Below are positions 1 through 54,345 of a stretch of 54,345 nt of DNA, in pieces. A model generated the notes under the pieces. It saw nothing but the letters and a program-made list of their open reading frames with translations, was not told the DNA's origin and ran no database searches. Location: contig CACILF010000006.1 of NCBI GenBank assembly GCA_902587435.1, positions 1-54,345 on the forward strand, in the 5' to 3' direction. The DNA comes from an uncultured Pelagibacteraceae bacterium (lineage in GTDB: Bacteria; Pseudomonadota; Alphaproteobacteria; Pelagibacterales; Pelagibacteraceae). The translations under genes and the position numbers were made by a program. How positions within the stretch are numbered: the first letter of the stretch is position 1; each line of letters begins with the position of its first letter.

Positions 1-1103
1 TTTAAATCTATATTTTTTAGATTTAAAAAAGTTTTAAAATTTGTTTTATTGTTATTTTTTTCAATTTGAAATTCTATTAAATTTTTAGAATTTTGATCAA
101 TATAAAATTCACTTGATCCATCTATTAAAACTTTTTTTTTTGAATATTTAATGTGGAATTTATTTTCTTTCAGTTTGATTAAATTTTGAAAGTTATCAAT
201 ATAATTTTTAATTTTATATAAATCATATTTTAAAAATAACTCATCAAAGTTTAATTTAGAGTTTACTTTAAGGTTTTTAATTTTAAAACTTTTATTAATA
301 TCAAAAGAAAAGTCCGAAATTGATTCAAATTTTGTATCAGAAAAATCAAAGTTTTTAAGATTATCATTAAAAATTAAAAAAATAACATCATTATTAATTT
401 TATCTTTCTTATTTTTTAGATTTCCATTTACAATAAATTTTTCTTCTTTTTTTTTTATTTCTATAAAATTAGAATTTAAATTTATTTCATTAAATTTAAA
501 TAATATTTTTTCAAACTTGTAATTTTTATCTTTAGCATTAAAATTAAAATTTAAGTTTTTTATAGATTTATATTTTGGGATTTGTATTTCAGCGTTAGAT
601 ACTTTTCCTGTTAAACTATAATTGTTCTTTATTTTTCCCAAGTCGTCAAAATTTAAATCAATATTTACTTGTGCCATACCTCTTTTTAAAAATTGACTAA
701 TAAAAATAAGTTTTAGAGAGTTATTTGTTTGTGCATAGAAATTAATATAACTACTTAATCCATTATTTTTGCTCTTTATTGAAAGATTTTTTATAGCAAA
801 TTTATTTTGAAAGTATGAATAAATTGAAATATTTGATGAAATTTCATCTAATTTTATTTCACCTGAATCTTTTAAAATAATTTTTGGATTTTTTGTTTTA
901 ACTTTTATTGAAATATTTTTTAAATCTAAATGTAGTTTCACTTTTTTTAGATCAATATCTAAATTATCATTTTGTTTTTTTATTTGATCTTTAAGGGTTG
1001 AGTTAAATTTTGATGTTGAAATTCCAAAATACGCAAAATATGCTATAAAAATCAAAAATAAAATTAAAATTGAAATTAATATTTTTACTAAATTTTTAAT
1101 CAT
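1..1103 (-). CDS. AsmA/YhdP-like membrane-anchored protein, 3' end outside window
   Basis: The minus strand stays open from an ATG at 1103 to the window edge, giving about 367 N-terminal residues. It starts with a basic residue cluster and one long hydrophobic helix (about residues 4-27), followed by a region rich in Lys, Asn and Ile with many short amphipathic beta-strand patterns and repeated 'NLSI', 'NLNF' and 'NLKV' phrases. This architecture resembles the AsmA/YhdP/TamB group of inner-membrane-anchored, periplasm-spanning lipid-transport proteins; that assignment is inference from architecture, since I see no diagnostic motif. The ATG overlaps the prfB stop by eight bases (ATGATTAA), so translation is probably coupled to prfB. 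A large unrelated periplasmic protein remains possible. Confidence 0.6.
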   Translation of the reverse strand, partial: MIKNLVKILISILILFLIFIAYFAYFGISTSKFNSTLKDQIKKQNDNLDIDLKKVKLHLDLKNISIKVKTKNPKIILKDSGEIKLDEISSNISIYSYFQNKFAIKNLSIKSKNNGLSSYINFYAQTNNSLKLIFISQFLKRGMAQVNIDLNFDDLGKIKNNYSLTGKVSNAEIQIPKYKSIKNLNFNFNAKDKNYKFEKILFKFNEINLNSNFIEIKKKEEKFIVNGNLKNKKDKINNDVIFLIFNDNLKNFDFSDTKFESISDFSFDINKSFKIKNLKVNSKLNFDELFLKYDLYKIKNYIDNFQNLIKLKENKFHIKYSKKKVLIDGSSEFYIDQNSKNLIEFQIEKNNNKTNFKTFLNLKNIDL

Positions 1104-2194
1104 TTAATTTATAAAGTGAACTTTCTAAAAATTCATCAATTTCACCATCTAACACTTTATCGGGGCTAGAACTTTCAAAATTTGTTCTGTTGTCTTTAAC
1201 CATTCGATATGGGTGCAAAACATATGATCTAATTTGATGTCCCCATCCAATATCCGCTTTTGATTCTTCTGAACTTTTTAAATTTTTTTCTTTTTTTTTC
1301 AATTCATGTTCATAAAGTCTTGCTTTTAGCATGTTCATACAAGTTTCTTTATTTTTGTGCTGAGATCTATCATTTTGGCACTGAACAACTATTTTTGTTG
1401 GTATGTGCGTAATTCTTACAGCACTGTCTGTAGTATTAACATGTTGCCCACCTGCTCCACTGGATCTATAAGTATCAATACGTAAATCCTTATCTATTAT
1501 TTCAACCTTAATACTTTCATCAATTACAGGGTAAACCCATACGCTTGCGAAGCTTGTGTGTCTTCTAGATCCAGAATCAAATGGTGATATTCTTACCAAA
1601 CGATGAATTCCTGACTCTGATTTTAAAAATCCATAAACATAAGTTCCTTCTATTTTAATTGTTGAAGATTTAACTCCTGCTTCATCTCCTTTGTGTTCAC
1701 TAATTAATTGGAATTTGTAATTTTTGCTAGATGCCCATTTCATATACATTCTTCTTAACATTTCTGCCCAATCTTGGCTTTCAGTTCCACCTGCACCAGC
1801 ATGAATTTCTAAATACGTATCTAGGCTATCTGCTTCGTGAGATAGAAAGCACTTAATTTCATCTTTTTTTATATTTTTATATAAATCTATAATATTTTGT
1901 TCTGACTCTTTTATAACTGATTGATTGTTTTCCTCTAAAGCAAGATTATATAATTCTATAATTTCATTAAATTGTTTTAAAGAAATTTCATAACTTTGAA
2001 CCAAGTTTTCATAAATTTTTTTTTCTTTTAAAACTTTTTCAGCTTTTGATTTATTAGCCCAAAAATTTGGTTCTAAAATTATTTTGTTTATATTTTCTAG
2101 TTTGGAATAAATATTTTGCTTTTCAAAGATACTCCTGAATTCTTAGACTTATTTTTTTAATTTCAGTTTTATAATTTGAAAAATCAATATTCAT
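1096..2194 (-). CDS. prfB: Peptide chain release factor 2, made by programmed +1 frameshift
   Basis: RF2 recognises UGA and UAA stop codons and triggers peptide release on the ribosome. The GGQ motif (SGAGGQHVN) and the stop-recognition SPF motif (RISPFDSG) are both present. The gene is in two frames. An ATG at 2194 opens 23 codons ending in CTT followed by an in-frame TGA (2125-2123). Skipping one base moves to the frame that continues ...EKQNIYSKLEN..., matching the RF2 N-terminal coiled region, and ends at 1096. The product is 365 residues, the same as E. coli RF2. A TTG at 2004 would give a shorter protein missing most of the N-terminal domain and is not the true start. The ATG overlaps the mrcA stop (TAATG). 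Confidence 0.96.
2123..2136 (-). promoter_or_regulatory. prfB programmed +1 frameshift site
   Basis: Read on the minus strand the site is AGGAG-TAT-CTT-TGA: a Shine-Dalgarno-like AGGAG (2136-2132), three bases, then the slippery CTT codon (2128-2126) and the TGA stop (2125-2123). This matches the E. coli RF2 autoregulatory site (AGGGGG UAU CUU UGA) in motif and spacing. When RF2 is scarce the ribosome pauses at UGA, slips forward one base and makes full-length RF2. The fit of both flanking reading frames to RF2 is direct evidence; autoregulation is inferred from the known family mechanism. Confidence 0.95.
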
Positions 2195-4533
2195 TAATAG
2201 AATTTTAATATATTATTTTTGTCTAATTTTAAATTTAAATCATCATTAATTAACGAATTTTTTGTTATATCGTTTTTCTTAAACGCTTCAATTATAGTTG
2301 TTTTGGAGCCAAAATCTGCTTTTCTTCCAGTGATTTGGTCAACGACTAAAAATTTGATATTTTTAGCTACTTTAAATGGTCTTGCATCGCCTCTTTTTAC
2401 TGATTTTTTTATAAATGATTTAAAAATTGGGATTGCAGTTTTCGCGCCTGTTTCAAATTTTCCTAGTGTTTTTGGTTCGTCATGTCCGACGTAAACTCCT
2501 ATAACTAAATTTGAAGTAAACCCAATAAACCAAGCATCGGTATTTTCATTTGTTGTTCCTGTCTTTCCTGCTAAATCGAGGTTCAAATCTTTTAATTTCC
2601 TTCCAGTTCCTCTTTTAATTGCTCCTTCAAGCATTGAAGTAACCTGATAGGCTGTTTCTTCTGAAAAAATTTTTATGAAATTATCTTTAATTTTTGGAAC
2701 ATCAGTACCTAAATATGAAATTTCTTTACATTTTTCGCAAACTCTTTTTTCTGAATTAAAAATTGTATTTCCTTCACTGTCTTGAATCCTATCTAAAAAT
2801 ATTGGCTCAACTAATTTACCACCATTTACAAATGAACTATATGCAGATGTTAATTTTAATAAAGTTGTTTCTGCTGAACCTAATGAAATTGATAATAGCT
2901 CTTCAGGGTTATCATAAATCTTTAAACTTTTTGCAAAATTTGCAATTTTATCAATTCCAATTTCTTGAGCAATTCTTACTGTCATCAGATTTCTGGATTT
3001 TTCAAGTCCTGTTCTTATTGTTGAAGGGCCATAAAATTTTTTACCATAATTTTCTGGTTTCCACATCTTTAAGTCATCGCCTTGATCAAGAACAACAGGA
3101 GCATCTAACACTAGTGTGGATGGTGTAAAATTATTTTCTAAAGCTAAAGCATAAACAAATGGTTTAAAAGCTGATCCTGGTTGTCTCAAAGCTTGCGTAA
3201 CTCTATTAAATTCACTTAATTTGAAACTAAATCCTCCTGACATAGCAAGAACTCTTCCTGTATATGGATTTAATACTACTATTCCTCCATTTGCTTTTGG
3301 GACTTGTTTTAATGCATATAAATTTTCTTTTATATTTTTTACATAAATTATATCCCCTACTTTAAAAATTTTATTTAATTCTTTTTTTGTCCAGGATGCA
3401 TCATTATATTTAATAATTCCTTGATTTTTTTTTTCAGTTTCAATTTCTGCAGAAAACTTATTTATTTTTTTAATAATTGCTAGATCCCAGCCTATTGATT
3501 TTTCTAATTTATATTTTTTTAAATTCTCGCTCCATTGATTTGATATTTTTTTATTTAATAAAGGACCACGCCATCCTTTTCTTTTATCATATTCTTCTAA
3601 ACCCTCTCTTAATGATTGTGTAGCAATAGATTGTAACTCTAAATTTATGGGAGTTTTTATTGTAAAACCTTGTTTGTAAATTTTATCAAAACCATATTTT
3701 TCCACAAGATATTTTCTAACATCTTCTACATAATATCTTGCGTCTTCCAAATATTTCTTTTTTCTTTTTCTCAATTTTATTTCTGAAGTAACCAATTCAG
3801 TATATTTTTTTTCATCTATATAAGAATTTTCTAGCAAATTTTTTATAACTAAATTTCTTCTAAGTTTAGCCAAATCGGCATTTTTAAAAGGATTATATTT
3901 GCTTGGAGCCTTTGGAAGAGCCGCTAAAAGTGAAGCTTCTTCATAATTTAATTTACTTATAGGTTTGTCAAAATATTCTAAACTTGCAGATGCTATTCCA
4001 TATGAACCTTCTCCTAAATATATTTGATTAAGATACAATTCTAATATTCTTTCTTTTGATAGTGCCCTTTCAATTCTAAATGCAAGAATTGCTTCTTTAA
4101 TTTTCCTATTAATGCTTACTTCATTGGTTAATAAAAAATTTTTAGCAACTTGTTGGGTTATCGTAGAGGCTCCTTCCAGTCTTTTTGATGAAATTATATT
4201 TGAAACATTATTAATTGTTGCTCTAATAATACCCTTTGCATCAACACCGGGGTGGTAGAAGAAGTTTTTATCTTCAGCAGATAAAAAAGAGTTAATAACA
4301 ATTTTTGGTATAGAATCGTACGGAACAAATATTCTTTTTTCTGAAGAAAAATCACTAACTAACTCTCCTCCACCGGAGTACAATTTGCTTGAGACCGAAG
4401 GTTTGTACATTTTCAAAAATTTATAATCTGGTAATTTGTTTGAATAAACCCAAAGTATTCCTATAATCAAAGCAAAAGAAAGAAGGAATCCTGATGTTAA
4501 AAAAATAAGAATTTTTTTAAATAATTTGCTCAT
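2194..4533 (-). CDS. mrcA: Penicillin-binding protein 1A, bifunctional transglycosylase/transpeptidase
   Basis: A class A PBP of 779 residues that polymerises and cross-links peptidoglycan at the inner membrane. There is an N-terminal membrane anchor (about residues 8-30). The GT51 transglycosylase domain shows SAEDKNFFYHPG with catalytic Glu87 and GASTITQQVAKNF. The transpeptidase domain has SxxK at Ser454-Lys457 (PGSAFKP), SxN at 513-515 (KSRN) and KTGTT at 657. A CxxC pair (CEKC, about 599-602) lies in the transpeptidase domain; its role is unknown to me. The start is the first Met before the anchor. It is the first gene of the mrcA-prfB-AsmA-like series and divergent from the RNase E gene across 82 bases. 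Confidence 0.95.
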   Translation of the reverse strand: MSKLFKKILIFLTSGFLLSFALIIGILWVYSNKLPDYKFLKMYKPSVSSKLYSGGGELVSDFSSEKRIFVPYDSIPKIVINSFLSAEDKNFFYHPGVDAKGIIRATINNVSNIISSKRLEGASTITQQVAKNFLLTNEVSINRKIKEAILAFRIERALSKERILELYLNQIYLGEGSYGIASASLEYFDKPISKLNYEEASLLAALPKAPSKYNPFKNADLAKLRRNLVIKNLLENSYIDEKKYTELVTSEIKLRKRKKKYLEDARYYVEDVRKYLVEKYGFDKIYKQGFTIKTPINLELQSIATQSLREGLEEYDKRKGWRGPLLNKKISNQWSENLKKYKLEKSIGWDLAIIKKINKFSAEIETEKKNQGIIKYNDASWTKKELNKIFKVGDIIYVKNIKENLYALKQVPKANGGIVVLNPYTGRVLAMSGGFSFKLSEFNRVTQALRQPGSAFKPFVYALALENNFTPSTLVLDAPVVLDQGDDLKMWKPENYGKKFYGPSTIRTGLEKSRNLMTVRIAQEIGIDKIANFAKSLKIYDNPEELLSISLGSAETTLLKLTSAYSSFVNGGKLVEPIFLDRIQDSEGNTIFNSEKRVCEKCKEISYLGTDVPKIKDNFIKIFSEETAYQVTSMLEGAIKRGTGRKLKDLNLDLAGKTGTTNENTDAWFIGFTSNLVIGVYVGHDEPKTLGKFETGAKTAIPIFKSFIKKSVKRGDARPFKVAKNIKFLVVDQITGRKADFGSKTTIIEAFKKNDITKNSLINDDLNLKLDKNNILKFY

Positions 4534-4557
4534 TTTTGTATAATTTACTTTACGAAT

Positions 4558-4587
4558 TTGTTAAACTTAAGGCACAGAATTTATAAA
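4558..4587 (+). promoter_or_regulatory. Candidate sigma70-type promoter for the RNase E gene
   Basis: TTGTTA (4558-4563) and TATAAA (4582-4587) are separated by 18 bases, ending about 28 bases before the RNase E ATG at 4616. The implied 5' leader is only about 20-25 nt, far shorter than the long autoregulatory leader of E. coli rne. In such AT-rich DNA hexamers of this kind occur by chance, so this is a moderate-confidence call. Confidence 0.38.
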
Positions 4588-4615
4588 AAATAATGAAAAA
4601 CAATAATCAAAATTT

Positions 4616-6403
4616 ATGTCAAAAAATTTATATATTGATGCATCGCATCCAAATGAAACTAGAGTTGTACTTAAATCTGATGATAACATTGAAGATTACG
4701 AGTACGAAAGTGTAAACAATAGTTTAATTAAAAATAATATTTATCTTGGAAAAGTAAGTAGAATAGAACCGTCGCTTCAAGCAGCCTTTGTAGACTTTGG
4801 TAGAGAAAGGCATGGATTTTTGTCATTTAACGATATTCAGTCTGATTATTACCAGATTCCACAAAGTGACCTGGATAAAATTAAAGAAGAAGAAGAAAAA
4901 GTAAGAGAAGAATTAATTAAAGAAGACGAAAAAACTGAACAAAATATAATCGATGAAAATAAAAATTTAGATGAAAATAATGATAACACAAATGCAAGCC
5001 AAGATCCTCTGGAAAAAACACCTCTAGAAAATAAGATAGAGCAAAACAAAAAAGAAAAAAGGTACCCAACAAAAAGATATAAAATTCAAGAAGTTATTAA
5101 ACCTAACCAAGTAATTTTAATTCAGGTGTTGAAGGATGAAAGAGGATTAAAAGGCGCTGCGTTAACTACATTTATTTCTATAGCAGGAAAATATATTGTT
5201 TTAATGCCTAATACTCCAAAAGGAGGTGGCATTTCCAGAAAAATTTTTAATCCAGCAGACAGAAAAAAAATCAGAAAAATTTTAAATGAAATTAAAATTC
5301 CAAAAGAAATGGGTTTAATTGTGAGAACTGCAGGATCCAATAAAACAAAAAATGAAATTGATAATGATTTGAATAACTTAATTAATATTTGGAATTCAAT
5401 AAAAGAAAAGGCTATTAATTCTATTGCGCCAAATATAATCCACCAAGAAAGTGATATTATAAAAAGATCAATTAGAGATATGTATGATGAAGAAACTCAA
5501 AATGTAATAGTTGAGGGCAATGAAGGATATCAAAAAGCAAAAAATTATATGAAGTTAATGATGCCAGGTAATGTAAAAAAAATAAAAAAATATAGAGATA
5601 AAGTACCTTTGTTTTTTAAAGAAAATATTGAATCTAAGCTATATCAAATTTTTGAAACTGAAGTTAAGCTAAAATCGGGAGGGTACCTTGTAATTAACCC
5701 GACTGAAGCGCTTGTATCAATTGATGTTAATTCGGGTAAATCAATTAAACAAAAAAATGTCGAAAGTACTGCTTTAGATACAAATCTAGAAGCTGCTGAG
5801 GAAATTTCAAGACAAATTAAATTAAGAGACCTGTCCGGTTTAATAATCATAGATTTTATAGATATGTTGAATTACTCCAATAAGAGATTGGTGGAAAGAA
5901 AACTTAAAGATAGATGCAGAACTGATAGGGCTAGAATTCAAATTGGAAGAATAAGTAATTTTGGACTCCTAGAAATGTCAAGGCAAAGATTGAGAGAAAG
6001 CAATGTCAAATGGAGTCTTAAACTATCTAATGAAACTTTTGCTCTAAAAGTAATTAAGTTAGTTGAATTAAAAACTCTAGAGACTAATGCCAAAATTGTA
6101 AAAATATACTTGAATGATAAAATAGGTAATTTTATCAAAGAAAGTTATTTAGATGATTTTAATTATTTCAAAAGGAAAAATAAAATTGAAATTAATTTAT
6201 TTGAAAAAAACACTCTAGGATTAGATGATTATGAAATTGATTTTTTGTCGAAAACAAACAAAGTAATAGAAAAAGTAGAAAAAATTTCTAATTTAAAAAA
6301 ATTAGAAATATTTAAACCTGAGGCTAAAAATTTTAATATTAATAAAAAGAAATTTCAAAAGAAAAAATTTTATAAGAAAAAATATAAAAAAAAGTTAAAT
6401 TAA
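4616..6403 (+). CDS. rne: Ribonuclease E/G, catalytic half only, lacking zinc-link cysteines
   Basis: This 595-residue endoribonuclease of the RNase E/G family cuts single-stranded AU-rich RNA during mRNA decay and rRNA/tRNA maturation. The S1 domain begins at [22 protein letters not shown] and is interrupted at residues 73-150 by an acidic, low-complexity insert, as in other alphaproteobacterial RNase E. The DNase I-like catalytic core has the two magnesium-binding aspartates, Asp370 (VSIDVNSG) and Asp413 (LIIIDFIDM). After EMSRQRLR (residue 460) the family normally has a CPxC zinc-link; here it is replaced by [11 protein letters not shown] with no cysteine. The protein ends in a Lys-rich tail (570-595) that probably binds RNA, with no long degradosome scaffold. 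The end overlaps thiG by nine bases. Confidence 0.93.
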
Positions 6404-7171
6404 ACCTTTTTTTGGAGAAGAAGCATTACCATAAATATTTTTTTTTATCCTGCCTGATAAATAAGATTTTCTCCCGGCAATAACTGCTAACTTCATTGCT
6501 TCTGCCATTTGATAAGGTTTTTTTGCTTTTGCTATAGCTGTATTTATCAAAACTCCATCGCATCCCATTTCCATTGCAATTGATGCATCAGAAGCAGTAC
6601 CTATACCAGCATCAATTATCAAAGGAAGTTTTGTTTGCTTTCTAATAATTTCTATATTTAATTTATTTTGGATTCCTAAACCTGATCCAATTGGAGCAGC
6701 TAATGGCATTATAGCTTTAGCTCCTACATTTTCTAATCTTTTTGCCATCAAAGGATCATCATTACAATAAACCATAACTTCAAAACCTTCTTTAGTTAAA
6801 ACTTCTGTTGATTTTAGTGTTTCAATCATATCAGGTAGTAAATTTATCTTATCTCCTAAAACTTCTAACTTAACTAATTTCCAACCTCCTATTTCTCTAG
6901 CAAGTCTAAGTGTTCTTAATGCTTCTATTGAATTAAAACAGCCCGCAGTATTCGGCAGGTAAGTAATTTTTTTTGGATCAATATAATCCATCAAAAGTGG
7001 TTTATTCTTGTCAGCTATATTTACTCTTCTAACGGCAACAGTAACCATTTCTGCTCCAGAAATTTTTATTGCTTTTGCACATTCTATCATATTTTTATAT
7101 TTACCTGTGCCAACTATAAGTCTTGAATTAAGTTTTTTTTTTGAAATTTTAAGAAAATCTTTTTTATTCAT
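6395..7171 (-). CDS. thiG: Thiazole synthase
   Basis: ThiG condenses 1-deoxy-D-xylulose 5-phosphate, a glycine- or tyrosine-derived imine and the ThiS thiocarboxylate to form the thiazole phosphate moiety of thiamine. The 258-residue protein is full length for the family, with the TIM-barrel signatures RLIVGTGKY near the N-terminus, the Lys-containing strand LVKLEVLGD, and the phosphate-binding phrases [12 protein letters not shown] and [14 protein letters not shown]. Its ATG overlaps the thiS stop by one base, so both are read from one mRNA. The last codons overlap the convergent RNase E gene. Confidence 0.95.
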
Positions 7172-7389
7172 TATCCTCCACCTATAAAATGAACTATCTC
7201 AATTTTATCATTATTATTTAATTTAATTTTATTTATTTTTCTTTTATTTAAAATTTTTTTATTTAATTCTATAGCTACTTTATTTAGAGGTATTTTGAGT
7301 TTTTTAATTAAAATTTCTATTGATTCATTCTTATCAAATACAACTTTTTTACCATTAACCCTAATTTTTATTTTATTTTTAAATTTCAT
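7171..7389 (-). CDS. thiS: Sulfur carrier protein ThiS
   Basis: A 72-residue beta-grasp, ubiquitin-like protein that carries sulfur as a C-terminal thiocarboxylate to ThiG. It ends in the required Gly-Gly (HFIGGG). The early strand [12 protein letters not shown] and the middle segment [11 protein letters not shown] fit the family. It is followed directly by thiG, the usual pairing. Its ATG (7389-7387) overlaps the earliest possible aroQ ATG on the other strand, leaving no leader for a TPP riboswitch or an independent 5' region. Confidence 0.9.
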
Positions 7390-7852
7390 GCATTATAAGT
7401 TTATTGTGAATAATATAATTATTATTAATGGTCCAAATCTTAATCTATTAGGCGAAAGAGAACAATCCCAATATGGAAAAATTACGTTTAATGATTTAAA
7501 AAATATATGCATAGAACATTCAAAAAAAATAGGAATAAAAGTAGATTTTTTTCAATCAAATTTGGAAGGAGAGATAGTAACTAAAATACAAGATGTTAGA
7601 AAAGATTATGATGGTATAATTATAAATGCAGCTGGATATACTCATACATCTGTATCTATTCGAGATGCTTTGGATATATTTAAAAAACCGATTATAGAAT
7701 TACACATTTCAAATATATACAAAAGAGAAGAATTTAGACAAAAATCACTTATAAGCAATGTAGTAACTGGAATTATTTGTGGCCTTGGATCAAATGGTTA
7801 TATTTTGGCCATAAATGCAATGCAAGAATTGCTAAAAAATGGAAATAGATAA
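7388..7852 (+). CDS. aroQ: 3-dehydroquinate dehydratase, type II
   Basis: The type II enzyme makes 3-dehydroshikimate by anti elimination in the shikimate pathway. Signature segments are IIINGPNLNLLGERE near the start, DGIIINAAGYTHTSVSIRDAL (catalytic His in YTHTS) and IELHISNIYKREEFRQKS. The start is uncertain. ATG at 7388 gives a six-residue extension before VNNIIIINGP, while GTG at 7406 gives the more typical short N-terminus. A longer frame from 7295 lies inside thiS and is unlikely. The gene overlaps accB by 14 bases, so aroQ-accB-accC is probably one operon, an order familiar from alphaproteobacteria. Confidence 0.92.
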   Translation: MHYKFIVNNIIIINGPNLNLLGEREQSQYGKITFNDLKNICIEHSKKIGIKVDFFQSNLEGEIVTKIQDVRKDYDGIIINAAGYTHTSVSIRDALDIFKKPIIELHISNIYKREEFRQKSLISNVVTGIICGLGSNGYILAINAMQELLKNGNR

Positions 7853-8198
7853 AAAAATTATAATTAAATTAATTAAAGTCTTAGAAGATTTAAAGAAATC
7901 CATAAAAGGTATAGATATAGATTCTAAAGATAATGTTCTAGAAGAAGAAATAGATTTATCAGATAAAATAATTTTAAAAAGCCCTATAGTAGGAACTGCG
8001 TATCTTGCTGCAGAACCAGGTGGAAAAAAATTTGTTGAAGTAGGAAAAAAAATAAAAAAAGGTGATACGGTTATGATTATAGAGGCTATGAAAACAATGA
8101 ATCATGTTCCTTCGACATCAGACGGTTTAGTAAAAGAAATTTGTGTTGATGATGGTCAACCAGTTGAGTTCGGTCAAAAAATTGTAATTTTAGAGTAA
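7839..8198 (+). CDS. accB: Biotin carboxyl carrier protein of acetyl-CoA carboxylase
   Basis: AccB carries the biotin that shuttles CO2 between biotin carboxylase (AccC) and the carboxyltransferase in fatty acid synthesis. The biotin-accepting lysine is in EAMKTMN, within a C-terminal biotinyl-lipoyl domain starting at about residue 45 (LKSPIVGTAYLAAEPG). At 119 residues it is shorter than E. coli AccB (156) because the flexible N-terminal linker is reduced. It overlaps aroQ by 14 bases and shares one base with the accC start (TAATG). Confidence 0.94.
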   Translation: MEIDKKIIIKLIKVLEDLKKSIKGIDIDSKDNVLEEEIDLSDKIILKSPIVGTAYLAAEPGGKKFVEVGKKIKKGDTVMIIEAMKTMNHVPSTSDGLVKEICVDDGQPVEFGQKIVILE

Positions 8199-9535
8199 TG
8201 TTTAAAAAAATATTAATCGCCAATCGAGGTGAAATTGCAGTAAGAGTCATTAGAGCGTGTAAAGAATGGGGAATTTCAACAGTAGCTATTCATTCTGATG
8301 TTGATAGAGATAGTATGCATGTAAGATTGGCTGATGAAAGTGTATGTGTGGGGACTCATCAGCCTTTAAATAGTTATTTAAATATTCCAGCAATAATGTC
8401 AGCTATTGAACTCACAGGAGCAGAAGCTGTTCATCCTGGATATGGTTTTTTATCAGAAAACCCAGAGTTTGCAAAAATTCTGGAAGATTATAAAATTAAA
8501 TTTATAGGACCATCTTCAAAATTAATTCAAATGATGGGAGATAAAATACAAGCAAAAAAAATTGCTAAAGAATATGGGCTTCCTGTTATAGAAGGTTCAG
8601 ATGGTGGAGTGAAAGACAAAGGTCATGCTAAAGAAATTTCTAAAAAAATTGGCTTTCCTGTTCTAATAAAAGCTTCTGCTGGAGGAGGAGGCAAAGGAAT
8701 GAAAATAGTTTATAAAGAAACTGAATTCGATGATTTATTTTCCACAGCAAAATCTGAAGCACAAAAATATTTTGGAAATGATGAAATTTATATTGAAAAA
8801 TTTTTCCTAAATCCAAGACATATAGAAGTTCAGGTTTTATCTGGTAAAAATAGAACTGTTCATTTACACGAAAGAGATTGTTCTGTTCAAAGACGTCATC
8901 AAAAATTAATAGAAGAAACACCTAGTCCAATTCTGAACGATGAAATTAGAAAAGATCTATTTGAAAGAACAGTGAATATGGTAAGTAAAATTGGATATGA
9001 AGGTGCGGGAACTGTAGAATTTATTTATGAAGATGGAAAATTTTATTTTCTTGAAATGAATACAAGAGTTCAAGTTGAACATCCAGTTTCAGAAATGATT
9101 ACAGGTATTGATATAATTAAAGAACAAATTTGGATAGCTTTTACTGGCAATACTGCTTTAAAGCAAAGTGATATTATTCCAAGAGGACACGCCATAGAAT
9201 GCAGAATTAATGCAGAAGATGCCAGTAAAAATTTTCAACCCTCACCAGGTACTATAGGTATGTGTCACCAACCTTCAGGTTTTAGAACTAGGGTGGATGG
9301 AGCAATATTCCAAGGTTACAAAGTAACTCCTTACTATGATAGCATGGTTTGTAAGTTAATATGCCATGGTAGAAATAGAACTGAGGCTATTCAAAGAATG
9401 AGAAGGTCTTTGGATGAATTTGTAATTGAAGGCATCGTAACAACAATAGATTTACATAAAAAACTACTAGATCATCAAAAATTTATTAAATCTGATTTTA
9501 ATGTTTCGTGGCTAGATAAAGAAAAAATTATTTAA
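8198..9535 (+). CDS. accC: Biotin carboxylase subunit of acetyl-CoA carboxylase
   Basis: AccC carboxylates AccB-bound biotin using ATP and bicarbonate. The 445 residues cover the full family length. Features are the N-terminal KILIANRGEIAVRVIRA, the ATP-grasp glycine-rich loop ASAGGGGKGMKIV, the HLHERDCSVQRRHQK segment and the catalytic stretch EMNTRVQVEHPVSEMITG. It starts one base into the accB stop, consistent with coupled production of the two subunits. Its stop shares the palindrome TTAA with the stop of the convergent DUF2155 gene. Confidence 0.97.
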   Translation: MFKKILIANRGEIAVRVIRACKEWGISTVAIHSDVDRDSMHVRLADESVCVGTHQPLNSYLNIPAIMSAIELTGAEAVHPGYGFLSENPEFAKILEDYKIKFIGPSSKLIQMMGDKIQAKKIAKEYGLPVIEGSDGGVKDKGHAKEISKKIGFPVLIKASAGGGGKGMKIVYKETEFDDLFSTAKSEAQKYFGNDEIYIEKFFLNPRHIEVQVLSGKNRTVHLHERDCSVQRRHQKLIEETPSPILNDEIRKDLFERTVNMVSKIGYEGAGTVEFIYEDGKFYFLEMNTRVQVEHPVSEMITGIDIIKEQIWIAFTGNTALKQSDIIPRGHAIECRINAEDASKNFQPSPGTIGMCHQPSGFRTRVDGAIFQGYKVTPYYDSMVCKLICHGRNRTEAIQRMRRSLDEFVIEGIVTTIDLHKKLLDHQKFIKSDFNVSWLDKEKII

Positions 9536-9930
9536 TAACATTTTATTAACCATATATCATAAACTGGGTGGTCAAATAAGCTTATTGAAGGACTTGAGGA
9601 AAATGTCCAACCATTAAAAACAAAAACTTTATCATTATTTTTTAATGTAATGTCTTGAACTTGCATATAAGCGGTGACCTCAGGATTATCGTCAAATTCT
9701 GAATTTTTACATTTTAGAATTTTGATAATTAAATTTTCAAATTTAGTTTCTTGTTCAATATTTAATGATAATTGGCTTGTTTTTGAGCTAACTTTATCTA
9801 AAATTTTAATTTCCACAAATAATAAATCATTAGCAAAAGATTTAAAACTAAATACTAAAAGTAAAAAAATTAAATAAAAATATTTTTGTATTTTAATTTT
9901 TCCAAGTTTTATATTTTTTTTTAATTGCAT
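9532..9930 (-). CDS. DUF2155 family secreted protein
   Basis: A small protein with an N-terminal hydrophobic signal (YFYLIFLLLVFSFKSFA, then NDLL), predicted to be exported. The C-terminal half carries the DUF2155 signature, with FNGWTFSSSPSISLFDHPVYDIWLIKC as two adjoining conserved blocks. Two starts are possible. The ATG at 9930 puts only 18 residues before the hydrophobic core and is preferred; an ATG at 9960 lengthens the overlap with the NDUFA12-like gene from 38 to 68 bases. The family sits beside the NDUFA12 homologue and accBC in many alphaproteobacteria, but its function is unknown. Confidence 0.82.
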   Translation of the reverse strand: MQLKKNIKLGKIKIQKYFYLIFLLLVFSFKSFANDLLFVEIKILDKVSSKTSQLSLNIEQETKFENLIIKILKCKNSEFDDNPEVTAYMQVQDITLKNNDKVFVFNGWTFSSSPSISLFDHPVYDIWLIKCY

Positions 9931-10252
9931 CTGTATTGCCTTTCGGGCTATACGCTTCATTTGAACCTGTTAGGTTTGGTTGGTGTGGTTTTTGCCATTC
10001 AAATTTTTTTAATTCATGAGAATTTTCAATTTTATTAGGCGTAAAGTGCATCCAAGAATACCATTCGTTTGGAATTTTTGATGCATCAACTTCTCCCTTA
10101 TAAATTATAAATCTTTTACCTTTTTTTGTTTGATAATATTTATTTCCAAAATTGTCTTTTCCAACAAATTTTCCAGACAAGAATATTGTTAACCTTGTTC
10201 CGAGTGTTTGGCGATTCCACCAAGTAAAAATTTCTTTAATGACTGTCAACAT
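9893..10252 (-). CDS. NDUFA12-like accessory subunit of NADH:ubiquinone oxidoreductase
   Basis: A 119-residue homologue of the mitochondrial complex I subunit NDUFA12 (B17.2), an accessory subunit also found in alphaproteobacteria. Seen features are the N-terminal FTWWNRQTLGTRL, the GKFVGKDNFGNKYY segment, and EWYSWMHF followed by a conserved tail with WQKPHQPNLTGS and AYSPKG. It has no transmembrane segment and would be peripheral on the matrix-equivalent (cytoplasmic) arm of complex I. Its 3' end overlaps the DUF2155 gene. The 113-base gap upstream, shared with the divergent orphan reductase-like gene, must hold its promoter. Confidence 0.9.
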   Translation of the reverse strand: MLTVIKEIFTWWNRQTLGTRLTIFLSGKFVGKDNFGNKYYQTKKGKRFIIYKGEVDASKIPNEWYSWMHFTPNKIENSHELKKFEWQKPHQPNLTGSNEAYSPKGNTDAIKKKYKTWKN

Positions 10253-10296
10253 AAATTTTATAAATATTATTCAATTCAAAATTGTAAAAAATAAAT

Positions 10297-10326
10297 TAGA
10301 CTAAAATTTTAATTTGTATATATAAT
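10297..10326 (+). promoter_or_regulatory. Candidate promoter for the orphan reductase-like gene
   Basis: TAGACT (10297-10302, four of six matches to TTGACA) and a perfect TATAAT (10321-10326) are 18 bases apart. The following ATG at 10366 has a purine-rich AAAGGA ribosome site just upstream. This lies in one of the few intergenic gaps over 100 bases, between two divergent genes, which supports a real promoter. Confidence 0.45.
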
Positions 10327-10365
10327 ATTTATTTAAAGATTCAAAAAAAATTAATTAAAGGAAAT

Positions 10366-11199
10366 ATGGCTAAATATCTCGTTGAAACTTACTATAATTG
10401 CACATTTAAAGTAAGTCATTATCTAGATGAAATTAATACTGAAGAATTAAAAAATTTAGAAAAAAGAGATGATGGAAAATTTGAAATTATTGATGTCAAA
10501 TTAGATAATAGAAAAACTAAAAATCTAGAAAAAATCAACAAAGTTCCAAATACTACTGAGCAAAATAACAATAATTTAGATGTGCCATCAGAAATAAAAA
10601 CTAATTCTCTTAAAAATAGTATTCCATTAAAAAATAATATTATTGATCAAAGTAATAAAAGATTTGGTATGCCTGATAGAAGAAAAGGTTATATACAAAA
10701 AGCAACTATTGGTGATCATAAAGTTTATCTTCATACAGGAGAATATGAAGATGGAAAAATTGGTGAAATATTTATCGATACCAGCAAAGAAGGAGAGCTT
10801 GTAAAAGCCTTGATGAACAATTTTGCTATAGCTATTTCTCTAGGTTTGCAATATGGAGTTCCGCTTGATGAATACGTAAGTGCATATGTTGGAACAAAAT
10901 TTGAGCCATCTGGAAAAGTTAATGGTAATGATAGAATACTAAGTGCTACATCCATACTTGATTATATATTTAGAGAATTAGCAATATCATATTTAAATAG
11001 AGAAGATCTTGCTCATACACCTTCAATTGGGAATGTAGAAAAACAACAAGAGGAAAGACTGGAATATCCGAATGAGGATCATAATCAGTTATTGAAACTT
11101 GTTAAAGACATTTCAAGTAAAGGTTTTTTAAGGAGCAATTACAAAAAAAAATTAGTAGATCTTTCAGATATAAGAATTAATTTAAAAGGAAAAAAATAA
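10366..11199 (+). CDS. Stand-alone protein related to the C-terminal domain of B12-dependent ribonucleotide reductase
   Basis: A 277-residue protein in three parts. Residues 1-55 form a compact, charged N-terminal segment ([20 protein letters not shown]...). Residues 56-97 are an Asn-rich linker. Residues 98-218 closely resemble the conserved domain near the C-terminus of alphaproteobacterial class II ribonucleotide reductase (NrdJ): [54 protein letters not shown] and [17 protein letters not shown]. The large catalytic barrel is absent, as are the Cys-rich C-terminal tail and any zinc-type cysteines, so it cannot be a reductase alone. It could be a regulatory or nucleotide-binding relic. A good ribosome site (AAAGGA) precedes the ATG. 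The stop abuts the convergent aspS stop. Confidence 0.78.
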
Positions 11200-12984
11200 C
11201 TATTTATTTTTTTTTATTAATAAATTTAATTCTTTTAATTGTTCATCTTTAACTTCAGATGGAGCATTCATCATTAAATCTTGCGCGTTTTGATTCATGG
11301 GAAACATTGTGACTTCTCTTATATTTTTTTCTCCAGCTAATAACATTATTATTCTATCTATGCCCGGGGCAATTCCTCCATGTGGGGGAGCACCATAACT
11401 CAATGCATTTATCATTCCACTAAACTTTTCATCAACAAGTTTTTTGTCGTAACCGGCAATTGAAAACAACTTATACATCAATTCAGGAATGTGATTTCTA
11501 ATAGCTCCAGAGGACAATTCAATTCCATTACAAACTATATCATATTGATAAGCTTTAATTTCCAATGGTTTCGATAAATCAAGTTTCTTTATATTTCCTT
11601 GAGGCATAGAAAAAGGATTATGACTAAAAACAATTTTTTTAGTTTTATCATCCTCTTCAAACATTGGATAATCAACAATCCAGCAAAATGCAAATGTATC
11701 TTGATCAATTAATTTTAGTTCATTTGCAATTTTTTCTCTGGCAAGTGAGAGTATATTTTCTACTTCATTTTTTTTTCCACATGCTAAAAAAATACTATCA
11801 CCTACTTCGGCTTTTGATATTTTCATAATTTCTTTGATTGAATCTGGGGTAAAAAATTTGCCTACTGGGCCTTTTCCTTTTATTTCATCTTCTTCTACAA
11901 TCGTAAAATATGCTAGTCCAGAAGCTCCTTCATCTTTTGCCCATTTATCAATCCCATCAAAAAAACTTCTAGGTTTATCTTTGGTATTTTTTGCAATAAT
12001 TCCTCTAACAATATTTCCTTTGCTTACTAGTTTTTTAAAAATTTCAAATTTTACATCTTCTCTTTTAAAAATTTCTGTAAATTCATTTATAATTATAGGA
12101 TTTCTTAAGTCGGGTTTGTCTGTACCATATTTAATCATTGCATCTGAATAAGTTATTTTTGGAAACTTTTCGTTAAGAATTTTTTTATGTGAAAATTTTT
12201 TAAATACATTTTTCATAAGTTTTTCTACTACTTCAAAAACATCTTCTTGCTCTACAAAGGACATTTCTAAATCAAGTTGATAAAATTCACCTGGGCTTCT
12301 ATCTGCTCTAGCATCTTCATCTCTAAAACATGGTGCTATTTGAAAGTATCTGTCAAAACCTGAAACCATTATGAGTTGTTTGAATTGTTGTGGAGCTTGA
12401 GGTAATGCATAAAATTTTCCTGGATTTAACCTACTTGGAACCAAAAAATCTCTGGCTCCTTCTGGGCTTGATGAAGTTAAAATGGGAGTTTGAAATTCCA
12501 AGAAACCAAGTTTTTCCATTTCTGATCTAATAAATGAAATAACTTTGGATCTTAAAATTATATTTTGATGAATTTTTTTTCTTCTTAAATCTAAAAATCT
12601 ATATTTTAATCTAATTTCTTCAGAATATTCCTGGTCCGAAAAAACTGGCATTGGTAATTCTTTGGTTGTTCCTAAGGTTTCATAAGAAATTATTGATACC
12701 TCTATTTCCCCGGTATCTAATTCTTTGTTTAAGGTATCTTTTGTTCTTTGTATAACCTCTCCATCTATTTTTATTACTGTTTCAAGAGGAAGTTTTTCTA
12801 ATTCTTTAAATTTATTATGAGTATTTTCAATTACACATTGTGTTATTCCATAATGGTCTCTTAAATCTAAAAATAGCAAATTTCCGTGATCTCTTTTTTT
12901 ATTGATCCATCCACTTAAAGATATTCTTTTATTTTTATCTTTAATTTTTAATTCACCACAATTATGAGTTCTATATTTATTCAA
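11200..12984 (-). CDS. aspS: Aspartate--tRNA ligase, possibly non-discriminating
   Basis: Class IIb aminoacyl-tRNA synthetase of bacterial type, 594 residues. It has an N-terminal OB-fold anticodon-binding domain (GWINKKRDHGNLLFLDLRD), motif 2 (CFRDEDARADRSPGEF), the bacterial GAD insertion and motif 3 (GAPPHGGIAPGIDRI). The OB fold has His in RRDHG-type context, the residue linked in Pseudomonas AspRS to relaxed tRNA choice (Asp onto both tRNA-Asp and tRNA-Asn), which would fit a GatCAB route to Asn-tRNA. The second reported determinant is not clearly present, so non-discrimination is only a suggestion. It is preceded on the same strand by the HdaA-like gene eight bases away. Confidence 0.97.
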   Translation of the reverse strand: MNKYRTHNCGELKIKDKNKRISLSGWINKKRDHGNLLFLDLRDHYGITQCVIENTHNKFKELEKLPLETVIKIDGEVIQRTKDTLNKELDTGEIEVSIISYETLGTTKELPMPVFSDQEYSEEIRLKYRFLDLRRKKIHQNIILRSKVISFIRSEMEKLGFLEFQTPILTSSSPEGARDFLVPSRLNPGKFYALPQAPQQFKQLIMVSGFDRYFQIAPCFRDEDARADRSPGEFYQLDLEMSFVEQEDVFEVVEKLMKNVFKKFSHKKILNEKFPKITYSDAMIKYGTDKPDLRNPIIINEFTEIFKREDVKFEIFKKLVSKGNIVRGIIAKNTKDKPRSFFDGIDKWAKDEGASGLAYFTIVEEDEIKGKGPVGKFFTPDSIKEIMKISKAEVGDSIFLACGKKNEVENILSLAREKIANELKLIDQDTFAFCWIVDYPMFEEDDKTKKIVFSHNPFSMPQGNIKKLDLSKPLEIKAYQYDIVCNGIELSSGAIRNHIPELMYKLFSIAGYDKKLVDEKFSGMINALSYGAPPHGGIAPGIDRIIMLLAGEKNIREVTMFPMNQNAQDLMMNAPSEVKDEQLKELNLLIKKNK

Positions 12985-12992
12985 AATTTTTC

Positions 12993-13649
12993 CTATAAAA
13001 TTTGTTTAATTATTTTTAAATCTATTGCTTTCTTTTTTTTTAAACTTAACTCATCAACTTTATATATAAAATCAGCTATTTTACCATATGATCTGTCTAT
13101 TCTCTTAATTATGAAATCAATAAGTTTTTTATCAATTAAAATTTGCCTATCAGAAAAACTTTTTAATATGATTGCAAACATTAGTTCATCATCTGGGTTG
13201 TCAATTTTAGCAAAAAGACAATTTTTTGATCTTGATTTTAAGTCTTTTAAATTAAAATTAATCTCATTTATCGGATGTATTGAATTAATTATTAGATATT
13301 TATTACTTTGATCAACTAAATTAAATATCGAATACATAAGTTTTTCATCACATTTATTATCAAAATCATCAATTATAATATTTTCATAAAGCTTAAACTT
13401 TTTGTAAGTTTCCTGGTTTATTTCTTTTTCATTTATTTTAAATCCTTTATTTTTATTTAAAAAAATATTTGAAAGGTGGGTTTTGCCACTAAATTTTTCT
13501 CCATGTATATTAAGAATATTTTTTTCCCATTTTGGCCATTTATCAATTAATTGAAAGGCATAATAATTACTTTTGCTTACATAAAAATCATCGTAATTAA
13601 AATTTTGGTTATTTTTAAAGTTTAACAATAACTGACTTAAATTTTTCAC
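12993..13649 (-). CDS. HdaA-like DnaA-related AAA+ protein
   Basis: A 218-residue protein resembling Hda/HdaA, which works with the DNA sliding clamp to stimulate ATP hydrolysis by DnaA and stop re-initiation. The fold is a single AAA+ domain: Walker A GEKFSGKTHL at about residues 50-59, Walker B IIIDDFDN, the sensor/arginine-finger region NLKDLKSRSKNC, and sensor 2 RIDRSYGKIADFI. There is no DNA-binding domain IV, which separates it from DnaA. The N-terminus (SQLLLNF) could be a clamp-binding peptide. The start overlaps the DUF2066 stop by four bases (ATGA type). Location next to DUF2066 and purMN is the usual proteobacterial context. Confidence 0.85.
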   Translation of the reverse strand: MKNLSQLLLNFKNNQNFNYDDFYVSKSNYYAFQLIDKWPKWEKNILNIHGEKFSGKTHLSNIFLNKNKGFKINEKEINQETYKKFKLYENIIIDDFDNKCDEKLMYSIFNLVDQSNKYLIINSIHPINEINFNLKDLKSRSKNCLFAKIDNPDDELMFAIILKSFSDRQILIDKKLIDFIIKRIDRSYGKIADFIYKVDELSLKKKKAIDLKIIKQIL

Positions 13650-14722
13650 TCAACTCTCCAAATTGATTCATTGGTATTTAGTTTGATATTCTCATTTGAA
13701 AATTCATTTATAAACTTATCAGGAGTGCTATTATATATTATCTTATAAATTAATTTATCACTATTAATACTATCAACATAAAAACTAGATACTAAATCAA
13801 GTTTATAAAGTTTTGTTTCTAATTTTTTTATTAATTTATAACTTTTTGCATTTACAGAAAGAGTTATTGGTAATTTGATTGAAACATTAATTATGTTTAA
13901 TTTTTTCCATTGATTTTCAAACTCTAATTTTAAATTATCTATTATATTTTCTATAGATTGATTTTCATTCCATTCGAATTTTTTATTAGAAATGATTATT
14001 TTATTACTTAAATTAGATTTCATTAAAGCATTAAAACTATTATTTTTTTGAAATAAAATTAATATTATATAATTATCAATTTCATATTTAGTTACAATTT
14101 CATTAAAATTATACTCTTCAATATTATTAATATTTTTTTTTATAAGATTAATATCTTCAATATCCTCATTTGGTAAAATATAATTTAATAGATAATATTT
14201 TTTTTTTGATTTATTCCAATTAGCATAAAATGGATTTTCTGAAAATAATAAAATTTGCTTACTTTCATTATTAATTAATATTGGTATTAAAAGTAAAGTT
14301 TTTTCTTTTGGAATTGATGGAAAAATGTTTTTTTTTTCTAAGTACTTAAATAATTCTTTTTTACTAAATTCTACTTCAAATTTTGAAACATATTTATTAT
14401 CAATAAATTTTTCGTCAACAATTGAAAAAGATTCAACTAAGCTATAAATATTTTTTAAACTTATTAATTTGTTTACATCTTCTCCATTTAAAGTTGTGAT
14501 TCTTAAAATTAATTCTTCAAAAGCTTTTTTGAAAGCTATATCAATAACTTTTTCTTTATCAAAGTTGTTGTCATAAATTTTTGATATTTCTAAATCTATA
14601 ACTTTATAGGTGTTTGCGTTTACCTTTACTGTGGAAAACTTAATAAAAAATATTATGAAAAATAAAAACAATATATAAAACGAAATATTGAATTTGTATT
14701 TTTTTTTAAAAATGTAGAACAT
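13646..14722 (-). CDS. DUF2066 family exported protein
   Basis: After a basic start and a strongly hydrophobic segment (FYILFLFFIIFFIKF) ending near KVNANTY, the protein is probably exported to the periplasm. The early domain AFKKAFEELILRITTLNG matches the DUF2066 pattern of a helix followed by an R-x-T-G-like stretch. The rest is Lys/Asn-rich with no motif I recognise. I prefer the ATG at 14722 over one at 14746, which lies inside purM. The gene overlaps the HdaA-like gene downstream, and its start is two bases from the divergent purM start. Function is unknown. Confidence 0.75.
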   Translation of the reverse strand: MFYIFKKKYKFNISFYILFLFFIIFFIKFSTVKVNANTYKVIDLEISKIYDNNFDKEKVIDIAFKKAFEELILRITTLNGEDVNKLISLKNIYSLVESFSIVDEKFIDNKYVSKFEVEFSKKELFKYLEKKNIFPSIPKEKTLLLIPILINNESKQILLFSENPFYANWNKSKKKYYLLNYILPNEDIEDINLIKKNINNIEEYNFNEIVTKYEIDNYIILILFQKNNSFNALMKSNLSNKIIISNKKFEWNENQSIENIIDNLKLEFENQWKKLNIINVSIKLPITLSVNAKSYKLIKKLETKLYKLDLVSSFYVDSINSDKLIYKIIYNSTPDKFINEFSNENIKLNTNESIWRVE

Positions 14723-14724
14723 AG

Positions 14725-15750
14725 ATGAAAAATAGCAATCTAACATATGAAAAGAGTGGAGTTAATATTAAAGCTGCTGATAATTTTGTTAAATTCATAT
14801 CTTCATTATCAAAAAAAACAGCAAATAGTAAGAATTTTAAAAATATAGGTGGATTTGGCTCAATTACCAGTATTCCAAAAAAATTAAAAAATCCTCAACT
14901 TGTTGCAAGCACAGATGGCGTTGGAACAAAAATTGAAGTTGCAAATGAATTAAACAAATTTAATACAATTGGAATAGACCTTGTGGCCATGTGTGTTAAC
15001 GATTTAATCGTACAAGGAGCAACACCTCTTATTTTTTTAGATTACATCTCAATTAATAAAATTAACTTAATAAAATTAAAACAAATTATAAAAGGAATTA
15101 CTAAAGGTTGTAAGATTTCAAATTGTGAATTAGTCGGTGGTGAAACAGCTGAAATGCCAGGAACTTATTCAAAAGGAAAATTTGATATAGCAGGCTTTGC
15201 GGTTGGAGTAGTAGATAAAAATAAAATTTTAGATAAATCAAAAATTAAAGTTAATGACTTAATCATGGCTATTCCTTCTAGTGGAATCCATTCAAATGGA
15301 TATTCGCTGGTAAGACATCTTTTAAAAAAAAAAAAAATTAAATTAAAAAGAAATAAATTTTTAAATAAAAAATTAATTAAACCTACAAAGATTTACGTGA
15401 GAGAAGTTTTAAATTTAGTAAATAAAAAATTAATTAATGGATGTGCTAATATTACCGGTGGTGGAATTAAAGACAACATCAAAAGAATTTTACCATCTCA
15501 TTTGTCAGCAAATATAGATTTGAATAAAATAAAGCCGAATTCTATTTTTAAGTGGATTCATAGCCAAGGTGTAAAAGAAAAAGAAATGATAAAAACATTT
15601 AATTGTGGTGTTGGCTTTTGTATTATTGTTAATCCTAAAAATTTAATAAAAGTTAAAAAATATTTCACAAAAAATTTTCAACCTTATTTGATAGGTAAAA
15701 TTATAAAAGGAAAAAAAAATGTTGATTTAAATGGAAAAATCAAATGGTAA
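14725..15750 (+). CDS. purM: Phosphoribosylformylglycinamidine cyclo-ligase (AIR synthetase)
   Basis: PurM closes the imidazole ring to give aminoimidazole ribotide in purine synthesis. The 341 residues show the start TYEKSGVNIKAADNFV, VASTDGVGTKIEVA, the DLVAMCVNDLIVQGATPLIFLDY block, GGETAEMPGTY, IPSSGIHSNGYSLVR and NITGGGIKDNIKR. A run of 14 adenines (15324-15337) encodes part of a Lys-rich loop and is a likely slippage or sequencing-error spot, but the frame is intact. The ATG is two bases from the divergent DUF2066 start. The 3' end overlaps purN by 20 bases. Confidence 0.96.
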   Translation: MKNSNLTYEKSGVNIKAADNFVKFISSLSKKTANSKNFKNIGGFGSITSIPKKLKNPQLVASTDGVGTKIEVANELNKFNTIGIDLVAMCVNDLIVQGATPLIFLDYISINKINLIKLKQIIKGITKGCKISNCELVGGETAEMPGTYSKGKFDIAGFAVGVVDKNKILDKSKIKVNDLIMAIPSSGIHSNGYSLVRHLLKKKKIKLKRNKFLNKKLIKPTKIYVREVLNLVNKKLINGCANITGGGIKDNIKRILPSHLSANIDLNKIKPNSIFKWIHSQGVKEKEMIKTFNCGVGFCIIVNPKNLIKVKKYFTKNFQPYLIGKIIKGKKNVDLNGKIKW

Positions 15751-16318
15751 AAAAAAATTATTAGTTTCTGTTTTCATTTCTGGAAGAGGAACTAATTTAA
15801 AGTCACTAATAAATTTTTCGAAAAGGAAAAATTCACCCATTAAAATTGTTTTAATTATTACTAACAATAAAAATGCAAAAGGATTATATTTTGCAAAAAA
15901 AAATAAAATAAAATTTTTAATTATTAATTACAAAAACAAAATAGAAGCAGAGAATAAAATTTTACTAAATTTAAAAAACTACAAAGTTAGCTTAATTTGT
16001 TTGGCAGGATTTATGAAGATCTTATCAAAAAAAATAATAAATAATTATAAAGATAGAATTTTAAATATCCATCCGTCTCTACTTCCAAAATACAAAGGTT
16101 TAAATACACATAAAAGAGTAATAAAAAATAATGAAAAATTTTCAGGTTGCACTGTTCATGTAGTCAACTCAAAATTGGATTCGGGTAAAATAATTTTACA
16201 AAAAAAAATTAGGATATTAAAAAAAGATGATGAAAATTCTTTATCAAAGAGGGTTTTAAAAGTTGAAAATTTAATTTATCCAGAAGCTATAAAAAAATTT
16301 ATTTTCTCTAATCTTTAA
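15731..16318 (+). CDS. purN: Phosphoribosylglycinamide formyltransferase
   Basis: PurN transfers a formyl group from 10-formyltetrahydrofolate to glycinamide ribonucleotide. Family marks are the N-terminal VFISGRGTNLKSLI phosphate loop, CLAGFMKILS, the catalytic segment ILNIHPSLLPKYKGLNTH (Asn and His) and GCTVHVVNSKLDSGKII (Asp). The length, 195 residues, is normal. It begins within purM (20-base overlap), so the two purine steps are co-translated. Its last 11 bases overlap the convergent ndk gene. Confidence 0.96.
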   Translation: MEKSNGKKKLLVSVFISGRGTNLKSLINFSKRKNSPIKIVLIITNNKNAKGLYFAKKNKIKFLIINYKNKIEAENKILLNLKNYKVSLICLAGFMKILSKKIINNYKDRILNIHPSLLPKYKGLNTHKRVIKNNEKFSGCTVHVVNSKLDSGKIILQKKIRILKKDDENSLSKRVLKVENLIYPEAIKKFIFSNL

Positions 16319-16718
16319 AAAAGAAATCAATTTCAATTTTTGCATTTTCTGGACTATCTGAACCATGGACTGAGTTTTTATCTATAGATATTCCATATTT
16401 TTTTCTAATAGTACCTTCTTCTGCTTTAGTTGGATCAGTTGCTCCCATTAGTTTTCTATTCTCTAATATTGCATTTTCTCTCTCCAATATCATTACAACG
16501 ATTGGACCTGATGATAAGTATGAGCATAAATCATTGTAAAAAGGTTTAGATTGATGAACTTGATAAAATTTTTCTGCTTCACTTTTTTCAATTTTTATTT
16601 TCTTTTCTTTAAAAATTATAAATCCATTTTTTTTAAATTCTTGCTTAATATCTTCACTCAAATTTCTTTCAACAGCATCAGGTTTGATTATTGATAATGT
16701 TTTTTCATTATTACTCAT
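16308..16718 (-). CDS. ndk: Nucleoside diphosphate kinase
   Basis: Ndk moves the terminal phosphate from ATP to other nucleoside diphosphates through a phosphohistidine. The protein shows EKTLSIIKPDAVERN at the start and the active-site His in NSVHGSDSPENAKIEI. The ATG at 16718 has a strong GGAGG ribosome site six bases upstream (16725-16729), inside the 3' end of pepA, and gives 136 residues. A TTG at 16733 would lengthen the protein by five residues but would overrun that ribosome site, so it is rejected. It is probably translated from the pepA mRNA. Confidence 0.96.
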   Translation of the reverse strand: MSNNEKTLSIIKPDAVERNLSEDIKQEFKKNGFIIFKEKKIKIEKSEAEKFYQVHQSKPFYNDLCSYLSSGPIVVMILERENAILENRKLMGATDPTKAEEGTIRKKYGISIDKNSVHGSDSPENAKIEIDFFFKD

Positions 16719-18174
16719 AATTTTCCTCCACAAATTTATTTAACAATCTAACTCCATAACCGGTTGCTCCTCCTGAGTTCAAAGCTCCTGCATATTTTGA
16801 AAAAGCCATTCCAGCTATATCAAGATGTGCCCAAGGTGTTTTGTTAATAATAAACCTTTGTAAAAATTGTGCTGCTGTTGTTGATCCTGCGCCACCAACG
16901 TAATTAATATTTTGCATATCTGCATTTTTTGAGTTTATCAATTTGTCAAAGTTTTTGTGAAGAGGCATTCTCCATAATTTTTCATCAACTATTTCACCAG
17001 CTTCAAGTAATTGTTTTGAGAGTTTATCATCGTTAGAAAAAAGCCCTGCATACTCTGAACCCAAAGAAACAATGATAGCACCAGTTAAAGTTGCTAAGTC
17101 AACCATGAATTTAGGTTTAAACTTTTTTTCAGTGAAAGTTAAAGCGTCTGCTAAAACTAGTCTACCTTCAGCATCAGTATTCAATACTTCGATAGTTTTT
17201 CCGCTATAAGACTTTACAATATCACCAGGTCTTTGAGCATTTCCACTTACCATATTCTCAACAATACCTACTACACCAACTGCATTAATTTTTGCTTTTC
17301 GAAGTGCAAAATTTTTCATTAATCCAACAACAACAGCTGAGCCTGCCATATCATAAGTCATATCTTCCATAAATCTTGCTGGTTTTAACGAATAACCACC
17401 AGTATCAAAACAAACTCCTTTTCCAACGAATGCTAAAGGTTTTGATTTTGATTTATTTCCTTTCCATTCAATGGTTACAAGATAAGAGCCTCTAATACTT
17501 CCCTGTCCTACTCCAAGTAAAGCATTACATCCTAATTTTTTTAATTTTTTTTCATCATAAACTGTTACTTTTAATCCAAATTTTTTTAATTTAATTAATC
17601 TTTTGGCATATTCATCTGGATGCAAGACATTGCCTGGTTCGGAAACTAGGTCCTTAGTGAAATTAACTCCACGAAGTACTGCATCTAGTTTATATTTAAC
17701 TTTTGGATTTATCTGATTTTTTCTTTTTAAAATATTTAAAACTATTTCTTTTTTTGGTTTCTTTGTTTTATACAAATTAAATTCATAGGATTTTAATTCT
17801 GCACCGTGCACAAATTGATTTAAAAAAATTTTATTTTCTGTAGATGAATAATTAGAACCAACTAATGTGATATTCTGAATATCATTTATTTTGATATAGT
17901 CATAAAATTTAGCCCCTAACTCTTCTGAGGCTTGAGCGTTGTTTTTACCGGATAACAATACAAGTATTACTTTTTGATCAAAGTCTATATTTATCGAGTC
18001 AATTTTATTTTTTTTGTTATTCCTGCTTTTTTTTAAATAATTAACTATTTTTTGATTTATTTTATCGTCAAAAATCCCCCTAAATTCTGAAATTTTAGTA
18101 TCATTGCTTAGAAATAGAGCTGTATTTTTGGATAACCCTTTTTGAGTATCTAAATAATTTATTTTTAAAGTCAT
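16711..18174 (-). CDS. pepA: Leucyl aminopeptidase (M17 family)
   Basis: A cytosolic di-zinc/manganese aminopeptidase that releases N-terminal residues from peptides; some homologues also bind DNA. The C-terminal catalytic domain carries VGKGVCFDTGGYSLKPA with metal ligands, MTYDMAGSAVVVG and the family signature NTDAEGRLVLADALT. The N-terminal domain (about residues 1-160) is divergent and Lys-rich, as is usual. Length is 487 residues. Its 3' end overlaps ndk by eight bases. It is divergent from lptF across 58 bases. Confidence 0.95.
   Translation of the reverse strand: MTLKINYLDTQKGLSKNTALFLSNDTKISEFRGIFDDKINQKIVNYLKKSRNNKKNKIDSINIDFDQKVILVLLSGKNNAQASEELGAKFYDYIKINDIQNITLVGSNYSSTENKIFLNQFVHGAELKSYEFNLYKTKKPKKEIVLNILKRKNQINPKVKYKLDAVLRGVNFTKDLVSEPGNVLHPDEYAKRLIKLKKFGLKVTVYDEKKLKKLGCNALLGVGQGSIRGSYLVTIEWKGNKSKSKPLAFVGKGVCFDTGGYSLKPARFMEDMTYDMAGSAVVVGLMKNFALRKAKINAVGVVGIVENMVSGNAQRPGDIVKSYSGKTIEVLNTDAEGRLVLADALTFTEKKFKPKFMVDLATLTGAIIVSLGSEYAGLFSNDDKLSKQLLEAGEIVDEKLWRMPLHKNFDKLINSKNADMQNINYVGGAGSTTAAQFLQRFIINKTPWAHLDIAGMAFSKYAGALNSGGATGYGVRLLNKFVEENYE
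16725..16729 (-). promoter_or_regulatory. Ribosome-binding site setting the ndk start
   Basis: A GGAGG motif six bases before the ATG at 16718, lying within the last pepA codons. Most genes in this window have only weak AG-rich leaders, so this strong site stands out and decides the ndk start. Confidence 0.75.
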
Positions 18175-18195
18175 TTATATTAAATATAGTATAGG

Positions 18196-18224
18196 TTGAA
18201 AACGTATATATGTATCAAAATAAT
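18196..18224 (+). promoter_or_regulatory. Candidate promoter for the lptF-rsmA operon
   Basis: TTGAAA (18196-18201) and AATAAT (18219-18224) are 17 bases apart in the 58-base gap between pepA and lptF. A start site about seven bases after the -10 would give a nearly leaderless lptF mRNA (ATG at 18233). The call rests only on hexamer match and spacing in AT-rich DNA. Confidence 0.35.
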
Positions 18225-18232
18225 AAATTTCA

Positions 18233-19357
18233 ATGAAAAAATTAATATTTAGAAATATTTTCAAAGATATTACCACTTTCTTTATTATTACATCATTGTC
18301 ACTAACTTTAATTGTTTGGGTAATACAGGCCGTAAATTACTTAGATATTGTATCTGAGGATGGGCACAGTTTCAGAGTTTACTTTATGTATTCTCTATTA
18401 TCTTTGCCTAAAATATTCAGTAAACTAATTTTGTTTGTTTTTTTTATTTCGGTATTTTTTACAATATCTAAATATGAGGAAAATAATGAAATTTTAATAT
18501 TTTGGAATTACGGAATAAAAAAGATAGAATTTATAAATAAAATTATAAAGTTTTCTTTCGTATATTTTTTAATTAGTGTTATTTTAAGTTTTTTCATAGT
18601 TCCAAAGACACAAGATTTAGCGAGATCATATATTAGGGACTCTAATATAGATTATTTTCCTTCTTTAATAAAATCACAACATTTTAATGACACAGTAACT
18701 AATCTAACAATTTTTGTTGAAGAAAAAACTACCGATGGTCTTATAAAAAATATTTTTATTAGAGAAAATTTGGATGATGGTAGATCCCAAATAATTAGCG
18801 CCAAAGAAGGAATTTTGGCAAAAAAAAATAATTCTTTTTATTTAGTTTTATTTAATGGAAAAATTATAAATATAGATATTAGAAATACAAATATAATTCA
18901 ATTTGAGAAAACAGAATTTAATCTATCTAAGTTCACTACTAAATCGACAGTTTTTCCAAAAATACAAGAGACCAGTTCAATGAAATTAATCGATTGTTTA
19001 GGTTCATTCATAAATAAAAAAGAAGGTTTTTTTGAAAAATTATTTGTATGTGATGATAGTTCTGTAAATGCAGTTTTTCAAGAAATGTACAAGAGGCTAA
19101 TATTGCCATTATATATTATTGTTTCAGGTTTTGTCGCAAGTTGCCTAGTTATAAAATCTAGAAACCAATTTGACTCAATTAAGTTTAAAAGTATTATTTT
19201 TATTTTAGGATTTATTTTTATAATATTTTCAGAGGGATCTATTAATATTTTAGCATTCAGCGATTTAAATAAATCTTTAGTTGTATTATCTCCATTTATT
19301 GTAAGTATTATTGGATATTTAGTTTTTATTAGCTCTAAAAAATTAAAATTTTTATGA
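18233..19357 (+). CDS. lptF: LPS export ABC transporter permease LptF
   Basis: LptF and LptG form the inner-membrane channel that, with LptB ATPase, pulls lipopolysaccharide out of the membrane onto the periplasmic bridge. The 374 residues give the typical LptF/G layout: three N-terminal membrane helices (about 15-35, 55-75, 100-120), a central beta-jellyroll periplasmic domain (about 130-270), then three C-terminal helices (about 285-370). Motifs such as FVVPKTQ after helix three and the charged IKKIEFINK coupling region fit. The ATGA overlap with lptG (19354-19357) supports coupled expression of the pair. Confidence 0.92.
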   Translation: MKKLIFRNIFKDITTFFIITSLSLTLIVWVIQAVNYLDIVSEDGHSFRVYFMYSLLSLPKIFSKLILFVFFISVFFTISKYEENNEILIFWNYGIKKIEFINKIIKFSFVYFLISVILSFFIVPKTQDLARSYIRDSNIDYFPSLIKSQHFNDTVTNLTIFVEEKTTDGLIKNIFIRENLDDGRSQIISAKEGILAKKNNSFYLVLFNGKIINIDIRNTNIIQFEKTEFNLSKFTTKSTVFPKIQETSSMKLIDCLGSFINKKEGFFEKLFVCDDSSVNAVFQEMYKRLILPLYIIVSGFVASCLVIKSRNQFDSIKFKSIIFILGFIFIIFSEGSINILAFSDLNKSLVVLSPFIVSIIGYLVFISSKKLKFL

Positions 19358-20436
19358 AATTAAAAATATATAAAAATTATATTTTAAAATCTTATTTGTA
19401 TTACTTTTTAATTGTAACTTTAATTTTCTACTTATTAAGTTTTTTCTTAAATATTTTAGAAGAAATTGTTTTTTTTGAAAAATATGATGTTGGTCTGTAT
19501 TATCCTGTGTTATTAACTTTCTTTAATGCACCCTCCGTTTTATTTGAGATATTTCCTTTCATTTTTTTAATTGCATCTCAATTATTTTTTATAAAATTTA
19601 ATGAAAATGAGGAGTTAAATTTGCTTAAAGTAACAGGAATAGATAATTTTTCATTAATTAGATTAATTATTTACTTATCTCTTTTGATGGGAATAATTAT
19701 TACTATTTTATTTTATACTTTTTCTTCAAATCTAAAACACAATTATTTATTAATTAAAAATAAATTTACTGATGACAATAAATATTTAGCAGCAATAAAT
19801 GATAATGGATTATGGATTAAAGATGAATACGAGGGCAATATATATGTTATTAATGCAGATGAATTTGTAAAAAACAAATTAAAAAATGTTACTATAAATC
19901 AACTAGATAAAAATTTTAACTTAAAAAGTATAATTATTTCTGAAAAAGCTGATATAGAAAAAAATGAATGGAAATTAGAAAAAGTAAGAATTTTTTTTGA
20001 TAATGGAAAAAAAGAAATTTTAGAAAATCTTATAGTTAATACGAATTTTAATAGAGAAAAATTAAATAGTATTTTTTCAAATTTAACTTCTTTAAATATA
20101 TTGCAATTAGTGAATCTGTCTGAGGATTACAAAAAATTAGGATTGTCTAGTACTGAGATAAAATCGCATCTATATAAATTATATTCATTTCCAATACTTA
20201 TATCAATAATGGCAACTATAGGATCTATTTTGGTTTTAAGTTTTAACTATAAAAAATCAAAATTTTTTAATTTATCAGTAGGAGTTTTGTCTTCGGTAAT
20301 AATATATTATATAAATTATTTTTTTAATTTATTAGGTATAACTGAAAAAACGTCTATACTGCTATCAATATGCTCTCCTTTAGTAATTTTAATTTTGTTT
20401 TGTCTTATTTCATTAATCAAAATCAATGAAAAATAA
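19354..20436 (+). CDS. lptG: LPS export ABC transporter permease LptG
   Basis: This is the second permease of the LptB2FG exporter, 360 residues, with the same plan as LptF: helices near 13-35, 55-80 and 100-120, a periplasmic domain, then three C-terminal helices from about 270. The coupling-region phrase ENEELNLLKVTGIDNFSLIRL is characteristic of the family. It sits between lptF (4-base overlap) and lptD (11-base overlap, ATGAAAAATAA), the normal order for this cluster. Confidence 0.92.
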   Translation: MKLKIYKNYILKSYLYYFLIVTLIFYLLSFFLNILEEIVFFEKYDVGLYYPVLLTFFNAPSVLFEIFPFIFLIASQLFFIKFNENEELNLLKVTGIDNFSLIRLIIYLSLLMGIIITILFYTFSSNLKHNYLLIKNKFTDDNKYLAAINDNGLWIKDEYEGNIYVINADEFVKNKLKNVTINQLDKNFNLKSIIISEKADIEKNEWKLEKVRIFFDNGKKEILENLIVNTNFNREKLNSIFSNLTSLNILQLVNLSEDYKKLGLSSTEIKSHLYKLYSFPILISIMATIGSILVLSFNYKKSKFFNLSVGVLSSVIIYYINYFFNLLGITEKTSILLSICSPLVILILFCLISLIKINEK

Positions 20437-22891
20437 ACTTTTTACTAATTTATTTTTAATAATTCTTTTGTATCAAAATATATTAAATGCAGAAATATTT
20501 AATATTGAATCATCTAAAATAAACATCTTAGAAAAAGGTAACATTACAAAGGCTGCAGATGGAGTAAAAATAACATCAAATGATGGTATTGAAATTAGCG
20601 GAAAAGAATTAATTTATGACAAAGAAAATGCAATCTTAAAAATCTTTGGAAATGTAGTATTAAATGACAAAAAAAATAACATTATTACAGAAGGAGAAGA
20701 ATATATTTATTTTAAAAATGAAGAGAAAATCAAAATTTTTGGTGATGTCTTGTTGAATGATAAAAAAAATAACGTTATTTCAAAAGGAGAAGAATATATT
20801 TATTTCAGAAATAAAGAAAAAATATTATCTGTTGGAAAATCAAAATCGAATATACAAAATATCTATTTTTTAGAAGGTAATGATTTAATATATGAAAGAG
20901 GTTTATCAGAAGTTTACTCCGATAAAAAAACAAAAATTGAAGATTCTCAAAATAATATTTTTTTCACAGAAAAATTTAAATTTAACTTAAGCACTGGCCT
21001 TCTAAAAGCAAAAAATTTATCTCTTTTTGATAATAAAAAAAATCATTACTATTTAAATTTTGCTATTGTATCTTTAAAAGATAATAAATTTTTAGGTTCA
21101 GATATTTCAATTGATTTTGAGGATTCTTTATTTGGAAACAATAAGAATAACCCAAGATTAAAGGGAAATAGTTTAATTTCTGAAGAAAACAATACAAAGG
21201 TTTTTAAGGGTAACTTTACTACTTGCAATCAAGAAGATAATAAATGCCCACCGTGGACATTATATGCTGAAGAAGTAGTCCATAAAAAAAGTGAAAAAAA
21301 AATTGAATATAAAAACGCATGGCTTAAAATTTACGACAAACCAGTTCTTTACTTCCCCTATTTTTTTCATCCAGACCCAACAGTAAAACGCCAATCTGGT
21401 TTTTTAATGCCTAGTTTTCAAAATTCAAATAATTCTGGAACATCGGTACAAATTCCTTACTACAAAGTAATATCAGAAAGTAAGGATTTAACTCTTTTTC
21501 CAAGAGTTTTTTTTGGTAATGAAATACTTTTACAAAGTGAGTACAGACAAGCTAACAAAAGTTCAGATTTATTATTAGATTTTAGTATAAATAAAAGTAA
21601 TAATGATACTAAAAACCACTTTTTTGCAGACCTTTCTTCAAATAAACAAAATCAAAATTTAAATTTACACTTAGAAAGTGTTTCAAATGATACTTACTTA
21701 AAAAAGAATAATATAATTTCTCCTATAATTAATGACAATTCAGCGCTTCATTCTTACATGAATTACAATTCTTTTAGTGAAAACAGTTCTTTTGATATTA
21801 GTTTTGATGTTTTCGAAGATTTAAATAAAAATAAAACTGATAGATATGAATATATTTTTCCAAATTTTAGTTATGAAAAATACTTAAATACAGACAGTGA
21901 TATCAAAGGAGATTTAACCTACAGTGCAAGAGGATTTCAAAAAAATTATAATACAAGCTCTGATGAAACTATTTTAATTAATGATTTAAAATATTCTTCT
22001 TTTGCAAAAATAAATTCTACAATAGATGGTTTAATGACAAATTATAAGTTCTTATTAAGAAATTTAAATTCAAACGCAGAAAATTCAAGTAACTTTAAAG
22101 AAGGAGATGATCAAAAATTGCTTTCTACCTTTATATTAGAAACCAAACTTCCTTTAAAAAAAGAAAATCAAAATTCTACTAGTTTGTTATCACCAAAATT
22201 TTCTGCTAGATATAGTCCCAACTCAACAAAAAATAATTCAAATTTAAATAAAAGTATAACTTATGACAGTATTTTTTCATTAGATAGAATTGACGACACT
22301 TCAGTAGAAGGTGGAGGATCATTAACTCTGGGAGCAGAATATTCACTAACATCCAATGAAAATGAAAGATTTATCAATTTATCTGTTGCAAATATATTAA
22401 GAGCAAATGAAAATCTTGATTTACCAAAACTTTATGGACTTTCAGAACAAAGATCTGATTTTATAGGTGAAATTGATTTTATTCCTTCTAAATTTTTTGA
22501 TTTAAATTATAAATTTTCATTAGATAAAAATTTAGATGAATCAAATTACAATTTAGTTAAAACAAATTTATACATAAACAATTTCGTTACCTCATTTGAA
22601 TATCTGGAAGAAGATAACTATCTGAATCAAAATAGTTATATAATAAATAAAACAAAATATAATTTTGATAATAATAACTCAATTGCATTTAAAACTTCAA
22701 AAAATTTAGATCAAGATATTACTAACTATTATAATTTAATTTATGAATATGAAAATGATTGTTTGACTGCTGCAATAGAATATAACAAAAGTTATTACAC
22801 AGATGGCGATTTAAAACCTGAGGAAAATATATTGTTTTCAATAAAAATTATTCCATTTGGTAAAATTTCTTCACCATCATTAACTAAATGA
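20426..22891 (+). CDS. lptD: LPS-assembly outer-membrane protein LptD
   Basis: LptD is the outer-membrane barrel that inserts lipopolysaccharide into the outer leaflet, working with lipoprotein LptE. A signal peptide (LFTNLFLIILLYQNILNA) precedes an N-terminal OstA/beta-jellyroll domain (about 25-200) and a long barrel domain (about 230-821) of Asn/Ser-rich strands. A conserved cysteine cluster follows the jellyroll (TTCNQEDNKCPPW), and another Cys near the end (YENDCLTAAIEYNKSYY) could pair with it in the disulfides LptD needs. Two near-identical 31-residue repeats lie at residues 75-105 and 106-136. A four-base overlap (ATGA) joins it to surA. Confidence 0.93.
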   Translation: MKNKLFTNLFLIILLYQNILNAEIFNIESSKINILEKGNITKAADGVKITSNDGIEISGKELIYDKENAILKIFGNVVLNDKKNNIITEGEEYIYFKNEEKIKIFGDVLLNDKKNNVISKGEEYIYFRNKEKILSVGKSKSNIQNIYFLEGNDLIYERGLSEVYSDKKTKIEDSQNNIFFTEKFKFNLSTGLLKAKNLSLFDNKKNHYYLNFAIVSLKDNKFLGSDISIDFEDSLFGNNKNNPRLKGNSLISEENNTKVFKGNFTTCNQEDNKCPPWTLYAEEVVHKKSEKKIEYKNAWLKIYDKPVLYFPYFFHPDPTVKRQSGFLMPSFQNSNNSGTSVQIPYYKVISESKDLTLFPRVFFGNEILLQSEYRQANKSSDLLLDFSINKSNNDTKNHFFADLSSNKQNQNLNLHLESVSNDTYLKKNNIISPIINDNSALHSYMNYNSFSENSSFDISFDVFEDLNKNKTDRYEYIFPNFSYEKYLNTDSDIKGDLTYSARGFQKNYNTSSDETILINDLKYSSFAKINSTIDGLMTNYKFLLRNLNSNAENSSNFKEGDDQKLLSTFILETKLPLKKENQNSTSLLSPKFSARYSPNSTKNNSNLNKSITYDSIFSLDRIDDTSVEGGGSLTLGAEYSLTSNENERFINLSVANILRANENLDLPKLYGLSEQRSDFIGEIDFIPSKFFDLNYKFSLDKNLDESNYNLVKTNLYINNFVTSFEYLEEDNYLNQNSYIINKTKYNFDNNNSIAFKTSKNLDQDITNYYNLIYEYENDCLTAAIEYNKSYYTDGDLKPEENILFSIKIIPFGKISSPSLTK
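20648..20833 (+). repeat. Tandem 93-base intragenic duplication in lptD
   Basis: Two in-frame copies, 20648-20740 and 20741-20833, encode 31-residue units that both contain LNDKKNN and GEEYIYF. The units differ at roughly a third of residues or fewer, and the nucleotides have drifted mostly at third positions, so the duplication is not brand new. Each copy corresponds to about two strands of the jellyroll, so the copy number sets the length of the periplasmic bridge domain. Confidence 0.85.
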
Positions 22892-23823
22892 TAAAAAATA
22901 TAATATTGAAATTTGTATATATATTTATTTTGGTATTCTTATCTACAAATTTAGCAAATTCTGAAAATAAAATTAAAGTTGAATTAAAAGTAGGAGATGA
23001 AATATTAACAAATATTGATTTTTTAAATGAAAAAAATTACCTGATTGCTTTAAATAATAGTTTAAAAACTTTACCCGAAAATCAACTTAAAAAAATTGCA
23101 AAAGATTCTTTGATTAGAGAAAAAATTAAAAAAATTGAATTATTAAAATTATATGATTTAAAAAAAGCTGATAAGTACTCTAAACAAATACTAACTAATT
23201 TCTATAAAAGATTAAATTTTGAAAGTGAAGATGCGTTTAATTCTTATTTGATTAGCCATAATTTAAATATTTCTGATGTTAAAGAAAAACTTAAAATTGA
23301 AACTTTGTGGAATGAAATGATATTTGGCAAGTATAGTAATCAAATTAAAATTGATGAAGAAAAAATAAAATTTAAAATAAAAAATCAAAAAAAAATATTA
23401 AAAGAATACAATTTAAGTGAAATATTGTTTCAACTTACTTCAGATGAAAAACTTTCAGATAAATATGAATTAATATTAAAAAATATTAAAAATTCAGGTT
23501 TTAAAAATAGCGCAAATATATTTAGTATAAGTGATAGTTCTAAATTTGGTGGTGAAATTGGGTGGATAAATGAAAATCAATTAAATGATAAACTTGCAGA
23601 AGAAGTTGAAAATTTAAATATTGATCAATTAACTCAACCTATTCAAACAAGTAGTGGTTATTTAATAATAAAATTAAATAAAAAAAGGCAGAAAGAAACA
23701 AAATTAGATTTTGATAGAACCTTTAAACAAATGATAACAGAAGAAAAAAATAGACAGTTAAATCAATTTTCACTAATTTATTTTAATAAAATTAAACAAA
23801 ATATATTCATTAGTGAAAAATAG
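22888..23823 (+). CDS. surA: SurA-like periplasmic peptidyl-prolyl isomerase/chaperone
   Basis: A 311-residue exported protein with an N-terminal signal (IILKFVYIFILVFLSTNLANS), a SurA N-terminal helical chaperone domain (about 30-165; DEILTNIDFLNEKNYLIAL) and one parvulin domain (about 170-275; FGGEIGWINENQL, then QPIQTSSGYLIIKLNKK). E. coli SurA has two parvulin domains; here there is one. SurA chaperones outer-membrane barrels including LptD, which fits its position directly after lptD. Its last 11 bases overlap the GTG start of pdxA. Confidence 0.88.
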   Translation: MIKNIILKFVYIFILVFLSTNLANSENKIKVELKVGDEILTNIDFLNEKNYLIALNNSLKTLPENQLKKIAKDSLIREKIKKIELLKLYDLKKADKYSKQILTNFYKRLNFESEDAFNSYLISHNLNISDVKEKLKIETLWNEMIFGKYSNQIKIDEEKIKFKIKNQKKILKEYNLSEILFQLTSDEKLSDKYELILKNIKNSGFKNSANIFSISDSSKFGGEIGWINENQLNDKLAEEVENLNIDQLTQPIQTSSGYLIIKLNKKRQKETKLDFDRTFKQMITEEKNRQLNQFSLIYFNKIKQNIFISEK

Positions 23824-24799
23824 TCCTTTATTGATAGTACTCGGCGAGCCAAATAGTATTTTTTCTGAAATACTATTTAAATCTTATAAAAAAAAAATTA
23901 TTCAAAAATTTAAAAGACCTATATTGATTATTGGATCTGAAAATTTATTAAGACAACAAATGAAGGTACTTAAATATTCAATCAAAGTTAAAAAGATTAA
24001 CTCTTTTGATTTAAAAAAATTAAATTTGAATAAAAAATGTATAAATATATTCAACGTTGATTATAAATTTAAAAAGATCTTTGATAATATTTCTAATAAA
24101 TCAAATAATTATATTAATAATTGTTTTAAAATTGCTTTAAAATTATTAAATAAAAAATCTGCTTTTGCTTTAATTAATGGCCCAGTATCAAAAACACATT
24201 TTTTAGAAAAAAAATATTTAGGGGTTACAGAATATTTAGCAGTTAAAGCTAAAATTAAAAAAAAACCAACCATGCTTATTTATAATTCATCTTTTTCAGT
24301 ATGCCCAATAACCACACATGTCCCTATTAGTCGTGTAACAAAAAATTTATCAAAAAATAAAATTATAAATGATGTAAAAAATATAAACCATTTTTATAAA
24401 AAAAAATTAAAAAGAAAACCAAAATTTGCAATTTTAGGTCTAAATCCCCATTGTGAATCAATTGAAAAATTAAGTGAGGAGGAGAAAATTATTAATCCTG
24501 CAATTAAATTTTTGTTAAAGAAAAAAATAAAGATTAAAGGTCCATTTTCCGCAGATACATTTTTTTCTAATAAAAATTTATCAGACTATGATGTTGCTGT
24601 TGGAATGTATCATGATCAAGTACTCACCCCAATGAAAACCATATTTAACTTTGATGCTATTAACATAACTCTGGGTTTACCCTTTTTAAGAGTATCTCCT
24701 GATCATGGAACTAACATTAAAATGGTTGGAAAAAATAAATCTAATGCACAATCTCTAATTTCATCAATTAATTTTTTTAAAAAATTAGATGAAATTTAA
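23813..24799 (+). CDS. pdxA: 4-hydroxythreonine-4-phosphate dehydrogenase PdxA
   Basis: PdxA oxidises 4-phosphohydroxy-L-threonine for pyridoxal 5'-phosphate synthesis by the DXP-dependent route. It starts with GTG at 23813, inside the surA end. The three metal-binding histidines are visible in TTHVPIS, GLNPHCES and GMYHDQVLTP, along with GPVSKT, GPFSADTFF and DHGTNI. Two normally strong motifs deviate. The N-terminal GDPAGIGPE-type loop reads GEPNSIFSE, and the GHTE segment reads GVTE, so the substrate-phosphate histidine appears lost. The order surA-pdxA-rsmA is standard, and the 328-residue length is normal. Confidence 0.88.
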   Translation: MKNSPLLIVLGEPNSIFSEILFKSYKKKIIQKFKRPILIIGSENLLRQQMKVLKYSIKVKKINSFDLKKLNLNKKCINIFNVDYKFKKIFDNISNKSNNYINNCFKIALKLLNKKSAFALINGPVSKTHFLEKKYLGVTEYLAVKAKIKKKPTMLIYNSSFSVCPITTHVPISRVTKNLSKNKIINDVKNINHFYKKKLKRKPKFAILGLNPHCESIEKLSEEEKIINPAIKFLLKKKIKIKGPFSADTFFSNKNLSDYDVAVGMYHDQVLTPMKTIFNFDAINITLGLPFLRVSPDHGTNIKMVGKNKSNAQSLISSINFFKKLDEI

Positions 24800-25583
24800 A
24801 TATCCTAAAAAAAGCTTAGGACAAAACTTTTTAAAAGATAAAAATATTATTGATATCATTGTAAATTCAGCAGATATAAAAAAAAATGATATTATACTTG
24901 AGGTGGGACCAGGTACTGGAAATCTTACTGAAAAAATATTATCAAAATCCCCAAAAAAAATATTTGCAATTGAAAAAGATAAGTTTTTAGTAGAAAAATT
25001 ACATGAAAAATTTAATGAAAAAATAATTTTAATTAATGAAGATATATTAAAAATTGATGAAAAAAATTATTCAAATACACCAATGATTGTTTTTGGAAAT
25101 TTGCCTTATAACGTTTCTACTCAAATTTTAATAAAATGGATAAGGTACAGTAACCTAAATAATACTTTCAAAAAATTTATTTTAATGTTTCAAAAAGAAG
25201 TGGCTGAAAGAATAATTGCTCAGGTAAATAGTAAAAATTATGGAAGACTAGCTGTTTTGTCTTCATGGAAATTAAAAATAGAAAAAATTATAGATGTATC
25301 GCCCCATTGCTTTTATCCAATCCCAAAAGTTAAAAGTTCTGTCTTATTAATCAAGCCAAAAAAAGAATATTTTAATATTAAAAATCCTAAAAATTTAGAA
25401 CATATTACTAATATTTTTTTTAATCAGCGAAGAAAAATGATTAAAAAGCCACTGAATATAATTTTTAAAAATGTAAACGAAATCTCTAAAAAACTTAATA
25501 TTAATATTAACGATAGACCTCAAAATTTATCATCACTAAAGTATTTAGAAATCTGTAAGGAATTTGAAAATTTAAATTCTTAA
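24789..25583 (+). CDS. rsmA: 16S rRNA dimethyladenosine transferase RsmA (KsgA)
   Basis: RsmA dimethylates two adjacent adenines near the 3' end of 16S rRNA, a late step in 30S assembly. The 264 residues include the N-terminal SLGQNFLKD, the SAM-binding loop [12 protein letters not shown], the acidic FAIEKDK, and the catalytic NLPY motif in [11 protein letters not shown]. It shares 11 bases with pdxA (ATGAAATTTAA) and overlaps the convergent gmk by 12 bases. It ends the lpt operon. Confidence 0.96.
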
Positions 25584-26204
25584 TTTTTTTATATGATTTA
25601 AAATGCTTTTTTTATTGTAATTACTATCTACGTTATTCACTCTTTCGTTAATAAATCCTATTATTTCTTTATAACATTTTTCTAAATCTTCGTTTACAAC
25701 TACAAAATCATAGTTTTCCCAATGCTTTATATCCTCATTAAATTGCTTCATTCTTTCTTCTACAATATTTTTATCCTTCATATCTCTATTTTTTAATCTA
25801 TTAAATAATTCTGATTTGCTGGGTGGCAAAATAAAGAAAGTAATAAGTTTATAATTTAATTTCTGTTTTTTGATTTGCTCAGTCCCTTGCCAATCAATAT
25901 CAAAAATAACATTTTCTCCCTTATTTAAATTTTCTAAAACTTGACTTTTTGATGATCCATAAAAGTTTTCAAAAACTTTGGCATATTCTAGAAACTCTTC
26001 ATTTTGTATTAAATTTTTAAATTCTTCTTCACTAGTAAAAAAATAATCTTTACCATTTGTTTCATTGGTTCTTGGTTTTCTTGTTGTATGTGAAATTGAA
26101 ATTATAAAGTTATTTTCTTTAGCAATTTTTTTTACAAGTGTCGTTTTTCCTGCGCCGGACGGTGATGACAATATGACAATTATCCCGTCTTTTTCTAAAG
26201 ACAT
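25572..26204 (-). CDS. gmk: Guanylate kinase
   Basis: Gmk phosphorylates GMP to GDP. The P-loop [11 protein letters not shown] lies at about residues 13-23, followed by the GMP-binding [20 protein letters not shown] block and the conserved VIFDIDWQG. The 210-residue length is typical. It lies 15 bases after acpP on the same strand; in many proteobacteria fabF and mltG stand between these genes, and both are absent here. Its 3' end overlaps rsmA. Confidence 0.96.
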
Positions 26205-26219
26205 TTTAATTTTGATTTT

Positions 26220-26459
26220 TTAATTTGCTTTACTCTCTATAAATTTTACAGCATCACCAACTGTAAGAATTTTTTCAGCCTCGCTATCAGAAATTTCTGA
26301 ACCAAATTCTTCTTCAAAAGCCATTACTAATTCTACTGTATCTAAACTGTCCGCTCCCAAATCGTCAATGAAACTTGATTCCTCTGTAACTTTTGCCTCT
26401 TCAATTCCTAAATGGTCTGCTACTATTTTTTTTACTTTGCTTGAAATATCATCTGACAT
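26220..26459 (-). CDS. acpP: Acyl carrier protein
   Basis: A 79-residue acidic four-helix protein that carries growing acyl chains on a phosphopantetheine arm. The attachment serine lies in [18 protein letters not shown], the canonical motif. A clear ribosome site (AAAGGA) precedes the ATG, as expected for one of the most abundant proteins. It follows fabG by 46 bases, a larger gap than elsewhere in the cluster, so an acpP-specific promoter is possible. Confidence 0.97.
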
Positions 26460-26505
26460 ATAAATCCTTTGTGTTAAGTCGTTAATAATTTATTAAATGC
26501 TTTTG

Positions 26506-27240
26506 TCAAGCCATATACATGCCTCCATTAACATGTATAGTTTCTCCGGTAATATAAGAAGCTTGATCTGATGATAAAAAAGCGACAGAATTCGCCACAT
26601 CTTCACCATTTCCTAATCTAGCCATAGGTATTCTAGAAGTTAAAACAGCTTTTACACTTTCAATAATTTTATCTGTCATTCTTGATTGTATAAATCCAGG
26701 TGAAACACAATTTAAAGTAATATTTTTTTTTGCATATTCTATCGCTAAAGATTTGGTCATGCCTATGATGCCTGCTTTTGATGCTGAATAATTTGATTGC
26801 CCCAAGTTTCCTGTGTGCCCGACTACAGAAGAAATATTGACAATTCTTCCATATTTATTTTTCAACATTTTTTTTATTGCATATTTGCTTAACAAAAAAG
26901 TTGAAGTTAAATTAATATCAATTACTTTTTTCCATTCATCATCTTTCATTCTTAAAGATAAATTATCTATATTAGTCCCAGCATTATTTACTAGAATATC
27001 CAATCCAGTTAATTGAGTTGAGGCATTATCAATAAATTCTTCAATTTTAGAATGATCGGAAATATCAAATTTTATGACATTCAAGCTAGGAAAGTCTTTT
27101 TTTAGCAAATCTAGCTTTTCTATATTTGTGCCAGTGGCAACTACATTTCCTTCTAGAGAAATAAATTTTTTAACTATATCTCTTCCTATTCCACCAGTTG
27201 CGCCTGTAACTAATATCTTTTTATTTTTAAAATTAATCAT
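26506..27240 (-). CDS. fabG: 3-oxoacyl-ACP reductase
   Basis: FabG uses NADPH to reduce 3-oxoacyl-ACP in fatty acid elongation. It is a classical SDR of 244 residues with the cofactor loop VTGATGGIGRDI, NNAGTN, the catalytic Ser in NISSVVG, YSASKAG with catalytic Tyr and Lys, and a C-terminal ETIHVNGGMYM typical of FabG. The start overlaps the fabD stop by eight bases (ATGATTAA), indicating coupled translation. Confidence 0.96.
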   Translation of the reverse strand: MINFKNKKILVTGATGGIGRDIVKKFISLEGNVVATGTNIEKLDLLKKDFPSLNVIKFDISDHSKIEEFIDNASTQLTGLDILVNNAGTNIDNLSLRMKDDEWKKVIDINLTSTFLLSKYAIKKMLKNKYGRIVNISSVVGHTGNLGQSNYSASKAGIIGMTKSLAIEYAKKNITLNCVSPGFIQSRMTDKIIESVKAVLTSRIPMARLGNGEDVANSVAFLSSDQASYITGETIHVNGGMYMA

Positions 27241-28165
27241 TTAATTTAAAATCTTTTAAATCTTCAATTTTATTTATGGTATTAACATTAATTGTTTTAT
27301 CTATTCTTTTTACTAAACCAGATAATACTTTTCCAGGGCCAATTTCAATAAAATTTGTAACTCCATTTTTTATCATATAAATTACACTTTCTCGCCAACG
27401 TACGGGGCTTTCTATTTGTTTTATAAGTAAATCCTTTATTTTATCAATTTCTTGAGTTTCCGATCCTGTTACATTAGAAATAATAACATTTCTTGGTTTT
27501 TTAAAATTTGTATTGTTAATTTTTTCTCTCATTATAGAAGTTGCTTTATCCATTAATTTACAATGAAATGGAGCACTTACTGGTAGTTTGATATTTTTTA
27601 TTTTTTTTGATTTTAAGGTCGCAATAAATTTTTCTATATCTAAATTAAGACCACTCAAAACTATCTGTCCGTTTGAATTGTCATTTGCAATATAACATTT
27701 ATAATTATTTTTATTTTCTTCTAACAAATTATTTATCTCTTTTATGTCGATTCCTAAAACAGCCAACATTCCACCTGTTCCTTTTGGCACAGCAGTCTGC
27801 ATAGCTTTGCCTCTTTCATTTAAAAGTTTTATTGCATCTGTAAAATCTAGTGAATTGCTTGCGGCTAGAGCAGAATATTCGCCAAGTGAATGACCAGCAA
27901 AATATTTTCCATCCTCTAAATTAATATTGCTTTCTTTTCTAATCATTTCAGATATCGCGTAACTTGCTAAAAATATTGCTGGTTGAGTATTTTCAGTTAA
28001 ATCTAAATCTTCTTTTGGGCCTTCTAAAATTATTTTGCTAATTGAGTAACCTAATGCATCGTCAGCTTGTTTAAAAAAATCTTTAACATAGGTGAAATTA
28101 TCATATAGTTCCTTGATCATTCCGACTGACTGTGAACCTTGGCCTGGAAATATTACTGAAAACAT
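27233..28165 (-). CDS. fabD: Malonyl-CoA:ACP transacylase
   Basis: FabD loads malonyl groups from CoA onto ACP for chain elongation. The 310 residues contain FPGQGSQSVGM, the nucleophilic Ser in AGHSLGEYSALAA, the GGMLAVLG strand and the catalytic His in VSAPFHC. It is the first gene of fabD-fabG-acpP-gmk and divergent from rpsF across 86 bases. Confidence 0.96.
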   Translation of the reverse strand: MFSVIFPGQGSQSVGMIKELYDNFTYVKDFFKQADDALGYSISKIILEGPKEDLDLTENTQPAIFLASYAISEMIRKESNINLEDGKYFAGHSLGEYSALAASNSLDFTDAIKLLNERGKAMQTAVPKGTGGMLAVLGIDIKEINNLLEENKNNYKCYIANDNSNGQIVLSGLNLDIEKFIATLKSKKIKNIKLPVSAPFHCKLMDKATSIMREKINNTNFKKPRNVIISNVTGSETQEIDKIKDLLIKQIESPVRWRESVIYMIKNGVTNFIEIGPGKVLSGLVKRIDKTINVNTINKIEDLKDFKLND

Positions 28166-28214
28166 AGAAATTATTATTAAATTTTAACGTTTTTTTGTGT
28201 TGTAATTAAATTTT

Positions 28215-28220
28215 TATAAT
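28215..28220 (+). promoter_or_regulatory. Candidate -10 element for the rpsF operon
   Basis: A perfect TATAAT lies 31 bases before the rpsF ATG (28252), in the 86-base fabD/rpsF intergenic region. No good -35 hexamer is visible at the right spacing. I looked for the S6:S18-binding leader motif known upstream of rpsF in many bacteria and do not see a convincing one. Confidence 0.33.
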
Positions 28221-28251
28221 AGTATATCCCTTTTTTTTATAACATTAAAAT

Positions 28252-28599
28252 ATGAACTTTTACGAACATACTATTATAGCAAGGCAAGATACAAGCCCTA
28301 GTCAACTAAAGCAAATACAAGATAAATATACTGATTTAGTAATCAAACATGAAGGAAAGGTGCTAAAAGCTGAAAGTTGGGGTCTTATAAATTTAACCTA
28401 TTTAATAAAAAAAAATAAAAAAGGAAATTATATTCATTTCAAAATTGAAGGAAATGGAAAAACAATTAATGAACTAGAAAAAAATGAAAAAATAGACAAA
28501 AATTTATTAAGATATTTAACAGTTAAAGTAAAAAAGTTAGATCTTAAAACTAATTATTTTGAAAAAAAAAATGAAGAAGTCAAAGAAAAAACAAATTAA
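28252..28599 (+). CDS. rpsF: 30S ribosomal protein S6
   Basis: S6 binds S18 and the central domain of 16S rRNA. The start MNFYEHTIIARQDTSPSQL and the segment KAESWGLINLTYLIKKNKKGNYIHF are typical, with a Lys/Glu-rich tail of about 15 residues after the RNP-like fold. Length is 115 residues. It heads the rpsF-rpsR-rplI group, with rpsR three bases later. Confidence 0.95.
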   Translation: MNFYEHTIIARQDTSPSQLKQIQDKYTDLVIKHEGKVLKAESWGLINLTYLIKKNKKGNYIHFKIEGNGKTINELEKNEKIDKNLLRYLTVKVKKLDLKTNYFEKKNEEVKEKTN

Positions 28600-28602
28600 A
28601 TA

Positions 28603-28875
28603 ATGAAAAAAACAAATAAAAATAAAAAAAGACCAGGACAAAATAATTTTGCTAGATTAAGTATTTTTCAACCACAAAAGTATAAATTTAAAAAAAAATG
28701 TCCGTTATCAGGAAAAGGCGCTCCAGTAATTGATTATAAAAATATAAGACTTTTAAAAAAATATGTTACAGAAAATGGAAAGATAATGCCTTCAAGGATT
28801 ACTTCTGTATGTCAAAAAAAACAAAGAGAACTATCTCTTTCAATTAAAAGGGCAAGAAATTTAGCTTTAATTTAA
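28603..28875 (+). CDS. rpsR: 30S ribosomal protein S18
   Basis: S18 partners S6 in the platform of the small subunit. The core is [48 protein letters not shown], read here as adjoining conserved blocks, preceded by a basic N-terminus containing a Cys ([10 protein letters not shown]). Length is 90 residues. The stop shares one base with the rplI start (TAATG). Confidence 0.95.
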
Positions 28876-29330
28876 TGAAAGTTATATTATTAGAAAATGT
28901 TAGAAAAATAGGATCGATTGGCGATGTAATCGATGTAAAAAGAGGTTTTGCAAGAAATTTTTTAATTTCAAAAAAAAAAGCACTTTTTGCATCTAAAGAA
29001 AACATAAAAGAAGTAGAAAAAATTAAAATTACACTTTCAAAAAAAGATAAAGAAAAAAAGAACCAAGCAAAAGCAATTCAAGAAAAAATACAAAATAAAG
29101 AATTTATAATTAAAAAATTAGCTACTGAAAATAAAGAACTATATGGATCAGTTAAGCCAACTGAAATCGCAAAAATTTTAAATGAAATAGAAAAAATCGA
29201 AATAAATCCTTCATTAATACAACCTGTTAAAGAAATAAAATCTATTGGTACATTTAAAGTTGTATTGAATCTTCACCCTGAAGTTCTTTCAGAAATATCA
29301 ATAAAAGTTATTTCTGAAGAAAATAAATAA
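28875..29330 (+). CDS. rplI: 50S ribosomal protein L9
   Basis: L9 binds 23S rRNA near the L1 stalk. Its N-terminal domain [18 protein letters not shown] followed by VKRGFARNFLISKKKALFA is diagnostic. A long Lys-rich connecting helix (about 50-80) and a C-terminal domain with ELYGSVKPTEIAKIL follow. Length is 151 residues. It starts on the last base of rpsR. Confidence 0.95.
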   Translation: MKVILLENVRKIGSIGDVIDVKRGFARNFLISKKKALFASKENIKEVEKIKITLSKKDKEKKNQAKAIQEKIQNKEFIIKKLATENKELYGSVKPTEIAKILNEIEKIEINPSLIQPVKEIKSIGTFKVVLNLHPEVLSEISIKVISEENK

Positions 29331-29398
29331 TTATACAACTTTTTCCCCAGCTATTTTTAAATATTGTTTTACTGCTATAAATTTAATTAACTAGTTTT

Positions 29399-30814
29399 GT
29401 GGAAAAAAAATTTAGTTTAGTCCAGAATGAAACAAAAGAGCTTCCAAATAATATTGAAGCTGAACAATCAGTTATTGGATCAATTTTAGTTTCAAATGAA
29501 ATATTTGATGAAATAAATATGATTGTTACAAGTAAAAACTTTTACGACCCAATGCACCAAAAAATTTTTAGTGCAATAGAAAAATTAATCTATAGTGGAA
29601 TGTTGGCTAATCCAATAACTCTAAAAAATTATTTTGAAAAAGAAAAAGATGAGATAAACGTTCCAGATTATTTAATTAAAATTACTAAATTTTCAACTTC
29701 ATCACGTCAAACAACAGAATATTCAAAATTAATTTATGATCTTTTTGTAAAAAGAGAATTAATAAAAATTTCTGAAAATATTATTGATACTGCAAAATTA
29801 AATGATTTGGATAATGATGGCCAGTCGATTATAGAAAATTTCGAAAAATCTTTATTCGATTTAGCAGAAAAAGGATCTTTTAGTTCTTCTTTAGTAAAGT
29901 TTGATGATGCAATGAAATTAACTATCCAAATGGCTACCACTGCATATAAAAATGATGAAGGAATAGTTGGAGTTCCTACTGGATTAACCGATCTTGATGA
30001 TAGATTGGGGGGATTACATAAATCTGATTTATTAATTATAGCAGGTAGACCATCAATGGGTAAAACAGCTTTGGCAACGAATATTGCTTTTAATGCAGCA
30101 AAAAAAATCCAAGAAGATGGTAGAAAGTCTACTATTGCTTTTTTTTCTCTTGAAATGTCATCTGAGCAACTTTCAACAAGGATATTAGCAGAGCAATCAA
30201 GAATTAAATCAAATGATATCAGAAGAGGAAGAATTTCTGAGGAACAGTTTGATAAATTTATCGAAACTTCAAAAAATATTTCAGAATTGCCTCTTTATAT
30301 CGATGAAACACCAGCAATAAGTATTGCAGCTTTAAGCAATAGAGCAAGAAGAATAAAAAGACTTTATGGCTTAGATATGGTTGTGGTTGATTATATTCAA
30401 TTAATGAGAGCTGCAAATTTCAAAGAAGGTAGGGTTCAAGAAATATCTGAAATTACTCAAGGTTTAAAAGCTTTAGCAAAAGAATTATCTGTTCCTGTAT
30501 TAGCTTTATCTCAACTTTCAAGAGCTGTTGAACAAAGAGATAATAAAAAACCTCAGCTATCTGATTTAAGAGAATCTGGTTCAATCGAACAGGACGCAGA
30601 CGTTGTAATGTTTGTTTTTAGAGAAGCATATTATATTGAAAGAAATGAACCCCAGCCAAATACTGTTGAGCATGCTGAATGGCAATCCAAGATGAATGAT
30701 GTATCAAATCGTGCTGAAATAATTATAGGTAAACAGCGTCATGGACCTACGGGCAATGTTTTTCTTGAATTTGAGCCGATGTTTACAAGATTTAAAGATA
30801 TTCAAAATAGCTAA
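29399..30814 (+). CDS. dnaB: Replicative DNA helicase DnaB
   Basis: DnaB unwinds the replication fork as a hexamer. The N-terminal primase-interacting domain begins at NNIEAEQSVIGSIL, and the RecA-like motor has Walker A GRPSMGKTALA at residues 216-226, DMVVVDYIQLM (Walker B) and LSQLSRAVEQRDNKKPQLSDLRESGSIEQDAD with conserved DnaB segments. No intein is present. The start is GTG at 29399; I see no in-frame ATG that retains the N-terminal domain. Length is 471 residues. The alr and radA genes that commonly follow dnaB in alphaproteobacteria are not here. Confidence 0.96.
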   Translation: MEKKFSLVQNETKELPNNIEAEQSVIGSILVSNEIFDEINMIVTSKNFYDPMHQKIFSAIEKLIYSGMLANPITLKNYFEKEKDEINVPDYLIKITKFSTSSRQTTEYSKLIYDLFVKRELIKISENIIDTAKLNDLDNDGQSIIENFEKSLFDLAEKGSFSSSLVKFDDAMKLTIQMATTAYKNDEGIVGVPTGLTDLDDRLGGLHKSDLLIIAGRPSMGKTALATNIAFNAAKKIQEDGRKSTIAFFSLEMSSEQLSTRILAEQSRIKSNDIRRGRISEEQFDKFIETSKNISELPLYIDETPAISIAALSNRARRIKRLYGLDMVVVDYIQLMRAANFKEGRVQEISEITQGLKALAKELSVPVLALSQLSRAVEQRDNKKPQLSDLRESGSIEQDADVVMFVFREAYYIERNEPQPNTVEHAEWQSKMNDVSNRAEIIIGKQRHGPTGNVFLEFEPMFTRFKDIQNS

Positions 30815-30839
30815 ATTTAATTATATAAGTTGGTATTAG

Positions 30840-33218
30840 ATGTTTTCACATTTTTACCAAAAAAACATAATCGAAAAACCAAAGATAATTTTTGTAATTT
30901 TATTACTGTGTCTTGCTAGTTTTGGTTTTTTTTCAAAAGATTTTAGGTTAGATGCATCTTCTGAAACTTTGCTAATTGATGGAGACCCTGATTTAAAATA
31001 CTTAAGAGAAATAACTAAAAGATACAATTCTAAAGAATTTCTTGTTTTAACCTACACGCCCAATGAGGATATGGTTTCAGAAAATTCAATTAATAATTTG
31101 CTTAGTTTAAAATATAAAATTCAAAGTTTAAACTGGGTAGATAGCGTTGTAACTATTTTAGATATTCCCCTTTTAACTAGTACTGATAAAACATTAACTG
31201 AAAGATTACAAAATTTCAGTACACTTAAGAGTGATGGAATTAATAAAAAAAGAGGATTTAATGAAATTTTAAATAGCCCAGTTTTCAGAAATTTTGTAAT
31301 TAGTGAAGATGGTAAAACAAGTGGAATAATTGTAAATATAAAAAAAAATGAAATTCCTGAAAAATTTAATAATGAAAAAGAAAAGGAAGTTTATAAAGAT
31401 AATTTAAAGAAAAAAAATCATCAAAATATAATTGAAATAAGAGAAATAATAAAATCTTATAATAAAGTTGGAAAGATACATTTGGGAGGAATTCCTATGA
31501 TCGCTGATGACATGATGTCATTTATAAAAAGTGATATTGTTACTTTTGGTATAGGAGTCTTAATATTTATTGTAGCAACGCTTTGGATTATTTTTAAAAA
31601 AGTTGTTTGGGTTATAATCCCAATAAGTAGTTGCTTCTTTTCAGTTTTAATAATGATGGGTCTGCTTGGAATGTTAGGTTGGAAAGTTACCGTTATATCC
31701 TCAAACTTTATAGCTTTGATGCTAATTTTAACTATGGCAATGAATATACATATGAGTACTAGATTTTTACAGTTAACCAAGGAAAAACCAAATTTAAGTA
31801 AAAATGAAATTATTCTACAAGCAACAAGTAAAATGTTTTGGCCAATTCTCTATACAGTTCTTACAACAGTTTGTGCTTTTCTTTCTCTAATTTTTAGTGA
31901 AATTAAACCAATAATTGACTTTGGATGGATGATGACTTTAGGTTTGATTATTTCATTTACCGTTACGTTTAGTTTATTGCCAACTTTAATTAGTCTTGTT
32001 TCAGATTTAAGAGTAAATATAAATGAAAATAGAAATTCAGTTTTTACAAATTTATTAGGAAAAATATCGATTAACAATAAAAGCCTAATCTTTATTATAA
32101 GTGTAGTAATAATTTTTATAAGTTTTTTAGGTATCTCACGTCTTGAAGTAGAAAATAGTTTCATTAACTATTTTAGTAAAAATACAGAAATTTATAAAGG
32201 AATGAAACTTATAGATGAAAAATTAGGTGGAACTACTCCGCTTGAAGTTATTATAAAATTTCCAAAAAAAGAAGATGACGTTGTAGACGAAGATGATGAA
32301 TGGGATGATGGTGAAGCAGAAAAAGATGATTCAAAATATTGGTTTACAAAAGATAAAATAGATAAAATTGAAAAAGTTCATAACTATTTGGATGAACTTC
32401 CTGCTGTGGGAAAGGTATTGTCTTTTTCTTCTATAATTAAAGTGGCAACAAGTTTAAATGATAATAAGCCACTTGGTAGCCTTGAAATGGGAGTTCTTTA
32501 TTCAAAAATACCTGATTCAATTAGGAAAGAAATAGTAGACCCATATATTTCAATACCAGATTCGGAAGCAAGAATTAATTTAAGAATCAAAGATTCTAAA
32601 GAAGGACTAAGAAGAAATGAACTTATAAAACAGATTAATTATGATTTAAAAAATAAATTAGGGCTAAAAGAAGAAGAGTATAAATTGGCAGGTGTACTTA
32701 TTCTATTCAATAACTTGCTGCAAAGTTTATTTAAATCACAAATTTTGACGCTTGGTTTTGTTATGATTGGAATATTTATAATGTTTTTTATTTTGTTTAA
32801 AAATATTAAATTGTCTTTAATTGGCGTTGTTCCAAATTTTATTGCAGCTTTTTTTGTACTAGGAATTATTGGTATAGCAAAAATTCCCTTGGATATGATG
32901 ACAATTACTATTGCTGCTATAACTATTGGAATAGCTGTAGATAATAGTATTCACTATATTTATAGATTTAAGGAAGAATACAGTAAAATTAATGACTACA
33001 AACTAACTTTAAAAAAGTGTCACTCTACAGTAGGTGTTGCAATATTAAACACGTCAATAACTATTATTTTTGGATTTTCAATTTTAGTTTTTTCTAATTT
33101 TATACCCACTATATATTTTGGAATATTTACTGGTATTGCAATGTTTTTAGCAATGATCTCGGTATTAACTCTATTACCGGCGCTATTGCAAGTATTTCGA
33201 CCTTTCGGAGGTAAATAA
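30840..33218 (+). CDS. MMPL/RND-superfamily transporter, HpnN-like
   Basis: A 792-residue membrane protein with the two-fold layout of MMPL/HpnN transporters: TM1 near residues 17-35, a periplasmic loop, a five-helix bundle at about 230-390, then TM7 near 415-435, a second loop, and a closing five-helix bundle from about 640. Conserved RND-like phrases include TIAAITIGIAVDNSIHYIYRFKEE. The second loop contains an acidic stretch (residues about 477-500, bases 32272-32340) rich in Asp and Glu. Related proteins move hopanoids or other lipids to the outer membrane, but the substrate here is unknown. It starts 25 bases after dnaB and is followed by cvpA nine bases later. Confidence 0.85.
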   Translation: MFSHFYQKNIIEKPKIIFVILLLCLASFGFFSKDFRLDASSETLLIDGDPDLKYLREITKRYNSKEFLVLTYTPNEDMVSENSINNLLSLKYKIQSLNWVDSVVTILDIPLLTSTDKTLTERLQNFSTLKSDGINKKRGFNEILNSPVFRNFVISEDGKTSGIIVNIKKNEIPEKFNNEKEKEVYKDNLKKKNHQNIIEIREIIKSYNKVGKIHLGGIPMIADDMMSFIKSDIVTFGIGVLIFIVATLWIIFKKVVWVIIPISSCFFSVLIMMGLLGMLGWKVTVISSNFIALMLILTMAMNIHMSTRFLQLTKEKPNLSKNEIILQATSKMFWPILYTVLTTVCAFLSLIFSEIKPIIDFGWMMTLGLIISFTVTFSLLPTLISLVSDLRVNINENRNSVFTNLLGKISINNKSLIFIISVVIIFISFLGISRLEVENSFINYFSKNTEIYKGMKLIDEKLGGTTPLEVIIKFPKKEDDVVDEDDEWDDGEAEKDDSKYWFTKDKIDKIEKVHNYLDELPAVGKVLSFSSIIKVATSLNDNKPLGSLEMGVLYSKIPDSIRKEIVDPYISIPDSEARINLRIKDSKEGLRRNELIKQINYDLKNKLGLKEEEYKLAGVLILFNNLLQSLFKSQILTLGFVMIGIFIMFFILFKNIKLSLIGVVPNFIAAFFVLGIIGIAKIPLDMMTITIAAITIGIAVDNSIHYIYRFKEEYSKINDYKLTLKKCHSTVGVAILNTSITIIFGFSILVFSNFIPTIYFGIFTGIAMFLAMISVLTLLPALLQVFRPFGGK

Positions 33219-33227
33219 ATTTTTTTA

Positions 33228-33770
33228 ATGGATGGGTTTTTAAAAATTTTTGAAAATATTTCTAGTTTTGATTTAATATATATTTTCTTTACGGTACTAT
33301 CTTTAATTAAATGTTCTAGAAAAGGTTTTGTTCTAAGTTTAATTGCGGCTTCAAAATGGTTATTGGCTTACATATTAACTCTAATAATTTTCCCTAGAGT
33401 TAAACCTTTTGTTGAAGGTATAATTGACAGTGAATATGTTTTGGACATCATTCTAGGTGTGGGAATTTTTGTTATTATAATTTTTTTAATTTTAATGATT
33501 AATAAAGGTATTGGTAAGGCCGTATCATACTCTGGTCTAGGGACATTAGACAAAATATTTGGATTCTTTTTTGGTTTTTTAAGATCTTATATAATTTGTG
33601 TATGTATCTTTTCAACTATAAGTATAATTTATAATCATGATAAGTGGCCTATGAATTTGGAAAAATCCTTTACCTTTCCATACGTTGAAAAAGGTAGTAA
33701 TTATTTAATAAAAGAATTTCCAAATGAAGAAAATTACAATGATGCAAAAGATAAAGTTCAAGAACTTTAA
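33228..33770 (+). CDS. cvpA: CvpA family membrane protein
   Basis: A 180-residue integral membrane protein of the CvpA (colicin V production) family. It has four predicted helices (about 12-25, 35-53, 70-90, 110-130), the early DLIYIFFTVLSLIKCSRKGFVL segment and the GLGTLDKIFGFFFGFLRSYI block typical of the family. CvpA is linked to envelope stress resistance in some Gammaproteobacteria; the exact activity is not settled. It overlaps the purF reading frame, the usual cvpA-purF order. Confidence 0.9.
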   Translation: MDGFLKIFENISSFDLIYIFFTVLSLIKCSRKGFVLSLIAASKWLLAYILTLIIFPRVKPFVEGIIDSEYVLDIILGVGIFVIIIFLILMINKGIGKAVSYSGLGTLDKIFGFFFGFLRSYIICVCIFSTISIIYNHDKWPMNLEKSFTFPYVEKGSNYLIKEFPNEENYNDAKDKVQEL

Positions 33771-35205
33771 TCCCAAAATAAAAGAAGAATGTGGAGTATT
33801 TGGTATAAGTAATAATAATGATGCGTCAGCTCTTGCAGCTTTAGGGTTACACGCACTTCAACATAGAGGACAAGAAGGATGTGGAATTGTTACTTTTGAT
33901 GGAGATCAATATCATTCGGAAAAAAGATTTGGTCTTGTTGGAGATAATTTTAATAAAGAAAAAGTATTAAAAAATTTAACAGGAAAATATGCCATTGGTC
34001 ATAATAGATATAGTACTACTGGAGGTACAACATTAAGAAACATTCAGCCGTTTTTTGCAGATACAAACGCAGGAGGAATAAGTATTTCTCACAACGGAAA
34101 CTTAACAAATGCAATAAAATTAAGATCAAAATTAGTTAAAGAAGGTGCTATTTTTTATACTACATCTGATACTGAAACTATTGTTCAGCTAATTGCTAAA
34201 TCAAAAAGAACTAAAACTATAGACAAGATTGTAGAAGCATTATTTCAAATACAAGGAGGTTATGCCTTGGTCATGCTAACTCAAAAAAAATTGATAGGAG
34301 TTAGAGACCCATTTGGAATAAGGCCACTAGTTATTGGAAAATTAAAAAATTCATATGTATTAGCATCTGAAACTTGTGCTTTGGATATAATAGGTGCGAA
34401 ATATTTAAGAGAAGTTGAAAATGGAGAAATAGTTTTGATTGAGGACGATAATATTGAAAGTATTAAACCATTTCCAAAACAAAAAGTTCGACCGTGTGTG
34501 TTTGAATATATTTATTTCTCTAGGCCAGATAGTATTTTAAATGGAAAAACTGCTTATGAATATAGGAAAAATTTAGGTATTGAACTAGCAAATGAAGATG
34601 ATGTTGAGGGGGATGTTGTTGTGCCTGTTCCAGATTCAGGAAATGCAGCAGCTTTGGGTTATAGTCAACAAAGCAGAAAAAATTTCGAATTAGGATTAAT
34701 TAGAAATCATTATGTTGGAAGAACTTTTATTGAGCCTTCACAAAAAATTAGAAGTCTTGGTGTTAAACTAAAATTAAACCCAAACAAAACATCAATAAAA
34801 GATAAAAAAATTATTTTAGTTGATGATTCACTGGTGAGAGGAACAACAAGTTATAAAATAGTAAAAATGTTATATGATGCGGGAGCAAAGGAAGTTCATG
34901 TAAGAATAGCAAGTCCTGAGATTAGATACCCAGATTTTTACGGAGTTGATACACCTACAAAAAAAGAACTTTTAGCAGCAAATAAAAATAATGATGAAAT
35001 ATGCAGGTATATTGGAGCAAAAAGTCTAAAGTATTTATCAATAGATGGTCTCTATAAAGCGATGGGATTTAAGAATAGAAATAAAAACTATCCTCAATTA
35101 ACAGATCATTATTTTACTGGAGACTATCCGGTTAAACCGATAGATAATTTAGGTGATGATAAAATTACTCAACTTTCTTTATTAAGTACTGGGTCAAATA
35201 ATTAG
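33724..35205 (+). CDS. purF: Amidophosphoribosyltransferase
   Basis: PurF makes 5-phosphoribosylamine, the first committed step of purine synthesis. The mature N-terminus is expected at the Cys of EECGVFG, the glutaminase nucleophile. HNRYSTTGGTT and the PRPP loop KKIILVDDSLVRGTTS are clear. Starts are possible at 33724, 33739 and 33742, all upstream of the catalytic Cys and all overlapping cvpA, so the exact one is open. The first of the four Bacillus-type cluster ligands is kept (RPCVFEYIYFSRP), but the region with the others reads EIRYPDFYG and LTDHYFTGDYP with no cysteine, so no Bacillus-type [4Fe-4S] cluster is expected. Confidence 0.95.
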   Translation: MKKITMMQKIKFKNFNPKIKEECGVFGISNNNDASALAALGLHALQHRGQEGCGIVTFDGDQYHSEKRFGLVGDNFNKEKVLKNLTGKYAIGHNRYSTTGGTTLRNIQPFFADTNAGGISISHNGNLTNAIKLRSKLVKEGAIFYTTSDTETIVQLIAKSKRTKTIDKIVEALFQIQGGYALVMLTQKKLIGVRDPFGIRPLVIGKLKNSYVLASETCALDIIGAKYLREVENGEIVLIEDDNIESIKPFPKQKVRPCVFEYIYFSRPDSILNGKTAYEYRKNLGIELANEDDVEGDVVVPVPDSGNAAALGYSQQSRKNFELGLIRNHYVGRTFIEPSQKIRSLGVKLKLNPNKTSIKDKKIILVDDSLVRGTTSYKIVKMLYDAGAKEVHVRIASPEIRYPDFYGVDTPTKKELLAANKNNDEICRYIGAKSLKYLSIDGLYKAMGFKNRNKNYPQLTDHYFTGDYPVKPIDNLGDDKITQLSLLSTGSNN

Positions 35206-35207
35206 TT

Positions 35208-35762
35208 ATGAATAAAGTAAAATTTACAGAAATGAAACATGGAACAAAAGAGGACTATTTGCTTTTAGATAAACATGAAAAAAAATACATAGAAGAAACT
35301 GCTGATAGAATTCTTAAATTTATGTCAGGTTTAACAGAAACATTAGAGGGTTATCAAGTTTCAAGATTGGAACATTCACTTCAAAGTGCAACGAAGGCTT
35401 TAAAAGCTGGAGAAGATGAAGAAATTATAGTTGCGGCGCTTCTACATGATATAGGAGATGAATTGGCTCCTATGAATCACTCTGAATATGCTGCAGCAAT
35501 TTTAAAACCTTATGTTTCTGAAAAAACTCATTGGATAGTTGAAAAACATGGAGAATTTCAATTATATTATTATGCGCATCATTTAGGTGGTGACAGAAAT
35601 AAAAGAGAGAAATATAAAGACCACAAATATTATCAAGCAACAATAGATTTTTGTGAAAAGTATGATCAAGGATCTTTTGATCCTAATTACAAGTCCTTAC
35701 CATTGGAACATTTTGAACCAATGGTAAGAAGAATATTTTCAAGAAAACCTTACTCTAATTAA
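35208..35762 (+). CDS. HD-domain protein resembling mixed-valence diiron oxygenases (PhnZ-like)
   Basis: A 184-residue HD-superfamily protein. Six putative metal ligands can be placed: His56 (RLEHSLQ), His80 and Asp81 (LLHDIGD), His91, His114 and Asp153. This is the set expected for a diiron centre rather than a one-metal phosphohydrolase. The phrase LEHSLQ, the 24-residue spacing to HD, and a C-terminal PLEHFEPMV resemble PhnZ, the oxygenase that cleaves hydroxymethyl-type phosphonates. The PhnZ substrate residues just before LEHSLQ appear different here, so another small substrate is likely. It starts two bases after purF and is followed by a transporter 24 bases later. A nucleotide phosphohydrolase remains possible. 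Confidence 0.72.
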   Translation: MNKVKFTEMKHGTKEDYLLLDKHEKKYIEETADRILKFMSGLTETLEGYQVSRLEHSLQSATKALKAGEDEEIIVAALLHDIGDELAPMNHSEYAAAILKPYVSEKTHWIVEKHGEFQLYYYAHHLGGDRNKREKYKDHKYYQATIDFCEKYDQGSFDPNYKSLPLEHFEPMVRRIFSRKPYSN

Positions 35763-35786
35763 GTTTTTCATTTACAATTTTAAAAT

Positions 35787-36650
35787 ATGATAGAAAAATT
35801 ATCAAATCAGCAAAAAGGTTCACTTTTGGCATTTATTGGGGTTTTTCTAATCACTCCTGATTCTTTGCTTATCAGATTATCGAATATAGAAACATGGGGA
35901 ATGTTATTTTATAGAGGAGCAATACCTTTTGTGGTTGTTTTAATTGGTACATTAATTTTTTACAATAAAAATTTTTTAAAAAAACTATTTGGAATAGGTT
36001 TTCCAGGAATATTTTATATTTTTAGTTTTTCTGCATGCAATATTACTTTTATATTGTCTATCCAAAATACTAATGTTGCTAATACTTTGGTAATGATTGC
36101 TTTGGCTCCAATGCTTTCAGCTATATTAGGAGCTATATTTTTAAAGGAGGCCCCAGATAAAAAAACCTGGATTGCTATACTTGTTACCTTTGCTGCTTGT
36201 GTTTATATCTTTTATGATTCCCTTAATTTAGGTAACTTTTTAGGTGATTTCTTTGGTCTGGTTACTGCCTTTGGTCTTGCTTGTAATGCCACTTTAGCAA
36301 GATATGCTAAAGACAGAGATCTTGTTCCATCAGCTGTAATTGGTAAATTATGTGTTGCAATATTTGCCTTTTTCTTTGTAGAGAGCTTCACATTGGTTGG
36401 AAATGATATCATTTTTATACCTTTAATGTGTGTAATGTGTGTAGCTATCCCTTTTGTTTTAGTAACTATAGCCCCAAGATTTATAACTGGTGCTGAAGTT
36501 AATCTTTTTTTCCTTCTTGAAACTATACTGGGTCCAGTATGGGTTTGGATGGTAATTAAAGAACAACCGAGTTTGGAAACTATTTTAGGTGGCTCACTTA
36601 TCATATTAACAATTGCAATTCATTCATTCCTAGCCTTAAAAAAAACATAA
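35787..36650 (+). CDS. EamA/DMT-superfamily transporter
   Basis: A 287-residue membrane protein with about ten hydrophobic helices in two EamA repeats (about 10-140 and 150-285). Typical phrases are FYRGAIPF, NTNVANTLVMIALAPMLSAILGAIFLKE and LLETILGPVWVW with a following GG. Such proteins move amino acids, nucleosides or other small metabolites. The substrate is unknown. It lies downstream of the HD oxygenase-like gene in the same direction, so a joint role in handling one small compound is plausible. Confidence 0.88.
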   Translation: MIEKLSNQQKGSLLAFIGVFLITPDSLLIRLSNIETWGMLFYRGAIPFVVVLIGTLIFYNKNFLKKLFGIGFPGIFYIFSFSACNITFILSIQNTNVANTLVMIALAPMLSAILGAIFLKEAPDKKTWIAILVTFAACVYIFYDSLNLGNFLGDFFGLVTAFGLACNATLARYAKDRDLVPSAVIGKLCVAIFAFFFVESFTLVGNDIIFIPLMCVMCVAIPFVLVTIAPRFITGAEVNLFFLLETILGPVWVWMVIKEQPSLETILGGSLIILTIAIHSFLALKKT

Positions 36651-36704
36651 ATCATAACTAATTACTTGCAAAATTTTAACTAATTAATAAGCAGGCAAAT
36701 ATAT

Positions 36705-38006
36705 ATGCAAAAAGAAGTAACCAAATCATGGGCTTTATTTATTGGAATTGGAACAATCATGATTGCTCATGGTCTCCAAATGCAGTTAATGGGTATTAGA
36801 TCTGTTGTTGAAGACTTTAGTGTAATTACAACTGGTATATTTATGTCTGGTTATTTTATGGGATATTTTTTAGGATCAAACACTACTCCAAAGTTAGTAC
36901 AAAAAGTTGGGCATATTAGAGTATTTGCAGCTTTTGCATCTTTAGCTTCTTTAAGTGCGTTGTTAGCAGCGGTTTATGTTAATCCTGCAATGTGGACCTT
37001 AAGTAGATTTATAACAGGAATTAGCTTGGTTAGTTGCTACATAGTAACTGAAAGCTGGTTAAATGACAGAGCTACAAATAAAAATAGAGGACAATTACTA
37101 TCAGCTTATATGATAATTCTTTATAGTGGATTAGGAATAGGTATGCTTTTACTTAATGTAAGCGATCCTACAAACTACGAACCTTTTATTTTAGTTTCAG
37201 TACTATTATCTTTAGCTTTAGTTCCAATTCTTTTAACAAAAAGATCTGCTCCTAAATTTAAAAAAATAGGAACGATAAGCGTAAAAGAATTATATACAAT
37301 TTCTCCATTAGGAACTGTAAGTTCTTTTTGCACAGGCTTAATACATTCAGCTTTTTTTTCTTTAATGGCTGTATATGCTACAAAGGCTAATTTTACATTA
37401 TTTGAAACTTCAATTTTACTTTTTATAGCAACAATGTCTGGAGTTGTGTTTCAAGGCCCCATTGGTTATTTTTCAGACAAGCTTGATAGAAGAAAAGTAA
37501 TAGTTGCTGTTACATTATTAAGTGCTTTTTTTTCTTTCCTTTCAATTATTTTTGGAAGTCAAAGTCTTGAAAATATGTATTTATCAACTGAATTATCAAC
37601 TAGTAAAATTTTATTTTTTATAGCAGTTGGACTTTATGCAGGTTTATGTCTCCCATTATTTTCACTAAATCTTGCACATACAAATGATTTTGTACCTAAA
37701 GAAAAATTTGTGGCTGCAGGTGGTGGATTGCAATTTATATTTGGAATTGGTGCAATAAGTGGACCTATTATTTGTTCACTGTTTATGAGTTGGTTTGATA
37801 TAAATGGTTTGTTTGTATTTTTAATAATCGCACATATTATAATTGGAATATTTGGTATTTATAGAATGAAAGTAAGAGAAGTAGCAGAAAACCCTGACTC
37901 TACATATACTTCTATCCCAGCAACAATTACTCCAGCTGGATTAGAATTAGATCCTGATACTCCAGAAACATTAGATAATAATCAAGCAGAACAAACAAAA
38001 GTGTGA
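36705..38006 (+). CDS. Major facilitator superfamily transporter
   Basis: A 433-residue MFS protein with about twelve helices and a central loop near residues 175-200. The motif DKLDRRKVI after helix eight, the N-terminal GTIMIAHGLQMQLMGIR and SRFITGISLVSCYIVTESWLNDRA resemble the YcaD-type group of small-solute MFS transporters. The Pro/Thr-rich C-terminal tail (about 400-433) is soluble. No substrate can be assigned. The GTG start of the small gene downstream overlaps its stop codon. Confidence 0.88.
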   Translation: MQKEVTKSWALFIGIGTIMIAHGLQMQLMGIRSVVEDFSVITTGIFMSGYFMGYFLGSNTTPKLVQKVGHIRVFAAFASLASLSALLAAVYVNPAMWTLSRFITGISLVSCYIVTESWLNDRATNKNRGQLLSAYMIILYSGLGIGMLLLNVSDPTNYEPFILVSVLLSLALVPILLTKRSAPKFKKIGTISVKELYTISPLGTVSSFCTGLIHSAFFSLMAVYATKANFTLFETSILLFIATMSGVVFQGPIGYFSDKLDRRKVIVAVTLLSAFFSFLSIIFGSQSLENMYLSTELSTSKILFFIAVGLYAGLCLPLFSLNLAHTNDFVPKEKFVAAGGGLQFIFGIGAISGPIICSLFMSWFDINGLFVFLIIAHIIIGIFGIYRMKVREVAENPDSTYTSIPATITPAGLELDPDTPETLDNNQAEQTKV

Positions 38007-38230
38007 ACAAAGAAAACGCAAGTAAACTCTGGAAAATTATTCAGGAAGCTGGTGATTATTTACAGGGGCAATTACCAGATCATCCAAATCACCCAAAAGG
38101 AAGAAATCCTTATGCTCATGTAGCTATATGTGTAAAAAGTAAATTTAATGCTAGTTATAAAGATATAGAAGATGAAAAATTTGATGAAGTTATAAAATAT
38201 ATTGAGTTTTTAAAACAGAATCCTAGCTAG
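38003..38230 (+). CDS. Small conserved-type protein of unknown function
   Basis: A 75-residue cytosolic protein starting with GTG inside the last codons of the MFS gene (GTGTGA overlap region). It reads as three helices: an N-terminal LWKIIQEAGDYLQGQL, a Pro/His/Asn-rich turn DHPNHPKGRNPYAHVA, and KFNASYKDIEDEKFDEVIKYIEFL. The last part resembles the short helix-turn pattern with YKDI-x(3)-KFDEV seen in some DNA-associated domains, but this is too weak to assign a function. Base composition and codon use match the neighbours, and the tight coupling supports a real gene. Confidence 0.65.
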   Translation: MNKENASKLWKIIQEAGDYLQGQLPDHPNHPKGRNPYAHVAICVKSKFNASYKDIEDEKFDEVIKYIEFLKQNPS

Positions 38231-39346
38231 TTATTGTTTAGGAAAATAATCTTCTAATTTGCCTTCTCTATAAACATCTGCTGTACAACAATGAAGTCCG
38301 CCTCCAAAAGCATACGCATCTCTCATATCTACCGGTACTACTTCCATTCCAAGTTTATCTAGCTGCTCAGCTTGATAGACTTCACTTTTTTCTACACATA
38401 CTGTTTTTGGATCTAAAACTAAAACATTCATAGAAAGCCAAACTGATGAATAGCATAATGGAGGTGGAGAATTATGTGCTGGTTGAGCTGAATCAACTAT
38501 TTCCCAATCATTATCCTCAAAAAGTTTTCTTTGTTGTTTTGGTAATCTTCTTTGTGGATTGTTAATAATTAATCCTGGTTTAATAGGTGTAAAAGTTGCA
38601 TCAATATGTATTGGATAAGGATCTCCAGGAAAATTTACTCCATGAACTCTGTGATCTTTATAATGTCTTTTTAGCCATTCTATTCCTTTTAAATTTGTTG
38701 TAAAACCATGCTGAATAATTAAATCTTTACCAAATCTAAGTATATCAGCTGCATCAAAAAGAGGCTCTTCTTCTGTTGTTACAAAAAATTTTTTTTCAGT
38801 CCATTCAAGCCTTTTCTGATCTCCTATTTTATCTGATAAATAATCCTTTCTATAATCAGAATCAGTTAATCTTGGCTTTGGAGCAGACTCGTGTCTCATA
38901 TTTGGATCTAAATTATAGTATTTTTGAATAAGAGGTCTGTAATTTAAATACTCAAACCATCTACATCTATAACTCATTGTTGCTTCTAACATTTCGTTTC
39001 CTACAGTAAGAATCACATCTCTAGCTGGCATACATCCAAACATACTTTCTGCTTTCCAATCTGGAGTTGATATTTTTTGATTAAAATTTAATGGTTGAGG
39101 TCTATCTACTTTAATTCCTCTTTTTTTTAACATGTCAGCAAAATTATCCAAAAGTTCATTTGCTTTATCAACTGTATCTTTTGTTCTAGGACCATATTGT
39201 CCTTTCATATCAGAATCTTCTGGTACCTTTGCATCCAAAGCTGGCTCTGGCGCAGGAATACAGCAACCATCAGCCTTTCCAACGATCACATGTTTTAAAG
39301 GATCCCACTCATTCCAGCTATTAACAATTATTTTTTCTGAACTCAT
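38231..39346 (-). CDS. Glycine amidinotransferase-family enzyme
   Basis: A 371-residue amidinotransferase closely resembling vertebrate AGAT, which moves the amidino group of arginine to glycine, giving guanidinoacetate and ornithine. The catalytic triad is intact: Asp198 (FDAADILRFGKD), His247 (PIHIDATF) and Cys353 (GGGLHCCTADV). NSWNEWDPLKHVIVG at the start, GIEWLKRHYKDHRVH and WLSMNVLVLD are also shared. There is no mitochondrial-type targeting sequence. The acceptor could be glycine, another amine or an inosamine phosphate; the sequence does not settle this. It lies four bases downstream of an EamA transporter on the same strand, so the two probably form an operon. Its stop abuts that of the small gene on the other strand. 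Confidence 0.9.
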   Translation of the reverse strand: MSSEKIIVNSWNEWDPLKHVIVGKADGCCIPAPEPALDAKVPEDSDMKGQYGPRTKDTVDKANELLDNFADMLKKRGIKVDRPQPLNFNQKISTPDWKAESMFGCMPARDVILTVGNEMLEATMSYRCRWFEYLNYRPLIQKYYNLDPNMRHESAPKPRLTDSDYRKDYLSDKIGDQKRLEWTEKKFFVTTEEEPLFDAADILRFGKDLIIQHGFTTNLKGIEWLKRHYKDHRVHGVNFPGDPYPIHIDATFTPIKPGLIINNPQRRLPKQQRKLFEDNDWEIVDSAQPAHNSPPPLCYSSVWLSMNVLVLDPKTVCVEKSEVYQAEQLDKLGMEVVPVDMRDAYAFGGGLHCCTADVYREGKLEDYFPKQ

Positions 39347-39350
39347 TAAA

Positions 39351-40256
39351 TTAATTTAATGCAATAAATCTTCTATTACTTTTTATTATTAAGCTGTAAT
39401 AAAATATAGCTAAAAATATTAAAAAACCACCAACAATAGTATTTGTTTGTGGCACTTCATTAATTCCAAGCCATGGTAGCCAAACCCAAAATATTCCACC
39501 TATTACCTCTGTTAAAGAAAGCAAAGTAAGTTCCGCTGCGGGAATATTTTTCGATGCAATTGCGTATAATATCATACCTAAACAAACAATTGTTCCATGT
39601 ACTGCAAATAAAGCTTGATTTTTGCTAGATGAAAAAATGCTTAAATCTTTATTAATAATTACAATCAGAGATACTAAAAGGCAAATTAAGCCTGCCAAAG
39701 CAACCGTGGTAAATTTTGGTGTTTCTTTTCTCCATCTCAAACTTACTGAAAAAACTGAAAACCCTAGTGCAGATACTATTCCTAAAACAAACCCCATAAA
39801 TGTATTCTTTTCATGATTTCCTATTGCCATTATTATAATTCCAATAGTAGCGATCCCAATAGCTGCCCAGACATTTATAGATATTGTTTCTTTTAAAAAT
39901 AAAAAACCTAATAAGGCTGTAATAAATGGCATTGCAGCAAGACACAGAAGGGTTATTGCTGCTGATGTATTTGTTATTGACCAAATAAAAGTAATCATTG
40001 CTGCTGCTAATCCACAACTACCTATAATACCAGAAATACCTATTTTTTTATAATTACTGATAAATTCTATTCCTTCTTCCATATACAAGTAAAGATTAAG
40101 CAAAATAAATATTACCATTCCTCTCGTAAATAAATATTGCCAAGGAACTGTGTTAGCTTCATCAATATTACGAACGACATAAGGACCAAATGACCAAAAA
40201 ATACCAGCCATTAGAACTACAGGTATAGCAAGTTGAGGATTCTTTAATTTTTCCAT
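39351..40256 (-). CDS. EamA/DMT-superfamily transporter next to the amidinotransferase
   Basis: A 301-residue membrane protein with ten predicted helices in two repeats. Characteristic segments are MAGIFWSFGPYVVRNI, ITNTSAAITLLCLAAMPFITALLGFLFLKE, and ELTLLSLTEVIGGIFWVWLPWLGINE near the end. It differs enough from the other EamA protein in the window (35787-36650) not to be a recent duplicate. Because the amidinotransferase start lies four bases after its stop, it is a candidate exporter or importer of an amidino compound, arginine or the acceptor. Confidence 0.88.
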   Translation of the reverse strand: MEKLKNPQLAIPVVLMAGIFWSFGPYVVRNIDEANTVPWQYLFTRGMVIFILLNLYLYMEEGIEFISNYKKIGISGIIGSCGLAAAMITFIWSITNTSAAITLLCLAAMPFITALLGFLFLKETISINVWAAIGIATIGIIIMAIGNHEKNTFMGFVLGIVSALGFSVFSVSLRWRKETPKFTTVALAGLICLLVSLIVIINKDLSIFSSSKNQALFAVHGTIVCLGMILYAIASKNIPAAELTLLSLTEVIGGIFWVWLPWLGINEVPQTNTIVGGFLIFLAIFYYSLIIKSNRRFIALN

Positions 40257-40316
40257 TTCGGATTATTAATACCTATTAATTAAATCCACAACTAAATTTG
40301 ATTAATTAATATAAAT

Positions 40317-41555
40317 TTAATTTATACCTGTGAGTGTATAACACTTAATATAAACATTTTTTTTGAAATTAGCTTTTCCGCTAGGAAATAATCCCCATGC
40401 ATTTGACTTAGTAAATGGTTTAATTCTAAATGACTCTTGTCCTTTTTGAACTTTAAACTCTGCTATACCTTTATTTGAAAATGATATTTGGCCTTTAATA
40501 AATCTAGTAAATTTTTTTTTCTTTTTAAATTGTGTTTTCAGCTTAGCATTTATAGGTTTATTTTCATTTACCTCTGTAGAAAAATACAAATATGGTAATA
40601 CAAAAAACCTAAAGCATGCTGCAGAAGAAATTGGATTTCCAGGTAATCCAAAAAAAGCTTTATTCTTTATAAATTTTGCAAACATTAGTGGCTTTCCAGG
40701 GCGTATATAAGCACCTTTAAAAGAAAACTTTAATTTAAATTTTTTAATAATCATAGGGACAAAATCAAATTTGCCTGCAGACACTGCGCCCGATGTTAAG
40801 ATTAAATCATTTCTTGATTTTAAGTTTTTTTTAATTTCATTTTGAAATTTATTTAGATCATTATCTCTTAAAATTTTCTTTTCTACAAAATCAAAAGGTA
40901 AATTTTTTAAAAGAGATTTTAAATAGTAACTATTTGAATTTCTAACTTTCCAATTAGGTAATTTGGTATTATTAGATATTTCATTTCCAGTTGTGTAAAA
41001 AACTATTTTTGGTTTCTTTTTTACGATTATCTTTTTTATGCCTAAAGTTTTAAATGCTAAAATATGTTGAGAATTTATAATTTCTCCTCTTTTAATTACA
41101 ATTTCACTCTTTTTAAAATCTGATCCTGCAAATCTTATAAAATTATTTTTTTTTATTTTTTTATTTATAATTAAATACTTAGGTTTTGCTCTGCTTGGAA
41201 AAAATTGTGCCTGTTCTACAGGAATTATAGTATCAAACGGTTTTTTGATTATAGCTCCTGTCATCACCTCAATTGTTGAAAATTTTGGAACTTTTTTAAT
41301 ATTTGGATTATCTCCTGCAGCTAAAGTTTTTATAATTTTAAATTTTAAAGATTTTTTTTTACTAAGATTCTTGGTTTCTTTTGAATTAATCGCAAATCCA
41401 TCAAATGCTGTATTGTTTGCTGCAGGATAATTGTAAGGTGAATTTAAATTAACTGCTGAAATTCTATTAATCGAGTCCTCAGCTGAAACTTTTTCTGAAT
41501 ATATTTTTATTTTATTTTTTTTTAATTCTAAAAGTGCTTTTTTATAATGTATCAT
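40317..41555 (-). CDS. moeA: Molybdopterin molybdenumtransferase MoeA
   Basis: MoeA inserts molybdate into adenylylated molybdopterin. The 412 residues cover the family, with NSPYNYPAANNTAFDGFA at the start, AAGDNPNIKK, VMTGAIIKKPFDTIIPVEQ, the MoCF motif LTSGAVSAGKFDFV and the C-terminal MFAKFIKNKAFFGLPGNPISSAACF blocks. It is one base from mobA in the same direction. Its only visible client in this window is the molybdopterin formate dehydrogenase operon read the other way. Confidence 0.94.
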   Translation of the reverse strand: MIHYKKALLELKKNKIKIYSEKVSAEDSINRISAVNLNSPYNYPAANNTAFDGFAINSKETKNLSKKKSLKFKIIKTLAAGDNPNIKKVPKFSTIEVMTGAIIKKPFDTIIPVEQAQFFPSRAKPKYLIINKKIKKNNFIRFAGSDFKKSEIVIKRGEIINSQHILAFKTLGIKKIIVKKKPKIVFYTTGNEISNNTKLPNWKVRNSNSYYLKSLLKNLPFDFVEKKILRDNDLNKFQNEIKKNLKSRNDLILTSGAVSAGKFDFVPMIIKKFKLKFSFKGAYIRPGKPLMFAKFIKNKAFFGLPGNPISSAACFRFFVLPYLYFSTEVNENKPINAKLKTQFKKKKKFTRFIKGQISFSNKGIAEFKVQKGQESFRIKPFTKSNAWGLFPSGKANFKKNVYIKCYTLTGIN

Positions 41556-41556
41556 T

Positions 41557-42171
41557 TTAAATTTTCTCTAAATTTTCTTTTGCTTTTTCTAAATCTTTTT
41601 TAGTATTTATATTTAAAAATCTATCAAATTTTTCTTCATTTATAATAATATTTTCACAACCAATCTTATCTGCCCATAATTCTACTTTTCTTAAACCATT
41701 TTTAATATCTTCTTCTAATGTTTCGATTAAATCAACAGACCATAAACCAAAAATATTATGTCTTTTTTTATCACTATTTAAAAAAATAAGTTTTTTTGAT
41801 GTTTCTTTAATTTTTATTTTTAACTCGCTTATAAATTTCACATCAAAAAAAGGTGTGTCGCATGGAAAAGAAGCTATCCATTTATAATTTTTGTTATTTT
41901 TTTCCACCCACTTCATTGCTGTAAGTATACCAACCAATGGTCCAAGTTGCCCTTCTATACAGTCTTCTACAACATGAATTTTATTATTTTTAAAATTGAA
42001 TTCTTTATTATTTGAAATCACCAATATTTCATTAAATTCTTTTTCTATTTTGTTTATAGTGTGATCTAATAAAGTTTTATCACCTAATTTTGTAATTGAT
42101 TTATCTTCACCAAATCTACTTGATTTTCCCCCTGCTAGAATTATACCTAGAATGTTGTTTTCAATCATCAA
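41557..42171 (-). CDS. mobA: Molybdenum cofactor guanylyltransferase MobA
   Basis: MobA attaches GMP to the molybdenum cofactor to give the bis-MGD form used by DMSO-reductase-family enzymes. The N-terminal nucleotide-binding loop ILAGGKSSRFGEDKS is diagnostic, followed by LLDHTINKI and FPCDTPFFD. It has two adjacent Met codons at the start. mobA precedes moeA on the minus strand and is divergent, across 41 bases, from the formate dehydrogenase operon, whose catalytic subunit needs bis-MGD. Confidence 0.93.
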   Translation of the reverse strand: MMIENNILGIILAGGKSSRFGEDKSITKLGDKTLLDHTINKIEKEFNEILVISNNKEFNFKNNKIHVVEDCIEGQLGPLVGILTAMKWVEKNNKNYKWIASFPCDTPFFDVKFISELKIKIKETSKKLIFLNSDKKRHNIFGLWSVDLIETLEEDIKNGLRKVELWADKIGCENIIINEEKFDRFLNINTKKDLEKAKENLEKI

Positions 42172-42212
42172 AAGAAATATAAATTATTAATTGTTTATTA
42201 AAAGAATTTAAA

Positions 42213-42611
42213 ATGGACTTAAAAATTTTACAAATTGCGTCAAATACTGAAAATAACAAAGTAATTGAAGACCACACTCATAAAGCGACACACAAAAACG
42301 CTATTTGTGGAGATCAAATGGAAATAAGCTTAAAAGTTAAGGAAAATAAAATTGTAGACTTTGGATATCAGTGCAAATCTTGTGTTTATTGTCAGGCCTC
42401 AGTGAGTCTTTTGTCAAGTAATTCAATTAATAAACCAGTCGAAAGTATTAAAAGTTTATTAAATGTAATTGAAACTTTTTTTGAAGACAACCTTGCAAAT
42501 ATCCCAAAAGAATGGAAAATTTTTAAAAAAATTTTTGATAAAAAAAATATTGCTAGAAAAGATTGTTTGTTATTACCTTTTAAAGCAGTTTCAAAAGCAT
42601 TAAAATTATAA
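42213..42611 (+). CDS. NifU/IscU-type iron-sulfur scaffold protein
   Basis: A 132-residue protein with the NifU N-terminal pattern: CGDQMEISL (Cys32, Asp34), QCKSCVYCQASVSLLSS (Cys54, Cys57, Cys60) and RKDCLLLPFKAV (Cys118). NifU/IscU proteins assemble and pass on iron-sulfur clusters. As the first gene of the formate dehydrogenase operon it may supply the several clusters of that enzyme. Cys57 and Cys60 are extra relative to a standard IscU site. It is two bases from the HPP gene. Confidence 0.82.
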   Translation: MDLKILQIASNTENNKVIEDHTHKATHKNAICGDQMEISLKVKENKIVDFGYQCKSCVYCQASVSLLSSNSINKPVESIKSLLNVIETFFEDNLANIPKEWKIFKKIFDKKNIARKDCLLLPFKAVSKALKL

Positions 42612-42612
42612 A

Positions 42613-43077
42613 ATGAAAAATTCACTTATTATAAAAGCTTTAATTGCTGGATTATTTTCTGCTATTACAATTGGTGCATTAACCCTTCTTACATATAAAA
42701 CAGAATTTGGAATTTTTTTAATTGCTTCTTTTGGTTCTACTATGGTTTTACTTTATGGATATCCTGAGAGTCCATTTGCACAACCAAAAAATATTTTTTT
42801 TGGGCACCTAGCAACATCTTTGGCTGGTTTGTTTGTGCTTTATTTTATTCCTTTGCCTTTATATATTAATTTGCCTATAGCAGTTGGAGCGGGTGTGGCT
42901 TTGATGATTATGTTAAATATAACTCATCCCCCAGCAGGCGGTAATCCTATAATTGTAATAATGGGAAGCGTATCTTTAGATTATATAATAAATCCAATTA
43001 TTTCAGGTACTATTATTGTTTTAATTTTTGGAGTAGTTTTAAATCGATTGATTTTAAAAAAAAAATACCCTTTGTAA
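42613..43077 (+). CDS. HPP family membrane protein
   Basis: A 154-residue membrane protein with four or five hydrophobic helices. It contains the FGSTMVLLYGYPESPFAQPKN segment and the name-giving ITHPPAGGNPIIVIMGS. Plant and cyanobacterial members of this family have been reported to transport nitrite. In this operon, between a scaffold gene and fdhD, formate is a natural candidate substrate because formate and nitrite are both small monovalent anions. That link is inference from context. Confidence 0.85.
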   Translation: MKNSLIIKALIAGLFSAITIGALTLLTYKTEFGIFLIASFGSTMVLLYGYPESPFAQPKNIFFGHLATSLAGLFVLYFIPLPLYINLPIAVGAGVALMIMLNITHPPAGGNPIIVIMGSVSLDYIINPIISGTIIVLIFGVVLNRLILKKKYPL

Positions 43078-43914
43078 ATGGATATAAAATATAATGTTGT
43101 AAAGTTAAAAGGTAGTTCTACAGAAGAAATAAAAGATTCTGTTTCAGTAGAAGAACCTCTTGAAATGAATCTCAAATATAAGGTTGATGGAAAGTGGGAA
43201 ACTGAACAATTATCCATTACAATGAGAACACCGGGAAATGATGAGGATTTAATATCTGGCTTTTTATTTAATGAAAGAATAATAGAAAATTTTTCTGCTA
43301 TAGAAAATATAGAAAAAATAGGAGAAAAAGTAGGAGATTTTAATATTCAAAATAAAATAGTTGCAACTATAAATAATACTAAAAACATTGATATTGGAAA
43401 AATAAAAAGAAACTTTATAACTAATTCTTCATGTGGAGTTTGTGGAAAAACCTCTCTTGAAACAGTTGAAGTAATTAAAGAAAATAAATTAGATATTTCT
43501 TATCCTAAAATTAAAAAAGAAATTATTTTAAAATCTCCAGAACTGCTAACAAGCGAACAATCTGAATTTTCTAAAACAGGTGGTATTCATGCAAGTTCTT
43601 TAATCGATGAGAATGGAAAAGTGATTGCAACAAGAGAAGATGTTGGAAGACATAATGCTTTAGATAAACTTATAGGCCACACAAATAAAAAAAAACTAAT
43701 TGATAATCATTCTCAATTTATTGCCTGCTCAGGAAGATTAAATTTTGAATTAATCCAAAAAGGACTAATGTCCAATATTGGTCTTATGGCTGGAGTCGGT
43801 GCGCCAACAAGTCTTGCTATAGATCTAGCTAAAAGGTTTAACATGACATTATTAGGCTTTGTAAAAAAAAATAGTTTCAATATATATACAAACAAAGAAA
43901 GAGTTTTATTTTAA
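43078..43914 (+). CDS. fdhD: Formate dehydrogenase accessory sulfurtransferase FdhD
   Basis: FdhD takes sulfur from a cysteine desulfurase and sulfurates the bis-MGD cofactor of formate dehydrogenase, without which the enzyme is inactive. The catalytic CxxC is at Cys119-Cys122 (NSSCGVCGK). Other family segments are TMRTPGNDEDLISGFL, GGIHASSLID, REDVGRHNALDKLIG and GRLNFELIQK. Length is 278 residues. It starts directly after the HPP gene, with the FdhB start four bases later. Confidence 0.95.
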   Translation: MDIKYNVVKLKGSSTEEIKDSVSVEEPLEMNLKYKVDGKWETEQLSITMRTPGNDEDLISGFLFNERIIENFSAIENIEKIGEKVGDFNIQNKIVATINNTKNIDIGKIKRNFITNSSCGVCGKTSLETVEVIKENKLDISYPKIKKEIILKSPELLTSEQSEFSKTGGIHASSLIDENGKVIATREDVGRHNALDKLIGHTNKKKLIDNHSQFIACSGRLNFELIQKGLMSNIGLMAGVGAPTSLAIDLAKRFNMTLLGFVKKNSFNIYTNKERVLF

Positions 43915-43918
43915 CTAT

Positions 43919-45577
43919 ATGTCAAAAAATATAAGCAAATTGTCTGGGAGAATAGGTTTAAAAGATAATTTATTTCAAAAATTATCTGAAAGGTCTTTAA
44001 ATTCCAAAAACGGTGAAGGAATGAAAGAGATTGCAGATAAATACCATGTGGGAGTTTCTACTTTACATGGAGCTGAGAGTTTCTATGAATTTTTAAGACC
44101 TGCACATAGAGAGAAAAAAGCTTTTGTTTGTAATGGAAGTGCATGTATGTGTGCGGGAACGCAAGAGCCATTAAAGAAAAAATTAAAAGATAAACTGGGT
44201 GATGATAAAGTTGGTGAAATGTTTTGTTTGGGATATTGCTATGAAAATAGTGCTTTCCATTATAACGGACAAAACTATGCTGGAAACGACATAAATAAAA
44301 TTGATGATATAATTAAAGGTAAAGATTTAGAGCAAGAAAAATTTTTTTCAAAGAGCTTTGCTTCAACAAGTTTTTTAATGGATGATGAAACTTCAGATCT
44401 TGATAAGTTTAAAAAACATTTGGTAAAATTTTTAAATTCTAACAAACAAGAAATAATTAAATCTCTTTTGGATTCAAATTTAACTGGTAGAGGTGGTGCT
44501 GGTTTTCCAACTGGAATGAAATGGGAATTTTGTAGTAAAACAAAATCAGAAAAAAAATATGTTATTTGCAATGCAGATGAAGGTGACTCTGGAGCTTATT
44601 CGGATAGATATTTACTAGAAGACCAACCTTTAAAGGTAATATTTGGGATGATTATTTGTGGCTATGTTATTGGAAGTGATGAAGGAGTTTTGTATATAAG
44701 GGGTGAGTATCCTAAATCAATTGAAGCTTTAAATGCTTCAATTAATTTATTAAAAAATGAAGGCTTGCTAGGAAATAATATTCTTGGAACAAAATTTTCT
44801 TTTGATTTAAATATATGTATTGGTCAAGGAGCATATATATGTGGAGAAGAAACTGCGTTAATCGCATCTATAGAAGGTAGAAGAGCTGAAGTTGATGTCA
44901 GACCTCCCTTCCCTGTTACTGAAGGATTATATAAGAAACCTACTGTTGTTAATAATGTAGAAACTCTCGCAGCAGCAACTGGAATTCTAATAAATGGACC
45001 TAAAAAATTTTCTGCCATAGGAAATAAAAAATCAGCTGGCACAAAGTTAGTTTGTCTCGACAGTTTTTTTAATAATCCAGGTGTTTATGAAATTGAAATG
45101 GGAACACCAATGAAAAAAGTTTTGTATGATATAGGTGGAGGATTTAAAGAACCGATAAAAGCTTTGCAAGTTGGAGGACCTTTGGGTGGAGTGATACCTA
45201 TAAAAGAAGTTGAAAAATTAAACCTTGATTTTCAAGAATTTACGGCAGCTGGTTTTATGTTGGGTCATGCAAGTATAGTAAGTATACCAAAAGATTTTCC
45301 TATGGTTGATTATATTCATCATTTATTTGAATTCACTGCAGAAGAATCATGTGGAAAATGTTTTCCTGGAAGACTTGGTTCTTACAGAGGAAAAGAGATG
45401 TTTGATCAACTAAAAAATAAAACATCTAAAATCCCTCTAAAACTACTAAATGAATTGTTAGTAACAATGAAAAAAGGTTGTTTATGCGCCTTATGTGGTG
45501 CAATACCTACTCCTATAATGAATATACTAAAGTATTTTGGAGATGAAATGAAAAATGATATGATAAAAGAAAATTAA
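43919..45577 (+). CDS. NAD-dependent formate dehydrogenase beta subunit, fused FdsG-FdsB type
   Basis: A 552-residue diaphorase subunit in which a NuoE/FdsG-like [2Fe-2S] domain (residues about 1-140; Cys ligands in CNGSACMCAGT and CLGYC) is fused to a NuoF/FdsB domain. The NuoF part shows the FMN/NADH loops GRGGAGFPTGMKWEF and ICGEETALIASIEG, CNADEGDSGAYSDR, and the [4Fe-4S] motif SCGKCFPGR followed by a distal Cys (KKGCLCALCG). It passes electrons from the catalytic subunit to NAD. A two-subunit layout with this fusion is known for the tungsten/molybdenum Fdh1 of Methylobacterium. Its stop shares one base with the catalytic-subunit start. Confidence 0.93.
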   Translation: MSKNISKLSGRIGLKDNLFQKLSERSLNSKNGEGMKEIADKYHVGVSTLHGAESFYEFLRPAHREKKAFVCNGSACMCAGTQEPLKKKLKDKLGDDKVGEMFCLGYCYENSAFHYNGQNYAGNDINKIDDIIKGKDLEQEKFFSKSFASTSFLMDDETSDLDKFKKHLVKFLNSNKQEIIKSLLDSNLTGRGGAGFPTGMKWEFCSKTKSEKKYVICNADEGDSGAYSDRYLLEDQPLKVIFGMIICGYVIGSDEGVLYIRGEYPKSIEALNASINLLKNEGLLGNNILGTKFSFDLNICIGQGAYICGEETALIASIEGRRAEVDVRPPFPVTEGLYKKPTVVNNVETLAAATGILINGPKKFSAIGNKKSAGTKLVCLDSFFNNPGVYEIEMGTPMKKVLYDIGGGFKEPIKALQVGGPLGGVIPIKEVEKLNLDFQEFTAAGFMLGHASIVSIPKDFPMVDYIHHLFEFTAEESCGKCFPGRLGSYRGKEMFDQLKNKTSKIPLKLLNELLVTMKKGCLCALCGAIPTPIMNILKYFGDEMKNDMIKEN

Positions 45578-48345
45578 TGAGCTCAGAAAAAAGAAAAATT
45601 GCATATATAGATGGTAAACCATATGAAATTGGTTCTAAACATACTTCTATTTTAAAATTTGTAAAAAGCTATCTTGGAGAAAAAAAAGTACCAACTTTAT
45701 GCGACGACCCTAATCTTGCCCCTTATGGAGCTTGTAGAGTCTGTTCAGTAGAAGTTGCTTTGGAAAAAGATGGGCCAACAAAAGTTGTAGCATCTTGTCA
45801 TACACCTGTCGGTGAAAACCAACATATTTTTACTAATAATGAAAACTTAACAGATCTAAGAAAAAATATTGTAGAATTAGTTTTAACAGATCATCCAATG
45901 GAATGTGGTACTTGTGAAGTAAATAATAATTGTGAACTTCAGGATGTTGCTAACGACTTAGGTGTATCTGATCATAGATATAATAGTCCAAAACAACATA
46001 AAGGTATCCCTAGAGATACTTCTCATGATTATATGAGAATGAACCTAGATAATTGTATTAATTGTGGAAGATGCGTAAGAGCTTGTGATGAAATTCAAGG
46101 TTCATTTGTTTTAACAATGAGTGGTAGGGGATTTGAATCTAGAATTACAACAGATAACGATATGTTATTTGGAGACTCGTCTTGTGTATCATGTGGTGCG
46201 TGTGCTCATACATGCCCAACAGACGCTATATCTGATGTGTTTCAGTCAAAATCAACTGCTGTTGATGAAAAAGTAAGAACTACATGTTCTTATTGTGGTG
46301 TCGGTTGTAATTTAGAAGCTTCTATTAAAGACAAAAAGGTTATTGCAATAGATACTCCAAAAGAAACAGAAGTAAATGCAGGACACACATGCATTAAAGG
46401 TAGATATGCATTCGGTTTTTATGATCATCCAGATAGATTGAAAACTCCATTAATTAAAAGAAATGGCAAATTTGAAGAAGCATCATGGGATGAGGCATAT
46501 AACTTTATTAAAAAAGAATTAAATAGAATTATAAAAGCAAATGGTCCTGACTCAGTTGCTGGTATTTCTTCAGCTAGATGTACTAACGAAGAAAATTATG
46601 TTTTCCAGAAAATGATCAGAGCAGCAGTTGGAACTAATAATATTGATTGTTGTGCAAGAATTTGTCACTCGCCTACCGCTTGGGGAATGCAACAAACTTT
46701 TGGTACTGGAGCGGCAACAAATTCTACTGAAGATATTTACCATGCAGATTTATTTATGGTTATTGGCGCTAATCCAACCAATGCCCATCCTGTAACAGGT
46801 GCAAAAATCAAACAACAAGTAATGAAGGGTAAAAAATTAATAGTATTAGATCCTATTACCACTGAACTTGCTAAACTTGCCGATTATCATATTAAGTTAA
46901 GACCTGGAACGAATGTGGCTGTATTAAATATGATGTTGCATTTTATTATAAAATCAAAACTTTATGATAAAGACTTCGTTAGAGATAGAACTGAAGGTTT
47001 TGATAATTTTTTAAAAGAAATTGAAAGACAGGATATTGATCAACTAGCAAAAGTTGCGGGTGTGGATAAACAAATGGTTAAGGAGGCAGCTATTGCTTAT
47101 GCTACAGCGAATAATTCAATGGAGTTTCATGGTCTTGGGGTTACTGAACAAGAACAAGGTTCTAAAACTGTAATGTTAATTGCTGATCTTGCAATGATAA
47201 CTGGAAATATTGGAAGAAAAGGAGTTGGAGTTAACCCTTTAAGAGGACAAAATAATGTACAGGGTGCAGCTGATATGGGATGTCAGCCTCACCAGGGAGC
47301 AGGATATTTTGAAGTTTCAGATAAAAAAAATCAAAATTTTTATACGGAAAAATATGGAGTGGTTCATCCAACAAAAGCTGGGTTAAAAATTCCTCAGATG
47401 TTTGATGCGGCTATCAAGAAAGAAGTTAAAGCGGTTTGGATAATTGGAGAAGATATTGTGCAAACAGACCCTAATAGTGCTCATGTAGTAGATGCCATGA
47501 ATTCTCTTGAGTTATTAGTAGTTCAAGAAATTTTTATGAGTGAAACTGCAAAACTTGCAACGGTAGTATTACCAGGAACAACTTTCTTAGAAAAAGATGG
47601 AACATTCACTAATACTGAAAGAAGAATTCAAAGAGTTAATAAAGCAGTTCCGCCACTACCGGGAACAAAACCAGATGGCGTTATTGTAACAGATATGATG
47701 CAAAAATTAGGATTTGACCAGCCAACTTACGATGCCGATCAAGTGTTGGCTGAAATAGCAGACGTTGTCCCGTTCTTTAAAGGAGTAACAAGAGAAAGAC
47801 TGGGAAAATTTGGTTTGCAATGGCCTGTACAAGAAGATGGTACTGATACTCAAATTTTACATAAAGAAACATTTAAACTTGGAAAAGGTAGGCTAAAGAG
47901 TTTTGATTTTAAAGAATCCACTGAAATTGAAACTAATCAAAAAGATTATCCACTAATTCTAACTACAAGTAGAGTTCTTCAACATTATAATGCTGCTACA
48001 ATGACGAGACGTACTAGTAATATTAATATTGTTTCGGAAGATGTATTATTAATACATCCTAAAGATGCTAAGAAAAGAGACTTAAATACTGGTGATATTG
48101 GAAGACTTTATTCTGGGCGTGGTGAAGTAGCTTTAAAAGTAGAAGTGACTGATAAAGTTAAAGAAGGAATTGTTTTTACAACATTTCATTTTCCTGAACA
48201 TATGGTTAACATGGTGACCGGACATGGTAAAGATGAAGAAACTATGTGTGCTGAATATAAAGTTTCATCTGTAGAAGTCCAAAAAATATCTAATCAATTT
48301 AAAACCGAAGTTAAACCAAAAGAAAACCAAGCAGAAGTAAGCTAA
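45577..48345 (+). CDS. NAD-dependent formate dehydrogenase catalytic (alpha) subunit, cysteine type
   Basis: A 922-residue molybdopterin enzyme oxidising formate to CO2. From the N-terminus it has a [2Fe-2S] domain (Cys42, 53, 56, 74), a His-Cys cluster site (DHPMECGTCEVNNNC), two ferredoxin motifs (CINCGRC and CVSCGAC), the catalytic-domain [4Fe-4S] cluster (CSYCGVGC) and the active site Cys363-His364 in ARICHSP, encoded by TGT at 46663-46665, so it is a Cys not a selenocysteine enzyme. The C-terminal domain carries a molydopterin-dinucleotide-binding fold. Its role is to finish C1 oxidation of methyl compounds and make NADH. It needs FdhD, MoeA and MobA, all encoded beside it. Confidence 0.95.
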   Translation: MSSEKRKIAYIDGKPYEIGSKHTSILKFVKSYLGEKKVPTLCDDPNLAPYGACRVCSVEVALEKDGPTKVVASCHTPVGENQHIFTNNENLTDLRKNIVELVLTDHPMECGTCEVNNNCELQDVANDLGVSDHRYNSPKQHKGIPRDTSHDYMRMNLDNCINCGRCVRACDEIQGSFVLTMSGRGFESRITTDNDMLFGDSSCVSCGACAHTCPTDAISDVFQSKSTAVDEKVRTTCSYCGVGCNLEASIKDKKVIAIDTPKETEVNAGHTCIKGRYAFGFYDHPDRLKTPLIKRNGKFEEASWDEAYNFIKKELNRIIKANGPDSVAGISSARCTNEENYVFQKMIRAAVGTNNIDCCARICHSPTAWGMQQTFGTGAATNSTEDIYHADLFMVIGANPTNAHPVTGAKIKQQVMKGKKLIVLDPITTELAKLADYHIKLRPGTNVAVLNMMLHFIIKSKLYDKDFVRDRTEGFDNFLKEIERQDIDQLAKVAGVDKQMVKEAAIAYATANNSMEFHGLGVTEQEQGSKTVMLIADLAMITGNIGRKGVGVNPLRGQNNVQGAADMGCQPHQGAGYFEVSDKKNQNFYTEKYGVVHPTKAGLKIPQMFDAAIKKEVKAVWIIGEDIVQTDPNSAHVVDAMNSLELLVVQEIFMSETAKLATVVLPGTTFLEKDGTFTNTERRIQRVNKAVPPLPGTKPDGVIVTDMMQKLGFDQPTYDADQVLAEIADVVPFFKGVTRERLGKFGLQWPVQEDGTDTQILHKETFKLGKGRLKSFDFKESTEIETNQKDYPLILTTSRVLQHYNAATMTRRTSNINIVSEDVLLIHPKDAKKRDLNTGDIGRLYSGRGEVALKVEVTDKVKEGIVFTTFHFPEHMVNMVTGHGKDEETMCAEYKVSSVEVQKISNQFKTEVKPKENQAEVS

Positions 48346-48351
48346 TTTAAA

Positions 48352-49803
48352 ATGACCATTGGTTGGCGCTTTGATAATACTTATTCAAAGCTGCCTGATC
48401 CTTTTATTTCCAACACATCTCCTATTCCGGTTAAATCACCAGAATTAATTATTTTAAATGATAATTTGGCAAAACAATTAGGGCTAAATTTTTCTTTGAT
48501 TAGCAAAAAAGATTTATCAAATTTATTTTCAGGAAATTCACTCCCTGAAGGATCTAAATCTATTGCACAAGCTTATGCGGGTCATCAGTTTGGTCATTTT
48601 ACAATGCTGGGAGATGGTAGAGCAGTTTTGATGGGTGAACATATATCAAAAAATAATGAAAGATTTGATATTCAATTTAAAGGATCAGGACAAACACCTT
48701 TTTCAAGAAATGGTGACGGAAGAGCTGCGCTAGGCCCAATGTTAAGAGAATATATAATTAGCGAAGCAATGCATTCACTAAATATACCAACAACAAGAAG
48801 TCTAGCGGTAGTTAAAACTGGTGAAGATGTAGAAAGAGAAAATATATTACAAGGTGCCATACTAACTAGAGTTGCTTCTAGCCATCTAAGAGTTGGAACA
48901 TTTCAATATATTGCTACGAGAAATAATGAAAGTGAACTAAGAACTTTAGTTGATTACACAATAAATCGTCATTATCCAAATATTAAAAAATCTAAAAATA
49001 AAGCACTAGATTTATTAAAAGTTTTAATTGAACTTCAAATTGACTTGGTGGTTAATTGGATGCGAGTTGGTTTTATCCATGGTGTTATGAACACTGACAA
49101 CATGTCTATCTCCGGTGAAACAATTGATTATGGCCCATGTGCCTTTATGGATACTTATGATCCACAAACTGTTTTTAGTTCTATAGATGAATTAGGTAGA
49201 TACGCTTATTTTAATCAACCTAGTATCACTAAATGGAACTTAGCAAGGTTTGCAGAATGTTTAATACCTCTTATTGATCCAAAAAAAGAAAAGGCAATTG
49301 AGATTGCTACTGAAGCAATAAATAGTTTTGACAAAAGTTATGAGAATAAATGGATTAATATGATGAGAGATAAATTAGGTTTATTTGGTCAAGATCAAAA
49401 AGATCAAGTTTTAATAATAGATTTATTAACTTGGATGCACAAAAATAAGGTTGACTATACAAATACATTTTGTTTTTTAATGGATGAAAATTTTCAACAC
49501 AATAAAATCTATAATGATGAAAACTTTCTTACATGGAAAGAAAGATGGAAGGAAAGATTAAAACTGAATAATAATACGCCTGAAAAGTATTTAAGTTTAA
49601 TGAAGTCAGTTAATCCTTTAGTTATTCCAAGAAACCATAAAGTAGAAGAAGTATTAGAATCTGCAAATAACAATGATTTATCTCCATTAAAAAAAATAAT
49701 TAATGTATTTGAAAAACCATATGAAAAAACAAAAGAAAATATTGATTATCAATCCCCTGCTCCAGTTAGCGATAAAAAATATAAAACTTTTTGTGGTACT
49801 TAA
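48352..49803 (+). CDS. selO: SelO/YdiU-family protein adenylyltransferase
   Basis: A pseudokinase-fold enzyme of 483 residues that transfers AMP to Ser, Thr or Tyr of target proteins; E. coli SelO acts in redox stress. The diagnostic blocks are AYAGHQFGHFTMLGDGRAVLMG, QFKGSGQTPFSRNGDGRAALGPMLREY, VIHGVMNTDNMSI-type HGVMNTDNMS and DYGPCAFMDTYDP. The C-terminus ends FCGT, keeping the conserved terminal Cys that is selenocysteine in mammals. It follows the formate dehydrogenase gene by six bases and may share its mRNA; I see no functional link beyond that. Confidence 0.94.
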   Translation: MTIGWRFDNTYSKLPDPFISNTSPIPVKSPELIILNDNLAKQLGLNFSLISKKDLSNLFSGNSLPEGSKSIAQAYAGHQFGHFTMLGDGRAVLMGEHISKNNERFDIQFKGSGQTPFSRNGDGRAALGPMLREYIISEAMHSLNIPTTRSLAVVKTGEDVERENILQGAILTRVASSHLRVGTFQYIATRNNESELRTLVDYTINRHYPNIKKSKNKALDLLKVLIELQIDLVVNWMRVGFIHGVMNTDNMSISGETIDYGPCAFMDTYDPQTVFSSIDELGRYAYFNQPSITKWNLARFAECLIPLIDPKKEKAIEIATEAINSFDKSYENKWINMMRDKLGLFGQDQKDQVLIIDLLTWMHKNKVDYTNTFCFLMDENFQHNKIYNDENFLTWKERWKERLKLNNNTPEKYLSLMKSVNPLVIPRNHKVEEVLESANNNDLSPLKKIINVFEKPYEKTKENIDYQSPAPVSDKKYKTFCGT

Positions 49804-49808
49804 TAATA

Positions 49809-50912
49809 TTATAAAACGTAAGGTTCGGGCCTAACCTTATTATCTAAAACTCTTTCAACAGCAAAATCACTAATATCAATTGTTTGATATGATCCAGTTG
49901 TAATTAATTCAGTTAATGCTCTGCCTATTCCTGGAGCTTGCATTAATCCTCTGCCAGTAAAACCTGATGCTAAATAAACGTTTTCATATTTAGGGTGCTT
50001 ACCAACAACAGCATTATTATCTAATTTATTACAATCATAATATCCTGCCCATCCACCAGTTAATTTTAATTCCTCAAACGCAGGAATTCTTTTTGCAAGA
50101 GCTGGCCAAACTAACTCTTCGAAGTCATTCCATGCTGGTTCCAAATCTGTTGCATCAAATACAGAATGAGGTGATCCAGCTAAATATTCTTTTCCCTCTG
50201 GCCTCCAATAAACACCTGTTGTCAAATCTCCAGTTAAAGGCATTTCAGGAATATGTTTAGGGCACTTAACTCTAAATACAGTATGTTTTTGTGGAACTAC
50301 CGGAATGTCATCTAGCAATTCTTTTGTCCAACACCCAGCTGCTGAAATAATAGTTTTAGCTTTTATTTCTGAAATACTTTTTACTTCACCTTTAATAAAC
50401 TCTGCCCCAAGTTCAATAGCCTTACTTTTTAAAGCGCTATGAAACATAAATGGATCGATCCAGCCTTCACTTTTATTATCTGTGAAAGTTGCTGTTTCAA
50501 TTCCTTCATTATTAATATACGGAAATATTTTTGTTAATTCAGAACCTTTAATATTTTTCGTTCCTGCTTCACAGGCTTTATGATTTTCTAATGCCCTGTA
50601 TTGCTCTTCAGCATGCTCAGGCCCAAACATTAATAAATATCCATTTGGGACCATGCTTGCAGTGGGGTTAGGATTTTTATCCGTTTTTAGCAATTCTGGT
50701 ATTTGGTAAATAAATTCTCTAGCAAATTTACCAAGCAAAATATTCTCTTTTTGAAAAAATTGTCTTCTAAAACCCCCAAGTGATAATGGAAAAGATGCAT
50801 TTTTGTATGTTGGGTCTCTTTCTATAACTTTTACTTTTCTTCCTTCCTTGGATAAAAAATAAGCACTTGCTGCTCCAATTATGCCGCCTCCAATAATTAC
50901 AACATCATCCAT
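49809..50912 (-). CDS. FAD-dependent oxidoreductase, DAO/FOXRED1-like
   Basis: A 367-residue flavoprotein of the D-amino-acid-oxidase/glycine-oxidase fold. The N-terminal FAD loop is VVIIGGGIIGAASAYFLSKEG. SLGGFRRQF replaces the usual sarcosine-oxidase substrate entry. The C-terminal GGWAGYYDCNKLDNNAVVG and ASGFTGRGLMQAPGIGRALTELI are close to those of FOXRED1, a mitochondrial complex I assembly factor. In bacteria such proteins are usually amine or amino-acid oxidases; oxidation of a methylated amine or glycine derivative would feed the nearby formate pathway. Substrate is unknown. It is convergent with selO, five bases apart. Confidence 0.87.
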   Translation of the reverse strand: MDDVVIIGGGIIGAASAYFLSKEGRKVKVIERDPTYKNASFPLSLGGFRRQFFQKENILLGKFAREFIYQIPELLKTDKNPNPTASMVPNGYLLMFGPEHAEEQYRALENHKACEAGTKNIKGSELTKIFPYINNEGIETATFTDNKSEGWIDPFMFHSALKSKAIELGAEFIKGEVKSISEIKAKTIISAAGCWTKELLDDIPVVPQKHTVFRVKCPKHIPEMPLTGDLTTGVYWRPEGKEYLAGSPHSVFDATDLEPAWNDFEELVWPALAKRIPAFEELKLTGGWAGYYDCNKLDNNAVVGKHPKYENVYLASGFTGRGLMQAPGIGRALTELITTGSYQTIDISDFAVERVLDNKVRPEPYVL

Positions 50913-50978
50913 ATATAAATATTATAAATTTAATTTATTCATAAATATAACTATGTAAATATGTTATAGTTTCAAATC

Positions 50979-51737
50979 ATGAAAAAAGTAATATGGATAA
51001 CTGGCGCAAGCAGTGGGATTGGTAAAGCTTTAGCATTAAAATTTGCGAATGAGAACTGGAGTGTTGCAATCTCTGCTAGAAGAGAAAATATTTTAAAAGA
51101 AATATCCGAATCTCATGAAAATATTAAATCTTTTCCATTAGATGTTACTGATCAAGCAAAATGTAAGAAAGTGTTTGAAAAGATTAAAAGTCATTATGGG
51201 GATGTGGACATCTGTTTTTTTTCTACTGGAACTTGGAATCCAAAAAAAGAAAAAGATATAGATGTAGAGCAAATAGAAAATGTTTTTAAGGTTAATTTCT
51301 TTGGAACAGTTAATAGCATTAAAGCTGTTGAAGAGTATTTCAAAAATAAGAATAGCGGTATAATTACTATTGTATCTTCAATTGCTGGATATAGAGGCTT
51401 ACCTAATTCAACAGGATATGGTCCTTCTAAATCTGCTTTAAACAATTTAGCTGAAAGCTTATATTTCGACTTTGGGAGACACAATGTGAGAGTTTGTTTG
51501 GTTTCTCCAGGGTTTATTAAAACACCAATGACAGACAAAAACGATTTTAAAATGCCATTTTTAAAAACTTCAGAATTTGCAGCTGATAAAATTTATGATG
51601 GTTTAATAAATAAAAATAATTTTGAAATACATTTTCCAAAAGAACTTACATTAACCCTTAAGTTGTTTGGCCTTTTACCAAGTAAAATTTACTTTTATTT
51701 AGTGAAAAAACTTACAAAATTTCAAAAAAGAAATTAA
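50979..51737 (+). CDS. Short-chain dehydrogenase/reductase
   Basis: A classical SDR of 252 residues with the cofactor loop ITGASSGIGKAL, the catalytic Ser in VSSIAGYRG, Tyr-x3-Lys in GYGPSKSAL, and SPGFIKTPM. The C-terminal extension (FPKELTLTLKLFGLLPSKIYFYLVKKL) is amphipathic and may anchor the protein to the membrane, as in lipid-metabolising SDRs. It is the plus-strand edge of the lipid cluster that continues on the minus strand. A -10-like TATAGT sits at 50965-50970, without a good -35. Substrate not assignable. Confidence 0.9.
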   Translation: MKKVIWITGASSGIGKALALKFANENWSVAISARRENILKEISESHENIKSFPLDVTDQAKCKKVFEKIKSHYGDVDICFFSTGTWNPKKEKDIDVEQIENVFKVNFFGTVNSIKAVEEYFKNKNSGIITIVSSIAGYRGLPNSTGYGPSKSALNNLAESLYFDFGRHNVRVCLVSPGFIKTPMTDKNDFKMPFLKTSEFAADKIYDGLINKNNFEIHFPKELTLTLKLFGLLPSKIYFYLVKKLTKFQKRN

Positions 51738-52261
51738 TCTTTAACAAACATAACTGTAAGTTCAGCAACTTTTATACCAAACTTAGTCATAGTTGCTCTG
51801 TTAATTGCAACTCTTTCATCTTGCATAAATATCCAGTCATCAAAAGTAATTTTCATTTCTCTACCTTTAACTGGAACTAATAAAACATACTCAAATTTAA
51901 ATGCTGGTCCATATGAATAACCTTTAGCAGTTCCTACAACATCTCCTGCTGTACCTTCATAATTATGTTCGTCAATTTTATCAATTTTCCACTGTCTTGT
52001 TTGAATTTCTCCATCATTCCAAATAAACTTTTCATCTAAAATTAGTTGTTTACCATCCCATGTGCCATTAAGATCAGCAGAAAATTGTCTTGTTACTTTT
52101 CCTGATCTATTTTGCAAAATTCCCCAAGCTTTTACGTTACCTGACATATATTCTTCTATAATTAATCTTGGTTTTTGATCTTTAAAATCTGTAGGTTTCA
52201 TATTATTTCCTGAACAACTAGTTAATAAAATTGCTACAATTAATGCAAATATTATTTTCAT
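51734..52261 (-). CDS. DUF3833 family lipoprotein
   Basis: A 175-residue protein with a lipoprotein signal: LIVAILLTSC gives a lipobox with the modified Cys at residue 16. The mature part matches DUF3833: RLIIEEYMSGNVKAWGILQNRSGKV, FIWNDGEIQTRQWKI and FKFEYVLLVPVKGREMKITFDDWIFMQDE. In many alphaproteobacteria DUF3833 lies beside a Cfa-like methyltransferase, DUF1365 and an amine-oxidase-like protein, the same set as here. The fold is a lipocalin-like barrel in my judgement; a role in carrying modified lipids is inference. Start is four bases after the Cfa-like stop. Its stop shares TTAA with the SDR stop. Confidence 0.88.
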   Translation of the reverse strand: MKIIFALIVAILLTSCSGNNMKPTDFKDQKPRLIIEEYMSGNVKAWGILQNRSGKVTRQFSADLNGTWDGKQLILDEKFIWNDGEIQTRQWKIDKIDEHNYEGTAGDVVGTAKGYSYGPAFKFEYVLLVPVKGREMKITFDDWIFMQDERVAINRATMTKFGIKVAELTVMFVKD

Positions 52262-52265
52262 TTTT

Positions 52266-53444
52266 TTATTTGTTGCATAGAGAGAATTGTATTAAATCTA
52301 TATTTTTTGATTTAAAGCCTGCTTCGCAGTAAGATAAATAAAATTCCCACATTTTTTTAAAATTTAAATCAAACCCCTGTTTTTTAATCAAGTCCCACTT
52401 TTTGATGAACTCCTTTCGCCAAATTATTAAAGTATCAGAATAGTGTTTTGAATATGAATTGTATTCATTAAATTTCAATCCATTATCGTCTGCGTATTTA
52501 TGCAAACTTTTTTTTGAAGGTAAAAATCCACCAGGGAAGATATATTTTTGAATAAAGTCTTTTTTATTTTTGTATCTATCAAACAAACTATCATCGATGG
52601 TAATTGCTTGTATTCCTGCATTACCGTGAATAGAGAGGTTATTTTTGATTGTATTAAAATAGCTTTGTAAATAATTTTGACCTACGGCCTCGATCATTTC
52701 AATTGAAGCTATTGAGTCATATTTTCCTTTTAAATCTCTATAATCTTTAATCTCTAAATTAATTTTTTCGTTAAGACCTGCTTTATAAATTCTTTCTTTA
52801 GCAAACTCATATTGCTTTTTAGATATTGTAATGCAATCTAATTTAACATTATAATTTTTACCTAGGTATTCTGCGAATCCTCCCCATCCGCAACCAATTT
52901 CTAAAACTTTGCTATTATCTCGTGGTTTTAGAAGATTAATTAATTTTTGATATTTGTTATTTTGAGCGTCAGATAAATTTTGTCTATCATTTTCAAATAT
53001 TGCACTTGAATAAGTTAAAGTTTCATCAAGCCATAGGGAAAAGAAATCATTTCCAAGATCATAGTGTTTAGCAATATTTTCTTTACTTCTTTTTTTGGTA
53101 TTTTTAATAATTTTATTTTTTAAAAAATGTATTGCAGAGAAATCTAAAATTCCTGAAAATTTATAAATTAATTTTATATTTTTTGCAGTAATCTCTATTA
53201 AATTTGAAAGATTATCAGTTTCAAAATAACCCTGCATGTAACTCTCTGCTAAGCCAATGCTACCATTTCTAATTAAATTATAATTTAAACTTGGATGTTT
53301 AATTTCTATTCTTGCTTTAAGTTTTTCATTTATATTTCCAAATTTTAATACTTCTCCATCAAAATTTTTTATTTCTAAAAAACCATGTTTTATATTTTTT
53401 AATGTTTTAAAAACTATTAAATCTGAAATTCTATTTATGATCAT
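52266..53444 (-). CDS. Cfa-like SAM-dependent lipid methyltransferase
   Basis: A 392-residue member of the cyclopropane-fatty-acid-synthase family. The SAM site VLEIGCGWGGFAEYLG is at about 180-195, with the family segments HYDLGNDFFSLWLDETLTYSSA and KYIFPGGFLPS. Classical Cfa binds bicarbonate through a Cys, a Glu, a His and a Tyr. Here the Cys position is Ser147 (YSSA) and the His position is Ile281 (AITID), while Glu252 and the Tyr before the C-terminal TLIIW are kept. This suggests a methyl or methylene transfer rather than cyclopropane formation. It overlaps DUF1365 by one base and precedes the lipoprotein by four bases. Confidence 0.9.
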   Translation of the reverse strand: MIINRISDLIVFKTLKNIKHGFLEIKNFDGEVLKFGNINEKLKARIEIKHPSLNYNLIRNGSIGLAESYMQGYFETDNLSNLIEITAKNIKLIYKFSGILDFSAIHFLKNKIIKNTKKRSKENIAKHYDLGNDFFSLWLDETLTYSSAIFENDRQNLSDAQNNKYQKLINLLKPRDNSKVLEIGCGWGGFAEYLGKNYNVKLDCITISKKQYEFAKERIYKAGLNEKINLEIKDYRDLKGKYDSIASIEMIEAVGQNYLQSYFNTIKNNLSIHGNAGIQAITIDDSLFDRYKNKKDFIQKYIFPGGFLPSKKSLHKYADDNGLKFNEYNSYSKHYSDTLIIWRKEFIKKWDLIKKQGFDLNFKKMWEFYLSYCEAGFKSKNIDLIQFSLCNK

Positions 53445-54211
53445 TAATTTTCTATACTTATATTATTTTTAATATTTAATTTTTTTTTTACAAATTTAAT
53501 GCCTTTAATCCACAATTTAAATGCTTCAAAATGTATTGCGGCAATAATTTTGAAGGTCATTAATGGATGACGTAAATAAGATAAAATTAAGTTTTTATTA
53601 TTAATATCAATCCTGATTCCGTCTTGGGATGCATAAAGAAGCTTTCCTTCATCATCATATTGATCAATAATTAGTGAAATTTTGTTATTCGGCTTTAGAA
53701 TCTTAAAAAAATACGTACAGTTCATTTCAATAAATGGAGATACGTGAAATTTTTTTTTACATGTATTTTTAATTAAATTATCATTATCATTTATTTTAAA
53801 TATATATGTGTGCTGTTCACCAAAAGTATTTTTAACTTCATATAAAATTGATATTAACTCTGATCTTTTGTTATAAATAAAAAAAACACTTAAAGGATTA
53901 AAAACATATCCAAAAATTCTAGGATAACACAAAAGTTTAATTTTAATTTCTTCTGTATTTATTTGATTTTCTGTTAGATTTTTTATAACCCATTTCTTTA
54001 ATGATGTTCCATCTCTTGGGCCATGATCTACATCGTAAAAGCTAATAATATTGAATTTATTATGTGAAAAAATTTTTAAAGATTTATCTAATAAATTTAT
54101 CTCAGATAAATCCAATAATATCGAAAAAACCTTATATTTGAAAAAATGAATTTTAGGTTTAAATCGTTTATGAATAACATTGCCAATATAAATTGAAGAT
54201 TCTTTAATCAT
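53444..54211 (-). CDS. DUF1365 family protein
   Basis: A 255-residue protein with the DUF1365 landmarks: IYIGNVIHKRFKPKIHFFKY at the start, DVDHGPRDGTSLKKW, CYPRIFGYVFNPLSVFFIY and YEVKNTFGEQHTYIF. The family has no proven activity but is nearly always beside Cfa-like and FAD amine-oxidase-like genes, so a role in the same fatty-acid modification pathway is likely. It is translated between those two. Its ATG overlaps the upstream stop by eight bases (ATGATTAA), and its stop shares one base with the Cfa-like start. Confidence 0.9.
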   Translation of the reverse strand: MIKESSIYIGNVIHKRFKPKIHFFKYKVFSILLDLSEINLLDKSLKIFSHNKFNIISFYDVDHGPRDGTSLKKWVIKNLTENQINTEEIKIKLLCYPRIFGYVFNPLSVFFIYNKRSELISILYEVKNTFGEQHTYIFKINDNDNLIKNTCKKKFHVSPFIEMNCTYFFKILKPNNKISLIIDQYDDEGKLLYASQDGIRIDINNKNLILSYLRHPLMTFKIIAAIHFEAFKLWIKGIKFVKKKLNIKNNISIEN

Positions 54212-54345
54212 TAATGCTTTTCATCATTACAATGGAAGATTTTAATCCATCTTCATGAAATCCATAACCAAAATAACTTCCACAAAACAAAATATTTTCT
54301 TTATTTTGGATTAAATTTAGTTGATTTTGATGATCTAGTGCTTGG
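54204..54345 (-). CDS. FAD/NAD(P)-dependent amine-oxidase-like protein, C-terminal end only
   Basis: The minus strand has an open frame from the window edge to a TAA at 54204, giving about 46 C-terminal residues. The stretch ENILFCGSYFGYGFHEDGLKSSIV matches the C-terminal FAD-binding end of amine-oxidase-like flavoproteins (typically FCGAxxGYGFHEDGL) that are linked to DUF1365 and Cfa-like genes. The start and the N-terminal dinucleotide loop lie outside the window. It overlaps DUF1365 by eight bases. Confidence 0.8.
   Translation of the reverse strand, partial: QALDHQNQLNLIQNKENILFCGSYFGYGFHEDGLKSSIVMMKSIND

Follow-up and report, generated by a model that had tools for sequence, protein, structure and literature searches.

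A 2020 review names three HD-domain oxygenases, MIOX, PhnZ and TmpB, and gives H ... HD ... H ... H ... D as their ligand pattern (PMC8177086). The same review describes, for PhnZ and TmpB, a YxxE loop and a reaction in which the substrate hydroxyl sits on one iron, O2 on the other, and a C-X bond is cut. MIOX, of the same six-ligand diiron class, appears there as a cleaver of C-C bonds that, unlike PhnZ and TmpB, has no tandem hydroxylase (PMC8177086). We analyzed a 54,345-nucleotide stretch of DNA from an uncultured Pelagibacteraceae bacterium, hereafter the window, that encodes an HD-domain protein resembling these enzymes. Its genome (G000) is 0.96 Mb in 45 contigs and 71% complete, and the closest named loci belong to Pelagibacteraceae genomes, which places it in SAR11.

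The gene for the HD protein (184 aa, positions 35208-35762) lies between purF (33724-35205), a neighbor conserved across the genus, and a gene for an EamA/DMT-family transporter (287 aa, 35787-36650; Pfam EamA 60.4 bits against a gathering cut-off of 28.2). The three genes share the plus strand; 2 bases separate purF from the HD gene and 24 separate the HD gene from the EamA gene, the arrangement given in an earlier note made from the DNA letters. That note had proposed that the HD protein is a PhnZ-like diiron oxygenase, with six metal ligands and altered substrate contacts, that works with the transporter on an organophosphonate or another small organic compound.

All six ligands of the MIOX/PhnZ/TmpB pattern were found, namely H56 of the LEHSLQ motif (codon 35373-35375), the H80-D81 dyad (35445-35450), H91 (35478-35480), H114 (35547-35549) and D153 (35664-35666), and each was identical in all 49 aligned family members, which share less than 80% mutual identity. 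The distance from H56 to H80/D81 is 24 residues, as it is from H34 to H58/D59 in the PhnZ chain, so the LEHSLQ motif and H-24-HD spacing reported earlier were both confirmed. W109, F117, Q118, F148 and F157 were also invariant (49/49), and R53, D84, N90, R133 and C149 were kept in 47 or 48 of the 49 members.

Profile comparisons placed the protein nearest to PhnZ and TmpB but outside the families defined around them. Pfam reported HD (PF01966; 33.7 bits, cut-off 22) alone, with no match to MIOX at E <= 0.001, and the protein fell below every NCBIfam cut-off, scoring 41.9 bits against 214.6 for Phn-HD (TIGR03276), 39.3 against 300 for TmpB (NF049941) and 28.7 against 300 for PhnZ1. When a profile of the 49 relatives was searched against the PDB, PhnZ (2.5e-13) and TmpB (1.3e-12) were the leading matches and the next chain followed at 0.25. 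Alignment of the family with a profile of 14 Phn-HD proteins (one further sequence, L183, was left out for a stop codon) using hhalign gave an E of 1.2e-21 over 147 columns.

A first AF2 model, built from SAR11 rows only, had a pLDDT of 79; addition of 7 divergent IMG/VR rows gave a 31-row alignment and a model with a pLDDT of 92.2. Both models ranked PhnZ/TmpB first among solved structures, then MIOX, then the rest. In VIA-align the second model matched PhnZ with a Z of 17.7 (rmsd 2.7, 152 residues) and TmpB with a Z of 17.6 (rmsd 2.8, 154 residues), the PhnZ/TmpB entries overall spanning Z 17.0-17.7 across 152-156 residues, while MIOX reached a Z of 11.8 (rmsd 3.2, 140 residues) and exopolyphosphatases, tRNA enzymes and HD hydrolases a Z of 8.1 or less among the 50 matches listed. 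Foldseek returned the same order: PhnZ and TmpB supplied ten chains, at about 1e-6 to 1e-5, and MIOX came after them at 0.16. A fold by itself does not establish function, but because the gap in Z to the hydrolases is accompanied by the full ligand set, we favor the oxygenase class. Ligands, profile matches, hhalign and predicted fold agree, and we read the protein as a likely HD oxygenase of the PhnZ type, not as a phosphohydrolase.

The protein differs from PhnZ and TmpB at several positions. PhnZ H62 and K108, which we take to be substrate-contact residues, correspond to D84 (codon 35457-35459) and Q118 (35559-35561); hhalign pairs D84 with the H of HDIGH and Q118 with the K of HVAAKRY. Since D84 is found in 48 of 49 members and Q118 in 49 of 49, the altered contacts seen in the window are a fixed feature of the family and not a quirk of one sequence. 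The position of PhnZ R158 is ambiguous, since HMMER places it at E150 and hhalign at C149, and PhnZ Y24 and E27 align with L46 and Y49, where LEGY replaces the YxxE loop. HDxGH, HVAAKR, LSxxS and LQGG, all conserved or nearly so in the 14 Phn-HD proteins, are changed or missing in the window's protein, and the hhalign comparison gave no counterpart in the family for the stretch with LSxxS and LQGG. Judged by these residues and by its scores below cut-off, the protein is neither PhnZ nor TmpB.

We also looked for the branch in other genomes. Relatives with E <= 1e-30 occurred in 67 of 240 genomes sampled across the class, which argues for a conserved family rather than chance; at E <= 0.001 the count rose to 82, the additional 15 having weak matches only. 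A profile search of a Pseudomonadota sample found members in 61 of 398 genomes at E <= 1e-10, 59 of them at family level, and among 61 sampled genomes related to that of the window, 45 carried the branch. Public plasmid records label homologues as HD domain-containing protein, phosphohydrolase or inositol oxygenase family protein, and a search of titles and abstract starts in the open-access literature found no described enzyme of this branch.

The earlier note had suggested looking for PhnY-like hydroxylases in the genome. The search returned a candidate that is TmpA-like by its best model, a 367-aa protein encoded on the minus strand of a different contig (G000:C3:32102-33202). It scored 339.5 bits to the NCBIfam TmpA model, under the cut-off of 400, and 193.6 bits to the trimethyllysine dioxygenase model, below its scores to both the TmpA and BBOX models. 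The strongest case came from a sister family (f154) within the order. Of its 24 genomes, 21 carried the HD gene, and in all 21 a TmpA-like gene directly preceded it on one strand, with 4-16 bases between the matches. The remaining three genomes had neither a family-level HD match nor a TmpA-like gene of the HD-linked kind: G277 and G278 held only more distant TmpA/BBOX-type matches and no HD match, and G291 had a weak HD match and no hydroxylase match. In the seven f154 loci that we read, the two reading frames were close together, and in the three checked for this (L338, L339 and L341) they abutted or overlapped. The pairing of a TmpA-like hydroxylase with the HD protein in these relatives is thus well supported.

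A tree was built from 31 TmpA/BBOX-type proteins, of which two over-long rows were cut back to their C-terminal 430 (L175) and 420 (L263) residues. It grouped 12 HD-adjacent proteins with 4 unlinked Pelagibacter copies in a single clade (99/98.6), where the Pelagibacter copies were sister to those of f154 (99/96). The TmpA proteins linked to Phn-HD and the BBOX-type group fell apart from this clade, as did the TauD-type genes of L116 (divergent, 165 bases away) and L238 (1171 bases from its HD gene) and a second TauD-type gene of L287, 5 kb from its HD gene. The TmpA-like partner of L287 itself scored 422.5 bits to TmpA, over the cut-off of 400.

Outside SAR11, an adjacent 2-oxoglutarate (2OG) hydroxylase was found beside 10 of 22 members of the window's HD clade (local support 0.92, midpoint-rooted tree) and beside 7 of 101 others (Fisher p 4e-5), a comparison in which the clade was picked after seeing the tree, the sequences compared are related to one another, and a single PhyH gene next to a tandem HD pair accounts for two of the seven cases outside the clade. 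Because the genes used to build the TauD and PhyH models had first been noticed next to HD, such rows count by construction. Independent of those models, a Pfam tally of 93 same-strand genes within 200 bases of HD at 107 non-Pelagibacter loci gave, among the 25 families listed, five TauD, four IPNS-like 2OG oxygenase, three PhyH, four Rieske and two glycine-betaine binding protein matches. For 91 distant control genes (the first 93 of 196 drawn, minus two very long ones) the 25 families listed included a single TauD gene, from L155, where such a cluster lies about 5 kb from the HD gene. Families matched only once may be missing from either list, most of all from that of the control. The codon-model caller used for reading frames was crude and missed the HD gene in L115, L126, L136 and L149, where it was then placed by tblastn.

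In Pelagibacter, the HD gene and the TmpA-like gene are unlinked, and for the window's protein the C3 gene is a candidate partner in trans. The genus counts (both genes in 18 of 37 genomes, HD only in 6, TmpA-like only in 8, neither in 5) gave no clear association among what are mostly incomplete genomes. A PhyH gene of the same genome (L299) was also considered as a possible partner. PhyH, presumably the Pfam family of PhnY, adjoins HD in L115, L131 and L144 of the window's HD clade, a pairing in some relatives that recalls PhnZ/PhnY. We preferred the TmpA-like gene because an orthologue of the PhyH gene is rare, with matches at E <= 1e-20 in 10 of 61 relatives (one of them, G245, a weak match only) against 45 of 61 for HD. 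The conserved partner of the HD protein is likely a TmpA-like 2-oxoglutarate hydroxylase, adjacent in f154 and encoded away from the HD gene in Pelagibacter. The HD family as a whole may well have more than one class of substrate, since other branches lie beside PhyH, IPNS-like, Rieske or aldolase genes or beside no oxygenase.

The genes around the pair in the relatives bear on its substrate. Five of the seven f154 loci (L338, L341, L342, L343 and L352) carry aldehyde dehydrogenase, acetoacetate-CoA ligase, TmpA-like and HD genes on one strand and, divergent from them, BKACE, carnitine dehydrogenase-type and BBOX-type genes. Of the other two, L340 runs from the ligase through TmpA-like and HD to the start of BKACE, where the contig ends, and in L339 the ligase, TmpA-like and HD genes are joined by those of a betaine/choline-type ABC transporter, with a carnitine dehydrogenase match about 18 kb away. 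Models were applied to the genes of L338 and L339; two matches passed a cut-off, acetoacetate-CoA ligase with 836 bits and choline ABC permease with 429, and three stayed below theirs, L-carnitine dehydrogenase (372, cut-off 414), BBOX (311, cut-off 415) and the aldehyde dehydrogenase (best score 450, cut-off 638).

Similar surroundings were seen farther afield. A Pseudomonas plasmid has the order TauD dioxygenase, HD, choline ABC binding protein, choline dehydrogenase, aldehyde dehydrogenase. In L151 the TmpA-like and HD genes adjoin a choline-type ABC binding protein, a blastp relative of which stands beside the TmpA-like and HD genes of L287. The HD gene of L112 lies near BKACE, a carnitine dehydrogenase-type gene and a 4HBT thioesterase-type gene, which matches the end of carnitine dehydrogenase fusions and which we take to encode betainyl-CoA thioesterase. 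Together, the contexts in f154, the Pseudomonas plasmid, L287 and L112 point to trimethylammonium acids.

The window's genome carries BKACE and a BBOX-type gene on contig C2, but the pair is not simply part of carnitine breakdown, nor is it needed for it. At E <= 1e-40, 15 of the 24 HD-positive genomes of the genus, including this one and mostly incomplete, had no carnitine dehydrogenase match, and G277 and G278 show the opposite case, with the dehydrogenase and no HD. We accordingly set aside carnitine breakdown proper as the role of the pair.

We propose that the HD protein is a PhnZ/TmpB-type mixed-valent diiron oxygenase, the second enzyme of a hydroxylase pair, that oxidatively cleaves a hydroxylated trimethylammonium acid; we hold this reading with about even confidence. 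In the first step, the TmpA-like Fe(II)/2-oxoglutarate hydroxylase on C3, as the putative partner, would hydroxylate a small trimethylammonium (betaine-type) acid. The product would then bind the HD protein through its hydroxyl on one iron, as the fold and ligands suggest, O2 would be activated on the other iron, and the bond beside the new hydroxyl would be cut to leave a shorter carboxylate. Because the phosphonate-contact residues are gone, the bond cut is probably C-C and not C-P. The change of H62 and K108 to D and Q, and the carboxylate as the likeliest leaving group in betaines, led us to propose, by analogy, that a 2-hydroxy betaine is oxidatively decarboxylated. R-COO- and CO2 would arise from an alpha-hydroxy acid R-CH(OH)-COO-, in the balanced reaction R-CH(OH)-COOH + O2 -> R-COOH + CO2 + H2O, which parallels the phosphonate reaction. 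A longer betaine could in this way be shortened towards gamma-butyrobetaine or glycine betaine. Both the substrate and the C-C cleavage are what we infer from residues and gene context.

More tentatively, and with a good deal of doubt, we suggest that these proteins form a third, widespread branch of HD diiron oxygenases that cleaves C-C bonds and that, with the TmpA-like enzyme, shortens betaines by one carbon through alpha-oxidation, in which hydroxylation next to the carboxylate would be followed by oxidative decarboxylation. In Pelagibacter the operon would have been split, the oxygenase riding behind purF and the hydroxylase lying elsewhere. A chemical analogy, though an unrelated protein, is offered by Mpo1-like genes (PF06127), named by Pfam for 2-hydroxy fatty acid dioxygenase, an enzyme that shortens its substrate by one carbon. 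Such genes, assigned through a blastp cluster, were 2 of the 93 same-strand HD neighbors (L267 and L276), both at loci outside the window's HD clade.

An unlikely alternative is that the HD protein is a divergent TmpB-like C-P cleaver, the TmpA-like enzyme hydroxylating 2-trimethylaminoethylphosphonate or a related phosphonate and the HD protein releasing phosphate and glycine betaine. PhnZ and TmpB are its nearest solved relatives, it shares the HD fold, six ligands, a GBBH/TmpA-type 2OG hydroxylase partner in relatives and a betaine-type gene context with TmpB/TmpA, and TmpA is the partner's best NCBIfam model, with the L287 partner over its cut-off; nearby betaine genes would also fit. The altered H62, K108 and R158 positions and the lost LSxxS/LQGG stretch argue against it, and the partner hydroxylase falls in a clade of its own. 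Separate genes can also fill the phosphonate role. The window's genome has a second HD gene on contig C2, truncated to 132 aa where the contig ends, that scores 125 bits against the Phn-HD cut-off of 214.6, carries YIGE, HDYGH, HVLAKRYL, LSNAS and LQGG, and directly follows a TauD-type gene (best model taurine dioxygenase, below cut-off) and a thioesterase-like gene. One genome can contain both branches, as G022 does with a TmpB (E 9.7e-101 to 6npa) beside a TmpA over cut-off and, at L115 next to a PhyH gene, a relative from the window's family. We therefore did not retain the organophosphonate put forward in the earlier note as first-choice substrate, and the window's protein is most likely not a phosphonate enzyme.

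We also considered whether the pair makes gamma-butyrobetaine directly, by C2-C3 cleavage of 3-hydroxy-trimethyllysine, a step for which the carnitine pathway of eukaryotes uses an aldolase and an aldehyde dehydrogenase. The partner hydroxylase and trimethyllysine dioxygenase are of one superfamily, and BBOX-type, carnitine dehydrogenase-type and BKACE genes come next in the f154 clusters, as such a route would have it. The TmpA and BBOX models nevertheless outscored the trimethyllysine model on the partner, five of the seven f154 loci retain the aldehyde dehydrogenase that would be replaced, and most HD-positive genomes of the genus gave no carnitine dehydrogenase match, all of which makes this route improbable.

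About equally improbable is that the protein is an HD phosphohydrolase, a nucleotidase or similar, that sits behind purF by chance. Hydrolases are common among HD proteins, one homologue is named so in a RefSeq plasmid record, and purF adjoins HD in 89 of 90 Pelagibacter-type loci, the remaining locus starting 55 bases from a contig edge. Yet purF was not beside HD in any of the seven f154 loci read, and in other groups HD lies next to 2OG hydroxylases, so a purine or nucleotide role suggested by purF is weak. The six-ligand pattern and the Z of 17.7, against 8.1 or less for HD hydrolases among the matches listed, likewise speak for an oxygenase. D84 occupies what we assume to be the position of the hydrolase lysine (HDxxK).

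Of the 90 Pelagibacter-type loci, 84 have a recognised gene downstream of HD; the EamA gene was that gene within 400 bases in 11 of the 84, against 48 for gshA; in the other 25 the next recognised gene came only after a longer stretch (EamA 21, gshA 4). Because it is directly next in so few, we regard it as a neighbor at a variable site and not as a fixed partner. A genuine HD/EamA uptake-plus-oxidation unit, which the earlier note had proposed, is highly improbable: the 24-base gap, the EamA genes close downstream in 11 loci and further away in many others, and another EamA gene that overlaps the TmpA-like gene of this genome by 4 bases would fit it, but that second EamA has no blastp match to the one at 35787-36650 at E <= 0.01, and of 8 further Pelagibacter loci, 2 had an EamA gene beside the TmpA-like gene. 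Proteins of the EamA family often work as exporters.

The genes that intervene at this site in L034, L065, L062 and L049 encode a homocysteine S-methyltransferase-type protein on the opposite strand and/or a presumed thioredoxin-domain (DUF255) protein, the latter identified from its sequence alone. The methyltransferase-type gene (L034 and L065) scored 61.6 bits to the NCBIfam betaine-homocysteine methyltransferase model, whose cut-off is 338; it is absent from the window and was not counted as evidence.

Taken together, the oxygenase class assigned in the earlier note is likely right, while its phosphonate substrate and transporter partner are not supported. Marine surveys could mistake members of this HD branch for evidence of phosphonate use. 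Now that a probable partner hydroxylase and a few possible substrates are named, the function of the HD protein is directly testable, and through the HD/TmpA-like pair SAR11 may have an unrecognised route for dissolved nitrogen of the betaine type.

In Pelagibacter loci, the stretch downstream of the HD gene (35763-38006 in the window) is a site where gene content changes. What lies between HD and the EamA gene varies from locus to locus: gshA-gshB, a gene of the homocysteine S-methyltransferase type and one for a thioredoxin-domain-like protein are present in some loci and absent from others. Beyond it, at 38231-40256 on the minus strand, the window carries a gene for a 371-aa arginine deiminase-superfamily protein, with weak database scores only, and a second EamA transporter gene, the two lying 4 bases apart. 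The same pair recurs in other Pelagibacter loci, e.g., L039 and L057.

We also observed HD-family matches on eight IMG/VR contigs filed as viral (L191-L198). Seven of these matches were near full length, with 39-49% identity, and the remaining one was a fragment; a phage record, OQ658365.1, gave a weak match (28.5%).

The genome to which the window belongs holds, in addition to the window HD protein, a distinct gene of the separate PhnZ-type family, Phn-HD. It lies at the end of another contig, C2, where three genes stand in a row (L170:5113-6828), encoding a thioesterase-like protein, a TauD-type dioxygenase (277 aa) and the Phn-HD protein, which is of the PhnZ/TmpB type, with its motifs intact, and is truncated by the contig end.

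The HD gene was duplicated in tandem in two loci, L019 (genome G217) and L025 (genome G114). Near the duplicates, whose wider loci were read as L127 and L132, respectively, were Rieske-type, PhyH and short-chain dehydrogenase-like genes.

L267 and L276, loci of two genomes that do not belong to the Alphaproteobacteria, have HD-family genes adjoined by genes that we assigned, from two Pfam hits, as Mpo1-like, a 2-hydroxy fatty acid dioxygenase family. Elsewhere, HD-family genes directly adjoin genes of one shared blastp cluster (L152:8646-9647 and L234:6860-7858), one of which is annotated as sterol desaturase family, and we regard this cluster as a further oxygenase-like neighbour of HD-family genes.
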